Positions 1 to 46,775 of a stretch of DNA of 46,775 nt are shown here, piece by piece; the stretch's first letter is position 1; each line of letters begins with the position of its first letter. This DNA is from Falsigemmobacter faecalis (GTDB taxonomy: Bacteria > Pseudomonadota > Alphaproteobacteria > Rhodobacterales > Rhodobacteraceae). Below the pieces are notes generated by a model. The model did no database searches and was not told the origin of the DNA. It saw nothing but the letters and a program-made list of their open reading frames with translations. The stretch is from assembly GCF_003863335.1 (NCBI RefSeq), contig NZ_RRAZ01000029.1:1-46775 (forward strand), in the 5' to 3' direction. A program made the translations under genes and the position numbers.

Positions 1-104
1 AGGCCGTTCAGGGTCTTCAGCCGGCGGGCGTAGTTATAGGCGGCCATGTCGTCGCCGGGATGCGCCCTGAGTTGCTGATGATCCTGATAATGGAAGCGCT
101 TGAC

Positions 105-152
105 GTTCAGCAGGAAAACGATCCCCCGGCTCGGTTTCTGATCTGCTTCACC
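105..152 (-). repeat. Family 1 palindromic mini-element, in-frame copy
   Basis: 48-bp insert between TIKD and VKRFHY of the transposase. In ordinary IS481 proteins only about two residues separate these blocks. It aligns with the 589-639 copy: GATCAG near the head, an imperfect palindrome around GCCGGGGGATCG, and a degenerate tail. The length is 16 codons with no stop, so the frame is kept. This is the most diverged family 1 member. Confidence 0.55.
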
Positions 153-194
153 GTCTTTGATCGTTCGGTTCATCCGCTCGACCTGACCGTTTGT

Positions 195-280
195 CGGGAA
201 AACCAACCGCAGGGTATTTGATCCCCCGGATCAAATGCTTGCCCTGCTCATACCCGGACTGTTTTCTGATTCTCCAAACT
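195..280 (-). repeat. Nested composite of two family 1 mini-elements
   Basis: 86-bp insert between PW and TNGQVE of the transposase. The outer element has arms AAAAC and GTTTT and the tail TTTTCCCG. Its loop holds a complete inner element at 204-255 that begins GGGTATGAGCA, carries the palindrome CATTTGATCCGGGGGATCAA and ends CGGTTG. The same composite recurs on the plus strand at 46600-46694. The insert adds a TGA and shifts the frame. Confidence 0.75.
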
Positions 281-402
281 CCAGGGGTGGTTGGGCTTCG
301 TCAGCCGATGCTCGATACCATGCGCTTCGCAGATCATGTCGAAGCGCATGGGGCGGGACCAGACCTGGTTTCTGTTGCGCGGCTGATCTGCGAATTGGAT
401 CC

Positions 403-449
403 CCTTCGCCATTGGGCTTGAGCCAATGGCGCCTCAATGGCGCAGTCAG
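403..449 (-). repeat. Family 2 palindromic mini-element
   Basis: Insert of about 40 bp just after LTD in the transposase core. Its main palindrome is CGCCATTGG / CCAATGGCG with loop CTCAAG, preceded by GCCATTGAGG and ending GCGAAGG. It closely matches the element at 46064-46106 in an unrelated IS3-type gene. It causes a frameshift. The residues NG expected after LTD appear to have been lost with the insertion. Confidence 0.7.
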
Positions 450-588
450 TGAGGAGGGTGTGGATCCGATATGGCACGGCCTTGAGGAGATGTTCGAGGA
501 ACTCCCAGGCGGTTTTCCGATCGGCTTTGTCGACCAGTTGGGTCACCGCGAACCTGCTGGTTCTGTCAATGCCCACAAAGAGATACAG

Positions 589-639
589 CCAATCGTCGGG
601 CAAACGATCCCCTGGATCGTTTGCTGATCCTCCTCATAC
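589..639 (-). repeat. Family 1 palindromic mini-element
   Basis: 51-bp insert between VQTAE and LYLFVG of the transposase, where two residues normally stand. Features on the minus strand are head GTATGAGGAGGATCAG, perfect palindromic arms CAAACGATCC and GGATCGTTTG, and tail CCCGACGATTG. The length is 17 codons so the frame continues, but the second codon of the insert is TGA. Confidence 0.8.
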
Positions 640-1006
640 CTCCGCCGTTTGCACCTCGGCTATGTCGATGTGGAAGAAGCCGATCAGGGTGCGCTTGAAC
701 TTCTGCCGCCTGGGCTTATCGCCGCTGACATCCTCCAGCTTTGAGATCCCGTGGCGCTGCAAACACCGATGAAGTGCCGATCTGCTGAGATGCGGGATGC
801 CGGGCTGGAGGGCATAGAGACAGTCGTCCAGCGGAAGAAGAGTGTGGCGTCGGAAGGCCACCACAATAGCCTCTTCTCCCTCGGTCAGAACGGTCGAACG
901 GGGCTCCTTTGGCCCCGTTTTCTGATCTTCAACCGATGCTCGCTTATGCCATTTGGCGACTGTCCTGGAGTTTATTCCGAGCTCCCGGCTCAACTCCGCG
1001 AGCACT

Positions 1007-1044
1007 CAAGCCTGCCGTTGAGCCGATGGCGGGCAAGCCCTCAG
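1007..1044 (-). repeat. Possible family 2 mini-element, diverged
   Basis: Palindromic stretch (plus strand GCCTGCCGTTGAGCC then GATGGCGGGC) sitting in the N-terminal part of the transposase between AVRAAI and the GINSRT helix. It replaces the few residues expected there. It shares GCCATCGGCTCAA with family 2 but not the rest, so membership is uncertain. Confidence 0.35.
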
Positions 1045-1066
1045 TATTGCTGCTCTGACGGCGTGC

Positions 1067-1109
1067 CCTCGCCATGGTCACTCGAATCAGTGGCATGCCA
1101 TGGCTCGAT
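1067..1109 (-). repeat. Family 2 palindromic mini-element, diverged copy
   Basis: 43-bp insert between MGQIRHGSAT and AVRAAI of the transposase. On the minus strand it reads GAGCCATGGCATGCCA, then TTCGAG, then ATGGCGAGG. This lines up with GAGCCATCGAGGC, TTCGAG and ATGGCGAAG of the copy at 46064-46106. Confidence 0.55.
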
Positions 1110-1432
1110 CGTGGCGCTTCCATGACGAATTTGTCCCATAGGACATCCTTCCATTCCCTTGAAAAGATCTCACCATCAAACCGTGGGATCAAACACCTAA
1201 GGTTTCCCCCCAGACCACCTGACACCCCCCGTATCGCATGATCGCTGGCGGGCAGGCCCGTTTCATTGCAACAGCACGAGGAAAGCCGGATCCTTCGGGC
1301 CGCCCAATCCCCGGGGCCCCTCGGGATGCGCCAAACCCCGCCTGCCTCGCTGCGCCAGCGCGGGACTCAGTTGATTTTCAGTCGCGCTGTCCGCAGTCTT
1401 TCCCTGACGACATCTGACCGGAGGAGGGCAGG

Positions 1433-2158
1433 ATGAACTGCTACACAGGCTCGCTGATCGCCGTGCCTCTGACCAGCAGGGCGGCTTATCTTGAATTGAG
1501 CAGGGCGTCCTGGCCACTGATCCGAAAGCAGGGCGCAAGGCGCATTGTTGAGGCCTGGGGCGTGGATATCCCGAAAGGCAAAATTAACGATCTGCCCGGT
1601 GCTGTGCAGGCGACTGAAGAGGAGGCCGTGGCCTTTTCCTTCGTCGAATGGCCTGACGCCGCCACCGCTGCCACTGCCTGGGAGGCGATGGCCGCAGATC
1701 CCGCTATGGCCGCGCTTCCTGAGATGCCCTTTGACGGCAGCCGCATGATTATGGGCACTTTTGAGGCCATTCTCACCGCGGGGACGGACCGCGGGATGGG
1801 CTGGCTTCAGGGCTTTGTGCTTGCGGTGCCGGAGAGTGCAAAGGCGCGCTATACCGCCCTTGCCCGCCGGGTCTGGGAGGAGGAGTTCCGCCCCAATGGC
1901 TGTCTGGGCACCGTTGAGACCTGGGGCCGCGATGTCCCGCATGGACAAAAGACCGATTTCTGGCGCGCCACTCTGGCCAGGCCCGGTGAGGTGCCGCTGT
2001 TCAGCTGGACCGCCTGGGCGGACCGCGAAACCTGCGATGCTGCGACCTCTGCCATGTCCTCGGGCAACGGCGAAGAGCGCTATGGAGAGATGCCCTTTGA
2101 TCCGCAGCGGATGATCTGGGGCGGCTTTGAGGTGATCTACGATTCCGACCGCGGCTGA
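1433..2158 (+). CDS. Double DUF1428-family protein
   Basis: 241-residue protein made of two copies of the DUF1428 (YbaA-like) domain, about residues 1-115 and 122-241. The family is normally a single domain of 110-120 residues with a ferredoxin-like dimeric alpha/beta barrel and no established reaction. Both copies keep the family marks. WG-D-P-GK occurs at 42-50 and in altered form, WGRDVPHGQK, at 164-173. MPFDGSRMIMG is at 98-108 and MPFDPQRMIWG at 220-230. The internal duplication probably folds as a pseudo-dimer. The start is preceded by GGAGGAGGG. It lies just upstream of two VOC-fold genes on the same strand, a common association for this family, and is probably co-transcribed with them. 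The function is unknown. Confidence 0.85.
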   Translation: MNCYTGSLIAVPLTSRAAYLELSRASWPLIRKQGARRIVEAWGVDIPKGKINDLPGAVQATEEEAVAFSFVEWPDAATAATAWEAMAADPAMAALPEMPFDGSRMIMGTFEAILTAGTDRGMGWLQGFVLAVPESAKARYTALARRVWEEEFRPNGCLGTVETWGRDVPHGQKTDFWRATLARPGEVPLFSWTAWADRETCDAATSAMSSGNGEERYGEMPFDPQRMIWGGFEVIYDSDRG

Positions 2159-2189
2159 AGGCACGCGGCCCGTGCAAAAGGAGGCGTCA

Positions 2190-2984
2190 ATGGGCTTTCA
2201 GGGCACACCCTGCTGGTATGAACTCGGCACCCCGGATCCGGAGGCGGCGGCAAAGTTTTACAGCCGTCTTTTGGGCTGGCAGATCAGCGACAGCGGGATG
2301 ACGGGCATTGACTACCGCCTTGCGCGCAGCGGTGAGGACACGGTGGCCGGCCTGATGCCCCTCGCAGAGCGACCCGACAGCCCGCCGCAGTGGCTCATCT
2401 ATTTCGCGGCGGAGGATTGTGACCGCAGCGCCGCAGCGCTCACCCAGGCCGGCGGGCAGATCCTGCAGGCCCCGGCAGATATCCCCGGCACCGGCCGCTT
2501 TGCCGTGGTGCGCGATCCGCAGGGTGCCCGATTTGGCCTCCTGCAGCCTGATATGAGCAATATGTCCGAAAGCGACCGCGCAAAGGCCGAGGCCGGTCGC
2601 GGGGCTTTCAGCGCGGGCGCATCGGGCCATGCGCAGTGGAATGAGCTGATGAGCGCTGATCCGGAGGCGGCCTTTCGCTTTTACACCGGGCTCTTTGGCT
2701 GGACGCGGGGAGAAGCCATGCCAATGGGCGAGGCGGGCGACTATCAGCTTTTCCGCCATGAGGGTCGCGATATCGGTGCCATGATGGGCCTTGATGAGGC
2801 TCCGGCCTCTGTCTGGCTGCCCTATTTTGGCAGCGATCTTCCGATAACGAAGGCGATTGAGGTCATCCGCGCAGAAGGCGGGCAGGTGCATCACGGCCCG
2901 ATGGAAGTGCCCGGCCCCGCCTTTATCGCTGTGGCGCAGGATCCTCAGGGGGCCTGGTTTGCCCTGATCGGCAAAGACAAATAG
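2190..2984 (+). CDS. Two-domain VOC (glyoxalase/bleomycin-resistance fold) protein
   Basis: 264 residues with two vicinal-oxygen-chelate modules, about 5-122 and 145-262. The repeated pattern is ELGTPDPEAAAKFYSRLLGW in the first and ELMSADPEAAFRFYTGLFGW in the second, and both end in a VA/VRDPQGA block. The architecture is that of the CFP32-like group of VOC proteins, whose ligands and reactions are mostly unknown. The ATG at 2190 is chosen over an in-frame GTG at 2172 because AAAGGAGG (2177-2184) lies correctly before the ATG. It starts 31 bp after the DUF1428 gene and is probably in the same transcript. A perfect hairpin follows the stop. Confidence 0.88.
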   Translation: MGFQGTPCWYELGTPDPEAAAKFYSRLLGWQISDSGMTGIDYRLARSGEDTVAGLMPLAERPDSPPQWLIYFAAEDCDRSAAALTQAGGQILQAPADIPGTGRFAVVRDPQGARFGLLQPDMSNMSESDRAKAEAGRGAFSAGASGHAQWNELMSADPEAAFRFYTGLFGWTRGEAMPMGEAGDYQLFRHEGRDIGAMMGLDEAPASVWLPYFGSDLPITKAIEVIRAEGGQVHHGPMEVPGPAFIAVAQDPQGAWFALIGKDK

Positions 2985-3001
2985 CCGGGGGTGCCCCCGG
3001 C
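2984..3001 (+). terminator. GC-rich hairpin between VOC genes
   Basis: GCCGGGGG-TG-CCCCCGGC is an 18-bp perfect inverted repeat starting at the stop of the two-domain VOC gene. It has no T-run, so it is more likely an intercistronic mRNA-stabilising or partial attenuating hairpin than a strong terminator. Confidence 0.4.
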
Positions 3002-3025
3002 AAGGACATCAGCAGAGAGCGCGCC

Positions 3026-3499
3026 ATGCCCAAAAACACCATCTGCCTCTGGTTTGACCACGACGCCGAAGAGGCCGCGCGGTTTTACGCAGAGGTCTTT
3101 CCCGACAGCCGCGTGACGGCGGTGCATCATGCCCCTGCGGATTACCCTTCCGGCCTGGCCGGAGATGTGCTGACGGTAGAATTCACCGTCGCGGGCCTGC
3201 CCTGCATTGGCCTGAACGGCGGCCCGGTCTTTCGCCACAGCGAGGCCTTTTCCTTTCAGATCGCCACGGACAGTCAGGAAGAAACCGACCGCTACTGGCA
3301 GGCGATCATCGGAAACGGTGGCGAGGAAAGCGACTGCGGCTGGTGCCGGGATCGCTGGGGGCTGTCCTGGCAGATCACCCCCAGGGTGCTGACTGAGGCT
3401 CTGGCCCGCGGCGGCGCAGAGGCCCGGCGCGCTTTTACCGCCATGATGCGCATGAAAAAGATCGACGTCGCGGCGATTGAAGCCGCCGTGCGGGGCTGA
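3026..3499 (+). CDS. PhnB-like VOC-family protein
   Basis: 157 residues, one VOC domain of the PhnB / '3-demethylubiquinone-9 3-methyltransferase' Pfam type. That family name is historical and does not imply a methyltransferase. Visible marks are the start ICLWFDHDAEEAARFYAEVF, GLPCIGLNGG near residue 60, FSFQIATDSQEETDRYW, and WCRDRWGLSWQITPRVL, the usual end block. It is the third small barrel- or VOC-fold protein in a row and is preceded by AGAGAGCG. It could bind a small metabolite, but no reaction can be assigned from sequence. Confidence 0.88.
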   Translation: MPKNTICLWFDHDAEEAARFYAEVFPDSRVTAVHHAPADYPSGLAGDVLTVEFTVAGLPCIGLNGGPVFRHSEAFSFQIATDSQEETDRYWQAIIGNGGEESDCGWCRDRWGLSWQITPRVLTEALARGGAEARRAFTAMMRMKKIDVAAIEAAVRG

Positions 3500-3671
3500 G
3501 CGACCCCGGTGGGGCGCAGCCGCTGCCTGAAAGAATGGCACTCTGCCTGACGCGCAGGTGCTGCGGTGGCCACACCCGTCCTGAAACTGCTTCATAAGGT
3601 GAGAGAGCCGTCGCAAAAGCGCCGTCACTCGCCTAAGCCCGGAGGGCCTTTCTTTCGGGACCGACCCTGCC

Positions 3672-4634
3672 ATGACGCCGCTCCTTTATCTCTCCTCTGC
3701 TGCGATCGCCGCCCTGCGTCCTGATCCGCAGCTTGCCCGCGATGCGGTGGCGCAGGCCTTTCGCCTGAAGGCCGAAGGCCGCACGCGGATGGCGCCAAAA
3801 ACCGCCGTGGCACTGCAGGGCAGCGATGTGGCCATGGCCATGGTGGGGATGCTGGAAGCGCCCGGGCTGGCGGGGGTGAAATGGGTGGGGGTCTGCCCGG
3901 GGAACCCGGCAGCGGGGCTTGCCGCCATCAACGGGGTGATCGTGCTGAGCGATGCGGCCACGGGCCTGCCGCGCGCGATCCTTGATGCGGGCTGGATCAC
4001 CGCCACCCGCACCGCCGCCTGCACCGGGGTTGCCGCCGTGCATCTGGCCGATCCCCAAAGCGAAAGCGCGGGCTTTATCGGCTGCGGGCTGCAGGCCCAT
4101 GCCAATCTGGATGCGCTTTTGCTGGCGCTGCCGGGGCTGCAGCGGGTGCGGATCTTCGGGCGCGGTGCCGCCTCTCGTGACGCTTTTGCCGCAAGGGTGC
4201 ACGAGCTTGGCCTGCGGGCCGAAATGGCACCAACACCGGAAGCGGCCGTGCGGGAGATGGATGTGGTGGTCAGTTCTGTCCCGCCTGCCCCGCAGCTTCA
4301 GCCCTTTCTCGATCCGCGCTGGCTGACGAAGCGCGCCTTTGTCTCGGCGGTCGATCTGGGGCGCAGCTGGCATCAGGCACCCTGGCGCGCGGCCTTTGAT
4401 CTTGTGGTGACCGATGACACCGACCAAAGCAAAGCGCTGATCGAACAGGGCAAACTTCTGGACGGCGGCCCCTTTGACGGCGAGATAGGTGATCTGCTGA
4501 CCGCCCGGCTGAGCCCCCCGGACGGACGCCGCGCGCTGCTCTTTGCCGGGACGCCGCTTTGCGATCTCGCGCTTGCCGCGCGGATTGAGGCGCTGGCCCG
4601 CGAAGCCGGGCTCGGGATGGAGCTTCCGCGATGA
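3672..4634 (+). CDS. Ornithine cyclodeaminase / mu-crystallin family NAD(P)-dependent enzyme
   Basis: 320 residues. The family contains ornithine cyclodeaminases, alanine dehydrogenases and imine (for example pyrroline/ketimine) reductases, all using NAD(P)H. The Rossmann motif GFIGCGLQAHANL is at about 134-146. Conserved Lys70 in VKWVGVCPGNP and the ATRTAA block at 111-116 match the active-site region, and VDLGRSWH supplies the conserved Asp. Its last four bases overlap the start of the downstream FAD oxidoreductase (ATGA), so the two are translationally coupled and probably act on the same amino or imino acid. The exact substrate is not readable. The Shine-Dalgarno before 3672 is weak. Confidence 0.85.
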   Translation: MTPLLYLSSAAIAALRPDPQLARDAVAQAFRLKAEGRTRMAPKTAVALQGSDVAMAMVGMLEAPGLAGVKWVGVCPGNPAAGLAAINGVIVLSDAATGLPRAILDAGWITATRTAACTGVAAVHLADPQSESAGFIGCGLQAHANLDALLLALPGLQRVRIFGRGAASRDAFAARVHELGLRAEMAPTPEAAVREMDVVVSSVPPAPQLQPFLDPRWLTKRAFVSAVDLGRSWHQAPWRAAFDLVVTDDTDQSKALIEQGKLLDGGPFDGEIGDLLTARLSPPDGRRALLFAGTPLCDLALAARIEALAREAGLGMELPR

Positions 4635-5878
4635 GCCCGCATCCGGCGCGCCCCGATGTCATTATCGCCGGGGCAGGCATCATCGGCGTGGCCCTGGCGC
4701 TTGAGCTGCGCCTGCGCGGGCGCGAGGTTCTGCTGATCGATCCGGCCCCGCCCTGTGATGCCGCCTCCCGCGTCAATGCGGGCGTGCTGTCGCCGGGCTC
4801 GGTGCTGCCGCTGTCGGGGCCGGGCCTCTGGCGGGCGCTGCCGCGCTATCTGACCCGGCGCGATCCGGGGCTGCGCTTCGCTTTGCGCGATCTTCCGGGC
4901 CTCAGCCCCTGGCTGATCCGCTTTCTGGCCCGCGCCAATGCCCGCAGCGTCACCGATACCGCCGGGGCCCTGGCCCCCCTGACCGCGGCGGCCAGCGCCG
5001 CGCATCTGCGGCTGGCGGATCTGTCCGGCGCGGGCAGCCATTTCCGCGCCACCGGCTGGACCAAACTCTACCGCAGCCCCCCGGGCGCGGCTCAGGAAGG
5101 CGAGATGCGCCTGATGGAGCGGCTGGGCATCCCGGTGCACCGCCTCTCACGCGAGGCGGTGCAGGCGCTGGAGCCGGATCTGGCCCCGGTCTATGCGGGC
5201 GCGCTGCACTATCACAGCGCCCTCTCCGTCGACAGCCCGCAGGAGGTCGGCCTGAGCTATTTCCGGCAGTATCAACGCCTTGGCGGGGCCTTCCTTCAGG
5301 CGGCCCTGACACAGCTTCACCGCGAGGGCGAGGCCTGGGTGCTGCGCACAGGCGCGGGCGAGATCCGCAGTAAAGCGGTGGTGATTGCCGCCGGAGCCTG
5401 GAGTGCGGCCCTTTTGCGCCCGCTGGGGCTGAAGCTTCCCATGGTGGCCGAGCGCGGCTGGTCGGCCCATCTGCCGCAGGGCACGCTGCGGTTGTCGCGG
5501 CCGGTTTATGACGTGGCGCGCGGCTTTGTCATGACCCCGATGCGCGAGGGGATCCGGGTCTCCAGCGGGGTAGAGCTGACCCTGCCCGGCCGGGCAGCGG
5601 ATCTGAGCCAGATCACCGCCGCGCTGGAGGGTGCAAGGCAGGTGCTGGGGATCACGGCTGCCGCCACCACAGCGCCGCGCAGCGGGATGCGCCCCTCGCT
5701 GCCGGACGGGCTTCCGGCGATCGGGCGGGCGGCGCGGCTCAGCAATCTCTGGGTGGCGACCGGGCATGCCCATATCGGCTTTGCCACCTCAGCGATCACC
5801 GCACAGATGATCGCGGCGGACATGGCCGGAGAGACCCCGCCGGTGCCCATGGCCCGCTTTGCGCCGGACCGCTTTTAG
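4631..5878 (+). CDS. FAD-dependent amino-acid oxidoreductase (DadA/DAO family)
   Basis: 415 residues. The N-terminal FAD-binding beta-alpha-beta is VIIAGAGIIGVALALEL (10-26) with acidic LLID about 20 residues later. The C-terminal FAD contact block WVATGHAHIGFATSA is typical of D-amino-acid dehydrogenases and of glycine and sarcosine oxidases. The likely reaction is oxidative deamination of a D- or N-substituted amino acid to an imine or keto acid. Coupling (ATGA overlap) with the ornithine-cyclodeaminase-like gene suggests a two-step catabolic unit, for instance for a proline or hydroxyproline-type compound, but this is inference. Its stop codon overlaps the stop of the convergent trxC-like gene. 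Confidence 0.87.
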   Translation: MSPHPARPDVIIAGAGIIGVALALELRLRGREVLLIDPAPPCDAASRVNAGVLSPGSVLPLSGPGLWRALPRYLTRRDPGLRFALRDLPGLSPWLIRFLARANARSVTDTAGALAPLTAAASAAHLRLADLSGAGSHFRATGWTKLYRSPPGAAQEGEMRLMERLGIPVHRLSREAVQALEPDLAPVYAGALHYHSALSVDSPQEVGLSYFRQYQRLGGAFLQAALTQLHREGEAWVLRTGAGEIRSKAVVIAAGAWSAALLRPLGLKLPMVAERGWSAHLPQGTLRLSRPVYDVARGFVMTPMREGIRVSSGVELTLPGRAADLSQITAALEGARQVLGITAAATTAPRSGMRPSLPDGLPAIGRAARLSNLWVATGHAHIGFATSAITAQMIAADMAGETPPVPMARFAPDRF

Positions 5879-6336
5879 CCCTTCTTCGGGGCTGGTGCGG
5901 GCGGCTCAAGCGTGGTCTGCACAAAGGCCACGATATCGCGGGCCGGACGCGCGCCCGCCAGACGGCCCATCTCTTTGCCGCGGTGATAAAGGATCAGCAG
6001 CGGAATGCCCTGAATGCGCGAGCGCGTGGCGATGGCCGGGTGATCCTGGGTGTTCAGCTTGGCCAGCCGCACCCAGGGCGCCAGACTTTTGGCCGCGCGC
6101 AGAAACTCCGGCGCCATGGTCCGGCAGGGACCGCACCAGGGCGCCCAGTAATCCACCAGGATCGGCACTTCATCATTGCGGATCGCCTTGTCATGCGAGA
6201 CCGGATCAAGCTCCGCCACGCCCCCGGTGATCAGGGGATCCCCGCAAGTTCCGCAGCGCGGCTTGCCGGGCAGTTTCTCAACCGCCAGCCTGTTAATCTG
6301 ACGGCAGGTCAGACAGGTGATTTTTGCCTGCTCCAT
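5875..6336 (-). CDS. trxC: Thioredoxin 2 (zinc-containing TrxC)
   Basis: 153 residues. The N-terminal zinc ribbon has Cys8-x2-Cys11 and Cys28-x2-Cys31, which distinguishes TrxC from TrxA. It is followed by a thioredoxin domain with WCGPC at 67-71 and the cis-proline block GIPLLI. It is a cytosolic disulfide reductase, in E. coli induced by oxidative stress. The ATG at 6336 is chosen because GGAGA lies just upstream and the protein then begins exactly at the zinc ribbon; upstream in-frame ATGs would add about 100 low-complexity residues. It ends with PAPAPKKG and converges on the FAD oxidoreductase with overlapping stop codons. Confidence 0.92.
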   Translation of the reverse strand: MEQAKITCLTCRQINRLAVEKLPGKPRCGTCGDPLITGGVAELDPVSHDKAIRNDEVPILVDYWAPWCGPCRTMAPEFLRAAKSLAPWVRLAKLNTQDHPAIATRSRIQGIPLLILYHRGKEMGRLAGARPARDIVAFVQTTLEPPAPAPKKG

Positions 6337-6469
6337 TGCGCTTTCTCCGATCCCCGCTAACACAGGATTGACCGAGCCCTGCCCGCAATGCCAGAGGGTT
6401 GCAACCGGCCGGGGAAACAAAACCGTGTAACCGGCAAAAGTCTGCGCGAGAGTGCTGAAAAGGACCGTC

Positions 6470-7375
6470 ATGACACGACCCCAGGCCACGCTGATCGGAA
6501 CCACTGCCATCCTGCTCTGGGCCTCGCTGGCGGCCCTCACGGTGCTGTCGCAGCCGGTTCCGGCCATGCTGCTGAATGCGCTGACCTTCGGGATCGGCGG
6601 CGTGCTGGGCATGGGCTGGCTGATCGTCTCGGGCTCGCTGGGCAAGCTGCGCGGGATCAGCCTGTCGGCGCTGGCTTTCGGGACAGCAGGTCTGTTCGGC
6701 TATCACGCGCTTTACGTCTCAGCTCTGCGGCTGGCGGCCCCGGTGGAGGCGAGCCTGATCAATTATCTCTGGCCGCTGTTCATCGTGCTGCTCTCAGGGC
6801 TGCTGCCGGGAGAGCGGCTGAAGCGCGGGCATATCCTCGGGGCGCTGCTGGGCTTTGCCGGCGCGGTGCTGATCGTCGTCACCCGCGCGCCATCAGAGGC
6901 GCAGCCGGGGGCGGCGCTTGGCCTGCTGCTGGCCTTTCTGGCGGCGATCACCTGGGCGCTTTATTCGCTCGGCTCGCGCCGCATGGCCGGGGTGCCGACA
7001 GAGGCGGTGGCGCTTTACTGCCTTGGGACGGCGGTGCTTTCGGCCCTGCTGCACCTGGGCTTTGAAGACACCGCCTGGCCCGCCGACAGCACCGGCTGGA
7101 TTGCGGTGGCGGTGCTCGGTGCCGGTCCGGTGGGGCTGGCCTTCTACGTCTGGGATATCGGCGTGAAGCGCGGCGATATCCAGCTGCTGGGCGTTGCCTC
7201 TTATGCCGCACCGCTGCTGACCACCTTTGGCCTGTGGCTGACCGGCCAGGTAGAGCTGACGGCCATGGTGGGGCTTGCCGCCTGTCTCATCACGCTCGGC
7301 GCGGTCATTGCAGCCCGCGCCGGGCGTAAGCCGCGTCAGGGCGCGGTGGCCGCAAAAGAGGGCCGCGCCGCCTGA
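6470..7375 (+). CDS. EamA-family (DMT) inner-membrane exporter, YddG-like
   Basis: 301 residues, about ten hydrophobic helices in two EamA halves. The overall pattern resembles the aromatic amino-acid exporter YddG: LLWASLAALTV in helix 1, the GYHALYVSAL block and FYVWDIGVKRGD in the second half. Drug/metabolite transporters of this group export amino acids or related metabolites. The ATG at 6470 (MTRPQ) is preferred to 6452 because AAAGGA precedes it. It is divergent from trxC, and the 3' end overlaps the convergent GST gene by 40 bp. The substrate is not certain. Confidence 0.86.
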   Translation: MTRPQATLIGTTAILLWASLAALTVLSQPVPAMLLNALTFGIGGVLGMGWLIVSGSLGKLRGISLSALAFGTAGLFGYHALYVSALRLAAPVEASLINYLWPLFIVLLSGLLPGERLKRGHILGALLGFAGAVLIVVTRAPSEAQPGAALGLLLAFLAAITWALYSLGSRRMAGVPTEAVALYCLGTAVLSALLHLGFEDTAWPADSTGWIAVAVLGAGPVGLAFYVWDIGVKRGDIQLLGVASYAAPLLTTFGLWLTGQVELTAMVGLAACLITLGAVIAARAGRKPRQGAVAAKEGRAA

Positions 7376-7938
7376 GCGTCAAACCAGGCCGCCAGCTCCG
7401 GGCGGGCCTCACGCCAGCCGCGCGCCGCATGGCGCAGATCCAGATAGCCAAGCGCCGCAAGCACCGCGATCTGGCCGATGCCGAAGGGCCCGTGCAGATG
7501 CGCCATCCAGCGCTCTTCCAGCGCGGCGAGGGCGCGGTCGATCTTCACCCACTGCGCCTCGACAAACTCGGGCACATGTTTGTCTTCCGGGCGCAGACGC
7601 CCCTCATAGACCATCAAAAGCGCCGCATCGAGGATGCCATCTGCCGTCGCCTCCAGGGTCAGCGCCTCCCAAAGCGTCTCGCCTTCGGGATAAAGGCCGC
7701 CCTTCGCGCGGGCGTCGAGATAGCGGGTGATCACGCGGCTGTCGTAAAGCGCCGGCCCCTCCGGGCGCTCCAGCGCCGGAACCTTGCCAAGCGGGTTCGA
7801 GGCGGCCGGCCGCGCCGCCGTCTCATAGGGCGTACCGCCCGAGGTCACCAGCTCCACCTGCGCCAGCTGGCCGGTTTCATGCAGCACCGTCATAACTTTA
7901 CGCACATAAGGCGAGGTCGGAGAGTAGAAGAGACGCAT
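7336..7938 (-). CDS. Glutathione S-transferase family protein
   Basis: 200 residues. The thioredoxin-fold N-terminal domain has the catalytic-region motif YSPTSPYVRKV at 5-15, the NPLGKVPAL segment with its cis-proline, and a DSRVI glutathione-contact block. A helical C-terminal domain follows from about residue 85. It resembles E. coli YibF-type GSTs. The ATG at 7938 gives a canonical N-terminus, while longer in-frame starts are non-homologous. The last 40 bp overlap the convergent exporter gene. The cellular substrate is unknown. Confidence 0.88.
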   Translation of the reverse strand: MRLFYSPTSPYVRKVMTVLHETGQLAQVELVTSGGTPYETAARPAASNPLGKVPALERPEGPALYDSRVITRYLDARAKGGLYPEGETLWEALTLEATADGILDAALLMVYEGRLRPEDKHVPEFVEAQWVKIDRALAALEERWMAHLHGPFGIGQIAVLAALGYLDLRHAARGWREARPELAAWFDAQAARPSFAATAP

Positions 7939-7968
7939 GGCAGTCCTCTGAGTGGCACGGGCGGGACG

Positions 7969-7998
7969 AAAAACCCCCGCCGTGGTTACGGCGGGGGT
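7969..7998 (-). terminator. Rho-independent terminator of maeB
   Basis: On the minus strand, CCCCCGCCGT-AACC-ACGGCGGGGG is followed by TTTTT, about 35 bp after the maeB stop. It has a strong stem and a clear T-run. Confidence 0.85.
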
Positions 7999-8032
7999 AT
8001 GATGGCAGGCCCTGCGACAGGTGCAAGCGGCC

Positions 8033-10312
8033 TCAGCCGTATTTTGCAACCGGCGTCCCGGCCAGCGCCGCGATGTTCAGCAGCCCGCGCGAGGTGACCG
8101 AGGGCGTCACGATATGCGCCCGGTTGCCCATGCCCATGAGAATCGGCCCGACTTCCAGACCATCACCGCGGGTTTTCAGAATGTTGCGCACGCCCGAAGC
8201 CGCATCGGTCGACCCAAACACCAGCACATTGGCGGCACCTTCCATCCGCCCCGAGGGGAAGACCCGGCCCCGCAGATCCGGATCCAGCGCCAGATCGACC
8301 GTCATCTCGCCCTCATATTCAAAGTCGAGCGACATGGCATCCAGCAGCGCCATAGCTTCGCGCATCCGCAGACCCGAAGAGGTATTCAGGTTGCCAAACT
8401 GCGACGACGAGCAGAGCGCGATTTTCGGCGTGATACCAAAGCGGCGCACGTGGCGCGCGGCCCCGATGACAATATCCGCAAGCTGCGCCGGGGTCGGCTC
8501 GGCATGGGCCTGAGTATCGGCGATGAACAGCGGCCCCTGATCCTGGATCATCAGACTAAGCGCGCCAACCGGGCGCAGCCCGTCGCGGGCCAGCACTTCC
8601 TGGACGTATTTCAGATGCCAGAGATATTGCCCGAAAGCGCCGCAGATCAGGCTGTCCGCCTCGCCGCGATGGACCATGACGGCACCGATGGCGGTGGTAT
8701 TGGTGCGCAGCACCGCGCGGGCGGTGTCGGGGGTGACGCCGCGCCGCTCCATCAACCGGTGATAGGTTTCCCAGTAATCGCGGTAGCGGCTGTCGCTTTG
8801 CGGGTTCACGATCTCAAAATCGCGGTCCGGACGGATCGGCAGACCGGCGCGCTCACAGCGCAAGGCGATGACATCGGGGCGACCGATCAGGATCGGCACC
8901 TCGGTGGTTTCCTCAAGGATCGCCTGGGCCGCGCGGATCACCCGCTCATCCTCACCTTCCGCAAAGACGATGCGGCGCGAGGCGGTGCGGGCGGCCTCAA
9001 AGACCGGGCGCATAATCATCGACGAGCGGAAGACCGAGCCATCAAGCTTGTGCTTATACTCCGCCACATCCGCCAGCGGACGCTTGGCCACGCCGGTCCG
9101 CATCGCGGCTTCGGCCACGGCGGTGGCGATCACCCCCATGAGGCGCGGATCAAAAGGCTTCGGGATCAGATAGTTCGGCCCAAATGTCATCTGCTCACCG
9201 TGATAGGCGGCAGCGGCCTCAGCCGAAGTGGTGGCGCGGGCCAGCTGGGCAATGCCTTCGATACAGGCAAGCTGCATCTCATCATTGATCTCACTTGCGC
9301 CTACGTCCAAAGCGCCCCGGAAGATGAAGGGGAAGCACAGAACGTTGTTCACCTGGTTCGGGAAATCCGAGCGCCCGGTGGCCATAATCGCATCCGGCGC
9401 CACTTCGCGCACCAGATCGGGCAGGATTTCCGGGGTCGGGTTTGCCAGCGCAAAGATGATCGGCTGCGGCGCCATCAACTTTACCATGTCCTGGGTCAGA
9501 ACGCCCGGACCCGAAAGGCCAAGGAACATATCGGCACCCGCGATCACCTCGCCAAGGTTGCGCGGACCACCCGGCTGCGCATAGGCGGCCTTATGGGGGT
9601 TCATATCCTCTTTGCGGCCCTCATAGACCAGACCATGAAGATCACAAAGCCAGACGTTTTCGCGCTTCACGCCCAGTTTCAGCAGCATGTTCAGACAGGC
9701 AATGCCCGCAGCACCACCGCCGGTGGAGACCAGCTTGATATCTTCAAAGCGCTTGCCCGAGACATGCAGCGCATTGGTCGCCGCAGCGCCCACCACAATG
9801 GCGGTGCCGTGCTGGTCATCATGAAAGACCGGAATGCCCATCCGCTCGCGGCAGATCTTTTCCACGATAAAGCAGTCGGGGGCCTTGATGTCTTCAAGGT
9901 TGATCGCCCCGAAGCTCGGCTCAAGGGCGCAGACGATCTCGGCCAGTTTATAGGGGTCGTTCTCATTCACCTCGATATCGAAGCAGTCGATATTGGCGAA
10001 TTTCTTGAAGAGAACCGCCTTGCCCTCCATCACCGGCTTCGAGGCCAGCGCGCCGATATTGCCAAGGCCCAGAACGGCGGTGCCGTTGGAGACCACCGCC
10101 ACCAGGTTGCCGCGCGAGGTATAGCGCGCCGCGGTCGAGGGATCGGCCTTAATTTCAAGGCAGGCCTCTGCGACGCCCGGCGAATAGGCGCGGGCCAGGT
10201 CGCGGCCGGTGGCCAGGGGCTTGGTCGCGCGGATCTCAAGTTTGCCCGGCCGGGGAAACTCATGATAGTCCAGCGCCGCCTGGCGGAGATTTTCGTGGCG
10301 ATTTTCTTCCAT
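8033..10312 (-). CDS. maeB: NADP-dependent malic enzyme, MaeB type with phosphotransacetylase-like domain
   Basis: 759 residues, the length typical of MaeB. It oxidatively decarboxylates malate to pyruvate, making NADPH. The N-terminal malic domain (about 1-165) includes [11 protein letters not shown] and the metal-binding [12 protein letters not shown]. The NAD(P)-binding domain (about 165-420) has [12 protein letters not shown]. From about 430 a phosphotransacetylase-like domain begins with [17 protein letters not shown]; in MaeB enzymes it is regulatory and not catalytic. The ATG at 10312 has GGAGGGGG upstream. Upstream at 10332-10345 is the interrupted inverted repeat GTTTAAGGCTAAAC, which may be a regulator site. 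It is transcribed alone and ends at a strong terminator. Confidence 0.95.
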
Positions 10313-10331
10313 AGCCCCCTCCGGAGATTTT

Positions 10332-10345
10332 GTTTAAGGCTAAAC
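10332..10345. promoter_or_regulatory. Inverted repeat upstream of maeB
   Basis: GTTTA-AGGC-TAAAC lies 20-33 bp before the maeB start in an AT-richer patch. It could be an operator or part of the leader. No regulator family is recognised. Confidence 0.25.
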
Positions 10346-10424
10346 TATATTCAGGCAGGGGTGTATATCGAATTTCCGACAGGTTCTTCCGCAAAAGCGT
10401 GAAGTTTACGTGAACGCCACAGGG

Positions 10425-10886
10425 TTACGCAGCGTCCGTCGGCCCCGCCCAGCGCGCAAGCGCCTCTTCATCGGCATCCTTTGCCGCGACCCAGGATTTC
10501 CCGCTGCCGCTGACTTCCTTTTTCCAGAACGGCGCGCGGGATTTCAGGTAATCCATCAGAAATTCAGCCGCTTCAAAGGCCGCCACCCGGTGCCGTGCCG
10601 CCGTGACCACCATCATAATCACTTCGCCCGGGCGCAGGGGCCCGTGACGGTGGATGACCAAAGCCGCCTCCAGATCCCAGCGGGCCATGGCCTCAGCACG
10701 GATCTGTTCCAGCGCCTTTTCGGTCATGCCGGGATAATGCTCAATCTCCATGACGCTGAGGCCGCCCTCAACATCACGCACCACGCCGGAAAAACTGACG
10801 ATCGCACCCGAGGCAGAGACCCCGGCGGAAAAGGCGTTCAGCTCAGCGCCCGGATCGAAGGCTTCGGCCTGCACCCGCACCGACAT
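10425..10886 (-). CDS. moaE: Molybdopterin synthase catalytic subunit MoaE
   Basis: 153 residues. MoaE joins MoaD to convert cyclic pyranopterin monophosphate to molybdopterin. The recognisable blocks are GAIVSFSGVVRD, IEHYPGMTEKALEQI, VIHRHGPLRPGE, and the lysine-rich active-site stretch DYLKSRAPFWKKE. It starts three bases after the moaD stop, as the last gene of the pgsA-moaD-moaE run. Nothing looks missing. Confidence 0.95.
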   Translation of the reverse strand: MSVRVQAEAFDPGAELNAFSAGVSASGAIVSFSGVVRDVEGGLSVMEIEHYPGMTEKALEQIRAEAMARWDLEAALVIHRHGPLRPGEVIMMVVTAARHRVAAFEAAEFLMDYLKSRAPFWKKEVSGSGKSWVAAKDADEEALARWAGPTDAA

Positions 10887-10889
10887 GGC

Positions 10890-11141
10890 TCAGCCCCCCG
10901 TCATCGGCGGGAAAAAGGCCACCTCGCGCACACCGCTCAGCGGCGCGTGAAATTCAGAGAGTTCCTGATCCAGCGCGACCCGAAGCGCCGTCAGGTCCGA
11001 AAAGGCCAGCGCATAGCGCGGCTCGCGGGCGGCGAGTTCCGCCACCAGGTCCGCCACCGTTGCTGCCTCCGTCTCCACCCGCTCCCGCGCCTCACCGATG
11101 CGTTCGCGCACCCAGGCAAAATAGAGCAGATCGAGCGTCAT
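10890..11141 (-). CDS. moaD: Molybdopterin synthase sulfur carrier subunit MoaD
   Basis: 83 residues, ubiquitin-like fold, ending FFPPMTGG. The C-terminal Gly-Gly is thiocarboxylated and delivers sulfur to the pterin inside MoaE. The length is normal for the family. Its ATG overlaps the pgsA stop by four bases (ATGA), and moaE follows three bases after its stop, so all three genes share a message. Confidence 0.94.
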   Translation of the reverse strand: MTLDLLYFAWVRERIGEARERVETEAATVADLVAELAAREPRYALAFSDLTALRVALDQELSEFHAPLSGVREVAFFPPMTGG

Positions 11142-11764
11142 TGCGGATCGTCTTTCAGATAGGGCGCAGCCTTGCGCAGATAGTCAAAACCGGTGATCGC
11201 GGTCAGAATGGCCGCCAGCCAGATAAGGGCCAGACCCGCCCAATTGGCAAGGGCCGCATAGCTGAGGCCCGGGGGCACTTCGCCCTCACCCGCGACCGGG
11301 CTTTGCCCGGCCTCCAGATAGGCCAGACCGGTGGCCAGAAACAGCACCGCAATCGCCACCATCTGCGCCGTGGTCTTCCACTTCGCCAGCCGCGTGACCT
11401 TCAGAAGTGAGGATTTTGCGCCGAGATATTCCCTGAGGCCCGAGACAAAGACCTCCCGGAAGAGGATCACCGCCGCCGGAAGGATCAGCCAGGGGTTCAT
11501 GCCGGAATAGCCGGTGATCACCATGATCGCGATCACCACCATGGCCTTATCCGCAATGGGATCGAGCATGGCGCCGTAGCGGCTTTCCTGCTTCCAGGCC
11601 CGCGCCAGATAGCCGTCGACAAAGTCGGTCAGCGCGGCGGTCACAAAAAGTGCCAGCGCCAGCCAGTCGGCCCAGGGGCGGTTAAAATAAAGGAACATCA
11701 CCGCTACGCCGGGGGCGGCGAGCAGGCGCAGGGTCGTCAGAATGTTAGGAACCGTCCACCGCAT
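11138..11764 (-). CDS. pgsA: CDP-diacylglycerol--glycerol-3-phosphate 3-phosphatidyltransferase
   Basis: 208 residues, inner-membrane enzyme that makes phosphatidylglycerophosphate, the committed step to phosphatidylglycerol and cardiolipin. The CDP-alcohol phosphotransferase motif D-x2-DG-x2-AR-x8-G-x3-D-x3-D is visible in DFVDGYLAR followed by GAMLDPIADK. Several hydrophobic helices are present. The ATG at 11764 gives the standard start MRWTVPNILT; a longer frame upstream is not homologous. The Shine-Dalgarno is weak. It heads an overlapped run with moaD and moaE. Confidence 0.94.
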   Translation of the reverse strand: MRWTVPNILTTLRLLAAPGVAVMFLYFNRPWADWLALALFVTAALTDFVDGYLARAWKQESRYGAMLDPIADKAMVVIAIMVITGYSGMNPWLILPAAVILFREVFVSGLREYLGAKSSLLKVTRLAKWKTTAQMVAIAVLFLATGLAYLEAGQSPVAGEGEVPPGLSYAALANWAGLALIWLAAILTAITGFDYLRKAAPYLKDDPQ

Positions 11765-11795
11765 GGCACAGGGATAGCCCAAGCAACACGGAACG

Positions 11796-11817
11796 GGAAG
11801 GGGGCCTGACGCCCCCC
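11796..11817 (-). terminator. Hairpin downstream of the universal stress gene
   Basis: GGGGGC-CTGAC-GCCCCC lies between the usp stop and the pgsA start. It has no convincing T-run on the minus strand (TTCCCG follows), so it is a weak or Rho-assisted terminator candidate. Confidence 0.4.
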
Positions 11818-11826
11818 TGCGGGATT

Positions 11827-12234
11827 TCAGCGCAGAACGTGAACCGAGCATTGCGCATGACGCACCACACGCGCAGCGGTTGAGCCAAGAAAATAGTCCT
11901 GCAGCCCCGGACGGTGCGAGGCGATCACGATGCAGTCATGGGCATCGGCCTCTGCCACATCGAGGATGGTCTGCGCCGCATGGCCGGCCCGCACCTCAAC
12001 GCTGACGCCCTGCCCTGCGAATTCGGCCTCAAGCGCCTCTTTCGCATCGGTCAGATTGCGCTGCAGCTGATCCTGCGGAAGATATTGCGAGACATAGGTC
12101 GGGATCTCGGCCAGCACGGTCAGCAGAGTGATCCTGCCGCCCTCCGCGCAAAGCACCCGCGCCGCCGCCATCGAGGAGGCAATGGTGGTTTCATGGTCCT
12201 GAATGACGGGGACGAGAATATTTTTATACATCAT
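11827..12234 (-). CDS. Universal stress protein (UspA family)
   Basis: 135 residues, one Usp domain. It begins KNILVPV and ends with the nucleotide-binding block HRPGLQDYFLGST followed by RHAQCSVHVLR, the ATP-binding version of the fold. It is a cytosolic stress or energy-limitation protein with no enzymatic assignment. Two consecutive ATGs start the frame, and AGGAG (complement of 12238-12242) precedes them. An FNR-type box and a well-spaced -10 lie directly upstream, so induction at low oxygen is predicted. It is preceded on the same strand by a response-regulator gene, from which a hairpin separates it. Confidence 0.92.
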   Translation of the reverse strand: MMYKNILVPVIQDHETTIASSMAAARVLCAEGGRITLLTVLAEIPTYVSQYLPQDQLQRNLTDAKEALEAEFAGQGVSVEVRAGHAAQTILDVAEADAHDCIVIASHRPGLQDYFLGSTAARVVRHAQCSVHVLR

Positions 12235-12254
12235 CAGCTCCTGTTTACGGATCC

Positions 12255-12296
12255 TTCATAGCAGATCCGCTAAAGACTGACTTTGATCGGGATCAA
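12255..12296 (-). promoter_or_regulatory. FNR/FnrL class II-type promoter of the usp gene
   Basis: TTGAT-CGGG-ATCAA at 12283-12296 is a perfect FNR/FnrL consensus box. On the minus strand a -10-like TATGAA (complement of 12255-12260) begins 29.5 bp from the box centre. That places the box centre at about -41.5 with a start near 12248, the classical activating geometry. The 5' leader would be about 13 nt and include the AGGAG. Confidence 0.8.
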
Positions 12297-12298
12297 AG

Positions 12299-12322
12299 CG
12301 CGCGGGAACCACCCGCGCGTGC
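12299..12322 (-). terminator. Hairpin after the response regulator
   Basis: CGCGCGGG-TGGT-TCCCGCGCG on the minus strand lies just after the response-regulator stop and immediately before the FNR box. Only a short CTTT follows. It is a probable transcript boundary, so usp would have its own promoter. Confidence 0.45.
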
Positions 12323-12330
12323 AGAAGCCT

Positions 12331-12957
12331 TCAGCCCGCAGCGTCGCTTTGTGCCAGACGCGCCGCACCGATCAGTGCCGCCTGAGTGCGGTTCTTCGCG
12401 CCCAGCTTCACGCAGACAGAGCGCATATGGGTTTTGATGGTGATCTCGGTCAGATCCATTTCGCGGGCAATCTCTTTGTTGGAAAGCCCCTCACAAAGAT
12501 AGCGCAGCACCCGCGTCTCCTGGGGCGTCAGCCCCGGCAGAACGACCGCCGCCGCATCGCGGTCATAGTCCGGCGGCAGCCAGACGCCGCCTTCGGCCAC
12601 TTCAAGAAGCGCCTCAGCCAGCTGCGCGGGCGACAGGGTCTTCGGCACAAAGCCCCGCGCGCCGCCCTGCAATGCCTGATCGACGGTGCTGCGCGCGACA
12701 TTGCCGGACATCACCACCACAGCGCCGCCTTCATTGGCAGCCACTACTTCGGCCACGCCGCTCAGCCCGTTCATCCCCGGCATCACGAAATCCAGCAGCA
12801 CCACATCAAAGGTGCCCTGGCTGCGGATCGCCGCAAGGCTTTCCTCCAGCGTGGCGGCGGTGGTCATGGCAAAGCCGCCTCGGGCATTCAGAAGCGCGAC
12901 AAGCGTGTCCCGCAGCAGCAGATGATCATCCGCCACCAGCAGTGATATCACAGCCAT
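12331..12957 (-). CDS. NarL/FixJ-type response regulator, orphan
   Basis: 208 residues. The receiver domain (about 4-120) has acidic pair Asp10-Asp11, phosphoacceptor Asp56 in VVLLDFVMPG, Ser84 in the conserved Thr/Ser position and Lys106 in FVPKT. The LuxR-type helix-turn-helix (about 140-195) has LTPQETRVLRYLCEG and SNKEIAREM. It should bind DNA as a phosphorylated dimer. No histidine kinase gene lies in the window, so the partner is unknown. It sits upstream of usp on the same strand but is separated from it by a hairpin and an FNR promoter. Confidence 0.9.
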   Translation of the reverse strand: MAVISLLVADDHLLLRDTLVALLNARGGFAMTTAATLEESLAAIRSQGTFDVVLLDFVMPGMNGLSGVAEVVAANEGGAVVVMSGNVARSTVDQALQGGARGFVPKTLSPAQLAEALLEVAEGGVWLPPDYDRDAAAVVLPGLTPQETRVLRYLCEGLSNKEIAREMDLTEITIKTHMRSVCVKLGAKNRTQAALIGAARLAQSDAAG

Positions 12958-13033
12958 CCCGCACTTCCTTCCTCACGCCCCGATTGCAACACTTTAACGG
13001 CACAGGCCTCAGGTTCAACCCCGGGGGCATAAT

Positions 13034-14671
13034 TCATTCGGCGCTCTCGCTCCGCATGAAACGCACCAGCTGCTGCGTGGAGCCGTCGATACCGTCATCG
13101 CGGGTGTCGCCCGACAGCATCGGCTCAAGGGTCAGGGCAAGTTCCTTGCCCAATTCGACCCCCCACTGATCGAAGCTGTTGATGCCCAGAAGCACCCCCT
13201 CCACAAAGACCCGATGCTCATAAAGCGCGAGGATCATGCCAAGGGTAAAGGGCGTCAGCCGGTGATAAGCCAGCATCACAGAGGGACGGTTGCCCGGGAA
13301 AACGCGGTGGCGCGCCTGCCGCTCCAGCTCAGCACCGGTCAGACCGGCGGCGGCCATCCGGGCGCGGGCCTCATCAAGGCTGCGACCGGCCATCAGCGCC
13401 TTGGCCTGCGCGAGGCAATTGGCGATCAGCTGACGGTGCTGGGCCTGCTGCTCGGGATAACAGCCCCGCGCTGCGACCAGAAACTCGCAGGGGATCACCC
13501 GGGTGCCCTGGTGGATCAGCTGATAAAAGGCGTGCTGTCCATTGGTGCCAGGCTCCCCCCAGACCACGGGGCCGCTGTCGCAGGGCAGATCAGAGCCGTC
13601 CATGGCGACGCGCTTGCCGTTGCTCTCCATTTCCAGCTGCTGAAGATAGGCCGGAAGCCGCCCAAGCCTTTGATCATAAGGCAAAACTGCGCGGGTCGGA
13701 TAGCCACAGCCCTGGGCATGCCAGACCCCGCTCAGCGCCAGAAGAACCGGCAGGTTCTGTGCAAAAGGCGTGGTGCGGAAATGGTGGTCCATATGGGCCG
13801 CCCCGGCGAGGAACTGGTTGAACCGCTCGGGCCCCACGGCCAGCATCAGGCTGAGCCCGACCGGACCCCAGACCGAATAGCGCCCGCCGATGTAATCGCC
13901 AAAGCCAAAGACCCGCTCGGGCGGAATGCCCCATTCCCCGGCCTTATCGGCGGCCGAAGAAATCGCCACCATCTGCGCGGCCGGATCCGCCACCGCCGTC
14001 AGCAGCCAGTTCCGCACAATGCGGGCATTGGCCATGGTCTCAGAGGTGGTGAACGTCTTTGAGGCGATCAGCACCAGGGTGCGCGCCGGGTTCATCTCGC
14101 TCAGGATCCAGTTGGCATGAGCCGGATCCACATTCGAGAGGTAATGCGTGCGCGGTCCGGTGCGGAAAGGCGACAGCGCAATGCTGGCCATCGCCGGGCC
14201 CAGATCCGAGCCGCCGATGCCGATATTGATGATATCCGTAAACCGCCCGCCGGGACCGGAATAGGCCCCGCTGCGCACCGCCTCACAAAGCGCCGCCATC
14301 CGTGAACGGGTGGCCTCCATCGCAGCGATATCTGCTTTGGGAAGCGTCGGATCGGGCGTGCCGCGCAGCATGGTGTGCAGCACGGCCCGGCCTTCGGTCT
14401 CATTGATGCGCGCGCCGGTGAACATGGCGTCGCGCCGCGCAGCAAGGCCCGACTCCTCCGCCATGCGCAGCAAAAGCGCCATCACCTCATCGTCGATCAG
14501 CGTCTTTGAAAAATCAAAGAGCATCTCAGAGTTAATATTGTCATCCCTATAGGGCAGCCGCGCTGAAAAACGCGCCGCGCGGCCCCCCGCTTCAAAAAGA
14601 TCTTGTATCGAGCTGTCCTTCCGGCTCAGCGCGGCCTGCGATAAATTCCGCCAGGACTGGTCGTTCAGCAT
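13034..14671 (-). CDS. pgi: Glucose-6-phosphate isomerase
   Basis: 545 residues, close to the usual proteobacterial length of 545-550. It interconverts glucose 6-phosphate and fructose 6-phosphate. Signature blocks are GGSDLGPAM, the FGFGDYIGGRYSVWGPVG region, catalytic-region VWGEPGTNGQHAFYQLIHQG (Glu and His), and NSFDQWGVELGK near the C-terminus with the active-site Lys. It is the third gene of zwf-pgl-pgi, starting three bases after the pgl stop. The grouping feeds fructose 6-phosphate back into oxidation by Zwf, as expected for a cycle through the Entner-Doudoroff route. edd and eda are not in the window. Confidence 0.97.
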   Translation of the reverse strand: MLNDQSWRNLSQAALSRKDSSIQDLFEAGGRAARFSARLPYRDDNINSEMLFDFSKTLIDDEVMALLLRMAEESGLAARRDAMFTGARINETEGRAVLHTMLRGTPDPTLPKADIAAMEATRSRMAALCEAVRSGAYSGPGGRFTDIINIGIGGSDLGPAMASIALSPFRTGPRTHYLSNVDPAHANWILSEMNPARTLVLIASKTFTTSETMANARIVRNWLLTAVADPAAQMVAISSAADKAGEWGIPPERVFGFGDYIGGRYSVWGPVGLSLMLAVGPERFNQFLAGAAHMDHHFRTTPFAQNLPVLLALSGVWHAQGCGYPTRAVLPYDQRLGRLPAYLQQLEMESNGKRVAMDGSDLPCDSGPVVWGEPGTNGQHAFYQLIHQGTRVIPCEFLVAARGCYPEQQAQHRQLIANCLAQAKALMAGRSLDEARARMAAAGLTGAELERQARHRVFPGNRPSVMLAYHRLTPFTLGMILALYEHRVFVEGVLLGINSFDQWGVELGKELALTLEPMLSGDTRDDGIDGSTQQLVRFMRSESAE

Positions 14672-14674
14672 AAA

Positions 14675-15346
14675 TCACTCCGCCCAATGGACGGTGGCAT
14701 TCTCTGCGATTGCCCTCACCGGCGCAAGCTCTGGTGGTAAACCCTTTGAACTCTCAAAGGCTTCGCGTTTGGCGTGTCCCAGGATCACCAGATGAATGTT
14801 CATCGCATCGCGCAGCACCGGCAGGCTGAGGGTGATGCGCCCTTCCGGCTGGCCCGGAACGCTCATCTCCATCACCGGCGGAGCGGCGGGCGAAAGCGCC
14901 CCGGCAAGCTGCGGCGAGCCGGGAAAAAGGCTGGCAATATGGAGATCTTCGCCCATGCCCAGCACCACCGTGCTCAGCGGCAGACGGGTGGAAACGGCCT
15001 CGGCAATCCGCTCAATCCGGCCCGTCTCTCCCGCGGCATGCAGATAAAGCGGCACCACTTTTGCCGCAGAGGCCGCTGCCCGCACCAGCCGTTTGCGCAC
15101 CTGACCCAGGTTGGAGCGCGGGTGATCTTCCGGCACGCAGCGCTCATCCGTCAGCATGAGGGCGACGTTTTCCCAGTCAAGCTCCACCGCCGACAGCAGA
15201 TCATAAAGCGGCAGCGGCGTGCTGCCCCCCGCCACCGCAAAGCTCGCGCGCCCGGCAGAGCGTAAGGCCTGCCCCAACTCACCAGCCACCTGATTGGCCA
15301 GCGACAAAAACAGCATCTCACGATCGGCGTATTCGATAAATTCCAT
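14675..15346 (-). CDS. pgl: 6-phosphogluconolactonase (DevB type)
   Basis: 223 residues. It hydrolyses 6-phosphogluconolactone to 6-phosphogluconate. Family marks are FAVAGGSTPLPLYDLL (phosphate-binding GG-S-P), the LTDERCVPEDHPRSN block, VLGMGEDLHIASLFPGSP and the C-terminal LVILGHAKREAFE. In GMGEDLHIASLFP the usual family motif reads GMG-DGH-ASLFP, with Leu here where Gly is usual. It starts one base after the zwf stop and runs into pgi. Confidence 0.95.
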   Translation of the reverse strand: MEFIEYADREMLFLSLANQVAGELGQALRSAGRASFAVAGGSTPLPLYDLLSAVELDWENVALMLTDERCVPEDHPRSNLGQVRKRLVRAAASAAKVVPLYLHAAGETGRIERIAEAVSTRLPLSTVVLGMGEDLHIASLFPGSPQLAGALSPAAPPVMEMSVPGQPEGRITLSLPVLRDAMNIHLVILGHAKREAFESSKGLPPELAPVRAIAENATVHWAE

Positions 15347-15347
15347 G

Positions 15348-16790
15348 TTAATGCAGCTCCCTCCAAACCCGTCCGTCCCGCGCCATCAGCCGGTCTGACG
15401 CCAGCGGACCGGAAGTCCCTTCGGCATAGGCCAGCGGGCGGCGCCCCTCATGCGCTGCGATCACCGGATCCGCCCAGCTCCAGGCGGCCTCCACTTCATC
15501 GCCGCGCATAAACAGTGTCTGATTTCCGCGGATCACATCCATAATCAGCCGCTCATAGGCGTCGGGCATATCCGCACCCTCCGCCCCCAGCGCTTCGGCA
15601 AAGGACATATCGAGCGGCACCCGCACGAGGCGCATGCCACCCGGGCCCGGCTCTTTGATCATGACCTTAAGGTTCATCCCCTCATCCGGCTGCAGCCGGA
15701 TCACCAAAAGGTTCTCCTGCCAGCCGGAGGCATCATCAAAAATCGTATGCGGCGGCTGTTTGAAGAACACCGCAATCTCTGAGGCCCGTGCCTTCAGCCG
15801 CTTGCCGGTGCGCAGATAAAACGGCGTGCCCTTCCAGCGCCAGTTCGAGATATGCACCTTCAGGGCCATGAAACTCTCGGTCCGGCTGTCGGGGTTTCCC
15901 GCCTCATCGGAATAAGACAAGCCCTCGCCCGCCTCATACTGGCCGCGCACCACATCTTCCGGGCGCACCGGGTCCAGCGCGCGGATCACCTTCAGCTTTT
16001 CATCGCGCACCGCATCAGGATCAAAATGATAGGGCGGCTCCATGGCGATGAGGCACAAAAGCTGCATCATATGGTTCTGGATCATATCGCGCATCGCGCC
16101 CGCGCGGTCGTAATAGGCCCCGCGCCCGGCAACCCCCACCGTTTCGGCCACGGTGATCTGAACATGATCAACGTATTGCGCATTCCAGAGCGGCTCAAAA
16201 AGAATATTGGCAAAGCGCACCGCCATCAGGTTCTGCACGGTTTCTTTGCCAAGGTAGTGATCGATCCGGTAGATCTGCGTCTCGTCAAAGTGCTGCGCAA
16301 GCGTGGCATTCAACTCCCGCGCCGTCTCCAGATCATGGCCGAAGGGCTTTTCCACCACGATGCGGCTGCCCGCATCGGCCACATCATGGGCGCGCAGACG
16401 CTCGGCCAGCGGACCGAAAAGATCGGGTGCGACGGAGAAGTAAAACGCCCGCACCACGCCCTCGCGCATCATCGCGGCCAGATCGGACCAGCCGTGATCG
16501 CCCCGCGCATCGACGGTGACAAACTCCAGCCGCTCCAGAAAGCCCGCGACTTTTTCAGCCTTCAGCTTGTCTTTCGCGACATGCTGGCTCAGCGCCTTTT
16601 CAATCATCGCCTGCCAGTCCGCGCGGGTCATCGGACCCCGTGCTGCGCCAATGATACGGCAGTGCTCTGTGACCTGACCACCCAGATAGCGGCGATAAAG
16701 ACCTGGTAAAATCTTCCGGCAGGCCAGATCGCCCGTGGCCCCAAAGACCACCAGATCGAACGCTTCAACCGGAATCACACGTGAAACCAC
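15348..16790 (-). CDS. zwf: Glucose-6-phosphate 1-dehydrogenase
   Basis: 480 residues, within the normal range. It oxidises glucose 6-phosphate to the lactone with NAD(P)+, giving the first step of the Entner-Doudoroff and oxidative pentose routes. Motifs are the coenzyme loop FGATGDL at 16-22, EKPFG at 147-151 and the substrate-binding DHYLGKE at 177-183. A GTG start at 16790 is used, with GGGGG upstream; a second GTG four codons in is possible. It is first in zwf-pgl-pgi, and the promoter should lie in the 16791-17221 gap. Confidence 0.97.
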   Translation of the reverse strand: MVSRVIPVEAFDLVVFGATGDLACRKILPGLYRRYLGGQVTEHCRIIGAARGPMTRADWQAMIEKALSQHVAKDKLKAEKVAGFLERLEFVTVDARGDHGWSDLAAMMREGVVRAFYFSVAPDLFGPLAERLRAHDVADAGSRIVVEKPFGHDLETARELNATLAQHFDETQIYRIDHYLGKETVQNLMAVRFANILFEPLWNAQYVDHVQITVAETVGVAGRGAYYDRAGAMRDMIQNHMMQLLCLIAMEPPYHFDPDAVRDEKLKVIRALDPVRPEDVVRGQYEAGEGLSYSDEAGNPDSRTESFMALKVHISNWRWKGTPFYLRTGKRLKARASEIAVFFKQPPHTIFDDASGWQENLLVIRLQPDEGMNLKVMIKEPGPGGMRLVRVPLDMSFAEALGAEGADMPDAYERLIMDVIRGNQTLFMRGDEVEAAWSWADPVIAAHEGRRPLAYAEGTSGPLASDRLMARDGRVWRELH

Positions 16791-17221
16791 AATCGCCCCC
16801 TGCCCCTCAGGGGCTTAACCGACAGGCGCCGTCAGACGCCGCAGGGCAGTCTAGCACCGCTCCTGCGACACCGAAAGAAGGCCGCAACCCCGGGGGGCGG
16901 AAAACCCCCTTCGGTTGTCAAGCGGATGGAAACGCGGGGAAACGGGGTGAGATACCCTTTCCCGAAGGCAGCCGGCAACCGCCCCTCAGAGGTCCGAAAG
17001 CCCCGCGCAAAGGCCCGCAACCATTTTCAACCAATTCGACGGCGCGAGGATGATGCGTAAGCATCCAGCCCCGCAAAAGATTAAAAATTAATCATCAGCA
17101 AGATCATGACCCTCTAATTGTCATAAAATCACCCGAAACCTGCAGAAATTGAAACTATCATATTCCCATGCCGGAGATTTCGGGACAAAAGCAATGCAAC
17201 CAATAATGAAATGGTTGACTC
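16791..17221. other. 431-bp divergent intergenic region between zwf and the GntR operon
   Basis: The zwf-proximal part is GC-rich and holds small hairpins (CCCC-TCA-GGGG at 16803-16813; GGGGG-CGGAAAA-CCCCC at 16893-16909). The part from 17070 is AT-rich, with the inverted repeat GATTAA-AAA-TTAATC at 17079-17093 and ATGAC-N9-GTCAT at 17106-17124. These are candidate operator or promoter elements for the downstream GntR operon. No open reading frame here looks genuine. Confidence 0.55.
17079..17124. promoter_or_regulatory. Candidate operator repeats upstream of the GntR operon
   Basis: Two inverted repeats in an AT-rich patch 98-143 bp before the GntR start: GATTAAAAATTAATC (17079-17093) and ATGAC-N9-GTCAT (17106-17124). 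Autoregulation by the downstream FCD-type GntR protein is plausible but unproved, and neither matches a firmly known box. Confidence 0.3.
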
Positions 17222-17977
17222 ATGCCCGGCACCTCCGATCTGTCCCAAACCCAGGGCGCGAACTTCGCGCTCAATGAACTGCGTCAGCTGATCGCCAGTT
17301 CTGCGGCGGGTGGCACCCGGAAGCTGCCGACCGAGCGCGAGCTGACCGCGCAGCTGGGCATCACCCGCCATGCGCTGCGTCAGGCGCTTGAGGTGCTGGA
17401 GACCGAGGGGCTGATCTGGCGCCGTCAGGGGGCGGGGACCTGGATCGGCTCACCGCGCAGCAATCTCGAAAGCCAGATCAATGCCACGCTGCCCGGCACC
17501 ACGGTCGAGGAAGCGATTGAGACCCGCCTGCGCATTGAGCCGCAGCTGGCGCAGCTGGCCGCCCTGCGCGCCACCGGCGATGACGTCGCCCGCATGAAAG
17601 AGCTGAACCGGCGCAGCATCGAGGCCTCTGACCCTGAGGCCTGTGAGCTGTGGGACGGCGCCTTTCACCGCCAGATTGCGCTGGCCGCCCGCAACCGGAT
17701 CCTGCTGTCGCTCTTTGATGTGATGAACCGCATCCGCGAAGAGCCCTTCTGGCAGATGACCCGCGAAAACGCCCGCACCGAGGCTGGCATGACCGAGCAG
17801 GTCAATTTCCACCATCTCGCCCTGATTGAGGCCATCGAGGCCCGCGACAGCCAGCGCGCCGGTCAGGCGATGTGTGACCATCTTCTCGACGTTCAGCACC
17901 GCTGGCTGCGGCGTCTGAGCCGCGAAAGCCTGGGCATTCCTGCTTTGAATGCCGCCCCGCCCGTCCTTCCGTCCTGA
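17222..17977 (+). CDS. FCD-domain GntR-family transcriptional regulator
   Basis: 251 residues. The N-terminal winged helix (about 15-85) has LPTERELTAQLGITRHALRQ and LEVLETEGLIWRRQGAGTWI. The C-terminal FCD ligand-binding bundle (about 95-235) has RLRIEPQLAQLAA, FHRQIALAA and the metal-site histidine in FHHLALIEAI. It is first gene of the ABC-transporter operon, 18 bp before the binding-protein gene, so it most likely senses the imported substrate or a product of it. The ligand is unknown. Confidence 0.88.
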   Translation: MPGTSDLSQTQGANFALNELRQLIASSAAGGTRKLPTERELTAQLGITRHALRQALEVLETEGLIWRRQGAGTWIGSPRSNLESQINATLPGTTVEEAIETRLRIEPQLAQLAALRATGDDVARMKELNRRSIEASDPEACELWDGAFHRQIALAARNRILLSLFDVMNRIREEPFWQMTRENARTEAGMTEQVNFHHLALIEAIEARDSQRAGQAMCDHLLDVQHRWLRRLSRESLGIPALNAAPPVLPS

Positions 17978-17995
17978 GCCCTGAGGAGTCTCACC

Positions 17996-19504
17996 ATGAC
18001 CTGGAAAACCCTTGCCACCACCGCCCTTGCCGGCTGCCTGTTCGCTTTTGCCGGTCAGGCTGCGGACCTGCGCATCGCGCTGCAGGACGATCCTGACATG
18101 CTCGACCCGGCGCAGTCGCGCTCTTTTGTGGGGCGGATCGTCTATGCGTCGCTTTGCGATAAGCTGGTGGATGTGAACGAAAATGTTGAGCTGGTGCCGA
18201 TGTTGGCCACCGACTGGGCCTTTTCGGACGACGGGCTGAAGCTGGTGATGAACCTGCGCGACGGCGTGACATTCCACGACGGCGAAGTGATGAACGCGGA
18301 TGCGGTGGTCTATACCATCAACCGCAACATCAACCTGAAAGAAAGCCGCCGCAAGTCAGAGCTGGCCTCGATTGACTCGGTTGAGGCCACCGGCCCGCTG
18401 CAGGTCACCTTCACGCTGAAAAAGCCCGATGCCTCGCTGGTTGCCCAGCTGTCCGACCGCGCCGGCATGATCGTCTCGCCGAAAGCCGCAGAGGCGGCTG
18501 GCGCGAACTTCGGTGCGAACCCCGTCTGCGCAGGCCCGTTCAAATTCGTTGAGCGCGTGGCGCAGGACCGCATCGTTCTGGAGAAATTCGCCGATTACTG
18601 GAACGCGGATGCGATCCACCTGAACAAGGTGACCTTCCTGCCGATCCCGGATACCACCGTGCGTCTGGCCAACCTGCGTTCGGGCGATGTGCAACTGGTT
18701 GACCGGATTGCCGCCACCGATGCGGGCATCGTGCAGGGCGATGCCTCGCTCGGCTATGCCGAAGCGGTGGGCCTTGGCTCCATGGGCATGTATGTGAACA
18801 TGGGCAATGGCCCGAATGCTGAAAAGCCGATGGGCCAGCACAAAGCGCTGCGTCAGGCCTTTTCGGCGGCGATCGACCGCGAGGCGATCAACCAGGTTGT
18901 CTTCTCGGGCGGCGCGCTGCCGGGCAACCAGCCCTGGCCGCCGACCTCGCCCTGGTACAACCAGGATCTGCCGGTGGAGCCGCGCGACATCGAAAAAGCC
19001 AAAGCCCTTGTGAAAGAGGCAGGCTTTGACCGTGTGGCCGTGACGCTGAAGCATCACAACAACCCGGTTGTCACTCAGACCATGCAGATGATCCAGGCCA
19101 TGGTCGCAGAAGCAGGCTTTGACCTTTCGCTCCTGTCGACCGAATTTGCGACGCTGCTCGATAACCAATCCGCCGGTGATTATGAGCTGACCCGCTCGGA
19201 CTGGTCGGGCCGTCCGGATCCGGATGGCAACGTTCACACCTTCTACCACTCGAAGGGTGGTCTGAACGATCCGAAGTATAACAACCCCGAAGTGGACCGC
19301 CTGCTCGATGAGGCCCGCGCCTCGACCGATCCGGTAGCCCGCAAAGCAAACTATGATGAATTTGCCGCCATCGTCACCGATGAGCTGCCGATCATCACCA
19401 TCGGCCATCAGAAATACCTCTATGGCTTCACCGCAAAACTGGAGGGTTTCACCGCCTATCCGGATGCGATGATCCGCCTGCAGGGCGTGAAACTGAACGA
19501 CTGA
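17996..19504 (+). CDS. Dipeptide/oligopeptide-type ABC transporter periplasmic binding protein
   Basis: 502 residues, SBP_bac_5 family. A signal peptide MTWKTLATTALAGCLFAFAG is followed by a likely cleavage at QAA. The mature start ADLRIALQDDPDMLDPAQSR is the classic beginning of DppA/OppA-like proteins. GVTFHDGEVMNADAVVYT and a PDPDGNVHTFYHS block also fit. It delivers a peptide-like or other small ligand to the two permeases encoded next. A hairpin follows its stop, the usual way to keep binding protein in excess. The ligand cannot be read from sequence. Confidence 0.92.
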   Translation: MTWKTLATTALAGCLFAFAGQAADLRIALQDDPDMLDPAQSRSFVGRIVYASLCDKLVDVNENVELVPMLATDWAFSDDGLKLVMNLRDGVTFHDGEVMNADAVVYTINRNINLKESRRKSELASIDSVEATGPLQVTFTLKKPDASLVAQLSDRAGMIVSPKAAEAAGANFGANPVCAGPFKFVERVAQDRIVLEKFADYWNADAIHLNKVTFLPIPDTTVRLANLRSGDVQLVDRIAATDAGIVQGDASLGYAEAVGLGSMGMYVNMGNGPNAEKPMGQHKALRQAFSAAIDREAINQVVFSGGALPGNQPWPPTSPWYNQDLPVEPRDIEKAKALVKEAGFDRVAVTLKHHNNPVVTQTMQMIQAMVAEAGFDLSLLSTEFATLLDNQSAGDYELTRSDWSGRPDPDGNVHTFYHSKGGLNDPKYNNPEVDRLLDEARASTDPVARKANYDEFAAIVTDELPIITIGHQKYLYGFTAKLEGFTAYPDAMIRLQGVKLND

Positions 19505-19515
19505 TCCTGAAACCC

Positions 19516-19544
19516 GCCGCCTTCGGGTTCTTCCCGAAGGCGGC
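19516..19544 (+). terminator. Intercistronic hairpin after the binding-protein gene
   Basis: GCCGCCTTCGGG-TTCTT-CCCGAAGGCGGC is a perfect 12-bp stem with a 5-nt loop and no following T-run. Its position between binding-protein and permease genes suggests a 3'-end stabiliser or partial terminator that sets higher binding-protein expression. Confidence 0.7.
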
Positions 19545-19561
19545 CCGTGCGGACCCCGGCC

Positions 19562-20509
19562 ATGCATATCTTTCTCGCCAAGCGGCTGTTGGTGGCGATC
19601 CCCACCCTTCTGCTTGTTTCCGTTTTCGTCTTCTTCCTGCAAAAGCTGCTGCCCGGTGATCCGGTGCTGGCCCTGGCAGGCGAAGAACGTGATCCCGCCA
19701 CTCTCGAAGCCATCCGCGAACAGCTGGGCTTCAATGATCCGCTGATCGTGCAATATCTGCGCTGGATCGGAGCGGCGCTGACCGGGGATCTCGGCACCTC
19801 TCTGCGCACCGGACAGCCGGTGCTGGAACTGATCGGGCAAAAGCTGCCCGTGACCCTGCAACTCGCCACTATGGCGCTTGGCATTGCCTTTCTCTTTGGC
19901 GTGCCCGCAGGCATCTATGCCGCCGTGCGCAAGCGCCGCGCGGGCGATTATACCGCGAATTTCATTGCCCTGACGCTGCTTTCGGTGCCGAATTTCTGGC
20001 TGGGGATCATGCTGATCCTGCTGGTTTCGGTGAACCTGAACTGGCTGCCCGCTTCGGGCTATGTCTCGCCGCTTGAGAATTTCGCGCTGTCGATGAAGAC
20101 CATGATCATGCCCGCCCTGGTGCTGGCCACGGGTCTGGCGGCAACGCTGCTGCGTCACACCCGCTCGTCGATGATGGGGGTGCTGAAGTCCGACTATATC
20201 CGCACCGCGCGGGCCAAGGGCCTTGCGGGCCGCAATGTGGTGCTGGGCCATGCCTTCCGCAACGCGGTGCTGCCGATCATCACCCTGACGGCGCTGCTGT
20301 TCGGCGAACTGCTGGCAGGCGCGGTTCTGACCGAGCAGATCTTCACCATTCCGGGTTTCGGCAAGCTGATCGTCGATGCGGTCTTCACCCGCGATTATGC
20401 CGTGGTCCAGGGCGTGGTGCTTTGCACGGCGGCAGGTTTCATCCTGCTCAATATCATCGCTGACGTGCTTTACGTCCTTCTCAACCCGCGTCTGAGGGCC
20501 CAGCTGTGA
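19562..20509 (+). CDS. ABC transporter permease, DppB type
   Basis: 315 residues, about six membrane helices. It opens MHIFLAKRLLVAIPTLLLVS, the typical DppB/OppB/GsiC start, with the LLPGDPV block after helix 1. The EAA-loop region reads DYIRTARAKGLAGRNVV. The ATG at 19562 is preferred to a GTG at 19547 because it gives the family N-terminus. It forms the inner-membrane channel with the next gene, whose GTG start overlaps its stop (GTGA). Confidence 0.93.
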   Translation: MHIFLAKRLLVAIPTLLLVSVFVFFLQKLLPGDPVLALAGEERDPATLEAIREQLGFNDPLIVQYLRWIGAALTGDLGTSLRTGQPVLELIGQKLPVTLQLATMALGIAFLFGVPAGIYAAVRKRRAGDYTANFIALTLLSVPNFWLGIMLILLVSVNLNWLPASGYVSPLENFALSMKTMIMPALVLATGLAATLLRHTRSSMMGVLKSDYIRTARAKGLAGRNVVLGHAFRNAVLPIITLTALLFGELLAGAVLTEQIFTIPGFGKLIVDAVFTRDYAVVQGVVLCTAAGFILLNIIADVLYVLLNPRLRAQL

Positions 20510-21375
20510 GTTCTGCTGTTCAATCCCCCGCGCTGCCGAAAAAGCAGCCCTCCCGCGCCTGGCGCTCGTTGCGGCGCAATCCTTCGGCCATCATCGGCGC
20601 GCTGATCATTCTGCCGATCGCGCTGCTGGCGATCCTGGCACCGCTGCTGCCGATTGCCGATCCGAATGCCACCTCCTGGACCGCCATCCGCCTTGCGCCC
20701 AATGCGCAATATTGGATGGGCACCGATGAGATCGGCCGCGATATCTTCTCGCGGATGATCTGGGGCGCCCGCGCCTCGCTGCTGGCGGGCACGATTTCGG
20801 TGGCCATTGCGCTGGTGACCGGGGTGCCTTTGGGCCTTCTGGCGGGCTATTTCGGCGGCTGGGTCGATATGGTGATCTCGCGCATCACCGAGGCGCTGCT
20901 GGCGATGCCCTTCCTGATCATGGCCATTGCGCTTGCAGCCTTCCTCGGGCCGTCGCTGACCAATGCCATGATCGCCATCGGGCTTTCGGCCATGCCGATC
21001 ATCATCCGTCTGACGCGAGGCCAGGTGCTGGCGGTGAAGGCGGAAGACTATGTCGAGGGCGCCCGCGCCGTGGGTCTTAACCACTTTGAGATCATGTCGC
21101 GCTATATTCTGCCCAATATCGTGCCGCCGATCATTGTGCAGGCCGCGCTGACCATCGCCACCGCGATCATTGCGGAAGCCTCGCTTTCCTTCCTCGGTCT
21201 GGGCCAACAGGCGCCCGCGCCCTCCTGGGGGTCGATGCTGAACACGGCGAAGAACTTCCTGAGCCAGGCCCCGACCTATGCCCTCTTCCCCGGCCTTGCG
21301 ATTTTCCTTGTTGTGGTTGGCTTTAACCTTCTGGGCGACGGTCTGCGCGATGCGCTGGACCCCCGTGAACACTGA
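20506..21375 (+). CDS. ABC transporter permease, DppC type
   Basis: 289 residues, about six membrane helices. The N-terminal block is RAWRSLRRNPSAIIGALI, then HWMGTDEIGRDIFSR-like WMGTDEIGRDIFSRMI, diagnostic of DppC/OppC/GsiD permeases. The coupling loop is EDYVEGARAVGLNHFEIM. The GTG start at 20506 overlaps the previous stop by four bases. It pairs with the DppB-type subunit and the double ATPase in the same operon. Confidence 0.93.
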   Translation: MSSAVQSPALPKKQPSRAWRSLRRNPSAIIGALIILPIALLAILAPLLPIADPNATSWTAIRLAPNAQYWMGTDEIGRDIFSRMIWGARASLLAGTISVAIALVTGVPLGLLAGYFGGWVDMVISRITEALLAMPFLIMAIALAAFLGPSLTNAMIAIGLSAMPIIIRLTRGQVLAVKAEDYVEGARAVGLNHFEIMSRYILPNIVPPIIVQAALTIATAIIAEASLSFLGLGQQAPAPSWGSMLNTAKNFLSQAPTYALFPGLAIFLVVVGFNLLGDGLRDALDPREH

Positions 21376-21390
21376 AGACGGACATTTGAC

Positions 21391-23193
21391 ATGAGCACTT
21401 TTACCACCCGCCCTGAGATCACCGGCACCTTTGGCGTGACCACCTCGACCCATTGGATCGCGACCGCCGTTGGCATGTCGATTCTCGAAAAAGGCGGCAA
21501 TGCCTTTGACGCGACCGTCGCGACCGCACTGACGCTGATCGTGGTTGAGCCGCATCTGAACGGCTTTGGCGGCGATATGCCCGCCATTTTCTACAGCGAA
21601 AAAACCGGCAAGGTTGAGGTGATCTGCGCCCAGGGGCCCGCCCCTGCAGGTGCCACCATCGCGCATTATAAGGCTGAAGGCATTGATCTGATCCCCGGCG
21701 ACGGGCTTCTCTCGACCGTGATCCCCGGCGCTTTCGACGGCTGGATGCTGATGCTGCGCGATTATGGCAGCATGTCGGTGCGGGAGGTCTTTGAGCCTGC
21801 AATCGGCTATGCCCGCGACGGCCATCCGCTGCTGGCGCGCGTCGCCAATACCATCAAAGATCTGGCGGAATTCTTTGAGAAGGAATGGCCGACCTCGCAT
21901 GCGCATTGGCTGCCGGGCGGCAAAGCGCCTGAGGCCGGAAAGCTCTTCAAACAGCCGGAACTCGCCCGCACCTGGACCCGCATTGTTGAGGCCGCCGAGA
22001 AAGTGGACGGCCGTGAAGCGCAGATCGATGCCGCGCGTGACTTCTTCTACCGGGGTGAGATCGCGGCTGAGATGGCGGAATGGCTGAAGACCGCTGAGGT
22101 CATGGATGCCAGCGGCAGCAGGCACAAAGCCGTGCTGACGGCGGAGGATCTGGCGGGCTATAAAGCCACCATCGAGGCCCCGCTGACCTATGACTACGAA
22201 GGCTGGACGATCTGCAAACAGGGTCCCTGGGGCCAGGGCCCGGTCTTCGCCCAGACCCTCGCGCTCCTGAAGCACACCCATATTGCCACTATGGACCCGA
22301 TGGGCGCGGAGTTCGTCCATACCGTCATCGAGGCCATGAAGCTCGCCTATGCCGACCGTGAGGTCTATTACGGCGATCCGGATTTTGCCGAGATCCCGAT
22401 GGAGCATCTGCTGTCGGATGCCTATAACGCCGGGCGCGCAAAGCTGATCTCCGATCAGGCCTCGCTGGAGCTGCGCCCCGGCGTGGTGCCGGGCTTTGAA
22501 GCCCAGGTCGCGCTGGCCATGGAGATCCTTGGCGCGCAGAAGGGCCAGGCGGTCTATGAGCCGACCATGGCGCATCTTGCGACCGCTGAGGATAAAAACA
22601 CCGAAAAACGCGGCGATACCGTGCATATCGATGTCATCGACCGCTGGGGCAATATGGTCTCGACCACGCCTTCGGGCGGCTGGCTGATGTCTTCGCCGAT
22701 CATTCCGGGGCTGGGCTTCTGCCTGAACTCGCGCGCGCAGATGTTCTGGCTGAAAGAGGGTCTGCCGACCTCGCTCGCACCGGGCAAGCGCCCGCGCACC
22801 ACGCTGACCCCCTCGCTCGCGCTGAAAGACGGCAGGCCGACGCTGGCCTTTGGCACGCCCGGCGGCGATCAGCAGGACCAGTGGCAGCTGGGCTTCTTCC
22901 TGCGCTATGTCCACACCGGGCTGAATCTGCAGCAGGTGATTGACGGGCCGCTGTTTCACAGCTCGCATTTCCCGGCCTCGTTCTATCCGCGCACCATGGA
23001 TCCGGGCGTTATGATGATCGAAGACCGCATCGGTGCCGAGGCCATCGCCGATCTGAAAGCCCGCGGCCATAAGGTCACCGTCTCGGGCCCCTGGGACATT
23101 GGTCGTCTGACCGCTGCCCGCCGTGATGAGGACGGCCTTTTGCGCGCCGCCGCCACCCCCCGCCTGATGCAGGCCTATGCCGCAGGCCGCTGA
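21391..23193 (+). CDS. Gamma-glutamyltransferase-family Ntn-hydrolase, divergent and cytosolic
   Basis: 600 residues. The autoprocessing Ntn fold of the GGT family is clear: GGNAFDATVATALTLIVVEP, NGFGGDMPAIFY, then the nucleophile Thr in EKRGDTVHIDVIDRWGNMVS, followed by TPGG. There is no signal peptide, whereas classical GGTs are periplasmic. Residues that bind the gamma-glutamyl group in E. coli GGT (Asn411, Asp433, Ser462-Ser463) appear replaced. The sequence after the nucleophile is TTPSGGW, LNSRAQMFW stands where an Asp is expected, and PRTTLTP stands where Ser-Ser is expected. It is probably an amidase-like member that cleaves an imported amide or peptide. It lies between permease and ATPase genes of one importer. 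Confidence 0.85.
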   Translation: MSTFTTRPEITGTFGVTTSTHWIATAVGMSILEKGGNAFDATVATALTLIVVEPHLNGFGGDMPAIFYSEKTGKVEVICAQGPAPAGATIAHYKAEGIDLIPGDGLLSTVIPGAFDGWMLMLRDYGSMSVREVFEPAIGYARDGHPLLARVANTIKDLAEFFEKEWPTSHAHWLPGGKAPEAGKLFKQPELARTWTRIVEAAEKVDGREAQIDAARDFFYRGEIAAEMAEWLKTAEVMDASGSRHKAVLTAEDLAGYKATIEAPLTYDYEGWTICKQGPWGQGPVFAQTLALLKHTHIATMDPMGAEFVHTVIEAMKLAYADREVYYGDPDFAEIPMEHLLSDAYNAGRAKLISDQASLELRPGVVPGFEAQVALAMEILGAQKGQAVYEPTMAHLATAEDKNTEKRGDTVHIDVIDRWGNMVSTTPSGGWLMSSPIIPGLGFCLNSRAQMFWLKEGLPTSLAPGKRPRTTLTPSLALKDGRPTLAFGTPGGDQQDQWQLGFFLRYVHTGLNLQQVIDGPLFHSSHFPASFYPRTMDPGVMMIEDRIGAEAIADLKARGHKVTVSGPWDIGRLTAARRDEDGLLRAAATPRLMQAYAAGR

Positions 23194-23216
23194 GGCTTTG
23201 CGAGGAGTATGGTATC

Positions 23217-25025
23217 GTGACTGAACCCGTTCTGAGTGTCCGCAACCTCACCACCTCTTTCCGCACGGAAGCGGGCTGGAAATCGGTGGTGCGCAATATG
23301 GGGTTTGACATCCACGCCGGGGAAACCGTGGCTGTGGTGGGGGAATCGGGCTCCGGGAAATCGGTGACCTCGCTTTCGGTGATGCGGCTTCTTGATCCGC
23401 ATGCGAGCCGGATTGAGGGGGAAGTGATCCTCAATGGCCGCAACCTGCTTGGGCTTTCTGAGCGCGGGATGCAGGATGTGCGCGGCAATGAAATCGCCAT
23501 GATCTTCCAGGAGCCGATGACCTCTCTCAACCCCGCCTATACCGTGGGGCGGCAGATCGCCGAGGTGCTGATCCGCCACAAAGAGATGTCGAAAGACGAG
23601 GCCCGCCGCGCCGCCATCGCCATGATGGAGCGCGTGCGGATCCCCAATGCCGACCGCCGCTTTGACCAATATCCGCATGAGTTTTCCGGCGGGATGCGCC
23701 AGCGGGTGATGATCGCCATGGCGCTGGCAGCACGTCCGAAACTGCTGATCGCCGATGAGCCGACCACCGCGCTTGATGTGACGATCCAGGGACAGATCCT
23801 TGATCTGATCAAGGAGTTGCAGCAGGAAGAGGGTATGGCGGTTCTTTTCATCACCCATGATATGGGCGTGGTGGCTGAGATCGCGGACCGCACCGTGGTG
23901 ATGTTCCGCGGCGATCAGGCCGAGACCGGCACCACGGAAAAGATCTTCCGTGACGCCGCGCACCCCTATTCCCGCGCGCTGCTGGCCGCCGTTCCGGCGC
24001 TTGGTGCGATGGAGGGGGCCGATAAACCGCTGCGCTTCCCGCGCGTCGATATGGCAAGCGGGGCGATCTCGCCGCTGCCGCCCCAGGCGCGTCCGGTGGA
24101 TTACGCCGCGGCACCGCTGCTGTCTGTGAAAAACCTGGCGACGCGCTTTGACGTCAAATCGGGGCTTTTGAACCGCACCACGGGGGCCGTTCATGCGGTC
24201 GAGGGGGTCAGCTTTGATCTTTGGGCTGGCGAGACGCTGTCGCTGGTCGGGGAATCGGGCTGCGGGAAATCGACCACCGGCCGCTCAATCATGCGGCTGG
24301 TCGAGCCGCGCGGCGGTGAGATTTCGCTGCAAAGCCGCGATGTGCTGAAGCTCTCAGGCTCTGAGATGCAGGCCATGCGGCGCGATATCCAGATGATCTT
24401 CCAGGACCCTTTCTCCTCGCTGAACCCGCGGATGACAGTGGGCCAGGCGGTGGCCGAGCCGCTGATCAAACACGGCATCGCCAAGGGTCAGGCGGCGCGG
24501 GCACGGGCGGCGGAGCTTCTCGACCAGGTCGGGCTGAATTCGGCCATGATGGACCGTTACCCGCATGAGTTTTCCGGCGGGCAGCGCCAGCGGGTGGCGA
24601 TTGCGCGGGTGCTGGGGCTGGAGCCGAAGGTCATTGTGGCGGATGAGTCCGTCTCGGCGCTGGATGTTTCGATCAAGGCGCAGGTCTGTAACCTGTTGAT
24701 GGATCTGCAGGAACGTCTGGGGATCGCGTTTTTGTTCATCAGCCATGATATGGCGGTGGTCGAGCGCATCAGCCACCGGGTGGCGGTGATGTATCTCGGC
24801 GAAATCGTTGAGATCGGCCCGCGCGCGCAGGTCTTTGGCAATCCGCAGCATGACTATACCAAAAAGCTGATTGCTGCCGTGCCGGTGCCGGACCCGGACC
24901 GCCGCGCTTTGCGCCGCAACACGCCGGTGGATGAGCTGAAATCGCCGGTGCGGCCTTTGGGCTTTGTGCCGCCGGTGCGCAGCTACCGCGAAGCGGGACC
25001 GGGGCATTTCGTGATGAGTGCCTGA
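23217..25025 (+). CDS. Dipeptide-type ABC transporter, fused double ATPase (DppD-DppF-like)
   Basis: 602 residues with two ABC ATPase domains in one chain, as in GsiA. Domain 1 (about 5-260) has Walker A GESGSGKS at 42-49, signature FSGGMRQRV and Walker B LLIADEPTTALD. Domain 2 (about 300-560) has GESGCGKST, FSGGQRQRV and VIVADESVSALDVS. A DEP-to-DES change is in the second Walker B region and is common in this subfamily. The GTG start at 23217 is preceded by GAGGAG. It powers the importer encoded upstream and is the last gene of the operon, followed by a terminator. Confidence 0.94.
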   Translation: MTEPVLSVRNLTTSFRTEAGWKSVVRNMGFDIHAGETVAVVGESGSGKSVTSLSVMRLLDPHASRIEGEVILNGRNLLGLSERGMQDVRGNEIAMIFQEPMTSLNPAYTVGRQIAEVLIRHKEMSKDEARRAAIAMMERVRIPNADRRFDQYPHEFSGGMRQRVMIAMALAARPKLLIADEPTTALDVTIQGQILDLIKELQQEEGMAVLFITHDMGVVAEIADRTVVMFRGDQAETGTTEKIFRDAAHPYSRALLAAVPALGAMEGADKPLRFPRVDMASGAISPLPPQARPVDYAAAPLLSVKNLATRFDVKSGLLNRTTGAVHAVEGVSFDLWAGETLSLVGESGCGKSTTGRSIMRLVEPRGGEISLQSRDVLKLSGSEMQAMRRDIQMIFQDPFSSLNPRMTVGQAVAEPLIKHGIAKGQAARARAAELLDQVGLNSAMMDRYPHEFSGGQRQRVAIARVLGLEPKVIVADESVSALDVSIKAQVCNLLMDLQERLGIAFLFISHDMAVVERISHRVAVMYLGEIVEIGPRAQVFGNPQHDYTKKLIAAVPVPDPDRRALRRNTPVDELKSPVRPLGFVPPVRSYREAGPGHFVMSA

Positions 25026-25027
25026 TT

Positions 25028-25067
25028 TAAAAAAGCCCCCGCGCCTCACTGGCACGGGGGCTTTTTA
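25028..25067. terminator. Bidirectional Rho-independent terminator
   Basis: AAAAAAGCCCCCGCGCC, loop TCACT, then GGCACGGGGGCTTTTT. A-run and T-run flank a strong stem, so it can stop the ABC operon on the plus strand and act against read-through from the convergent transporter gene. Confidence 0.85.
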
Positions 25068-25100
25068 TTGGCGAGCGCCGGGGAGGGCTGCCTGCCCTCC

Positions 25101-25149
25101 CCGGACCCCACCCGGGAGTATTTTTAAAAAGCCAAAACCGCAGGCCGGG
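25101..25149. repeat. Intergenic repeat unit, copy 1
   Basis: CCGGACCCC, then GGGAGTATTTTTAAAAAGCC, then AAAACCGCAGGCC. It matches 39747-39791 almost base for base. Both copies lie between convergent genes and follow a GC-rich hairpin. It may be a terminator-associated intergenic element. Confidence 0.6.
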
Positions 25150-25154
25150 GGGCC

Positions 25155-26132
25155 TCAGGCGCGGATCCTTTGGGAGAGGATGGCGCAGACGACGAGTTGC
25201 AGCAGGTGAAAAACCATCAGCGGCAGCACGATCAGAGAGATATCCTGGCCTGCAAAGAGGATCCCGGCCATCGGCAGGCCCGTGGCGAGGCTTTTGGTGG
25301 AGCCGCAGTAGAAAAGCGCCAGAAGATCGGCCTTTGACATGCCCGCAAGGCGGCCGGCGCTGATGGCGATGCCTATGACGATCGCCAGAAGAGCGGCGCA
25401 AAAGCCAATGAGCATGAAGAGTTGCGCGGGCTGCACCACCTGCCAGATGCCGTTCACCACCCCCGCGGAGAAGGCGGAATAGACGATCAGCAGGATCGAG
25501 CCGCGGTCAACCACCAGGGTCGGAGTTTTGTATTTATTGAGGAAATTCGCCAAAAGCGGGCGACAAAGCTGGCCGATGGCGAAGGGCAGCAGGATTTGTT
25601 GCACGATTTTCCAGATCGCCGCAGGCTCAACCCCATAACCGCTGTTGCCGGGGATCAGCGTCATGAAGAGGAGGGGCGAAAGGATCACCCCGATCAGGTT
25701 GGAGATGGAAGCCGCGCAGACCGCGCCTGCGACATTGCCATTTGAGACGGAGGTGAAAGCGATTGAGCTTTGCACCGTTGAGGGCATGCAGCCAATATAG
25801 AGAAAGCCCACGCCGATGGCGACCGGCAGGCCCATGGCGATCATCGGCTTGAGTGCAAGGGTCAGCAGCGGGAAGAGCGCGAAGGTGCACAAAAGCACCC
25901 CGAGCTGCAGCTTCCAGTTCGCAAGCCCGGTGAGAATGGTCGCCGTAGAGAGCTTTGCGCCATAGATGAAGAAGAGGAGCGAGACGGCCCACCAGGTGAT
26001 CTGGCGCAGGATCCCGGCGAACTCTCCGCGGGCCGGCGCGAAGGTGGCCAGCAGCACGGTGAGAACCAGGAGCATCATATAGCGGTCAAGGCCGAAGCGC
26101 CTGAGTGCGCCCTCGATCCGGCTGAGTGACAT
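25155..26132 (-). CDS. Bile acid:sodium symporter (BASS/SBF-like) family transporter
   Basis: 325 residues, about ten hydrophobic helices. Features of the SBF-like (YfeH-type) branch are LFFIYGAKLST, GFLYIGCMPSTVQSSIAFTS and FYCGSTKSLATGLPMA. The last is close to the conserved crossing region with a Ser-Thr-Lys-Ser element. It probably couples sodium to uptake or export of an organic anion, but the substrate is unknown. The ATG at 26132 is chosen because AGGAGG lies just before it. It is divergent from a GntR gene with a short shared promoter region, so regulation by that protein is likely. Confidence 0.87.
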   Translation of the reverse strand: MSLSRIEGALRRFGLDRYMMLLVLTVLLATFAPARGEFAGILRQITWWAVSLLFFIYGAKLSTATILTGLANWKLQLGVLLCTFALFPLLTLALKPMIAMGLPVAIGVGFLYIGCMPSTVQSSIAFTSVSNGNVAGAVCAASISNLIGVILSPLLFMTLIPGNSGYGVEPAAIWKIVQQILLPFAIGQLCRPLLANFLNKYKTPTLVVDRGSILLIVYSAFSAGVVNGIWQVVQPAQLFMLIGFCAALLAIVIGIAISAGRLAGMSKADLLALFYCGSTKSLATGLPMAGILFAGQDISLIVLPLMVFHLLQLVVCAILSQRIRA

Positions 26133-26159
26133 TGCGGCCTCCTGTGCAGACCCGACGAT

Positions 26160-26206
26160 CCGGGTGTTGTATACGCTGGAAGCGCTGATACTCTGGTTAT
26201 GTATGC
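26160..26206. promoter_or_regulatory. Candidate GntR operator/promoter between divergent genes
   Basis: The 94-bp gap holds TTGTATAC at 26166-26173 and TATGTATGCAT near 26195-26205. Short TGTATAC-like palindromes are typical of FCD GntR sites. Their position between the BASS and GntR genes suggests control of both. No -35/-10 pair is certain. Confidence 0.35.
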
Positions 26207-26226
26207 ATTCCAAGGGAAACTCCGCG

Positions 26227-26868
26227 ATGACTCAGACGCTTGCTCTGCGACTGGCCGATCAGATCAGCTCAGATATTCTGACGGGACTTCTGCCCGCAGG
26301 CGCGCGCCTTGAAGAAGTCGCGCTGGCGGAGCGATTCGGCTGTTCGCGCACCCCCGTACGGGAGGCTTTGAGCGAGCTTTGCGCGCGCGGGCTGGCGCAG
26401 CGGCGCGCGGGGCGCGGGATGGAGGTGATCCGGCCCGACAGCGATCTCTTGCTCGATCAGTTTGAGGCGCTGGCTGAGATGGAGGGGCTTTTGGCCGGGA
26501 TGGCGGCGCATCGCGGGACGCTGGCGGAGGTCATGGCGCTGGAGGAGCTTTCGCGGCGGATGGAGGCTGCAGAGGCGGCGGATTATCCGGATCTGAACCT
26601 GCAGCTTCATGAGCGGATCTGCGCAATGGCGGGCAATCGCGAGCTGGCACGGGTGGCCGGGGAGATGCGGCTACGGCTTGATGCCCTGCGCGGGGCGCAG
26701 CTGCGCTCAGACGCGCGGCGGCAGCGCTCGGCACTGGAGCATGCGGAGCTGGTGACGGCCATTGCGGCAAGGGACGCGCCGCTGGCCGGCCGGATCATGC
26801 GCGATCACCTGCGGGCCTCGGCGCGGGCCTCGCTGGCGGTGCTGGCGGCGGCGGCGGAAAGCGCGTAA
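26227..26868 (+). CDS. FCD-domain GntR-family transcriptional regulator
   Basis: 213 residues. The winged helix (about 5-70) has ADQISSDILTGLLPAGARLE and the recognition region FGCSRTPVREALSEL, the standard FCD GntR form. The C-terminal FCD part (about 80-200) has LNLQLHERICAMAGN and HAELVTAIAARD, with metal-site histidines. The ATG at 26227 has AAGGGAAA upstream; longer starts at 26203 or 26164 are possible. It is divergent from the BASS transporter and 26 bp before the Gfo/Idh gene. The divergent arrangement makes the transporter the likely target. Confidence 0.87.
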   Translation: MTQTLALRLADQISSDILTGLLPAGARLEEVALAERFGCSRTPVREALSELCARGLAQRRAGRGMEVIRPDSDLLLDQFEALAEMEGLLAGMAAHRGTLAEVMALEELSRRMEAAEAADYPDLNLQLHERICAMAGNRELARVAGEMRLRLDALRGAQLRSDARRQRSALEHAELVTAIAARDAPLAGRIMRDHLRASARASLAVLAAAAESA

Positions 26869-26894
26869 CCTCGGCCGCCGTAAGGAGGCCGTCT

Positions 26895-27836
26895 ATGGTC
26901 ACAAAAATTCTTGTTGCGGGCGCGGGTTCCATCGGGCGGCGTCATGCGGAAAACCTGGCCGCGCTTGGGGCTGAGGTCACGCTGAAGGGCTGGCGCGGCT
27001 GGGGACTTGCGGGGCTTGAGGCCGATCTGGCAGACCATGATGCGCTGGTGGTGGCCACGGCCACCGATCTGCGGCTGCCGTTGATTGAGATCGCCGCGCG
27101 GATGGACAAGCCGCTCTTCATCGAGAAGCCGCTGGCCTTTCAGCGCGATGAGCTGGCGGTGATTGCCGATGTGACGCGCGCCGTCGCCGATCGCTCGATG
27201 CTGGGCTATATGATGCGCTATCATCCGGCGTTCCGGGTGCTGGCGGCAACGGACCTCTCTGATATTTTTCAGTTTTCCCTGACCATCGGGCATGATGTGA
27301 CGCAGTGGCGGCAGAACTGGCGCTTCTCAGAAAGCTATGCGGCGCGGGCCGAGGGCGGCGGCGTGCTGCTGGATCTGTGTCATGAGCTGGATATGGCGGC
27401 CTGCCTGTTTCCGGGCCTTGCACCGGTCATGGTGGAGGCACAGGGTCATGCGGCCTATCCGGGGGTGGATATGGCCAGCCGCATCTCACTGCGCAATACG
27501 CAGGTGACCGGTGAGGTGACCATGGATTACCTGACGCCGCGCATGCACCGCCAGGCGATCCTGCGCGGCACCCGCGCGCGGCATCAGTTTGACTATGTGG
27601 CGCAGGACTACCGCACAGAGACCCTCTCGGGCGTGACGCAGCATGACCGCCCGCTGGAGCGCAACGCCATGTTCATGGCGATCTCGCGCGATTTTCTGGC
27701 GCTGGTCGAAGGCCGCGCCCCCTCAGATATTGAACATCTGCCCCGGCTGGATCTGGCGCTGGCTTCGGCCCGCCTGGTCGCTGACTGCTGGCAGACCCGC
27801 TCTTTCATTGGAACCATCGATAAGGAACTCCCATGA
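26895..27836 (+). CDS. Gfo/Idh/MocA-family NAD(P)-dependent oxidoreductase
   Basis: 313 residues. The N-terminal dinucleotide fold is VAGAGSIGRRHAENL at 8-22, with the family motif FIEKPLA at about 75-81, where Glu-Lys-Pro contributes the catalytic Lys. A C-terminal alpha/beta domain follows. These enzymes oxidise or reduce sugars, often nucleotide- or CMP-sugar precursors. It overlaps the following CMP-sugar synthetase by four bases (ATGA), and a start with TAAGGAGG is visible. Its role is probably to tailor a sugar in the nonulosonic or Kdo pathway of this locus, but the substrate is unknown. Confidence 0.85.
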   Translation: MVTKILVAGAGSIGRRHAENLAALGAEVTLKGWRGWGLAGLEADLADHDALVVATATDLRLPLIEIAARMDKPLFIEKPLAFQRDELAVIADVTRAVADRSMLGYMMRYHPAFRVLAATDLSDIFQFSLTIGHDVTQWRQNWRFSESYAARAEGGGVLLDLCHELDMAACLFPGLAPVMVEAQGHAAYPGVDMASRISLRNTQVTGEVTMDYLTPRMHRQAILRGTRARHQFDYVAQDYRTETLSGVTQHDRPLERNAMFMAISRDFLALVEGRAPSDIEHLPRLDLALASARLVADCWQTRSFIGTIDKELP

Positions 27837-28531
27837 TCCTTGGTCATATCGGCGCGCGCAAAGGCTCTAAGGGCGTGCCGCGCAAGAACTTTCGTGAGAT
27901 CTGCGGCAGGCCGCTGATCGACTGGTCGCTCGATCAGCTTTTCGCGCATCCTTCGGTCGATGCGGTCGTGGTCTCGACCGACGATGAGGAAATCTATGAG
28001 CATGCCATCGCCAAAGGCGCGCTGAAGATCGGGCTGCGCCCGGATCATCTGGCGACCGACGGGGCGGGCAAATGGGGCGTCTGGCAACATGCGCTGGAGG
28101 TCTCTCAGCCGCTTCTGGATGCGTCGGTTGAGGCCTTTCTGGACCTCGACTGCACCTCGCCGCTGCGGCTGGCGGAGGATATCACCAATGCGCTGATCCT
28201 CTTTGATGAGCAGGACCCCGATATGGTGATGTCCTGCTGTGAGGCGCGCAAGAACCCCTATTTCAACCTCGTTGAGCCCGATGCCAGCGGCGCTTTGCAT
28301 GTCTCAAAACCGCTGCCGGGGGGCGTGGTTGCGCGCCAACAGGCGCCGGTGGTCTATGAGCATGCGGCTTCGACCTATGTGGTCTCGCCGGAGTATCTGC
28401 GGCGCTCCAAGGGCTTGTGGGAGGGGCGCGTGATCCCCTTCCTGATGCCGCCTGAGCGCTGCGTGGATATCGACAGCGAGTTTGATTTCCGTCTTGTCGA
28501 ATTTTTGCTGAAAGAGGCGCAGAATGGCTGA
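27833..28531 (+). CDS. Acylneuraminate cytidylyltransferase-family CMP-sugar synthetase
   Basis: 232 residues. It transfers CMP from CTP to an acidic keto-sugar. The CTP-binding start IGARKGSKGVPRKNF at 6-20 is the NeuA/LegF/PtmB motif, distinct from the KdsB form present elsewhere in the window. DLDCTSPLR and DIDSEFDF near the end are the metal-binding Asp blocks. The length is typical. It is the middle gene of an overlapped trio (four-base overlap upstream, eight-base overlap downstream). With neuB and neuC in the nearby operon it would complete a CMP-nonulosonate pathway. Which sugar it activates is not settled. Confidence 0.88.
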   Translation: MILGHIGARKGSKGVPRKNFREICGRPLIDWSLDQLFAHPSVDAVVVSTDDEEIYEHAIAKGALKIGLRPDHLATDGAGKWGVWQHALEVSQPLLDASVEAFLDLDCTSPLRLAEDITNALILFDEQDPDMVMSCCEARKNPYFNLVEPDASGALHVSKPLPGGVVARQQAPVVYEHAASTYVVSPEYLRRSKGLWEGRVIPFLMPPERCVDIDSEFDFRLVEFLLKEAQNG

Positions 28532-29315
28532 GCAACTTACGGGCCGCACCGTTTTCATCACCGGCTCGGGCGGGGTGCTGGGCAGCACCTATGTCCGCCG
28601 CATGCTGGATGAGGGCGCGCGGGTCATCGGGTCGGATCTTCCCGGCCATCGCGCCGAGGCGCTGAAAGAGGCCCATGCCGGCAATGAGAACTTCCGCTTT
28701 TATGAGCTGGATGTCTCGGAAGAAGATCAGGTCACTGAGATCTTCAAACGCATCCTGGCCGACGGCTGGGAGCCGAATGTCGTTCTGAACAATGCCGCCA
28801 TCACCGGGGAACTCCTGATGGGCGCGGGCAAGGGCTTTCCGGATTTCGCCGATCTTGAGGTGAAGGACTGGGAAAAGACCATGCGCACCAATCTGACCGC
28901 GCCCTTCATGGTCGCCCGTCAGATGGACCGCGATATTGTGGGCAAATATCCCTGCACGCTGATCAATGTGGCCTCGATGTATGCGCTGAACGGCGCGCAT
29001 CACCGCATCTATGACGGCATGCCGTTTAAGAACTTCTCGGCTTATGGCGTCTCAAAAGCGGGCATCCACGGGCTGACGCTCTGGCTGGCGGGCTATTGGG
29101 CGGACCGGGGTGCAACGGTGAATACCATCGCGCCGGGGGCCGTCTTCAACGGTCACTCCGATGAATTCCAGCGCCGCGTGGGCGAGCTGATCATGCTCAA
29201 CCGCATGGCAAAGCCCGATGAGATCGCCGATGCGATGCTCTTCCTGGCCTCGAAGGCCGCGGGCTATATGACCGGGCAGCTGGTCAATGTGGATGGCGGC
29301 TTCTCGGGCTGGTAA
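28524..29315 (+). CDS. Short-chain dehydrogenase/reductase, sugar-locus type
   Basis: 263 residues, classical SDR. The coenzyme motif TGSGGVLG is at 13-20, the LNNAAI element at about 88-93, catalytic Ser151 in NVASMY, and Tyr174/Lys178 in YGVSK. It resembles the SDRs found beside CMP-legionaminate/flagellin-glycan synthetases (PtmA-like) in other bacteria. It overlaps the cytidylyltransferase by eight bases, implying a shared pathway step. The exact reaction is unknown. A bidirectional terminator follows. Confidence 0.85.
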   Translation: MAEQLTGRTVFITGSGGVLGSTYVRRMLDEGARVIGSDLPGHRAEALKEAHAGNENFRFYELDVSEEDQVTEIFKRILADGWEPNVVLNNAAITGELLMGAGKGFPDFADLEVKDWEKTMRTNLTAPFMVARQMDRDIVGKYPCTLINVASMYALNGAHHRIYDGMPFKNFSAYGVSKAGIHGLTLWLAGYWADRGATVNTIAPGAVFNGHSDEFQRRVGELIMLNRMAKPDEIADAMLFLASKAAGYMTGQLVNVDGGFSGW

Positions 29316-29327
29316 GTCTTTGTAAAG

Positions 29328-29360
29328 AAAGCCCCGGCAGATCACTCTGCCGGGGCTTTT
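29328..29360. terminator. Bidirectional Rho-independent terminator
   Basis: AAAGCCCCGGCAG, loop ATCACT, then CTGCCGGGGCTTTT. It sits between the convergent SDR and WaaA-like genes with A- and T-runs on either side, so it serves both strands. Confidence 0.9.
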
Positions 29361-29361
29361 C

Positions 29362-30627
29362 TTATTTTTGCAGCCAGGGCTGCAGCGCTTCCATGGCGCG
29401 GCGGGTGCCGCCGGAATGTTCTTCAAGGAAAGCCGTGATCTGATCGGGCCTGGGGCCAGGCCAGCCCTCTGCGCTGAAGGCGCGCAGCACCTGATCGGGG
29501 CCGACCTGCAGGCAGACGCCCGCGCGGATCGCCTCGACCGCAGGATATTCGATGGTGGAAATATCGGGGCCGACCACCACGGGTTTGCCAAGCGCCAGCG
29601 GCTCAATGATATTATGCGAGCCTTTCGGGGTGAAACCGCCGCCCACCAGAACCCGGTCGGTCAGGGAGAGGTAGAAATACATCTCGCCAATGCTGTCGCC
29701 CAGCAGCAGATCAATCTGCGCCGGATCCTTCAGCGTCAGATCTTTGTCAAAAAGCTCTGAGCGGCGGGCGAAATTGACGCCCATTTCTGTCAGCGCCTCT
29801 GCCATGGGGGCAAAGCGCTCTGGCGCGCGCGGCACCAGCACGATCAGCGGGCGCGGGGTCAGCTCTGTCAGCGCCCGCGCGATGGCCGAGAGGATCAACT
29901 CCTCCTCCCCCTCAACGATTGAGGCGAGGCCAATGACCGGACGCCCCTGCGCCAGTGCGGCAAGCGCCAGCGCGCCCTTTTCCAGATGAGCGGGCGGGAT
30001 CGGCTGATCAAACCGCAACTCACCCGTCACAAAAATCGGCTCAACGCCCACCTCGCGAAAGCGCTCGCGCTGCAGCTCGGACTTCACCAGCGCCCCGGCA
30101 AAGCGGCGCATGACGGCGGGGCGCAGCGGAAAACCCCGGTCGCGCATCATCGAATTCAGCGGATAGCCCGCGTTGCACATCAACAGCGGCACGCCATGAT
30201 CGCGGGCCGATTGCACCATGCGCGGCCAGATCTCAACCTCCATCACAAGGCCGAGTTTGGGGGCAAAGGCATTAAAGAAGCGTTTAAAGCAGCGCTCCAG
30301 TTCCAGCGGCACCCAGACGACCTGCACGGCTTCTCCCGCGAAAACCCGCTCGGCCTCTCGCCGTCCGGCGGGGGTGAAACAGGTGATCAGCAGATGCTCT
30401 CCGGCCTCCAGCATGGCGCGCATCAAAGGCACCGCCGAGCGCACCTCGCCAAGGCTGACCGCGTGAAACCAGACCGCACCCCTGCGCGGGGTCTCATAGC
30501 GGCCAAAGCGCTCAGGCAGATGCTGCGCGTAAAGCGGATCTTTCTTCGCGCGTTTGCGCAGATAGCCCCGGATCAGCGGCAGCGAGACGGTCCAGAGCGC
30601 GGACCAGAACAGCAAAAACGCCCGCAT
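29362..30627 (-). CDS. WaaA-like 3-deoxy-D-manno-octulosonic-acid transferase, second divergent copy
   Basis: 421 residues, GT30-type. One N-terminal hydrophobic helix is at about 4-20. The catalytic-base motif HAVSLGEV has Glu61 and is followed by the GT-B C-terminal half with GGFTPKGSHNIIEPLALGKPV, which is close to the classic WaaA nucleotide-binding block. The donor would be CMP-Kdo or a related CMP-octulosonate. It starts TAATG, sharing one base with the stop of the preceding WaaA-like gene. It is only distantly like that neighbour, so the pair does not look like a recent duplication. The acceptor is unknown. Confidence 0.85.
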   Translation of the reverse strand: MRAFLLFWSALWTVSLPLIRGYLRKRAKKDPLYAQHLPERFGRYETPRRGAVWFHAVSLGEVRSAVPLMRAMLEAGEHLLITCFTPAGRREAERVFAGEAVQVVWVPLELERCFKRFFNAFAPKLGLVMEVEIWPRMVQSARDHGVPLLMCNAGYPLNSMMRDRGFPLRPAVMRRFAGALVKSELQRERFREVGVEPIFVTGELRFDQPIPPAHLEKGALALAALAQGRPVIGLASIVEGEEELILSAIARALTELTPRPLIVLVPRAPERFAPMAEALTEMGVNFARRSELFDKDLTLKDPAQIDLLLGDSIGEMYFYLSLTDRVLVGGGFTPKGSHNIIEPLALGKPVVVGPDISTIEYPAVEAIRAGVCLQVGPDQVLRAFSAEGWPGPRPDQITAFLEEHSGGTRRAMEALQPWLQK

Positions 30628-31868
30628 TATGCCACCAGATCCAGCAGATCCCGCGCCAGCGGCCGCAGGCTGCCCCGCGCCGCATGGACGATCTGCGAGG
30701 CCCGCGACCGCTGCGGCATATGATCCGCCTGCAGCGCCGCGAGAAGGTTGCCTTCCGTCACCGGAAGGGCGGCGCCCGAGACATCCAACTGCGCGAAATC
30801 AGCGGCGAAATTGGCGGTGCGCGGCCCGTGCAGCACGGCGGCGCCAAGTGCCAGCGGCTCCCAGGGGTTATGCCCCTCAATCCTGCAGAAGGTGCCGCCG
30901 ATCAGCGCCACCGGGATCAGGCGATACCACAGGCCCAGCTCGCCAAAGGTATCGGCGATCCAGACCGCCGCCTGGCCTGGCCCCTCACCTTTGGAACGCT
31001 GCGCCACGGTCAGACCCATGGCCCGGGCGGCCGCCGCAATCTCAGAGGCGCGCTGCGGATCGCGCGGCGCGATGACCAGAAGCTGCGCCGGATCGCCGGC
31101 GTGAAGCTGCACCTGCGCCTTCAGGGCAATCGCCTCATCCGTCTGATGCGAGGAGGCCAGAAGCCAGGGCCTGCGCCCCTCCAGCGCCACCCGTGCAAGC
31201 TCCAGGGCGTTCTTATCGGCGGCCAGCGGCGGAGCTGCAGATTTCAGCGAGCCCGTCACCTCAACCGCCTGCGCCCCCAGCTTTTTGAGGTTGGCTGCCG
31301 TCACCGCATCCTGGGCAGTAATCAGACGGAAGCGCTTGAGAAGATTGCCATAAAGGCTTTTCGCCTTTTCGCGACGCGCGAAGGCCGCGTCATTCATCCG
31401 CGCATTCACCATGGCCAGCGGAATCCCCGCCCGGTCGGCCGCAACCACTGCACCGGGCCAGAGGTCCTGCTCTGCCCAGATCGAAAGGCTGGGTTTCCAG
31501 TGGTCAAGAAACTTCGCCAGATATTGCGGCGCATCGACCGGCAGGAACTGATGGCGGGTGCGGCGCGGCAGTTGCCCGCCCATCACCTCAGCCGAGGACC
31601 GCGCGGTAGAAGTCACCAGAAACTCAACATCCGGGCGCAGATCGGCCAGTTGCACGATCAGCCCGCGCAGGGCCAGCACCTCACCCACGCCCACGGCATG
31701 CAGCCAGATGACCGGCGCATCGGGGCGCGGAAGTGTCGGCTCTCCCAGCTTTTCACGCCAGCGCGCGGCCTCTTCTTTGCCCTTTGCCAGGCGGCGGGCC
31801 AGCAGCTTTGGCGCGACCAGCGGCAGAAGGCGCGAGGCCGCAAGATAGGCCTGAAGCTGCAGGCTCAT
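30627..31868 (-). CDS. WaaA-like 3-deoxy-D-manno-octulosonic-acid transferase, first copy
   Basis: 413 residues, GT30-type. The catalytic motif HAVGVGEV has Glu63. Further blocks are TSTARSSAEVM, IWAEQDLWPGAVV, and the GGTFCRIEGHNPWEPLALGA donor-binding segment near the C-terminus. The enzyme family transfers Kdo from CMP-Kdo to lipid A precursors or other acceptors. The ATG overlaps the neuC stop by four bases, so it is translationally coupled within the neuB operon. Location beside neuC and not beside lipid A genes makes a capsule or surface-glycan role possible. Confidence 0.86.
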   Translation of the reverse strand: MSLQLQAYLAASRLLPLVAPKLLARRLAKGKEEAARWREKLGEPTLPRPDAPVIWLHAVGVGEVLALRGLIVQLADLRPDVEFLVTSTARSSAEVMGGQLPRRTRHQFLPVDAPQYLAKFLDHWKPSLSIWAEQDLWPGAVVAADRAGIPLAMVNARMNDAAFARREKAKSLYGNLLKRFRLITAQDAVTAANLKKLGAQAVEVTGSLKSAAPPLAADKNALELARVALEGRRPWLLASSHQTDEAIALKAQVQLHAGDPAQLLVIAPRDPQRASEIAAAARAMGLTVAQRSKGEGPGQAAVWIADTFGELGLWYRLIPVALIGGTFCRIEGHNPWEPLALGAAVLHGPRTANFAADFAQLDVSGAALPVTEGNLLAALQADHMPQRSRASQIVHAARGSLRPLARDLLDLVA

Positions 31869-32989
31869 GCGCTGTGATCCTCAAAGGCCTTTTGCAGCGA
31901 GCGGGTCCAGAAACCGGGATCATTCAGCACCTTAAGGAACTGATCCGAGGCCAACCCCTCACCAAAACCCGCATCACGGCCATGGTTTTTGCCCCATTGA
32001 TTGGTCAAAAACCCAAGGATCACCCCACGGTCCGAGGCCTTCACAGAAGTCACCGACCCGGCTTCCGAGCGGTTCGACTGCCGCGTGCCGACATCCAGCG
32101 AGGGCAGCCCCAGGAAGGGCGCTTCGCGGACCCCGGCCGAGGAGTTGCCCACCATGCAGGAGGCGTTTTTCATCAGCTCCGAGAAATGCGCAAACCGCAT
32201 CGAGGGCAGCACCCGGAAACGCTCTTCCGGCAGGCTCTTCAGCACCGCGAAAATCCCGTCAGAGCCGGGATCATTGTTCGGTGCAACCACCACGAAATTG
32301 CGCCGCGACTCGGTCAGAGCGCCGAAAAGCGCTTCGGCCTGCGCGCCCATGGTGGCCTGCTCAGAGGTCACCGGATGGAAGATCGCGATGCCGAAGTCCT
32401 TGAAAGGAATTGCATAACGCGCCTTCACCTCATCGAGCGTCACCCCGGAGGGGCGGGCGTGGAAATCCAGTTCGGGAGAGCCGATGACATGGATCACATC
32501 CTCCGGCTCGCCCAGCGACATCACCCGCCGCTTCGCCTGTTCAGAGGAGACGAAGTGATGGGTGCAGAGCTTGGTGCAGCAGTGACGGAAGACCTCATCA
32601 ATGGTGCCCGAGACCTCACCGCCCTCAATATGCGCCGAGCGGATGTAATTGGTCGCCGAGACCATGGCCCCCGCCACCGCCTCAATGCGGTCGCCGTGAA
32701 TGACGATCAGATCGGGGCGATGCTCGGCGAGATAATCCGAAAATCCGATGACGGTTTTCGCCAGGATCACATCCTGCGGATCGCCGGGGCGCTGGTTGAG
32801 AAAGCCGTGGCTTTTGACGCCGGGCATCCGCTCGACCTCCAGCCGGGTCAGGCCGTAGCGGTCCATCATATGCATGCCGGTCACGAAAAAGCTGACCTCA
32901 TGGCCCGCATCCCGCGCCGCAGCGGCCAGGGGTTCAAGCTTGCCGAAATCTGCCCGGGTGCCGGTGAGAAAGAGGATTTTACGGGTCAC
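31865..32989 (-). CDS. neuC: UDP-N-acetylglucosamine 2-epimerase, hydrolysing (NeuC type)
   Basis: 374 residues. It converts UDP-GlcNAc to ManNAc and UDP, the first committed step to sialic acid. Motifs are LFLTGTRADFGK at about 6-17, HGDRIEA, AHIEGGEVSGTIDE and VGNSSAGVREAPFLG near the C-terminus. These match NeuC rather than the non-hydrolysing WecB type and closely resemble my recollection of the Campylobacter NeuC1 pattern. It overlaps neighbours on both sides by four bases. It lies in the same operon as neuB. Confidence 0.9.
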   Translation of the reverse strand: MTRKILFLTGTRADFGKLEPLAAAARDAGHEVSFFVTGMHMMDRYGLTRLEVERMPGVKSHGFLNQRPGDPQDVILAKTVIGFSDYLAEHRPDLIVIHGDRIEAVAGAMVSATNYIRSAHIEGGEVSGTIDEVFRHCCTKLCTHHFVSSEQAKRRVMSLGEPEDVIHVIGSPELDFHARPSGVTLDEVKARYAIPFKDFGIAIFHPVTSEQATMGAQAEALFGALTESRRNFVVVAPNNDPGSDGIFAVLKSLPEERFRVLPSMRFAHFSELMKNASCMVGNSSAGVREAPFLGLPSLDVGTRQSNRSEAGSVTSVKASDRGVILGFLTNQWGKNHGRDAGFGEGLASDQFLKVLNDPGFWTRSLQKAFEDHSA

Positions 32990-34161
32990 AAAGTACGCTC
33001 CGCATTGGCGGGTGGGTTGCGCTCATAGTCTTCGACCATCGCGCGGAACTCCGACAGAAGGTCAGGCGGCGGCGGCGCAATCAGCCCGCTGTCGATGCCA
33101 CGAAGAATTTGCATGCGCATCCGGTGGAAAAAGGCCTGCGAGTTTTTCTTCACATAGGCTGTGCCGAAAAGCCGGTCCGCCGCAAGCGGGAAGCCCACAT
33201 TGAAGGGCCGCCGCAGCGCCACGGCTTTGACATGGGCCAGCGCCTGAGCGCGCCAGTCGGGCGAGCCGTCATAGCCCGCCAGCAGCGCCGCGCCGTCGCG
33301 GGCATGGTGTTCATCGGCATAAACGGCGTAATCGAGGGCAAGGCGCAGATCTTCGACCCCGGCCTCCTCCATGGCCTGCAGGAACTCCTGGCGGCGGATC
33401 ATGCCCTTCAGGCGCAGACCGCGCTCCATGAGACAGGTCGAGAAACCCACCTCGCCGTGTTTGATGGTATAGGATTTGTCGCTCGACATCCGGTAGCCCT
33501 GCCAGAAGGCCTGAAAAGCCTCACTGCGGGCAGCCGCGCCGGAGAAGAGGAAGAAATAGGACTCGAGCTGGCGGGTCTCAAAGCTTTCCGCGCCACTGGC
33601 GTCGCGGCGCAGCTTCTGGTCCTGGTTGAGGCCCAGGCCGTCAAGGCCCTCTGCCTCCAGCGCGGCCTCCATCTGCGCCAGCGGGTCGCCCTGAAAGGGG
33701 AACCAGACGCTGTCGTTCATGATGATCAGCCGGTCAGGCGTTACGCCCTGGCGGTTGAGAATGCGCAGGCCGTCACGGTAGCCGCCGAAGTCATAGCCGA
33801 AATTCGGCCGCTCCAGCACCTGCCAGCACAGGGCCGTCAGCCGCGCCAGATCGCCCTCTGGCAGCGGGGTGTTCAGCACCGCCAGCACCGCATAGCCGTG
33901 GCGGGTCAGATATTCGATGGTGTGAAAGATTGAGGCCGGAAGGCCGCGGGGCTGATAGATGACCAACAAAGCCACCTTCGGCCCCGGCAGAGCCGCGCCC
34001 GGGATCAGGCGGGTGGCCTGATCGAAATTGGCGTCATATTCCGCCAGCGTTTTATCATGGCGCAGCTGCCCCGGCAGCTGGCGCAACCGGCGCGGCAGAT
34101 CCTGCAGCTGAAAGACCAGGCGTTTCAGCTCACGTTTCACTTTCCAGAGGGGCAGAGCCAT
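32986..34161 (-). CDS. Rhamnan synthesis F (RgpF)-family glycan protein
   Basis: 391 residues. The family is predicted to be glycosyltransferase-like (GT-A-related fold), and its members sit in capsule, O-antigen or rhamnan loci. Diagnostic patterns are NFGYDFGGYRDGL, IIMNDSVWFPF and GLNQDQKL. A basic N-terminal helix without signal peptide suggests a cytosolic or membrane-associated protein. It lies between GT25 and neuC, overlapping neuC by four bases. The sugar specificity is unknown. Confidence 0.8.
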   Translation of the reverse strand: MALPLWKVKRELKRLVFQLQDLPRRLRQLPGQLRHDKTLAEYDANFDQATRLIPGAALPGPKVALLVIYQPRGLPASIFHTIEYLTRHGYAVLAVLNTPLPEGDLARLTALCWQVLERPNFGYDFGGYRDGLRILNRQGVTPDRLIIMNDSVWFPFQGDPLAQMEAALEAEGLDGLGLNQDQKLRRDASGAESFETRQLESYFFLFSGAAARSEAFQAFWQGYRMSSDKSYTIKHGEVGFSTCLMERGLRLKGMIRRQEFLQAMEEAGVEDLRLALDYAVYADEHHARDGAALLAGYDGSPDWRAQALAHVKAVALRRPFNVGFPLAADRLFGTAYVKKNSQAFFHRMRMQILRGIDSGLIAPPPPDLLSEFRAMVEDYERNPPANAERTL

Positions 34162-34166
34162 GGCGT

Positions 34167-34937
34167 TCAGATCCGCTTCAGCAGTTTGAATTTCAGCAGC
34201 ATGGCCAGCCTGCGCCCGTAATTGCCGCCGCGCATGGCATAATTGCGCCAGCGCTGGTGCTTTGGCGGCTTTTTCACCGCTTCAAAGTTGCGCCCGTTGA
34301 TGGTGCTGAGACCGCCGTCATCGACATGGCTGGGGAAAGGCTCCAGCCCCAGCAGGCGGAAATCATGCGCCCACCAGCGCGTCGCCTCATAATCGACCGG
34401 CAGCCGGATCGGCAGCACCCGGGCGACCAGCTTTTGCGCCAGAGCGCGGGTGATCAGATAGGCCCCGAAGCCCGTCGCCGGACCGAGATAGAGGTTGAAA
34501 TCATAGCCCCCGGCATTGAACTGCGTCACCGGCACTTTCGCGCGGATTTTATTCAGCTTCAGCATATCCCAGCGCGACTGCTGCGACAAAGCCACCTCAA
34601 GGGCGGCTTTGAAATCGTCGTGGAAGACGACATCATCCTCCATGACCAGCGCCACTTCGGCATCACTGGCCAGAAAGGCCTCCCAGACGCGCAGATGCGA
34701 CAGGAAGACCCCGATCTCTCCCGGCAGGATCTCGCGCGCCATCTGGCGGCAAAAGGCGGGCGCATCGACAAAGCGCCCGGCCAGTGACGCGTCCGCCCTG
34801 CCATCCACCCCGGAAAAGCGCGACACCGCGAAGGGCAGATCCAGCGCGGCAAGCCGCGCCTCCATCGCTTCGCGGCGCTCTGTCGAGCGGTCGAGGTTGA
34901 TATACCAGGCTGCAAGCCGCGTCAGATCATTACTCAC
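34167..34937 (-). CDS. Glycosyltransferase family 25
   Basis: 256 residues. GT25 enzymes of the LOS beta-galactosyltransferase type (LgtB/Lex1-like) decorate lipooligosaccharide. Patterns are WYINLDRSTERREAMEARL, GEIGVFLSHLRVWEAF, and VALVMEDDVVF with the Asp-Asp metal site. The GTG at 34937 is chosen because it overlaps the neuB stop as GTGA; the longer frame from 34952 is less likely. It lies between neuB and the RgpF-like gene. A sialylated galactose terminus is a common product of such loci, but this is inference only. Confidence 0.86.
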   Translation of the reverse strand: MSNDLTRLAAWYINLDRSTERREAMEARLAALDLPFAVSRFSGVDGRADASLAGRFVDAPAFCRQMAREILPGEIGVFLSHLRVWEAFLASDAEVALVMEDDVVFHDDFKAALEVALSQQSRWDMLKLNKIRAKVPVTQFNAGGYDFNLYLGPATGFGAYLITRALAQKLVARVLPIRLPVDYEATRWWAHDFRLLGLEPFPSHVDDGGLSTINGRNFEAVKKPPKHQRWRNYAMRGGNYGRRLAMLLKFKLLKRI

Positions 34938-35974
34938 GCCAGATCCGCCCACTTCAGCTGGGTGTTGCGGGTGACCGCGCGGGTCAGGCGCTTGCCCACC
35001 ACCTGGTCAAACTCATAGGCCGGGATTTCGCCCGAGCCGGGGCGGCGGGCCCAGATATCGGCCTCAGTGATCACATGGCCCTCGGGCAGGTCTTTATCCG
35101 CCACGACCGAGCCACGGGCGAAGCGGTAGACGTCTTCCTCCGGCGCGGTGCGCTGTTTGGGGTTATTGGCCGCGATCCAGATCTCTTTTGAGCGGTCGAC
35201 CAGGTGGCGCAGCTCAGACGGGTCCATCGAATTGATGATATCGGGACCCTTGCGGTAGCGGGTGTCGGTGTAATGCCGCTCCAGGATCGAGGCCCCCAGC
35301 GCGACCGAGGCCAGCGCCATCTCCGGCCCGATCGAGTGATCCGAGAAGCCCACAACCGCATTGGGGAAGGCCTCTTTCAGATCGCTCACGCCCTTCAGAG
35401 AGACAATCTCGGGCGGCGAGGGATAGAGGTTGGTGCATTCCAGCAGCGCATATTCAATGCCCGCATCTTCCAGGATCTGCACCGAGGCCCGCACCGAGTC
35501 GATGGTCTGCATGCCGGTCGACAGGATCACCGGTTTGCCCTTGGACGCGATGTGGCGGATCAGCGGCAGGTTATCCGCCTCTCCCGAGCCGATCTTATAG
35601 GCCGGCACGTCGAGCGTTTCGAGGAACTCACAGGCTGCGCGCGAAAACGGCGTCGAGATCCAGATCATGCCCAGCTCTTCGCAGTACCGCTTCAGCTCGG
35701 CTTCTTCGTCGAGGGTCAGGGTGTTGCGCTGCATCACCTCCCAGATCGAGACATCGGCATTCGGCGGGAAGATCGATTTCGCCTCCTCCGTCATCTCATC
35801 TTCGATGATATGGGTCTGATGCTTGATCATCTCACACCCCGCGAGAGCCGCCAGGCGGGCCATCTCTTTGGCGACCGAGAGGTCCCCGCCGTGGTTGATG
35901 CCGATCTCGGCGATCACGAGCGGCGGAAAGTCCGGGCCGATACCACGGCCAGCGATGGTGATGTTGCGGGGCAT
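34934..35974 (-). CDS. neuB: N-acetylneuraminate synthase (NeuB family)
   Basis: 346 residues. It condenses phosphoenolpyruvate with ManNAc, or a related hexosamine, to give a nonulosonic acid. The TIM-barrel part has VIAEIGINHGGDLSVAKEM, IKHQTHIIEDEMTEEAK, STPFSRAACEFLE and YKIGSGEADNLPL. The C-terminal SAF (antifreeze-like) domain (about 285-346) ends NTQLKWADLA. The IKHQTHI...DEM pattern resembles the sialic-acid branch rather than the legionaminate or pseudaminate branches, from memory of Campylobacter NeuB1. The ATG at 35974 has GGGAGAG upstream. It heads the minus-strand glycan operon. Confidence 0.92.
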   Translation of the reverse strand: MPRNITIAGRGIGPDFPPLVIAEIGINHGGDLSVAKEMARLAALAGCEMIKHQTHIIEDEMTEEAKSIFPPNADVSIWEVMQRNTLTLDEEAELKRYCEELGMIWISTPFSRAACEFLETLDVPAYKIGSGEADNLPLIRHIASKGKPVILSTGMQTIDSVRASVQILEDAGIEYALLECTNLYPSPPEIVSLKGVSDLKEAFPNAVVGFSDHSIGPEMALASVALGASILERHYTDTRYRKGPDIINSMDPSELRHLVDRSKEIWIAANNPKQRTAPEEDVYRFARGSVVADKDLPEGHVITEADIWARRPGSGEIPAYEFDQVVGKRLTRAVTRNTQLKWADLA

Positions 35975-36166
35975 TTGGCTCTCCCGGAGCATGTGAACCT
36001 GTCAGATTTCTGCTGCCCCATGACGCCCTGGCTGTCAAGAAGACCCCCGGCCCCTTCCCCTGCGCAGGCGGAAACCCGATATAGGGGGAAACGGCCAACC
36101 CTCGCCTCCGGCTCCCGCCTGAGGTAGATCACAGGGAAACGGGCTGCGCTCAGAAAGGATCAGAAC

Positions 36167-37138
36167 ATGTCGGGAACCGATCCGGAAACGGCCTCGCGCC
36201 TTGTCGCGCAGCGCGTGCTGCGGGTGGAAGCCGCCGCACTTGAGCGGCTGGCCGCGGAGCTGCCTGCGGATTTCGCGGGCGCGGTGCAGATGATCCTGAA
36301 TGCAAAGGGGCGTCTGATCGTCTCGGGCATGGGGAAATCGGGCCATATCGGCAAGAAGATCGCGGCGACCCTCGCCTCGACCGGCACGCCCTCGTTCTTT
36401 GTGCATCCGGCAGAGGCCAGCCACGGCGATCTGGGGATGGTGACGCCGGATGATCTGTGTCTGATGATCTCGAACTCGGGCGAAACCTCAGAGCTGGGGG
36501 ATCTGATTGCGCATTGTAAGCGCTTTTCCGTGCCGATCATCGGCATCAGCCGGGTGGCGGGCAGCACGCTGATGACGGCGGCGACTTTGCGCCTTCTGCT
36601 GCCCGATGCGCCCGAGGCCTGTTCCATCGGCATGGCGCCCACCACCTCGACCACGCTGACGCTGGCGCTTGGCGATGCGCTGGCGGTGGCGCTGATGGAG
36701 GCGCGCGCCTTCCGGCCCGATCAGTTCCGCACCTATCACCCGGGCGGCAAGCTGGGCGCGCGTCTGGCCACCGTGGCGCAGCTGATGCACCGCGAAGCGC
36801 CGCTGCCGCTGGTCACAAAGGCCACCCCCATGCAGGAGGTCATTCTGGAGATGACCGCGCGGGGCTATGGCATCGCGGGGGTGCTGGATGAGGCCGGACG
36901 CCTTTGCGGCGTGATCTCAGACGGCGACCTGCGGCGCAATATCGCGGGGCTTTTTGATTTGAGCGCCGGTGAGGTGGCGACGAAAGGCCCTGTCACCGTG
37001 ACCCCCGGCCAGCTTGCGGCAGAGGCCCTTGCGGTGATGAATGCCCGCAAGATCACCGCGCTTTTTGCCACCGATGCGGATGCAAAACCGCTTGGTATCC
37101 TCCATATCCATGACTGCCTGCGCGCAGGCGTTGCGTGA
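36167..37138 (+). CDS. kdsD: Arabinose-5-phosphate isomerase (KdsD/KpsF family)
   Basis: 323 residues. It converts ribulose 5-phosphate to arabinose 5-phosphate, the first Kdo precursor. The SIS domain (about 35-170) has VSGMGKSGHIGKKIAATL, SNSGETSE and the MAPTTSTTLTLALGDALA block. Two CBS domains (about 205-320) follow, as in full-length KdsD/KpsF. It is first of kdsD-kdsA-kdsB and divergent from neuB. AAAGGA is visible 11 bp before the ATG. It cannot be told apart from KpsF by sequence alone. Confidence 0.92.
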   Translation: MSGTDPETASRLVAQRVLRVEAAALERLAAELPADFAGAVQMILNAKGRLIVSGMGKSGHIGKKIAATLASTGTPSFFVHPAEASHGDLGMVTPDDLCLMISNSGETSELGDLIAHCKRFSVPIIGISRVAGSTLMTAATLRLLLPDAPEACSIGMAPTTSTTLTLALGDALAVALMEARAFRPDQFRTYHPGGKLGARLATVAQLMHREAPLPLVTKATPMQEVILEMTARGYGIAGVLDEAGRLCGVISDGDLRRNIAGLFDLSAGEVATKGPVTVTPGQLAAEALAVMNARKITALFATDADAKPLGILHIHDCLRAGVA

Positions 37139-37156
37139 GCCCTGAAAGGACCCGCT

Positions 37157-37984
37157 ATGACCCCTCAGACCGTTCAGATCCGCGACATCACCATTGGCGC
37201 GGACAATCCGATCTCGCTGATCACCGGCCCCTGCCAGCTGGAAAGCTATGACCACGCCCGCATGATGTGCGAGCGGATCCTGGAGGCCTGTGCCCCCACC
37301 GGCACGAAGTTCATCTTCAAGGCCAGCTACGACAAGGCCAACCGCTCCTCCATCAAAACCCAGCGCGGTCTGGGGATGGAAAAGGGCCTCGAAATCCTGG
37401 CCCGTATCCGCGACGAATTTGGCGTCCCGGTGCTGACCGATGTGCATGAGCCCTCGCATTGCGCCCCGGCGGCTGAGGTCTGCGAAGTGCTGCAGATCCC
37501 GGCGTTCCTCTGCCGTCAGACCGATCTGCTGCTGGCCGCAGGCGAGACCGGCCGCGCGATCAATATCAAAAAGGGCCAGTTCCTGGCGCCCTGGGATATG
37601 AAAAACGTCGCGGAAAAGGTGGAAAGCACCGGCAACCGCAAGATCATGCTTTGCGAGCGCGGCACCTCTTTTGGCTATAACACGCTGGTCACCGACTTCC
37701 GGGGCATGCCGACCATGGCGCAGACCGGCTGGCCGGTGGTCTTTGACGCCACCCATTCGGTGCAGCAGCCGGGTGGCTTGGGCGGCTCTTCGGGCGGGCA
37801 GCGCGAATTTGCCCCGGTGCTGGCGCGGGCGGCCTGCGCGGTGGGCGTCTCGGCGCTGTTCATTGAGACCCATGAGGATCCGGACAATGCCCCCTCGGAC
37901 GGGCCGAATATGATCCCGATTGAGCAGATGGGCGCTCTGATCGCCAATCTGCGCGCCTTTGATGCCCTGGCGAAGGGGATCTGA
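37157..37984 (+). CDS. kdsA: 3-deoxy-8-phosphooctulonate synthase, metal-dependent class
   Basis: 275 residues. It joins arabinose 5-phosphate and phosphoenolpyruvate to Kdo 8-phosphate. [17 protein letters not shown] is the diagnostic block. [11 protein letters not shown] carries the Cys that marks the metal-dependent class (the metal-free E. coli enzyme has Asn there). The other metal-ligand regions [23 protein letters not shown] are present. The start is preceded by GAAAGGA. It sits 18 bp after kdsD and three bases before kdsB. Confidence 0.95.
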
Positions 37985-37987
37985 GCC

Positions 37988-38803
37988 ATGGCTGATATCG
38001 CGATCATCATTCCGGCCCGCTATGCTTCAACCCGCTATCCGGCGAAGCCGCTGGCGACGCTGAAGGGGGCCTCGGGCGTGGCGCGCACGCTGCTGGAACG
38101 CTCTGTCATGGCCGGGCGCAAGGCGGTTGAGGAGTTCGGCGGCGATGTGGCGCTTTATGTGGCGACCGACGACGCCCGCATCGCCGATGAGGCTGCGCGG
38201 ATCGGGGCTGAGGTCATCATGACCTCAGAGGCCTGCCGCAACGGCACCGAGCGCGTCTCTGAGGCGCTGAAAAACGCCGGGATCGCGCCGAAGATCGTGG
38301 TGAACCTGCAGGGCGATGCGCCGCTGACGCCGCCGCATTTTGTGACCGCCCTGATCCGCACCATGATCGACGAGCCGGAGTGCCGGATGGCGACCCCGGT
38401 GCTGCGCTGTGACGCCGAGGCCGTGCAGAATTTCATCAATGACCGCGCCCATGGCCGGGTCGGCGCGACCACGGTGGTCTCAAACCAATTGGGCCAGGCG
38501 CTTTACTTCTCAAAAGAGGTGATCCCCTTCACCAATGGCAAGGGTGTGGTCAACGGCGAGGTGCCGGTCTTTCACCACGTCGGGCTTTATGCCTATCGCC
38601 CCGAGGCGCTGGCGGCCTATATGTCCTGGGAGCCGGGGCCGCTCGAGACCCTTGAGGGGCTGGAGCAGCTGCGGTTTCTGGAGAACGGCCATCCCATTCG
38701 CACGGTTGAGGTTTCGGCCCCTGGTGCGGCCTTCTGGGAGCTGAACAACCCCTCCGATGTGCCGCTGATTGAGGGCTATCTGGCGCGGATGGGGATGGAG
38801 TGA
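37988..38803 (+). CDS. kdsB: 3-deoxy-manno-octulosonate cytidylyltransferase
   Basis: 271 residues. It makes CMP-Kdo from Kdo and CTP. Motifs are IIPARYASTRYPAKPLATL at the CTP site, VATDDARIADEA, VVNLQGDAPL and the C-terminal NNPSDVPLIEGYLARMG. It is slightly longer than E. coli KdsB (248 residues), with a short insert near 215-245. It is the last of the three-gene Kdo set, and a terminator follows. The CMP-Kdo would feed the two WaaA-like transferases of the divergent operon. Confidence 0.95.
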   Translation: MADIAIIIPARYASTRYPAKPLATLKGASGVARTLLERSVMAGRKAVEEFGGDVALYVATDDARIADEAARIGAEVIMTSEACRNGTERVSEALKNAGIAPKIVVNLQGDAPLTPPHFVTALIRTMIDEPECRMATPVLRCDAEAVQNFINDRAHGRVGATTVVSNQLGQALYFSKEVIPFTNGKGVVNGEVPVFHHVGLYAYRPEALAAYMSWEPGPLETLEGLEQLRFLENGHPIRTVEVSAPGAAFWELNNPSDVPLIEGYLARMGME

Positions 38804-38856
38804 TCCCCGCGCGCGGCGCAGGTCAGATCCGCAGATTCCGCCATTGAACCAAAGCG

Positions 38857-38891
38857 CGCTCCGGGGTCTGAAAGGCCCCGGAGCGTTTCAC
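38857..38891 (+). terminator. Terminator after kdsB
   Basis: CGCTCCGGGG, loop TCTGAAAGG, then CCCCGGAGCG, followed by TTTCACTTT. It has a strong stem with an imperfect T-run and separates the kds genes from the next SDR. Confidence 0.75.
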
Positions 38892-38907
38892 TTTCTGGGA
38901 GGATCTG

Positions 38908-39696
38908 ATGAGCGACTGGCTGGGACTGGCGGGCAAAACCGTGGCTGTGACCGGGGCATTGGGCGGCATTGGCCGGGCCATCACGCGGGCCTTTCTGGAG
39001 GCAGGCGTCAATGTGCTGCTGATCGACCGCAAACCGGCGGATGAGACAGAGGCCATGGCGGAATTTGCCGGCAAACCGGCGCGCTTTGCGGCTGCCGATG
39101 TCAGCGACAAAGCCTCGCTGGAGGCGGCTTTCGCGCTTGGGCGGGAGGCTTTTGGCGCGATTGATCTTCTGGTCAATAATGCCGCCATGTCGAACCCGGC
39201 GCCGCTGCGCGAACTGAGCATGGAGGCCTTTGAGCGCCAGATGCAGGTCAATGTGGGCGGCTATCTGCTTTGCGCCCAGGTCTATCTGGCGCAGCGCCCG
39301 GAGGGCGGCGGCTCGATCGTGAATATCGCCTCGATCGCGGGGCGCAATGCGCAGCTGAATTCGGGTGGCTATGCCTGTGGCAAGGCGGCCATTTTGATGC
39401 TGAGCCAGCAGATGGCGCTGGAATGGGGGCCGGAGGGCCTGCGGGTCAATTCGGTGAGCCCGGGGCTTTTCGTGACGCCGCTGACGAAGCATTTTTACGA
39501 AGATCCGGCAGATCGCCAGCGCCGCGAAGAGGTGGTGCCGCTGCGCCGGGTCGGCGATCCGAAAGATCTGGCGGATGCGGTGGTTTACCTCTCATCCTCG
39601 CGGGCAGCTTATGTGAACGGTGCTGAGATCATCGTGGATGGCGGCTTTTCGCAGACTTTGATGAGCCATATCCCCCGGCCCTATCATAAGAGATAA
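38908..39696 (+). CDS. Short-chain dehydrogenase/reductase
   Basis: 262 residues, classical SDR. The coenzyme motif TGALGGIG is at 15-22, NNAAMS at about 90-95, catalytic Ser142 in NIASIAG, and Tyr155/Lys159 in YACGK. The C-terminus ends GAEIIVDGGFSQTLMSH. GGGAGG precedes the ATG. It stands alone after the kdsB terminator. It resembles generic 3-ketoacyl/sugar-alcohol dehydrogenase SDRs, and the substrate cannot be inferred from neighbours. Confidence 0.86.
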   Translation: MSDWLGLAGKTVAVTGALGGIGRAITRAFLEAGVNVLLIDRKPADETEAMAEFAGKPARFAAADVSDKASLEAAFALGREAFGAIDLLVNNAAMSNPAPLRELSMEAFERQMQVNVGGYLLCAQVYLAQRPEGGGSIVNIASIAGRNAQLNSGGYACGKAAILMLSQQMALEWGPEGLRVNSVSPGLFVTPLTKHFYEDPADRQRREEVVPLRRVGDPKDLADAVVYLSSSRAAYVNGAEIIVDGGFSQTLMSHIPRPYHKR

Positions 39697-39726
39697 ACAC
39701 CGGCGGGGGTCTGCGCCTGTGGCAGG

Positions 39727-39750
39727 CCCCGGGGGCTGACGGCCCCCGGA
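39727..39750. terminator. GC-rich hairpin after SDR
   Basis: CCGGGGGC-TGACG-GCCCCCGG lies 31 bp after the SDR stop and directly before the second intergenic repeat. It has no T-run of its own. It may act with the following element. Confidence 0.45.
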
Positions 39751-39791
39751 CCCCCGTGAGTATTTCTAAAAAGCCAAAAGCCGCAGGCGGG
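39747..39791. repeat. Intergenic repeat unit, copy 2
   Basis: CCGGACCCCC, then GTGAGTATTTCTAAAAAGCC, then AAAAGCCGCAGGCGG. It nearly repeats 25101-25149, again between two convergent genes and just after a GC-rich hairpin. Confidence 0.6.
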
Positions 39792-39806
39792 AGCGCTGCG
39801 GCTTTT
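39776..39806 (-). terminator. Terminator between SDR and TctC genes
   Basis: AAAAGCCGCAG-N9-CTGCGGCTTTT: a 7-bp GC stem flanked by A- and T-runs lies between the convergent genes, so it can stop transcription in either direction. Part of it overlaps the intergenic repeat. Confidence 0.75.
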
Positions 39807-39830
39807 GTTGATCTGTTTGTCGCGCGCAGC

Positions 39831-40802
39831 TTAGTCGAGCTTCAGGCCCCGGGCCTCAATGACGGCACCGAACTGCTCTTTATCAGCGGCAAGCTGGTCG
39901 TCCATGACCGAAGGCGCGCCGCCGACTTTGAACTGGCCGATCTTGTCGAGGAACTCGAGGGTCGAGGGCTGCTGCAGCACTTTGTCGAGGGCCGCGTTGA
40001 TCTGGGTGACGAGCGCGTCATCCATGCCTTTGGGGGCGAAGATGCCGGTCCAGAAGGAGGTGGTGATCTGCGGGTAGCCAAGCTCTTTGAAGGTCGGCAC
40101 CTCCGAGAGGCGCTCCATGCGCTCATCCCGGGCGAGGGCCAGCATCTTCATGGTGCCGGCCTGGATCTGGCCCAGAACGCCGAGCGGCGAGGAGACGGTG
40201 AAATCGACCTGACCGCCGAGGATGTCACGGACCTCTTCCGAGGTGGCTTTGTAGGAGACTTCGGTGAGTTTGAAGCCGAATTCCTGCTGCAGGATCGCGC
40301 CGAAGACCTGGCTCAGCGAGCCGGGGCCGAAGGTGCCGAAGCGCAGCGGTTTGTCGGAGGATTTTGCGCGGGCGACAAACTCTTCGAAGGTATTGAGCCC
40401 GGAGGCCGTCGGCACCGTTACGGCCAGCGGGCCGTTCGAGATATATGAGACCGATTTGAAGTCTTCGAGTTTGAAGGGCACGCTTTTGCGCATCATCACA
40501 TTGAGCGACAGCGGGCCGGTGCCGCCGACGAAGAGCGTGTTATTGGGCTGGCGGGTGCCGGCCACATATTGCGCACCGATGATGCCGTTTGCGCCCGGCT
40601 TATTGTCGACGAGGAACGAGCGGCCCAGCTCTTTTGAGAGGCCGTCTGCGAGCACGCGCGAAATGCCGTCGATGCCGCTGCCGGCCGAATAGGGCACGAT
40701 CAGCGTGATCGGATCATTCGAGGCCAGCGCCAGGCCCGAGGTCAGCGGCAGGGCGGCGAGGGCAGAGAGACCGCCGAGGATGGCGCGACGTTGAATATTC
40801 AT
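39831..40802 (-). CDS. Tripartite tricarboxylate transporter (TctC/Bug family) substrate-binding protein, orphan
   Basis: 323 residues. An N-terminal export signal MNIQRRAILGGLSALAALPL with a twin-arginine pair and cleavage near LALA is consistent with secretion to the periplasm. The Bug-family blocks are ITLIVPYSAGSGIDGISR, NKPGANGIIGAQYVA and the PTFKELGYP segment. TctC proteins hand carboxylates to TctA-TctB membrane subunits, which are absent here, as is common for Bug proteins. The ligand is unknown. Confidence 0.88.
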   Translation of the reverse strand: MNIQRRAILGGLSALAALPLTSGLALASNDPITLIVPYSAGSGIDGISRVLADGLSKELGRSFLVDNKPGANGIIGAQYVAGTRQPNNTLFVGGTGPLSLNVMMRKSVPFKLEDFKSVSYISNGPLAVTVPTASGLNTFEEFVARAKSSDKPLRFGTFGPGSLSQVFGAILQQEFGFKLTEVSYKATSEEVRDILGGQVDFTVSSPLGVLGQIQAGTMKMLALARDERMERLSEVPTFKELGYPQITTSFWTGIFAPKGMDDALVTQINAALDKVLQQPSTLEFLDKIGQFKVGGAPSVMDDQLAADKEQFGAVIEARGLKLD

Positions 40803-41074
40803 GAGGGATCCTCCCAGATCTCAGTTGCGCGAGGTTAGCGGGCGATTTCAAAGGGGTATAGCGGACGCGCCGCAGAACAGTTCTGCACCCGGGCGCAGTT
40901 ATCCCGCAGGGTGGAATTATTTCCTGTAAAAGCACGCCGGAGGCCTGGCCTGTTCCGGGCGGATGTCAGGGACGCTGCGTCACGCCGGCCGGTCCCTTCT
41001 GCGCGGGGCGCAGGATTTTTTCGCCGTCCCGGTGGCTGCAGGTGAGAAAGCGGCCTCTCCGGGCTGGAAATGCG
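40803..41074. other. Intergenic region upstream of the TctC gene
   Basis: The 323-bp gap between the tctC-like start and the ade stop includes this stretch and the hairpin at 41075-41099. The stretch should hold the promoter of the TctC gene, but no confident -35/-10 or operator is visible. Short frames here do not look like genes. Confidence 0.5.
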
Positions 41075-41099
41075 CAGGCCCGGCGCTTTACCGGGCCTG
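41075..41099 (-). terminator. Hairpin downstream of adenine deaminase
   Basis: CAGGCCCGG-CGCTTTA-CCGGGCCTG: a 9-bp perfect stem 27 bp after the ade stop. It lacks a T-run on the minus strand, so it is a terminator or 3'-stabiliser candidate. Confidence 0.55.
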
Positions 41100-41125
41100 A
41101 CGCGTGGGCGAATCTCTGTCAGAGA

Positions 41126-42934
41126 TCAGGCCTCAAAGGTCGGGACGATGGCCATCTGCGGCACGGTCACAAGGCCTTTGTCAGTGATCCGGATCTCGGG
41201 GATGACCGAGAGCGGGATCAGGTTGAAGCCCATATAGGGGATCGCGCAGCCCGCCTCTTCCCAGGCGGCTTTCAGGGCACGGGTCTCTTCGGCCACCTCA
41301 TGGACGCGCTTGTCGGACATGAGGCCTGCCACCGGCAGCGCCACAAAGGCTTTGACCTCGCCGTCGCGCACCACGGCGATGCCGCCCTGATGCTTTTCGA
41401 TCTCGGCCACGGCCAGCAGCATATCCGCCTCATTGAGGCCCGCCACGATGATATTATGGCTGTCATGGCCGACCGACGAGGCCACGGCCCCGGCTTTCAG
41501 GGTGAAGTCGTGCAGGAACCCTTTGGCGATATTGCCATCGGATTTGCCGTGACGCTCAATCACCGCGACATGGGTGAGGCTATGGGCCGCCAGGGTCCCG
41601 GCCCAGTCTTTGCCCGGGGTGACCGGCACTTTGCGGTGCGGCAGCGCGATGCCCGGCATCTCAATGCCGATCGCATTGACGGTGACCGGACCTGCGGGCA
41701 GCTCGGGCAGCAGGCTGCGCGCGGCGGGCAGCTTCACGGTCTGATAGGCGGCTTTGGGATAGGTGTAGCGCGCTTCAAGGCAGTGATCGAGCAGCGGGGT
41801 GATTTTGCCGCCCTCAACCATCAGCTCGCCACCATACCAGGTGTTCTGCACCTTCAGATCGTCGTTCAGCAGGATCACATCGGCGCGGCGGCCACCGCCA
41901 AGTGCGCCGAAATCGCCGTCCATGCCAAAGCGGGTCGCACCATGCAGCGAGCCCATGGCCCAGGCGGTGGCGGGGGCCATCCCAAGGCGGATCGCTTCGC
42001 GCACAACCCAGTCCTGGCCGAAGGTCAGCAGGTCATCAGCGTCGCGGTCATCGGTGCAGACGCAGAAGCGTTTCGGCGAAGCCCCGTCTTTGGTGATCGC
42101 GCCAATCGCCTCAGCGATCGAGTTCCAGGGGGTGGAGGGATTGCCGCCGCGCAGGAAGACCCAGATCCCGGCATCAGCCATGTCATTGGCAATTTCGCGG
42201 TCGATGGCTTCATGGGTATCGGTGACGCCGGAGGCGGCATAGCCCGGAATAAACTCCCGGCCATAGACGTGGCCTGAGACCGGGCGGCCGCGCTTCAGGC
42301 TTTCGGCGATGATCGCATGGCTGCGCGGATCGCCCATGACGACCGGCACAAAGTCCATCTTCTCGCCCAGAGCCACCGCTTCGGGCCAGGCATCAAAGAG
42401 CGCGCCGATTTTCTCGGGCGTCAGATCGCCGCCTGCGGTCTCCAGCTCCGGCGATGTGGCCGGAACGGTCGAGGGCACGGTGAGGAAGATCGACATCGGC
42501 GCAAGGCGGGCGTCTTCCAGCATGGCCTCAATACCCGCCACATCCATGACGTTGCCGATCTCATGGCTGTCGCAGAAGATGGTGGTGGTGCCGTTCAGCA
42601 GCGCGCCCTCGGCATAGGCGCAGGCGGTGATCATCGAGCTTTCGATGTGGATATGCGGATCCACGAGGCCGGGAGCCAGGATGCCGCCCCTGGCGTCATA
42701 GATCGCCTTCGGCTGCGGGGCGCTGCGATGGGCACCAGGGTCTTTCACCGCCGCGATGCGACCACCCGAGAGCCAGATCTCTTTCGGGCCGGATATGCGG
42801 TCAGTATAGGTCGAGAGGATCCGCGCATCGGTGATGACCAGATCTGCCGCCGCGCGGCCACCGGCCACGGCAGCAAGCTGGCGGGTCATCTGCCAAAGAG
42901 GGGCTGTGGAAAAACGGGTCACGGGACGCGTCAT
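41126..42934 (-). CDS. ade: Adenine deaminase
   Basis: 602 residues. It deaminates adenine to hypoxanthine in purine salvage and belongs to the amidohydrolase superfamily. The metal-binding start of the barrel is [14 protein letters not shown], then [30 protein letters not shown]-like helices, and the C-terminal adenine-deaminase block [13 protein letters not shown]. The ATG at 42934 (MTRPVTRF) is preferred; an upstream in-frame extension is low-complexity. The length fits bacterial Ade (570-600). It lies downstream of nhaA on the same strand with a 136-bp gap, so it may have its own promoter. Confidence 0.93.
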
Positions 42935-43070
42935 GGCTCTGCTCCGGTTCAGGCAATTCTGACCCAGCCATACACCTCTGCGGATCCGCCGGACAGAGTG
43001 GGGCGAACGGAAATGACAAAAGGCGCGGCAGGATGTCCCACCGCGCCCCGTGTGAGTGCCTGATCCGTAA

Positions 43071-44351
43071 TCAGTTTTTCTTCTGAACCCCAAAGAGCGG
43101 CCCGGCGATCAGGGCCAGAACAGCCGCCCCGAAGGAAAAGAGCGCGCCCATCTTGGCCGCCGCCTGCACCGGGATATCGCCCAGCATGACATTGGGATCA
43201 AACGCAACCGAGGCCACAAAGAGCGCCACCGTAAAGCCGATGGCCGCAACGATCCCCATGACCGGCAGATCGTTCAGCCGCATCCCCTCGGGCAGGCCAA
43301 GGCGCATGGGCACGGCCGCGATCCAGCCAAAGAGCGTGATCCCCAGCGGCTTGCCGATCAGCAGCGCCAGCAGCACGATCCAGGTCGGAGAGCCGATGGC
43401 CGAAAATTCCACCCCCGCATTCAACAGGCCAAAGAGGAACAGAACCAGTTGCACCGGCGCTTTGATGCCATGCTCGATGGTGTTGAGAAGATCAGTCTGA
43501 TGCGCCTCTTCTTCGGCGAAAATCCCAAAGCCCCGGTCCGCATGCGGAATGGTCAGGACCACCGGCAAAAGGCCAAGCGCGGGATGGATCCCAGCCTCCT
43601 GGAAGGCATACCAGCTGATCGCCCCGGCAATGGCATAGGGCCAGAAGCTGAGTTTCTCGCGCATCCAGGTAGAGCGGGGACGGGCCTGATTGCCGCGATC
43701 AAGGCGGCGCGGCAGCCAGTTGGCCAGCACAAAGACCCCCGCCGCAGCCGCAGCCGAGACCAGAAGCCACTCCGGCGCCAGCGGGGCTGAGGGGTAAAAG
43801 AGCGCCAGAATAATCAGCCCAACCGCATCATCCGCAATCGCCAGCAGCAACAGGAAGCCCACCGCCGGGTGCCCTGCCCCGAAAACCAGCCGCCCGACCA
43901 GATAGGCAAAGGCAATATCGGTGGCCGTCGGCACCGCCCAGCCCCCCGCAACGGCCGAGAAGGTCGCAGCCCCCATCATGGCCGCCAGCGCCAGATAAAC
44001 CGCCACAGGACCCACAACCCCGCCCGCCGTCGCAATCAGCGGCGTCAGGGCCTTTTTACCGCGCAGCGAGCCTTCATCGAGGATAATCGCTTCCCAGACT
44101 TCTTTTGCCGCAATGGCAAAGAAGAACGCCATCAGCAGGTCGTTCACCAGGTAATGAAGCGTGAGCGTGCGGTGCGTAATGACCCCATCCGCGGCAAAGT
44201 TCGCCGCACCGATCGGGGCGTGATCCCAAAGGACCAGGTGTACGAGATGGTGATAGCTGTCATTGGCCGTATTCGCCCAAATCAGCGCAATGACCGCACC
44301 GCCAATCAGCATCAGCGAGTAGGTCGTGATAATATTCCAGATCCGATACAC
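43071..44351 (-). CDS. nhaA: Na+/H+ antiporter NhaA
   Basis: 426 residues, about 12 membrane helices. It exchanges sodium for protons in pH and sodium homeostasis. The ion-binding pair Asp-Asp lies in [30 protein letters not shown] and the HPALGLL...IPHADRGF regions are present. It is somewhat longer than E. coli NhaA (388), mainly in loops, for example around [15 protein letters not shown]. The ATG at 44351 has GGGAGGGG upstream. It is the last intact gene before the IS-rich end. Confidence 0.94.
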
Positions 44352-44564
44352 GGAAAGCCCCTCCCGGAAGTCTCAGCCCGCCTCCGCCCTATCGGATCAT
44401 CTGCCCCGCGGCAAGAAAAGACCCGCTGACAGGCCGCGCCCGGCCCCGCGAGCGGGCACCTGTATCGACGAACCACGGTTGGAGTCATCCTGTGAGATTC
44501 AGTCTGTCAGACTTTCTGATCAGGCACCTGACATGAGCGGCCCTTCGAAGCCTGCTCCAGGATC
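44352..44564. other. Spacer between nhaA and the IS remnants
   Basis: 213 bp holding the nhaA promoter region. No gene is recognisable. It marks the boundary between intact chromosome and IS debris. Confidence 0.5.
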
Positions 44565-44812
44565 AGCGACTGGCGTGGCGGCAAACCACTCCAATGCCGG
44601 TGCCGCTGCGCCCGAAGCAGCGCTGGTCGCTGGACTTTCTGTCGGACACGTTCGGGGCCTGCCGCAAATTCCGCATCCTGGCAGTCAACTACGATTGCTG
44701 CCGCGAGAACCTCGCCCTGATCGCCGATACCAGCATCTCAGGGGCCAGGGTGGGGCGCGAACGGGACGCTTTAGTCAGAACCTAAGGAAACCAGCCTGTG
44801 TCGTCACTTGAT
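44565..44812 (+). pseudogene. IS3-family OrfB transposase fragment
   Basis: The reading TPMPVPLRPKQRWSLDF, FLSDTFGACRKFRILAVN, CCRENLALIADTSISGARV belongs to the rve core of IS3/IS407-type OrfB, around the first catalytic Asp. The frame breaks near 44785 (KPACVV continues in another frame). The fragment ends at about 44812, where a different IS end begins (TGATGTGAGCCC). N- and C-terminal parts are missing. Confidence 0.75.
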
Positions 44813-45121
44813 GTGAGCCCAGCAAACTGGATCATTTGAAACCGGAGTTTTCCGGCTCCCCTTCCCCATGGCCGGGAGGAGTTAAACGCGATGAAATCCC
44901 CGAAGTTCTCAGATGCCCAAAAGGCGTTCATCCTGAAGCAGGGCGCGGACGGTATGCCGGTGGCGGATCTGTGCCGCAAGGCCGGGATCAGCCCTGCGAT
45001 CTCCTTCAGCTGGAAGAAAAAAACGACGGCATGCTGCCGACGGATATGCGGCGCATGAAGCTGCTCGAGGACGAGAATGCCAAGCTGCGCAAGCTCGTGG
45101 CAGATCTGTCCCTGGATAAAG
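44812..45121 (+). mobile_element. IS3-family element fragment, left end plus orfA
   Basis: It starts near TGTGAGCCCAGCAAACTGG, an IS3-type terminus, followed by an orfA. It is cut at 45121 by another IS3-type element. The right part is not found in the window, and it has itself interrupted the OrfB fragment to its left. Confidence 0.6.
44891..45120 (+). pseudogene. IS3-family OrfA fragment, frameshifted and truncated
   Basis: From the ATG at 44891 the protein reads MKSPKFSDAQKAFILKQGAD and VADLCRKAGIS, an IS3-type helix-turn-helix OrfA. At the A-rich run near 45016-45023 the frame is lost. The continuation GMLPTDMRRMKLLEDENAKL, a leucine-zipper-like coiled coil, is in another frame. It ends at LSLDK, where the next IS begins. 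Confidence 0.75.
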
Positions 45122-45165
45122 TGAGCTACTCCCCGCTCCTTGGACAGTTTTCGGGGATATTTAAG

Positions 45166-46060
45166 CTACTGTCTGCGCCTGCCGGTCGGTTTCGAGCCTG
45201 TGGAGTAAACCATGGCGGGGGGTATCCCGCCATGGGCAGTATGTGGCCGCCGGTGATTGTAGAATGCGATCCAAGAGCCGATAGCGGCCTTTGCCTGCGA
45301 CCCTGTCTTCCAGGCTTGCAAATAGGCGCATTCATACTTCAGCGACCGCCACAGACGCTCGATGAAGATATGGTCGATGCAGCGTCCTTTGCCCTCCATC
45401 GAGATCCGGGTGCCGACGCGTTTCAGGCGGTCAGTCCAGGCGAGGGACGTGAACTGTGAACCCTGGTCCGTATTCATGATCCCCGGCGCGCCGAAGCGGT
45501 GGATGGCCTCATTCAGCGCCTCGACGCAGAAGTCGGCCTCCAGCGTGTTGGAGATGCGCCAGGACAGCACCTTGCGGGTGAACCAGTCCATGATCGCCAC
45601 CAGATACAGAAAGCCCCGCCGCCTCGGCAAATAGGTGATATCGGCGCACCAGCCCTGACCGGGCCGATCCACCCGCAGCCCGCCCGACAGTTAGGGATAG
45701 GTCTTGTGGCCCTTTCTCGGCTTGCTGGTGTTGGGCTTTTGATAGATCGGCATCAGGCGCATGAGCCGCATCAGCCGCCGGATGCGTTTTTTGGTTCACA
45801 CCATGCCCCTCGTTCTGCAGATGCTAGGTCATCTGCCGGACAGCGTAGAAGGGTGTGTCGAGGAACTGCTGGTCAATGGCCCGCATCAGCCCAAGGTTCT
45901 GCTCCGTCTCTCCGACCTGTTCATGATAGTACGACGAGCGCGAGATCGACAGCAGGCGGCACTGCGCGCCGATCGACAACGCCGGATGGCCCCGCTCAAT
46001 CATCCCTCGCCTCACTTGCCGGTCCACGGCTTGAGCTTTCGTGACAAAAATCGTTGGCGA
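45166..46060 (-). pseudogene. IS3-family OrfB transposase, multiply broken
   Basis: The parts are IERGHPALSIGAQCRLLSIS, then FLDTPFYAVRQMT, a TAG where Trp is expected, HLQNEGHGVNQK followed by an extra A in the A-run near 45786-45791, a further TAA near 45691, and then VDRPGQGWCADITYLPRR. Next comes the intact rve part with MDWFTRKVLSW, NTDQGSQFTS and RLWRSLKYE (DDE residues). At least two stops and a frameshift make it non-functional. Confidence 0.85.
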
Positions 46061-46345
46061 CAGCCTTCGCCATCGGGCTCGAACCGATGGCGCCTCGATG
46101 GCTCAGTCCCCAATTTTGGCGTGCAGCGACCGGACCGTCTCTTCATCCACTTCCGCAACGGGCTTTCTGCCGCCACGCTCGAAAATATCCGCAGCCCCGT
46201 CCAGCAGCGCCTTCTTCCATTGATGGATCATCGTCGGGTGCACGCCGTATTCGGCCGCCAACTCAGACACAATGCGCTCGCCCTTCACGGCCTCAAGCGC
46301 CACGCGTGCCTTGAAGCCCGCGTCATGGTTCCTGCGTTTCCGCAT
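46061..46345 (-). pseudogene. IS3-family OrfA, interrupted at its C-terminus
   Basis: From the ATG at 46345: MRKRRNHDAGFKARVALEAV, ELAAEYGVHPTMIHQWKK, VDEETVRSLHAKIG, a helix-turn-helix plus coiled coil. The usual continuation (AVANDFLSRKL-like) is split off by the family 2 insert at 46064-46106. Without the insert it would read through to the normal end. Confidence 0.8.
46064..46106 (-). repeat. Family 2 palindromic mini-element
   Basis: Insert near the end of the IS3 orfA. On the minus strand it reads GAGCCATCGAGGC, then GCCATCGG-TTCGAG-CCCGATGGC, then GAAG. It closely matches 403-449 in the IS481 gene. It adds an immediate TGA and a frameshift. Confidence 0.7.
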
Positions 46346-46475
46346 GCCTGATCTCCTCGTCCCTGGAGACCAGCAAACGTCAGATCGTAGCTTCCGTCAC
46401 TGTCCGATTTCCGGGGAGTAGCTCAACTGAGGTGGCTGCGGAAATCTGAACAGCCGGGATAAGTGGATTTTCCGC

Positions 46476-46526
46476 GTATGAGCCGGGCCAGAAATTGATC
46501 CAGTGGATCAATTTCCCGGCGATTGA
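46476..46526 (+). repeat. Family 1 palindromic mini-element in IS leader
   Basis: 51 bp: head GTATGAGCCGGGCCAG, palindrome AAATTGATCC-AGT-GGATCAATTT, tail CCCGGCGATTGA. It lies in the untranslated leader of the IS, upstream of orfA, so the family is not confined to coding sequence. Confidence 0.8.
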
Positions 46527-46557
46527 GCAGCATGCTGCTGCGAGTGAGGAGAAGACC

Positions 46558-46775
46558 ATGGCAAGACGACCGCGCCGGAACCACAGCCCGGCTTTCAAGG
46601 TATGAGGAGGATCAGAAAACAGTCCGGGTATGAGCATGACAAGCATTTGATCTGGGGGATCAAATGCCCTGCGATTGGTTTTCCCGACGATTGAGTTGCG
46701 GTAGCCGCGATCAAGGGCGAGAAGGCGCTGATCGAGTTGGCGCAGGAGTTCGACGTTCATCCGAACCAGATCAAG
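46558..46775 (+). pseudogene. IS3-family OrfA fragment with composite insert
   Basis: MARRPRRNHSPAFK is read from the ATG at 46558 and interrupted by a 95-bp insert at 46600-46694. It then continues with VAVAAIKGEKALIELAQEF and DVHPNQIK to the window edge. The two parts are the usual IS3/ISL3-like OrfA start. The insert carries TGA stops. Confidence 0.8.
46600..46694 (+). repeat. Nested composite of two family 1 mini-elements
   Basis: 95 bp. The outer element runs from GTATGAGGAGGATCAGAAAAC to GTTTTCCCGACGATTGA. Inside its loop at 46626-46677 is a second copy: GGGTATGAGCATGACAAG, palindrome CATTTGATC-TGGG-GGATCAAATG, tail CCCTGCGATTG. It is almost identical to the composite on the opposite strand at 195-280. 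Confidence 0.8.

Follow-up and report, generated by a model that had tools for sequence, protein, structure and literature searches.

A candidate non-autonomous hairpin mini-element of Rhodobacterales residing in insertion sequence genes

Bacterial genomes frequently contain palindromic repeats, whose mode of spread is still poorly understood. CGTC-tagged REPs of Alphaproteobacteria were reported without a dedicated transposase and, as far as the available text of that report goes, with links to transposase genes that are few and fortuitous (Di Nocera 2013, PMC3733652). Rickettsia palindromic elements (RPE) are given a size of 95–150 bp in the available parts of PMC2267715 and PMC10969869. The Bru-RS of Brucella represents, according to excerpts of PMC2266754, PMC3163539 and PMC2267715, a palindromic repeat of 103–105 bp and a reported insertion hot spot of IS711, with one example located between two genes. 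REPs were also described as targets of IS, which, in the accessible text of PMC1525189, insert into palindromes; in the case presented here, palindromes are found inside IS genes.

The repeat analyzed in this study, referred to as Family 1, resembles the CGTC REPs in being a small alphaproteobacterial hairpin apparently lacking a transposase of its own, and the reverse complement of its main subtype reads CGTC before the stem. In contrast to those REPs, as characterized in the available text, its stem does not start with AT, its tail is not CCA (CGTCGGGAAAAC...) and further subtypes read CGCC or CGCA. Like RPE, it is a small palindrome within genes with one frame open; unlike RPE, as far as the excerpts describe them, it measures about 50 bp, is hosted by IS instead of metabolic genes and often breaks the reading frame (17/61 insertions with a net gain of 43 bp). 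MITEs are likewise short, palindromic, non-autonomous and scattered, but Family 1 shows no target duplication, about 4–5 bp are lost and the net gain is smaller than the element. The initial annotation had compared the repeat to REP and RPE units, which was right in kind, whereas membership is not supported: the own genome encodes no Y1 transposase, an AT-starting CGTC stem is absent, and about 50 bp stand against 95–150 bp. A description of the element was not recognized in the literature covered, most subscription journals and bioRxiv lying outside its scope, and the terms ‘palindrom’ and ‘hairpin’ are absent from the main text of a Paracoccus mobilome paper (PMC3281130).

The window, i.e., the whole stretch of 46,775 bp analyzed here, corresponds to one complete contig (G000:C24) of the Falsigemmobacter faecalis draft genome, and the repeat is present at both of its ends (Table 1). 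All five places listed in the initial annotation were found again, four as clear copies and one as a divergent copy, and nested copies interrupt two outer elements. A covariance model (R1) built from the four complete window copies returned the same five, four clear and one divergent, in a full-model scan of the window (E ≤ 5.3e-6). Among 11 further matches up to E 10, four represent the same hairpins on the opposite strand and seven have E ≥ 0.096. Regarding IS481 site 2, unsplit outer hairpins were detected at G000:C49:95966 and C57:9570.

Table 1. Family 1 copies and their host genes in the window.
Feature	Position	Strand	Basis
Divergent copy, IS481 transposase site 3, between ATCAAAGAC and GTCAAGCGC	105..152	-	R1 31.1 bits; absent from IS481 copies L069/L070
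Outer element, 3' part, IS481 site 2, split by inner copy 204-253	189..203	-	alignment
Inner nested copy, CATTTGATCC subtype, complete	204..253	-	75.8 bits
Outer element, 5' part, IS481 site 2	254..279	-	alignment
Complete copy, GTATGAG..GATTG type, IS481 site 1 (VQTAE..LYLFVGID)	590..639	-	73.6 bits; L069/L070 empty
Complete copy, IS3-family leader, outer stem GCCGGG/CCCGGC	46476..46525	+	76.6 bits; L067/L068/L071 empty
Outer element, 5' part, IS3 orfA, after TTCAAG	46600..46627	+	alignment
Inner nested copy, CATTTGATCC subtype, complete	46628..46677	+	74.6 bits
Outer element, 3' part, IS3 orfA	46678..46693	+	alignment
Host: decayed IS481-family transposase gene with three Family 1 sites and other palindromic inserts	1..1140	-	L069/L070 alignment; IS481-annotated plasmid matches
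Host: IS3-family element, leader and orfA start, cut by contig end	46400..46775	+	comparison

The search of the full genome and of relatives suggested by the initial annotation revealed many further copies. In the own genome, R1 yielded at least 72 matches at E ≤ 1, eight of them being the opposite strand of listed copies, which leaves at least 64 distinct places; this number is a lower bound with 150 of 1937 first-look candidates scored, and the weakest places, at about 19–25 bits, may include false ones. At E ≤ 0.001 and with stricter filters, 54 matches were obtained. These places across the genome exclude a chance occurrence and dismiss the possibility that no genomic copies exist beyond the window. 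Many own-genome copies in this draft lie near contig ends, the window ends included, so that the assembly probably breaks at the repeats and the copy number may be underestimated.

A looser pattern allowing two mismatches matched 49 of 394 genomes of the family and 4 of 385 genomes of the class (G000 and G103 from the same family, G220 and G349 from outside), and the reversed-pattern controls gave 0 in both cases. Of the genomes listed, the own genome had the most matches (23) with this pattern. Applying R1 at E ≤ 0.001, 13 of 61 genomes, the own included, were matched, with none of the 24 from other families among them. By eye, the G349 match (L208) is situated in a gene of IS5 type and the one in G220 (L207) is intergenic. 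Within the genus, genome G004 carries the element at 1048–1099 (locus L065), and F. intermedius showed a match at 1053–1091 of NZ_SBLC01000100.1. Furthermore, 33 plasmid records contain the element, 20 of them from Paracoccus, and two Rhizobiaceae plasmid copies were placed by eye in an IS3 gene and an IS481 gene. Phage records gave no element match, and three stretches of IMG/VR matched.

Rhodobacterales form a large bacterial order with members in the sea and in soil. In order to sample by sequence alone, a genome collection was scanned with AGGRTCAGNAAACNNTCCNGNGGANNGTTTNCCCGACGA, resulting in at least 113 stretches; 80 titles among the matches listed bear Rhodobacterales names or denote MAGs whose names go no further than Rhodobacteraceae, Rhodobacterales, Paracoccaceae or Alphaproteobacteria. 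The 113 loci among the matches listed provided 114 matches, of which 88 were unique by flank and had enough usable flank. These correspond to 54 host positions by a similarity cut-off that left some same-position pairs apart, and to 50 after merging homologous flanks in register, where L201 probably still joins L161/L184. A position common to several genera can reflect common descent instead of repeated insertion.

The core is 44 bp long and follows the plan TGAGGAGGATCAG-AAAACNNTCC-GGG-GGANNGTTTT-CCCGACGA, whereby the full unit comprises 47–50 bp. Better members of the own-genome places have in common GAGGAGGATCAG, a hairpin with arms varying as pairs, and CCCGACGA. Heads within the family are GTATGAGG, GGTGAGG, GACTGAGG and others. 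The motifs originally assigned to the repeat were retained in part. A GATCC..GGATC palindrome occurs but is one arm variant among several (AGTCC, GCTCC, GGTCC, CATTTGATCC), the head GTATGAG was observed in some copies but is missing at 105–152 and in the outer element at 189–279, and instead of the supposed tail CCCGnCGATTG the inner copies end in CCCTGCGRTTG. The GTAG tetranucleotide at the hairpin foot, a trait of RAYT-type REPs, was not found among the family heads.

The base before the core (N1) and the second base after it (M2) are Watson-Crick complementary at 72 of the 88 unique sites among the matches listed (shuffle mean 24.9, maximum 39 in 5000 shuffles) and, with one site counted per position, at 40 of 50 among these matches (mean 13.8, maximum 25). 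Five neighboring offsets tried for comparable pairing were near chance, and inverted flanks beyond N1/M2 were not detected among the matches listed (N2M3 at 3/88 sites vs. 5.9 expected). Moreover, N1 and M2 can both be changed at the same host position, e.g., in L159 vs. L166 and in L171 vs. L186.

Arm pairs left free in the search pattern were Watson-Crick in 244 of 264 cases among the matches listed, the others being G.T (7), A.C (5) or different mismatches (8). In 36 distinct own-genome copies, 361 Watson-Crick, 11 G.T, 10 A.C and 14 other pairs were counted. At the outermost pair, 8 G.T and 0 A.C were found, mostly in the TGGAGG subtype. Since RNA selection on one strand would favor G.T, the similar numbers of G.T and A.C suggest that the hairpin appears to be maintained as DNA, through function or through copying between arms. 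Folding as single-stranded DNA resulted in z-scores of -5.9, -2.5 and -4.1 for three complete window copies. Selection at the RNA level, as a candidate explanation, found no support, the arm mismatches lacking an excess of G.T over A.C (7 vs. 5).

The initial annotation regarded the repeat as a separate entity inserted into unrelated IS genes, and this is corroborated by uninterrupted copies without the element as well as by about 50 positions in many IS families. On plasmids of Ketogulonicigenium, Paracoccus aminophilus and P. liaowanqingii, the IS3 element of the window is found free of both inserts, and on plasmids of Marinibacterium and strain SC52 the IS481 gene lacks all three Family 1 inserts; more empty sites were read in IS3, IS110, IS66 and IS5. 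The chance that the hairpin is a fixed part of IS families, e.g., a regulatory one carried natively by intact copies, is close to nil: positions common to several genera would agree with it, but uninterrupted IS copies lack the hairpin, which moreover recurs across unrelated IS families, at least eight in number.

Comparison of occupied and empty sites, likewise proposed at the outset, revealed that about 4–5 host bp are lost and none are duplicated. At IS481 site 1, GCAA located between two Gs was lost; the corresponding losses were CATC in IS110 and CGAA in IS3 orfA. A nested copy stands in place of GGACT in the arm of the outer hairpin, and at the IS5 site in C67 a poly-A run hides whether host bases were lost. 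For 61 of the 88 listed sites, an uninterrupted relative with a flank identity of at least 72% was present among the loci. The net gain amounted to 42 bp (15 sites), 43 bp (17) or 45 bp (17) at 49 of these 61 sites; the other 12 showed 41, 44, 46 and 36 bp (two each) or 33, 39, 47 and 48 bp (one each), and the low gains of 33, 36, 36 and 39 bp, which look like local-repeat alignments or a poor relative, were kept in the counts. For L174, the relative L057 gives a net gain of 42 bp. A search with concatenated flanks, scoring three candidates per genome, returned few empty sites.

Gains largely correspond to the type of ends: xGT..AC ends go with 42 bp, CT..AG, TGG..C and AT..AT ends mostly with 43 bp, and TAT..TTG and TGT..TCG ends with 45 bp, the L159 sites (CT..AG, 42 bp) being an exception. 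These classes imply that the inserted unit, 47 bp (N1-core-M1M2) or 49 bp long, replaces about 4–5 bp without duplication, with boundaries uncertain by about 1 bp because the empty relatives are 73–96% identical in the flanks. The target exhibits a weak bias and no consensus; in 45 of the 54 clusters among the matches listed, the core is followed by G at the third position, and in one end class that base may be part of the element.

An enzyme-free origin, in which replication template switching copies the hairpin via micro-homology and keeps its arms complementary, is rather unlikely in view of this footprint. Micro-homology should give a broad spread of deletions, whereas gains are clustered at 42, 43 and 45 bp and full units end at fixed bases. 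What such a process would explain are the concerted changes of the arms with equally rare G.T and A.C mismatches, the junction bases partly common with the host (GTA at 46476–46478), the recombinants described below, and the finding of no Y1 transposase in the own genome, where other transposase types are present as hosts and possible mobilizers.

All 88 unique sites among the matches listed were assigned to IS genes and none outside IS in the sample. At least eight families are hit, namely IS5 (several groups), IS3, IS256, IS481, IS66, IS110, IS21 and IS630, the names being derived partly from Pfam names and recall. At 70 of the 88 sites, flanking ORFs match annotated transposases or segments with Pfam transposase matches, one of the ten Pfam-scanned segments (DUF772, L167) lying just under the cut-off. 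For 14 of the remaining 18, Pfam gave a match to IS proteins or domains of IS type (Transposase_mut, IstB_IS21, IS66 TnpB and C-terminal element, HTH_Tnp_1, rve_3), including L145 just under the cut-off and L096, where a general helix-turn-helix predominates. L192 falls into one cluster with L106, an IstB site, and L171 and L092 occupy the same positions as assigned sites. The L122 and L092 segments gave no Pfam match, L122 being read as IS66 by eye. An extragenic location, as is typical of RAYT-type REPs, was found at none of the 88 listed sites; an intergenic variant exists.

Residence in IS could also reflect survivorship, i.e., a REP-like hairpin would insert anywhere and be seen in IS, where copies are multiplied, exchanged between species and left unpurged. 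This is conceivable, though less likely than not. It is in line with repeated IS copies carrying the element, the recurrence of the same positions in several genera and the existence of intergenic relatives. However, intergenic DNA is more plentiful than IS genes, and still 88/88 listed sites are in IS genes; moreover, multiplying one insertion would not add to the number of positions, of which about 50 were told apart.

Regarding orientation, 39 clusters with known direction among the matches listed comprise 24 in coding sense and 15 antisense. The reading as an RPE-like peptide-coding element, under selection for leaving the host transposase translatable (frame YEEDQKTIRGIVFPTI), is very improbable in this respect: antisense orientation at 15 of 39 oriented positions, a frame-shifting net gain of 43 bp (17/61), the stop in GTA TGA in the host frame of window sites 590 and 46600 and the symmetry of mismatches, which argues against RNA selection, all speak against it. 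In-frame open insertions do exist, namely in an IS110 of Paracoccus aminovorans, where an annotated transposase of 358 residues reads straight through an element copy, in an IS5-type gene (L062) and, by reading, at IS481 sites 2 and 3 and in IS66. Translational bypassing of the T4 gene 60 or yeast mitochondrial ‘byp’ type was also thought of owing to the size of the element.

The IS481 copies of C1, C24 and C71 have three sites and the nested copy in common, and two compared pairs of them are 88.6% identical over 1.25 and 1.39 kb. In G103, four copies share 770 bp at 98–99% around the element, two of them 1.48 kb, and the repeated unit contains an IS3-type reading frame by eye. Such repeated IS copies with the same inserts indicate that the element is carried along with its IS. 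A long minus-strand ORF at about 600–1320 of L209 (G103), resembling part of a Cas9-type nuclease by eye, lies beside the element-bearing IS in this unit. Furthermore, some own-genome copies combine the left flank of one site with the right flank of another (trimmed-reference coordinates). The junction IS481 573/899 was observed three times (C13:14258, C82:49649, C32:24326), and further junctions are IS481 260/579 (C52:6974), IS3/IS481 (C42:21140) and IS481/IS5 (C19). Elements therefore look like recombination points at which IS pieces are deleted or fused.

Replacement insertion, IS habitat, paired structure, nesting, recombination and carriage by IS are supported by sequence comparison. Family 1 is probably a non-autonomous hairpin mini-element of Rhodobacterales that inserts into IS genes, is mobilized in trans and is a relative of alphaproteobacterial palindromic repeats. 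A putative enzyme supplied in trans would recognize the folded DNA hairpin and exchange it for a 4–5 bp target stretch; cutting with a stagger of 4–5 bp, followed by loss of the overhangs and uptake of the hairpin, would leave the observed footprint. An intergenic palindromic repeat with kinship to the CI153 hairpin of Brucella may be its ancestor or its sister. Mobilization by RAYT/TnpA-REP was rejected for the own genome, in which 0 Y1 HUH transposases (PF01797) were detected; controls were positive in 6 of 14.

The IS habitat may result from targeted insertion, or from insertions being tolerated and multiplied only there; with about 50 different positions counted in IS genes and no site elsewhere in the sample, targeting or very strong filtering is favored. 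A more far-reaching proposal, tentative and on balance doubtful, is that of an IS hyperparasite, i.e., a transposase-less DNA hairpin whose machinery would recognize many IS families by their genes or transposition intermediates and swap it for 4–5 bp of target. If targeting is true, Family 1 would represent a natural agent specifically breaking jumping genes. Duplication-free insertion by exchanging a hairpin for 4–5 bp was not found described for any bacterial mini-element in literature of the scope given above. With about 50 insertion positions, for many of which an empty counterpart exists, together with a sharp footprint of 4–5 bp loss and a strict habitat, the family makes hairpin movement directly testable.

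Regarding catalogued relatives, no Rfam family exceeded its gathering score over an element; the initial annotation had recognized no named family. The closest catalogued sequence found is RF02604 BASRCI153 (Brucella sRNA CI153), which has the same hairpin plan. The reverse complement of the element aligns to its positions 28–67 of 214, covering the hairpin from end to end, with its GGG/CCC foot and its CTGATC side; the score of 24–29.5 bits is far below the gathering score of 137 of this 214 nt model. In a sample of 240 genomes of the class, the RF02604 model found three at E ≤ 0.01, and its cut-off was exceeded in none of them. A hairpin of BASRCI153 type in Pseudochrobactrum (Brucellaceae, L234) is located between two annotated genes. 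BASRCI153 is possibly part of the Bru-RS repeats, whose unit of about 103–105 bp, as described in the excerpts available, differs from the 47–50 bp element in IS genes. A variant with a GGCGG..CCGCC foot (CCCGCCGA variant) was detected in 8 of 198 family genomes at nine places, six of which lie outside IS and three in or just before IS genes by eye. These similarities point to a broader group of palindromes in Alphaproteobacteria, within which the form living in IS genes would be a specialized branch. Intergenic hairpins with the GGCGG/CCGCC foot were noted in L218, L219, L221, L223, L224 and L066. The units in L219 and L223 begin at the stop codon of the preceding ORF, which provides their first TGA; a second palindrome, rich in GC, seems to come next.

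Other palindromes were also encountered in IS genes. Short perfect palindromes without the asymmetric foot of the family occur in IS3-type genes (G000:C63:1416-1442, C48:13561, C17:61054); the one at C48:13561 replaces GGATC and its outer pairing is extended. The IS481 gene of the window carries a second palindromic insert at about 402–445 (minus strand), CGCCATTG..GGCTCAAGCC..CAATGGCG, which is absent from L069/L070 and accompanied by about 5–6 missing host bases; a similar sequence is found at about 46063–46108. In the same IS481 copy, an insert-like GAGGGCTTGCCCGCC.. stretch at about 1010–1045 and a CCATGG..CCATGG palindrome at about 1065–1115 (both minus strand) are not in uninterrupted relatives. 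A further hairpin with a CAGTCCACTGGACTG core is located near the 3' end of the IS481 gene of L069 (Marinibacterium plasmid), where about 5 bp are missing in comparison to L070, and the own-genome IS481 copy in C71 (~158,300) reads YILRRG at its place.
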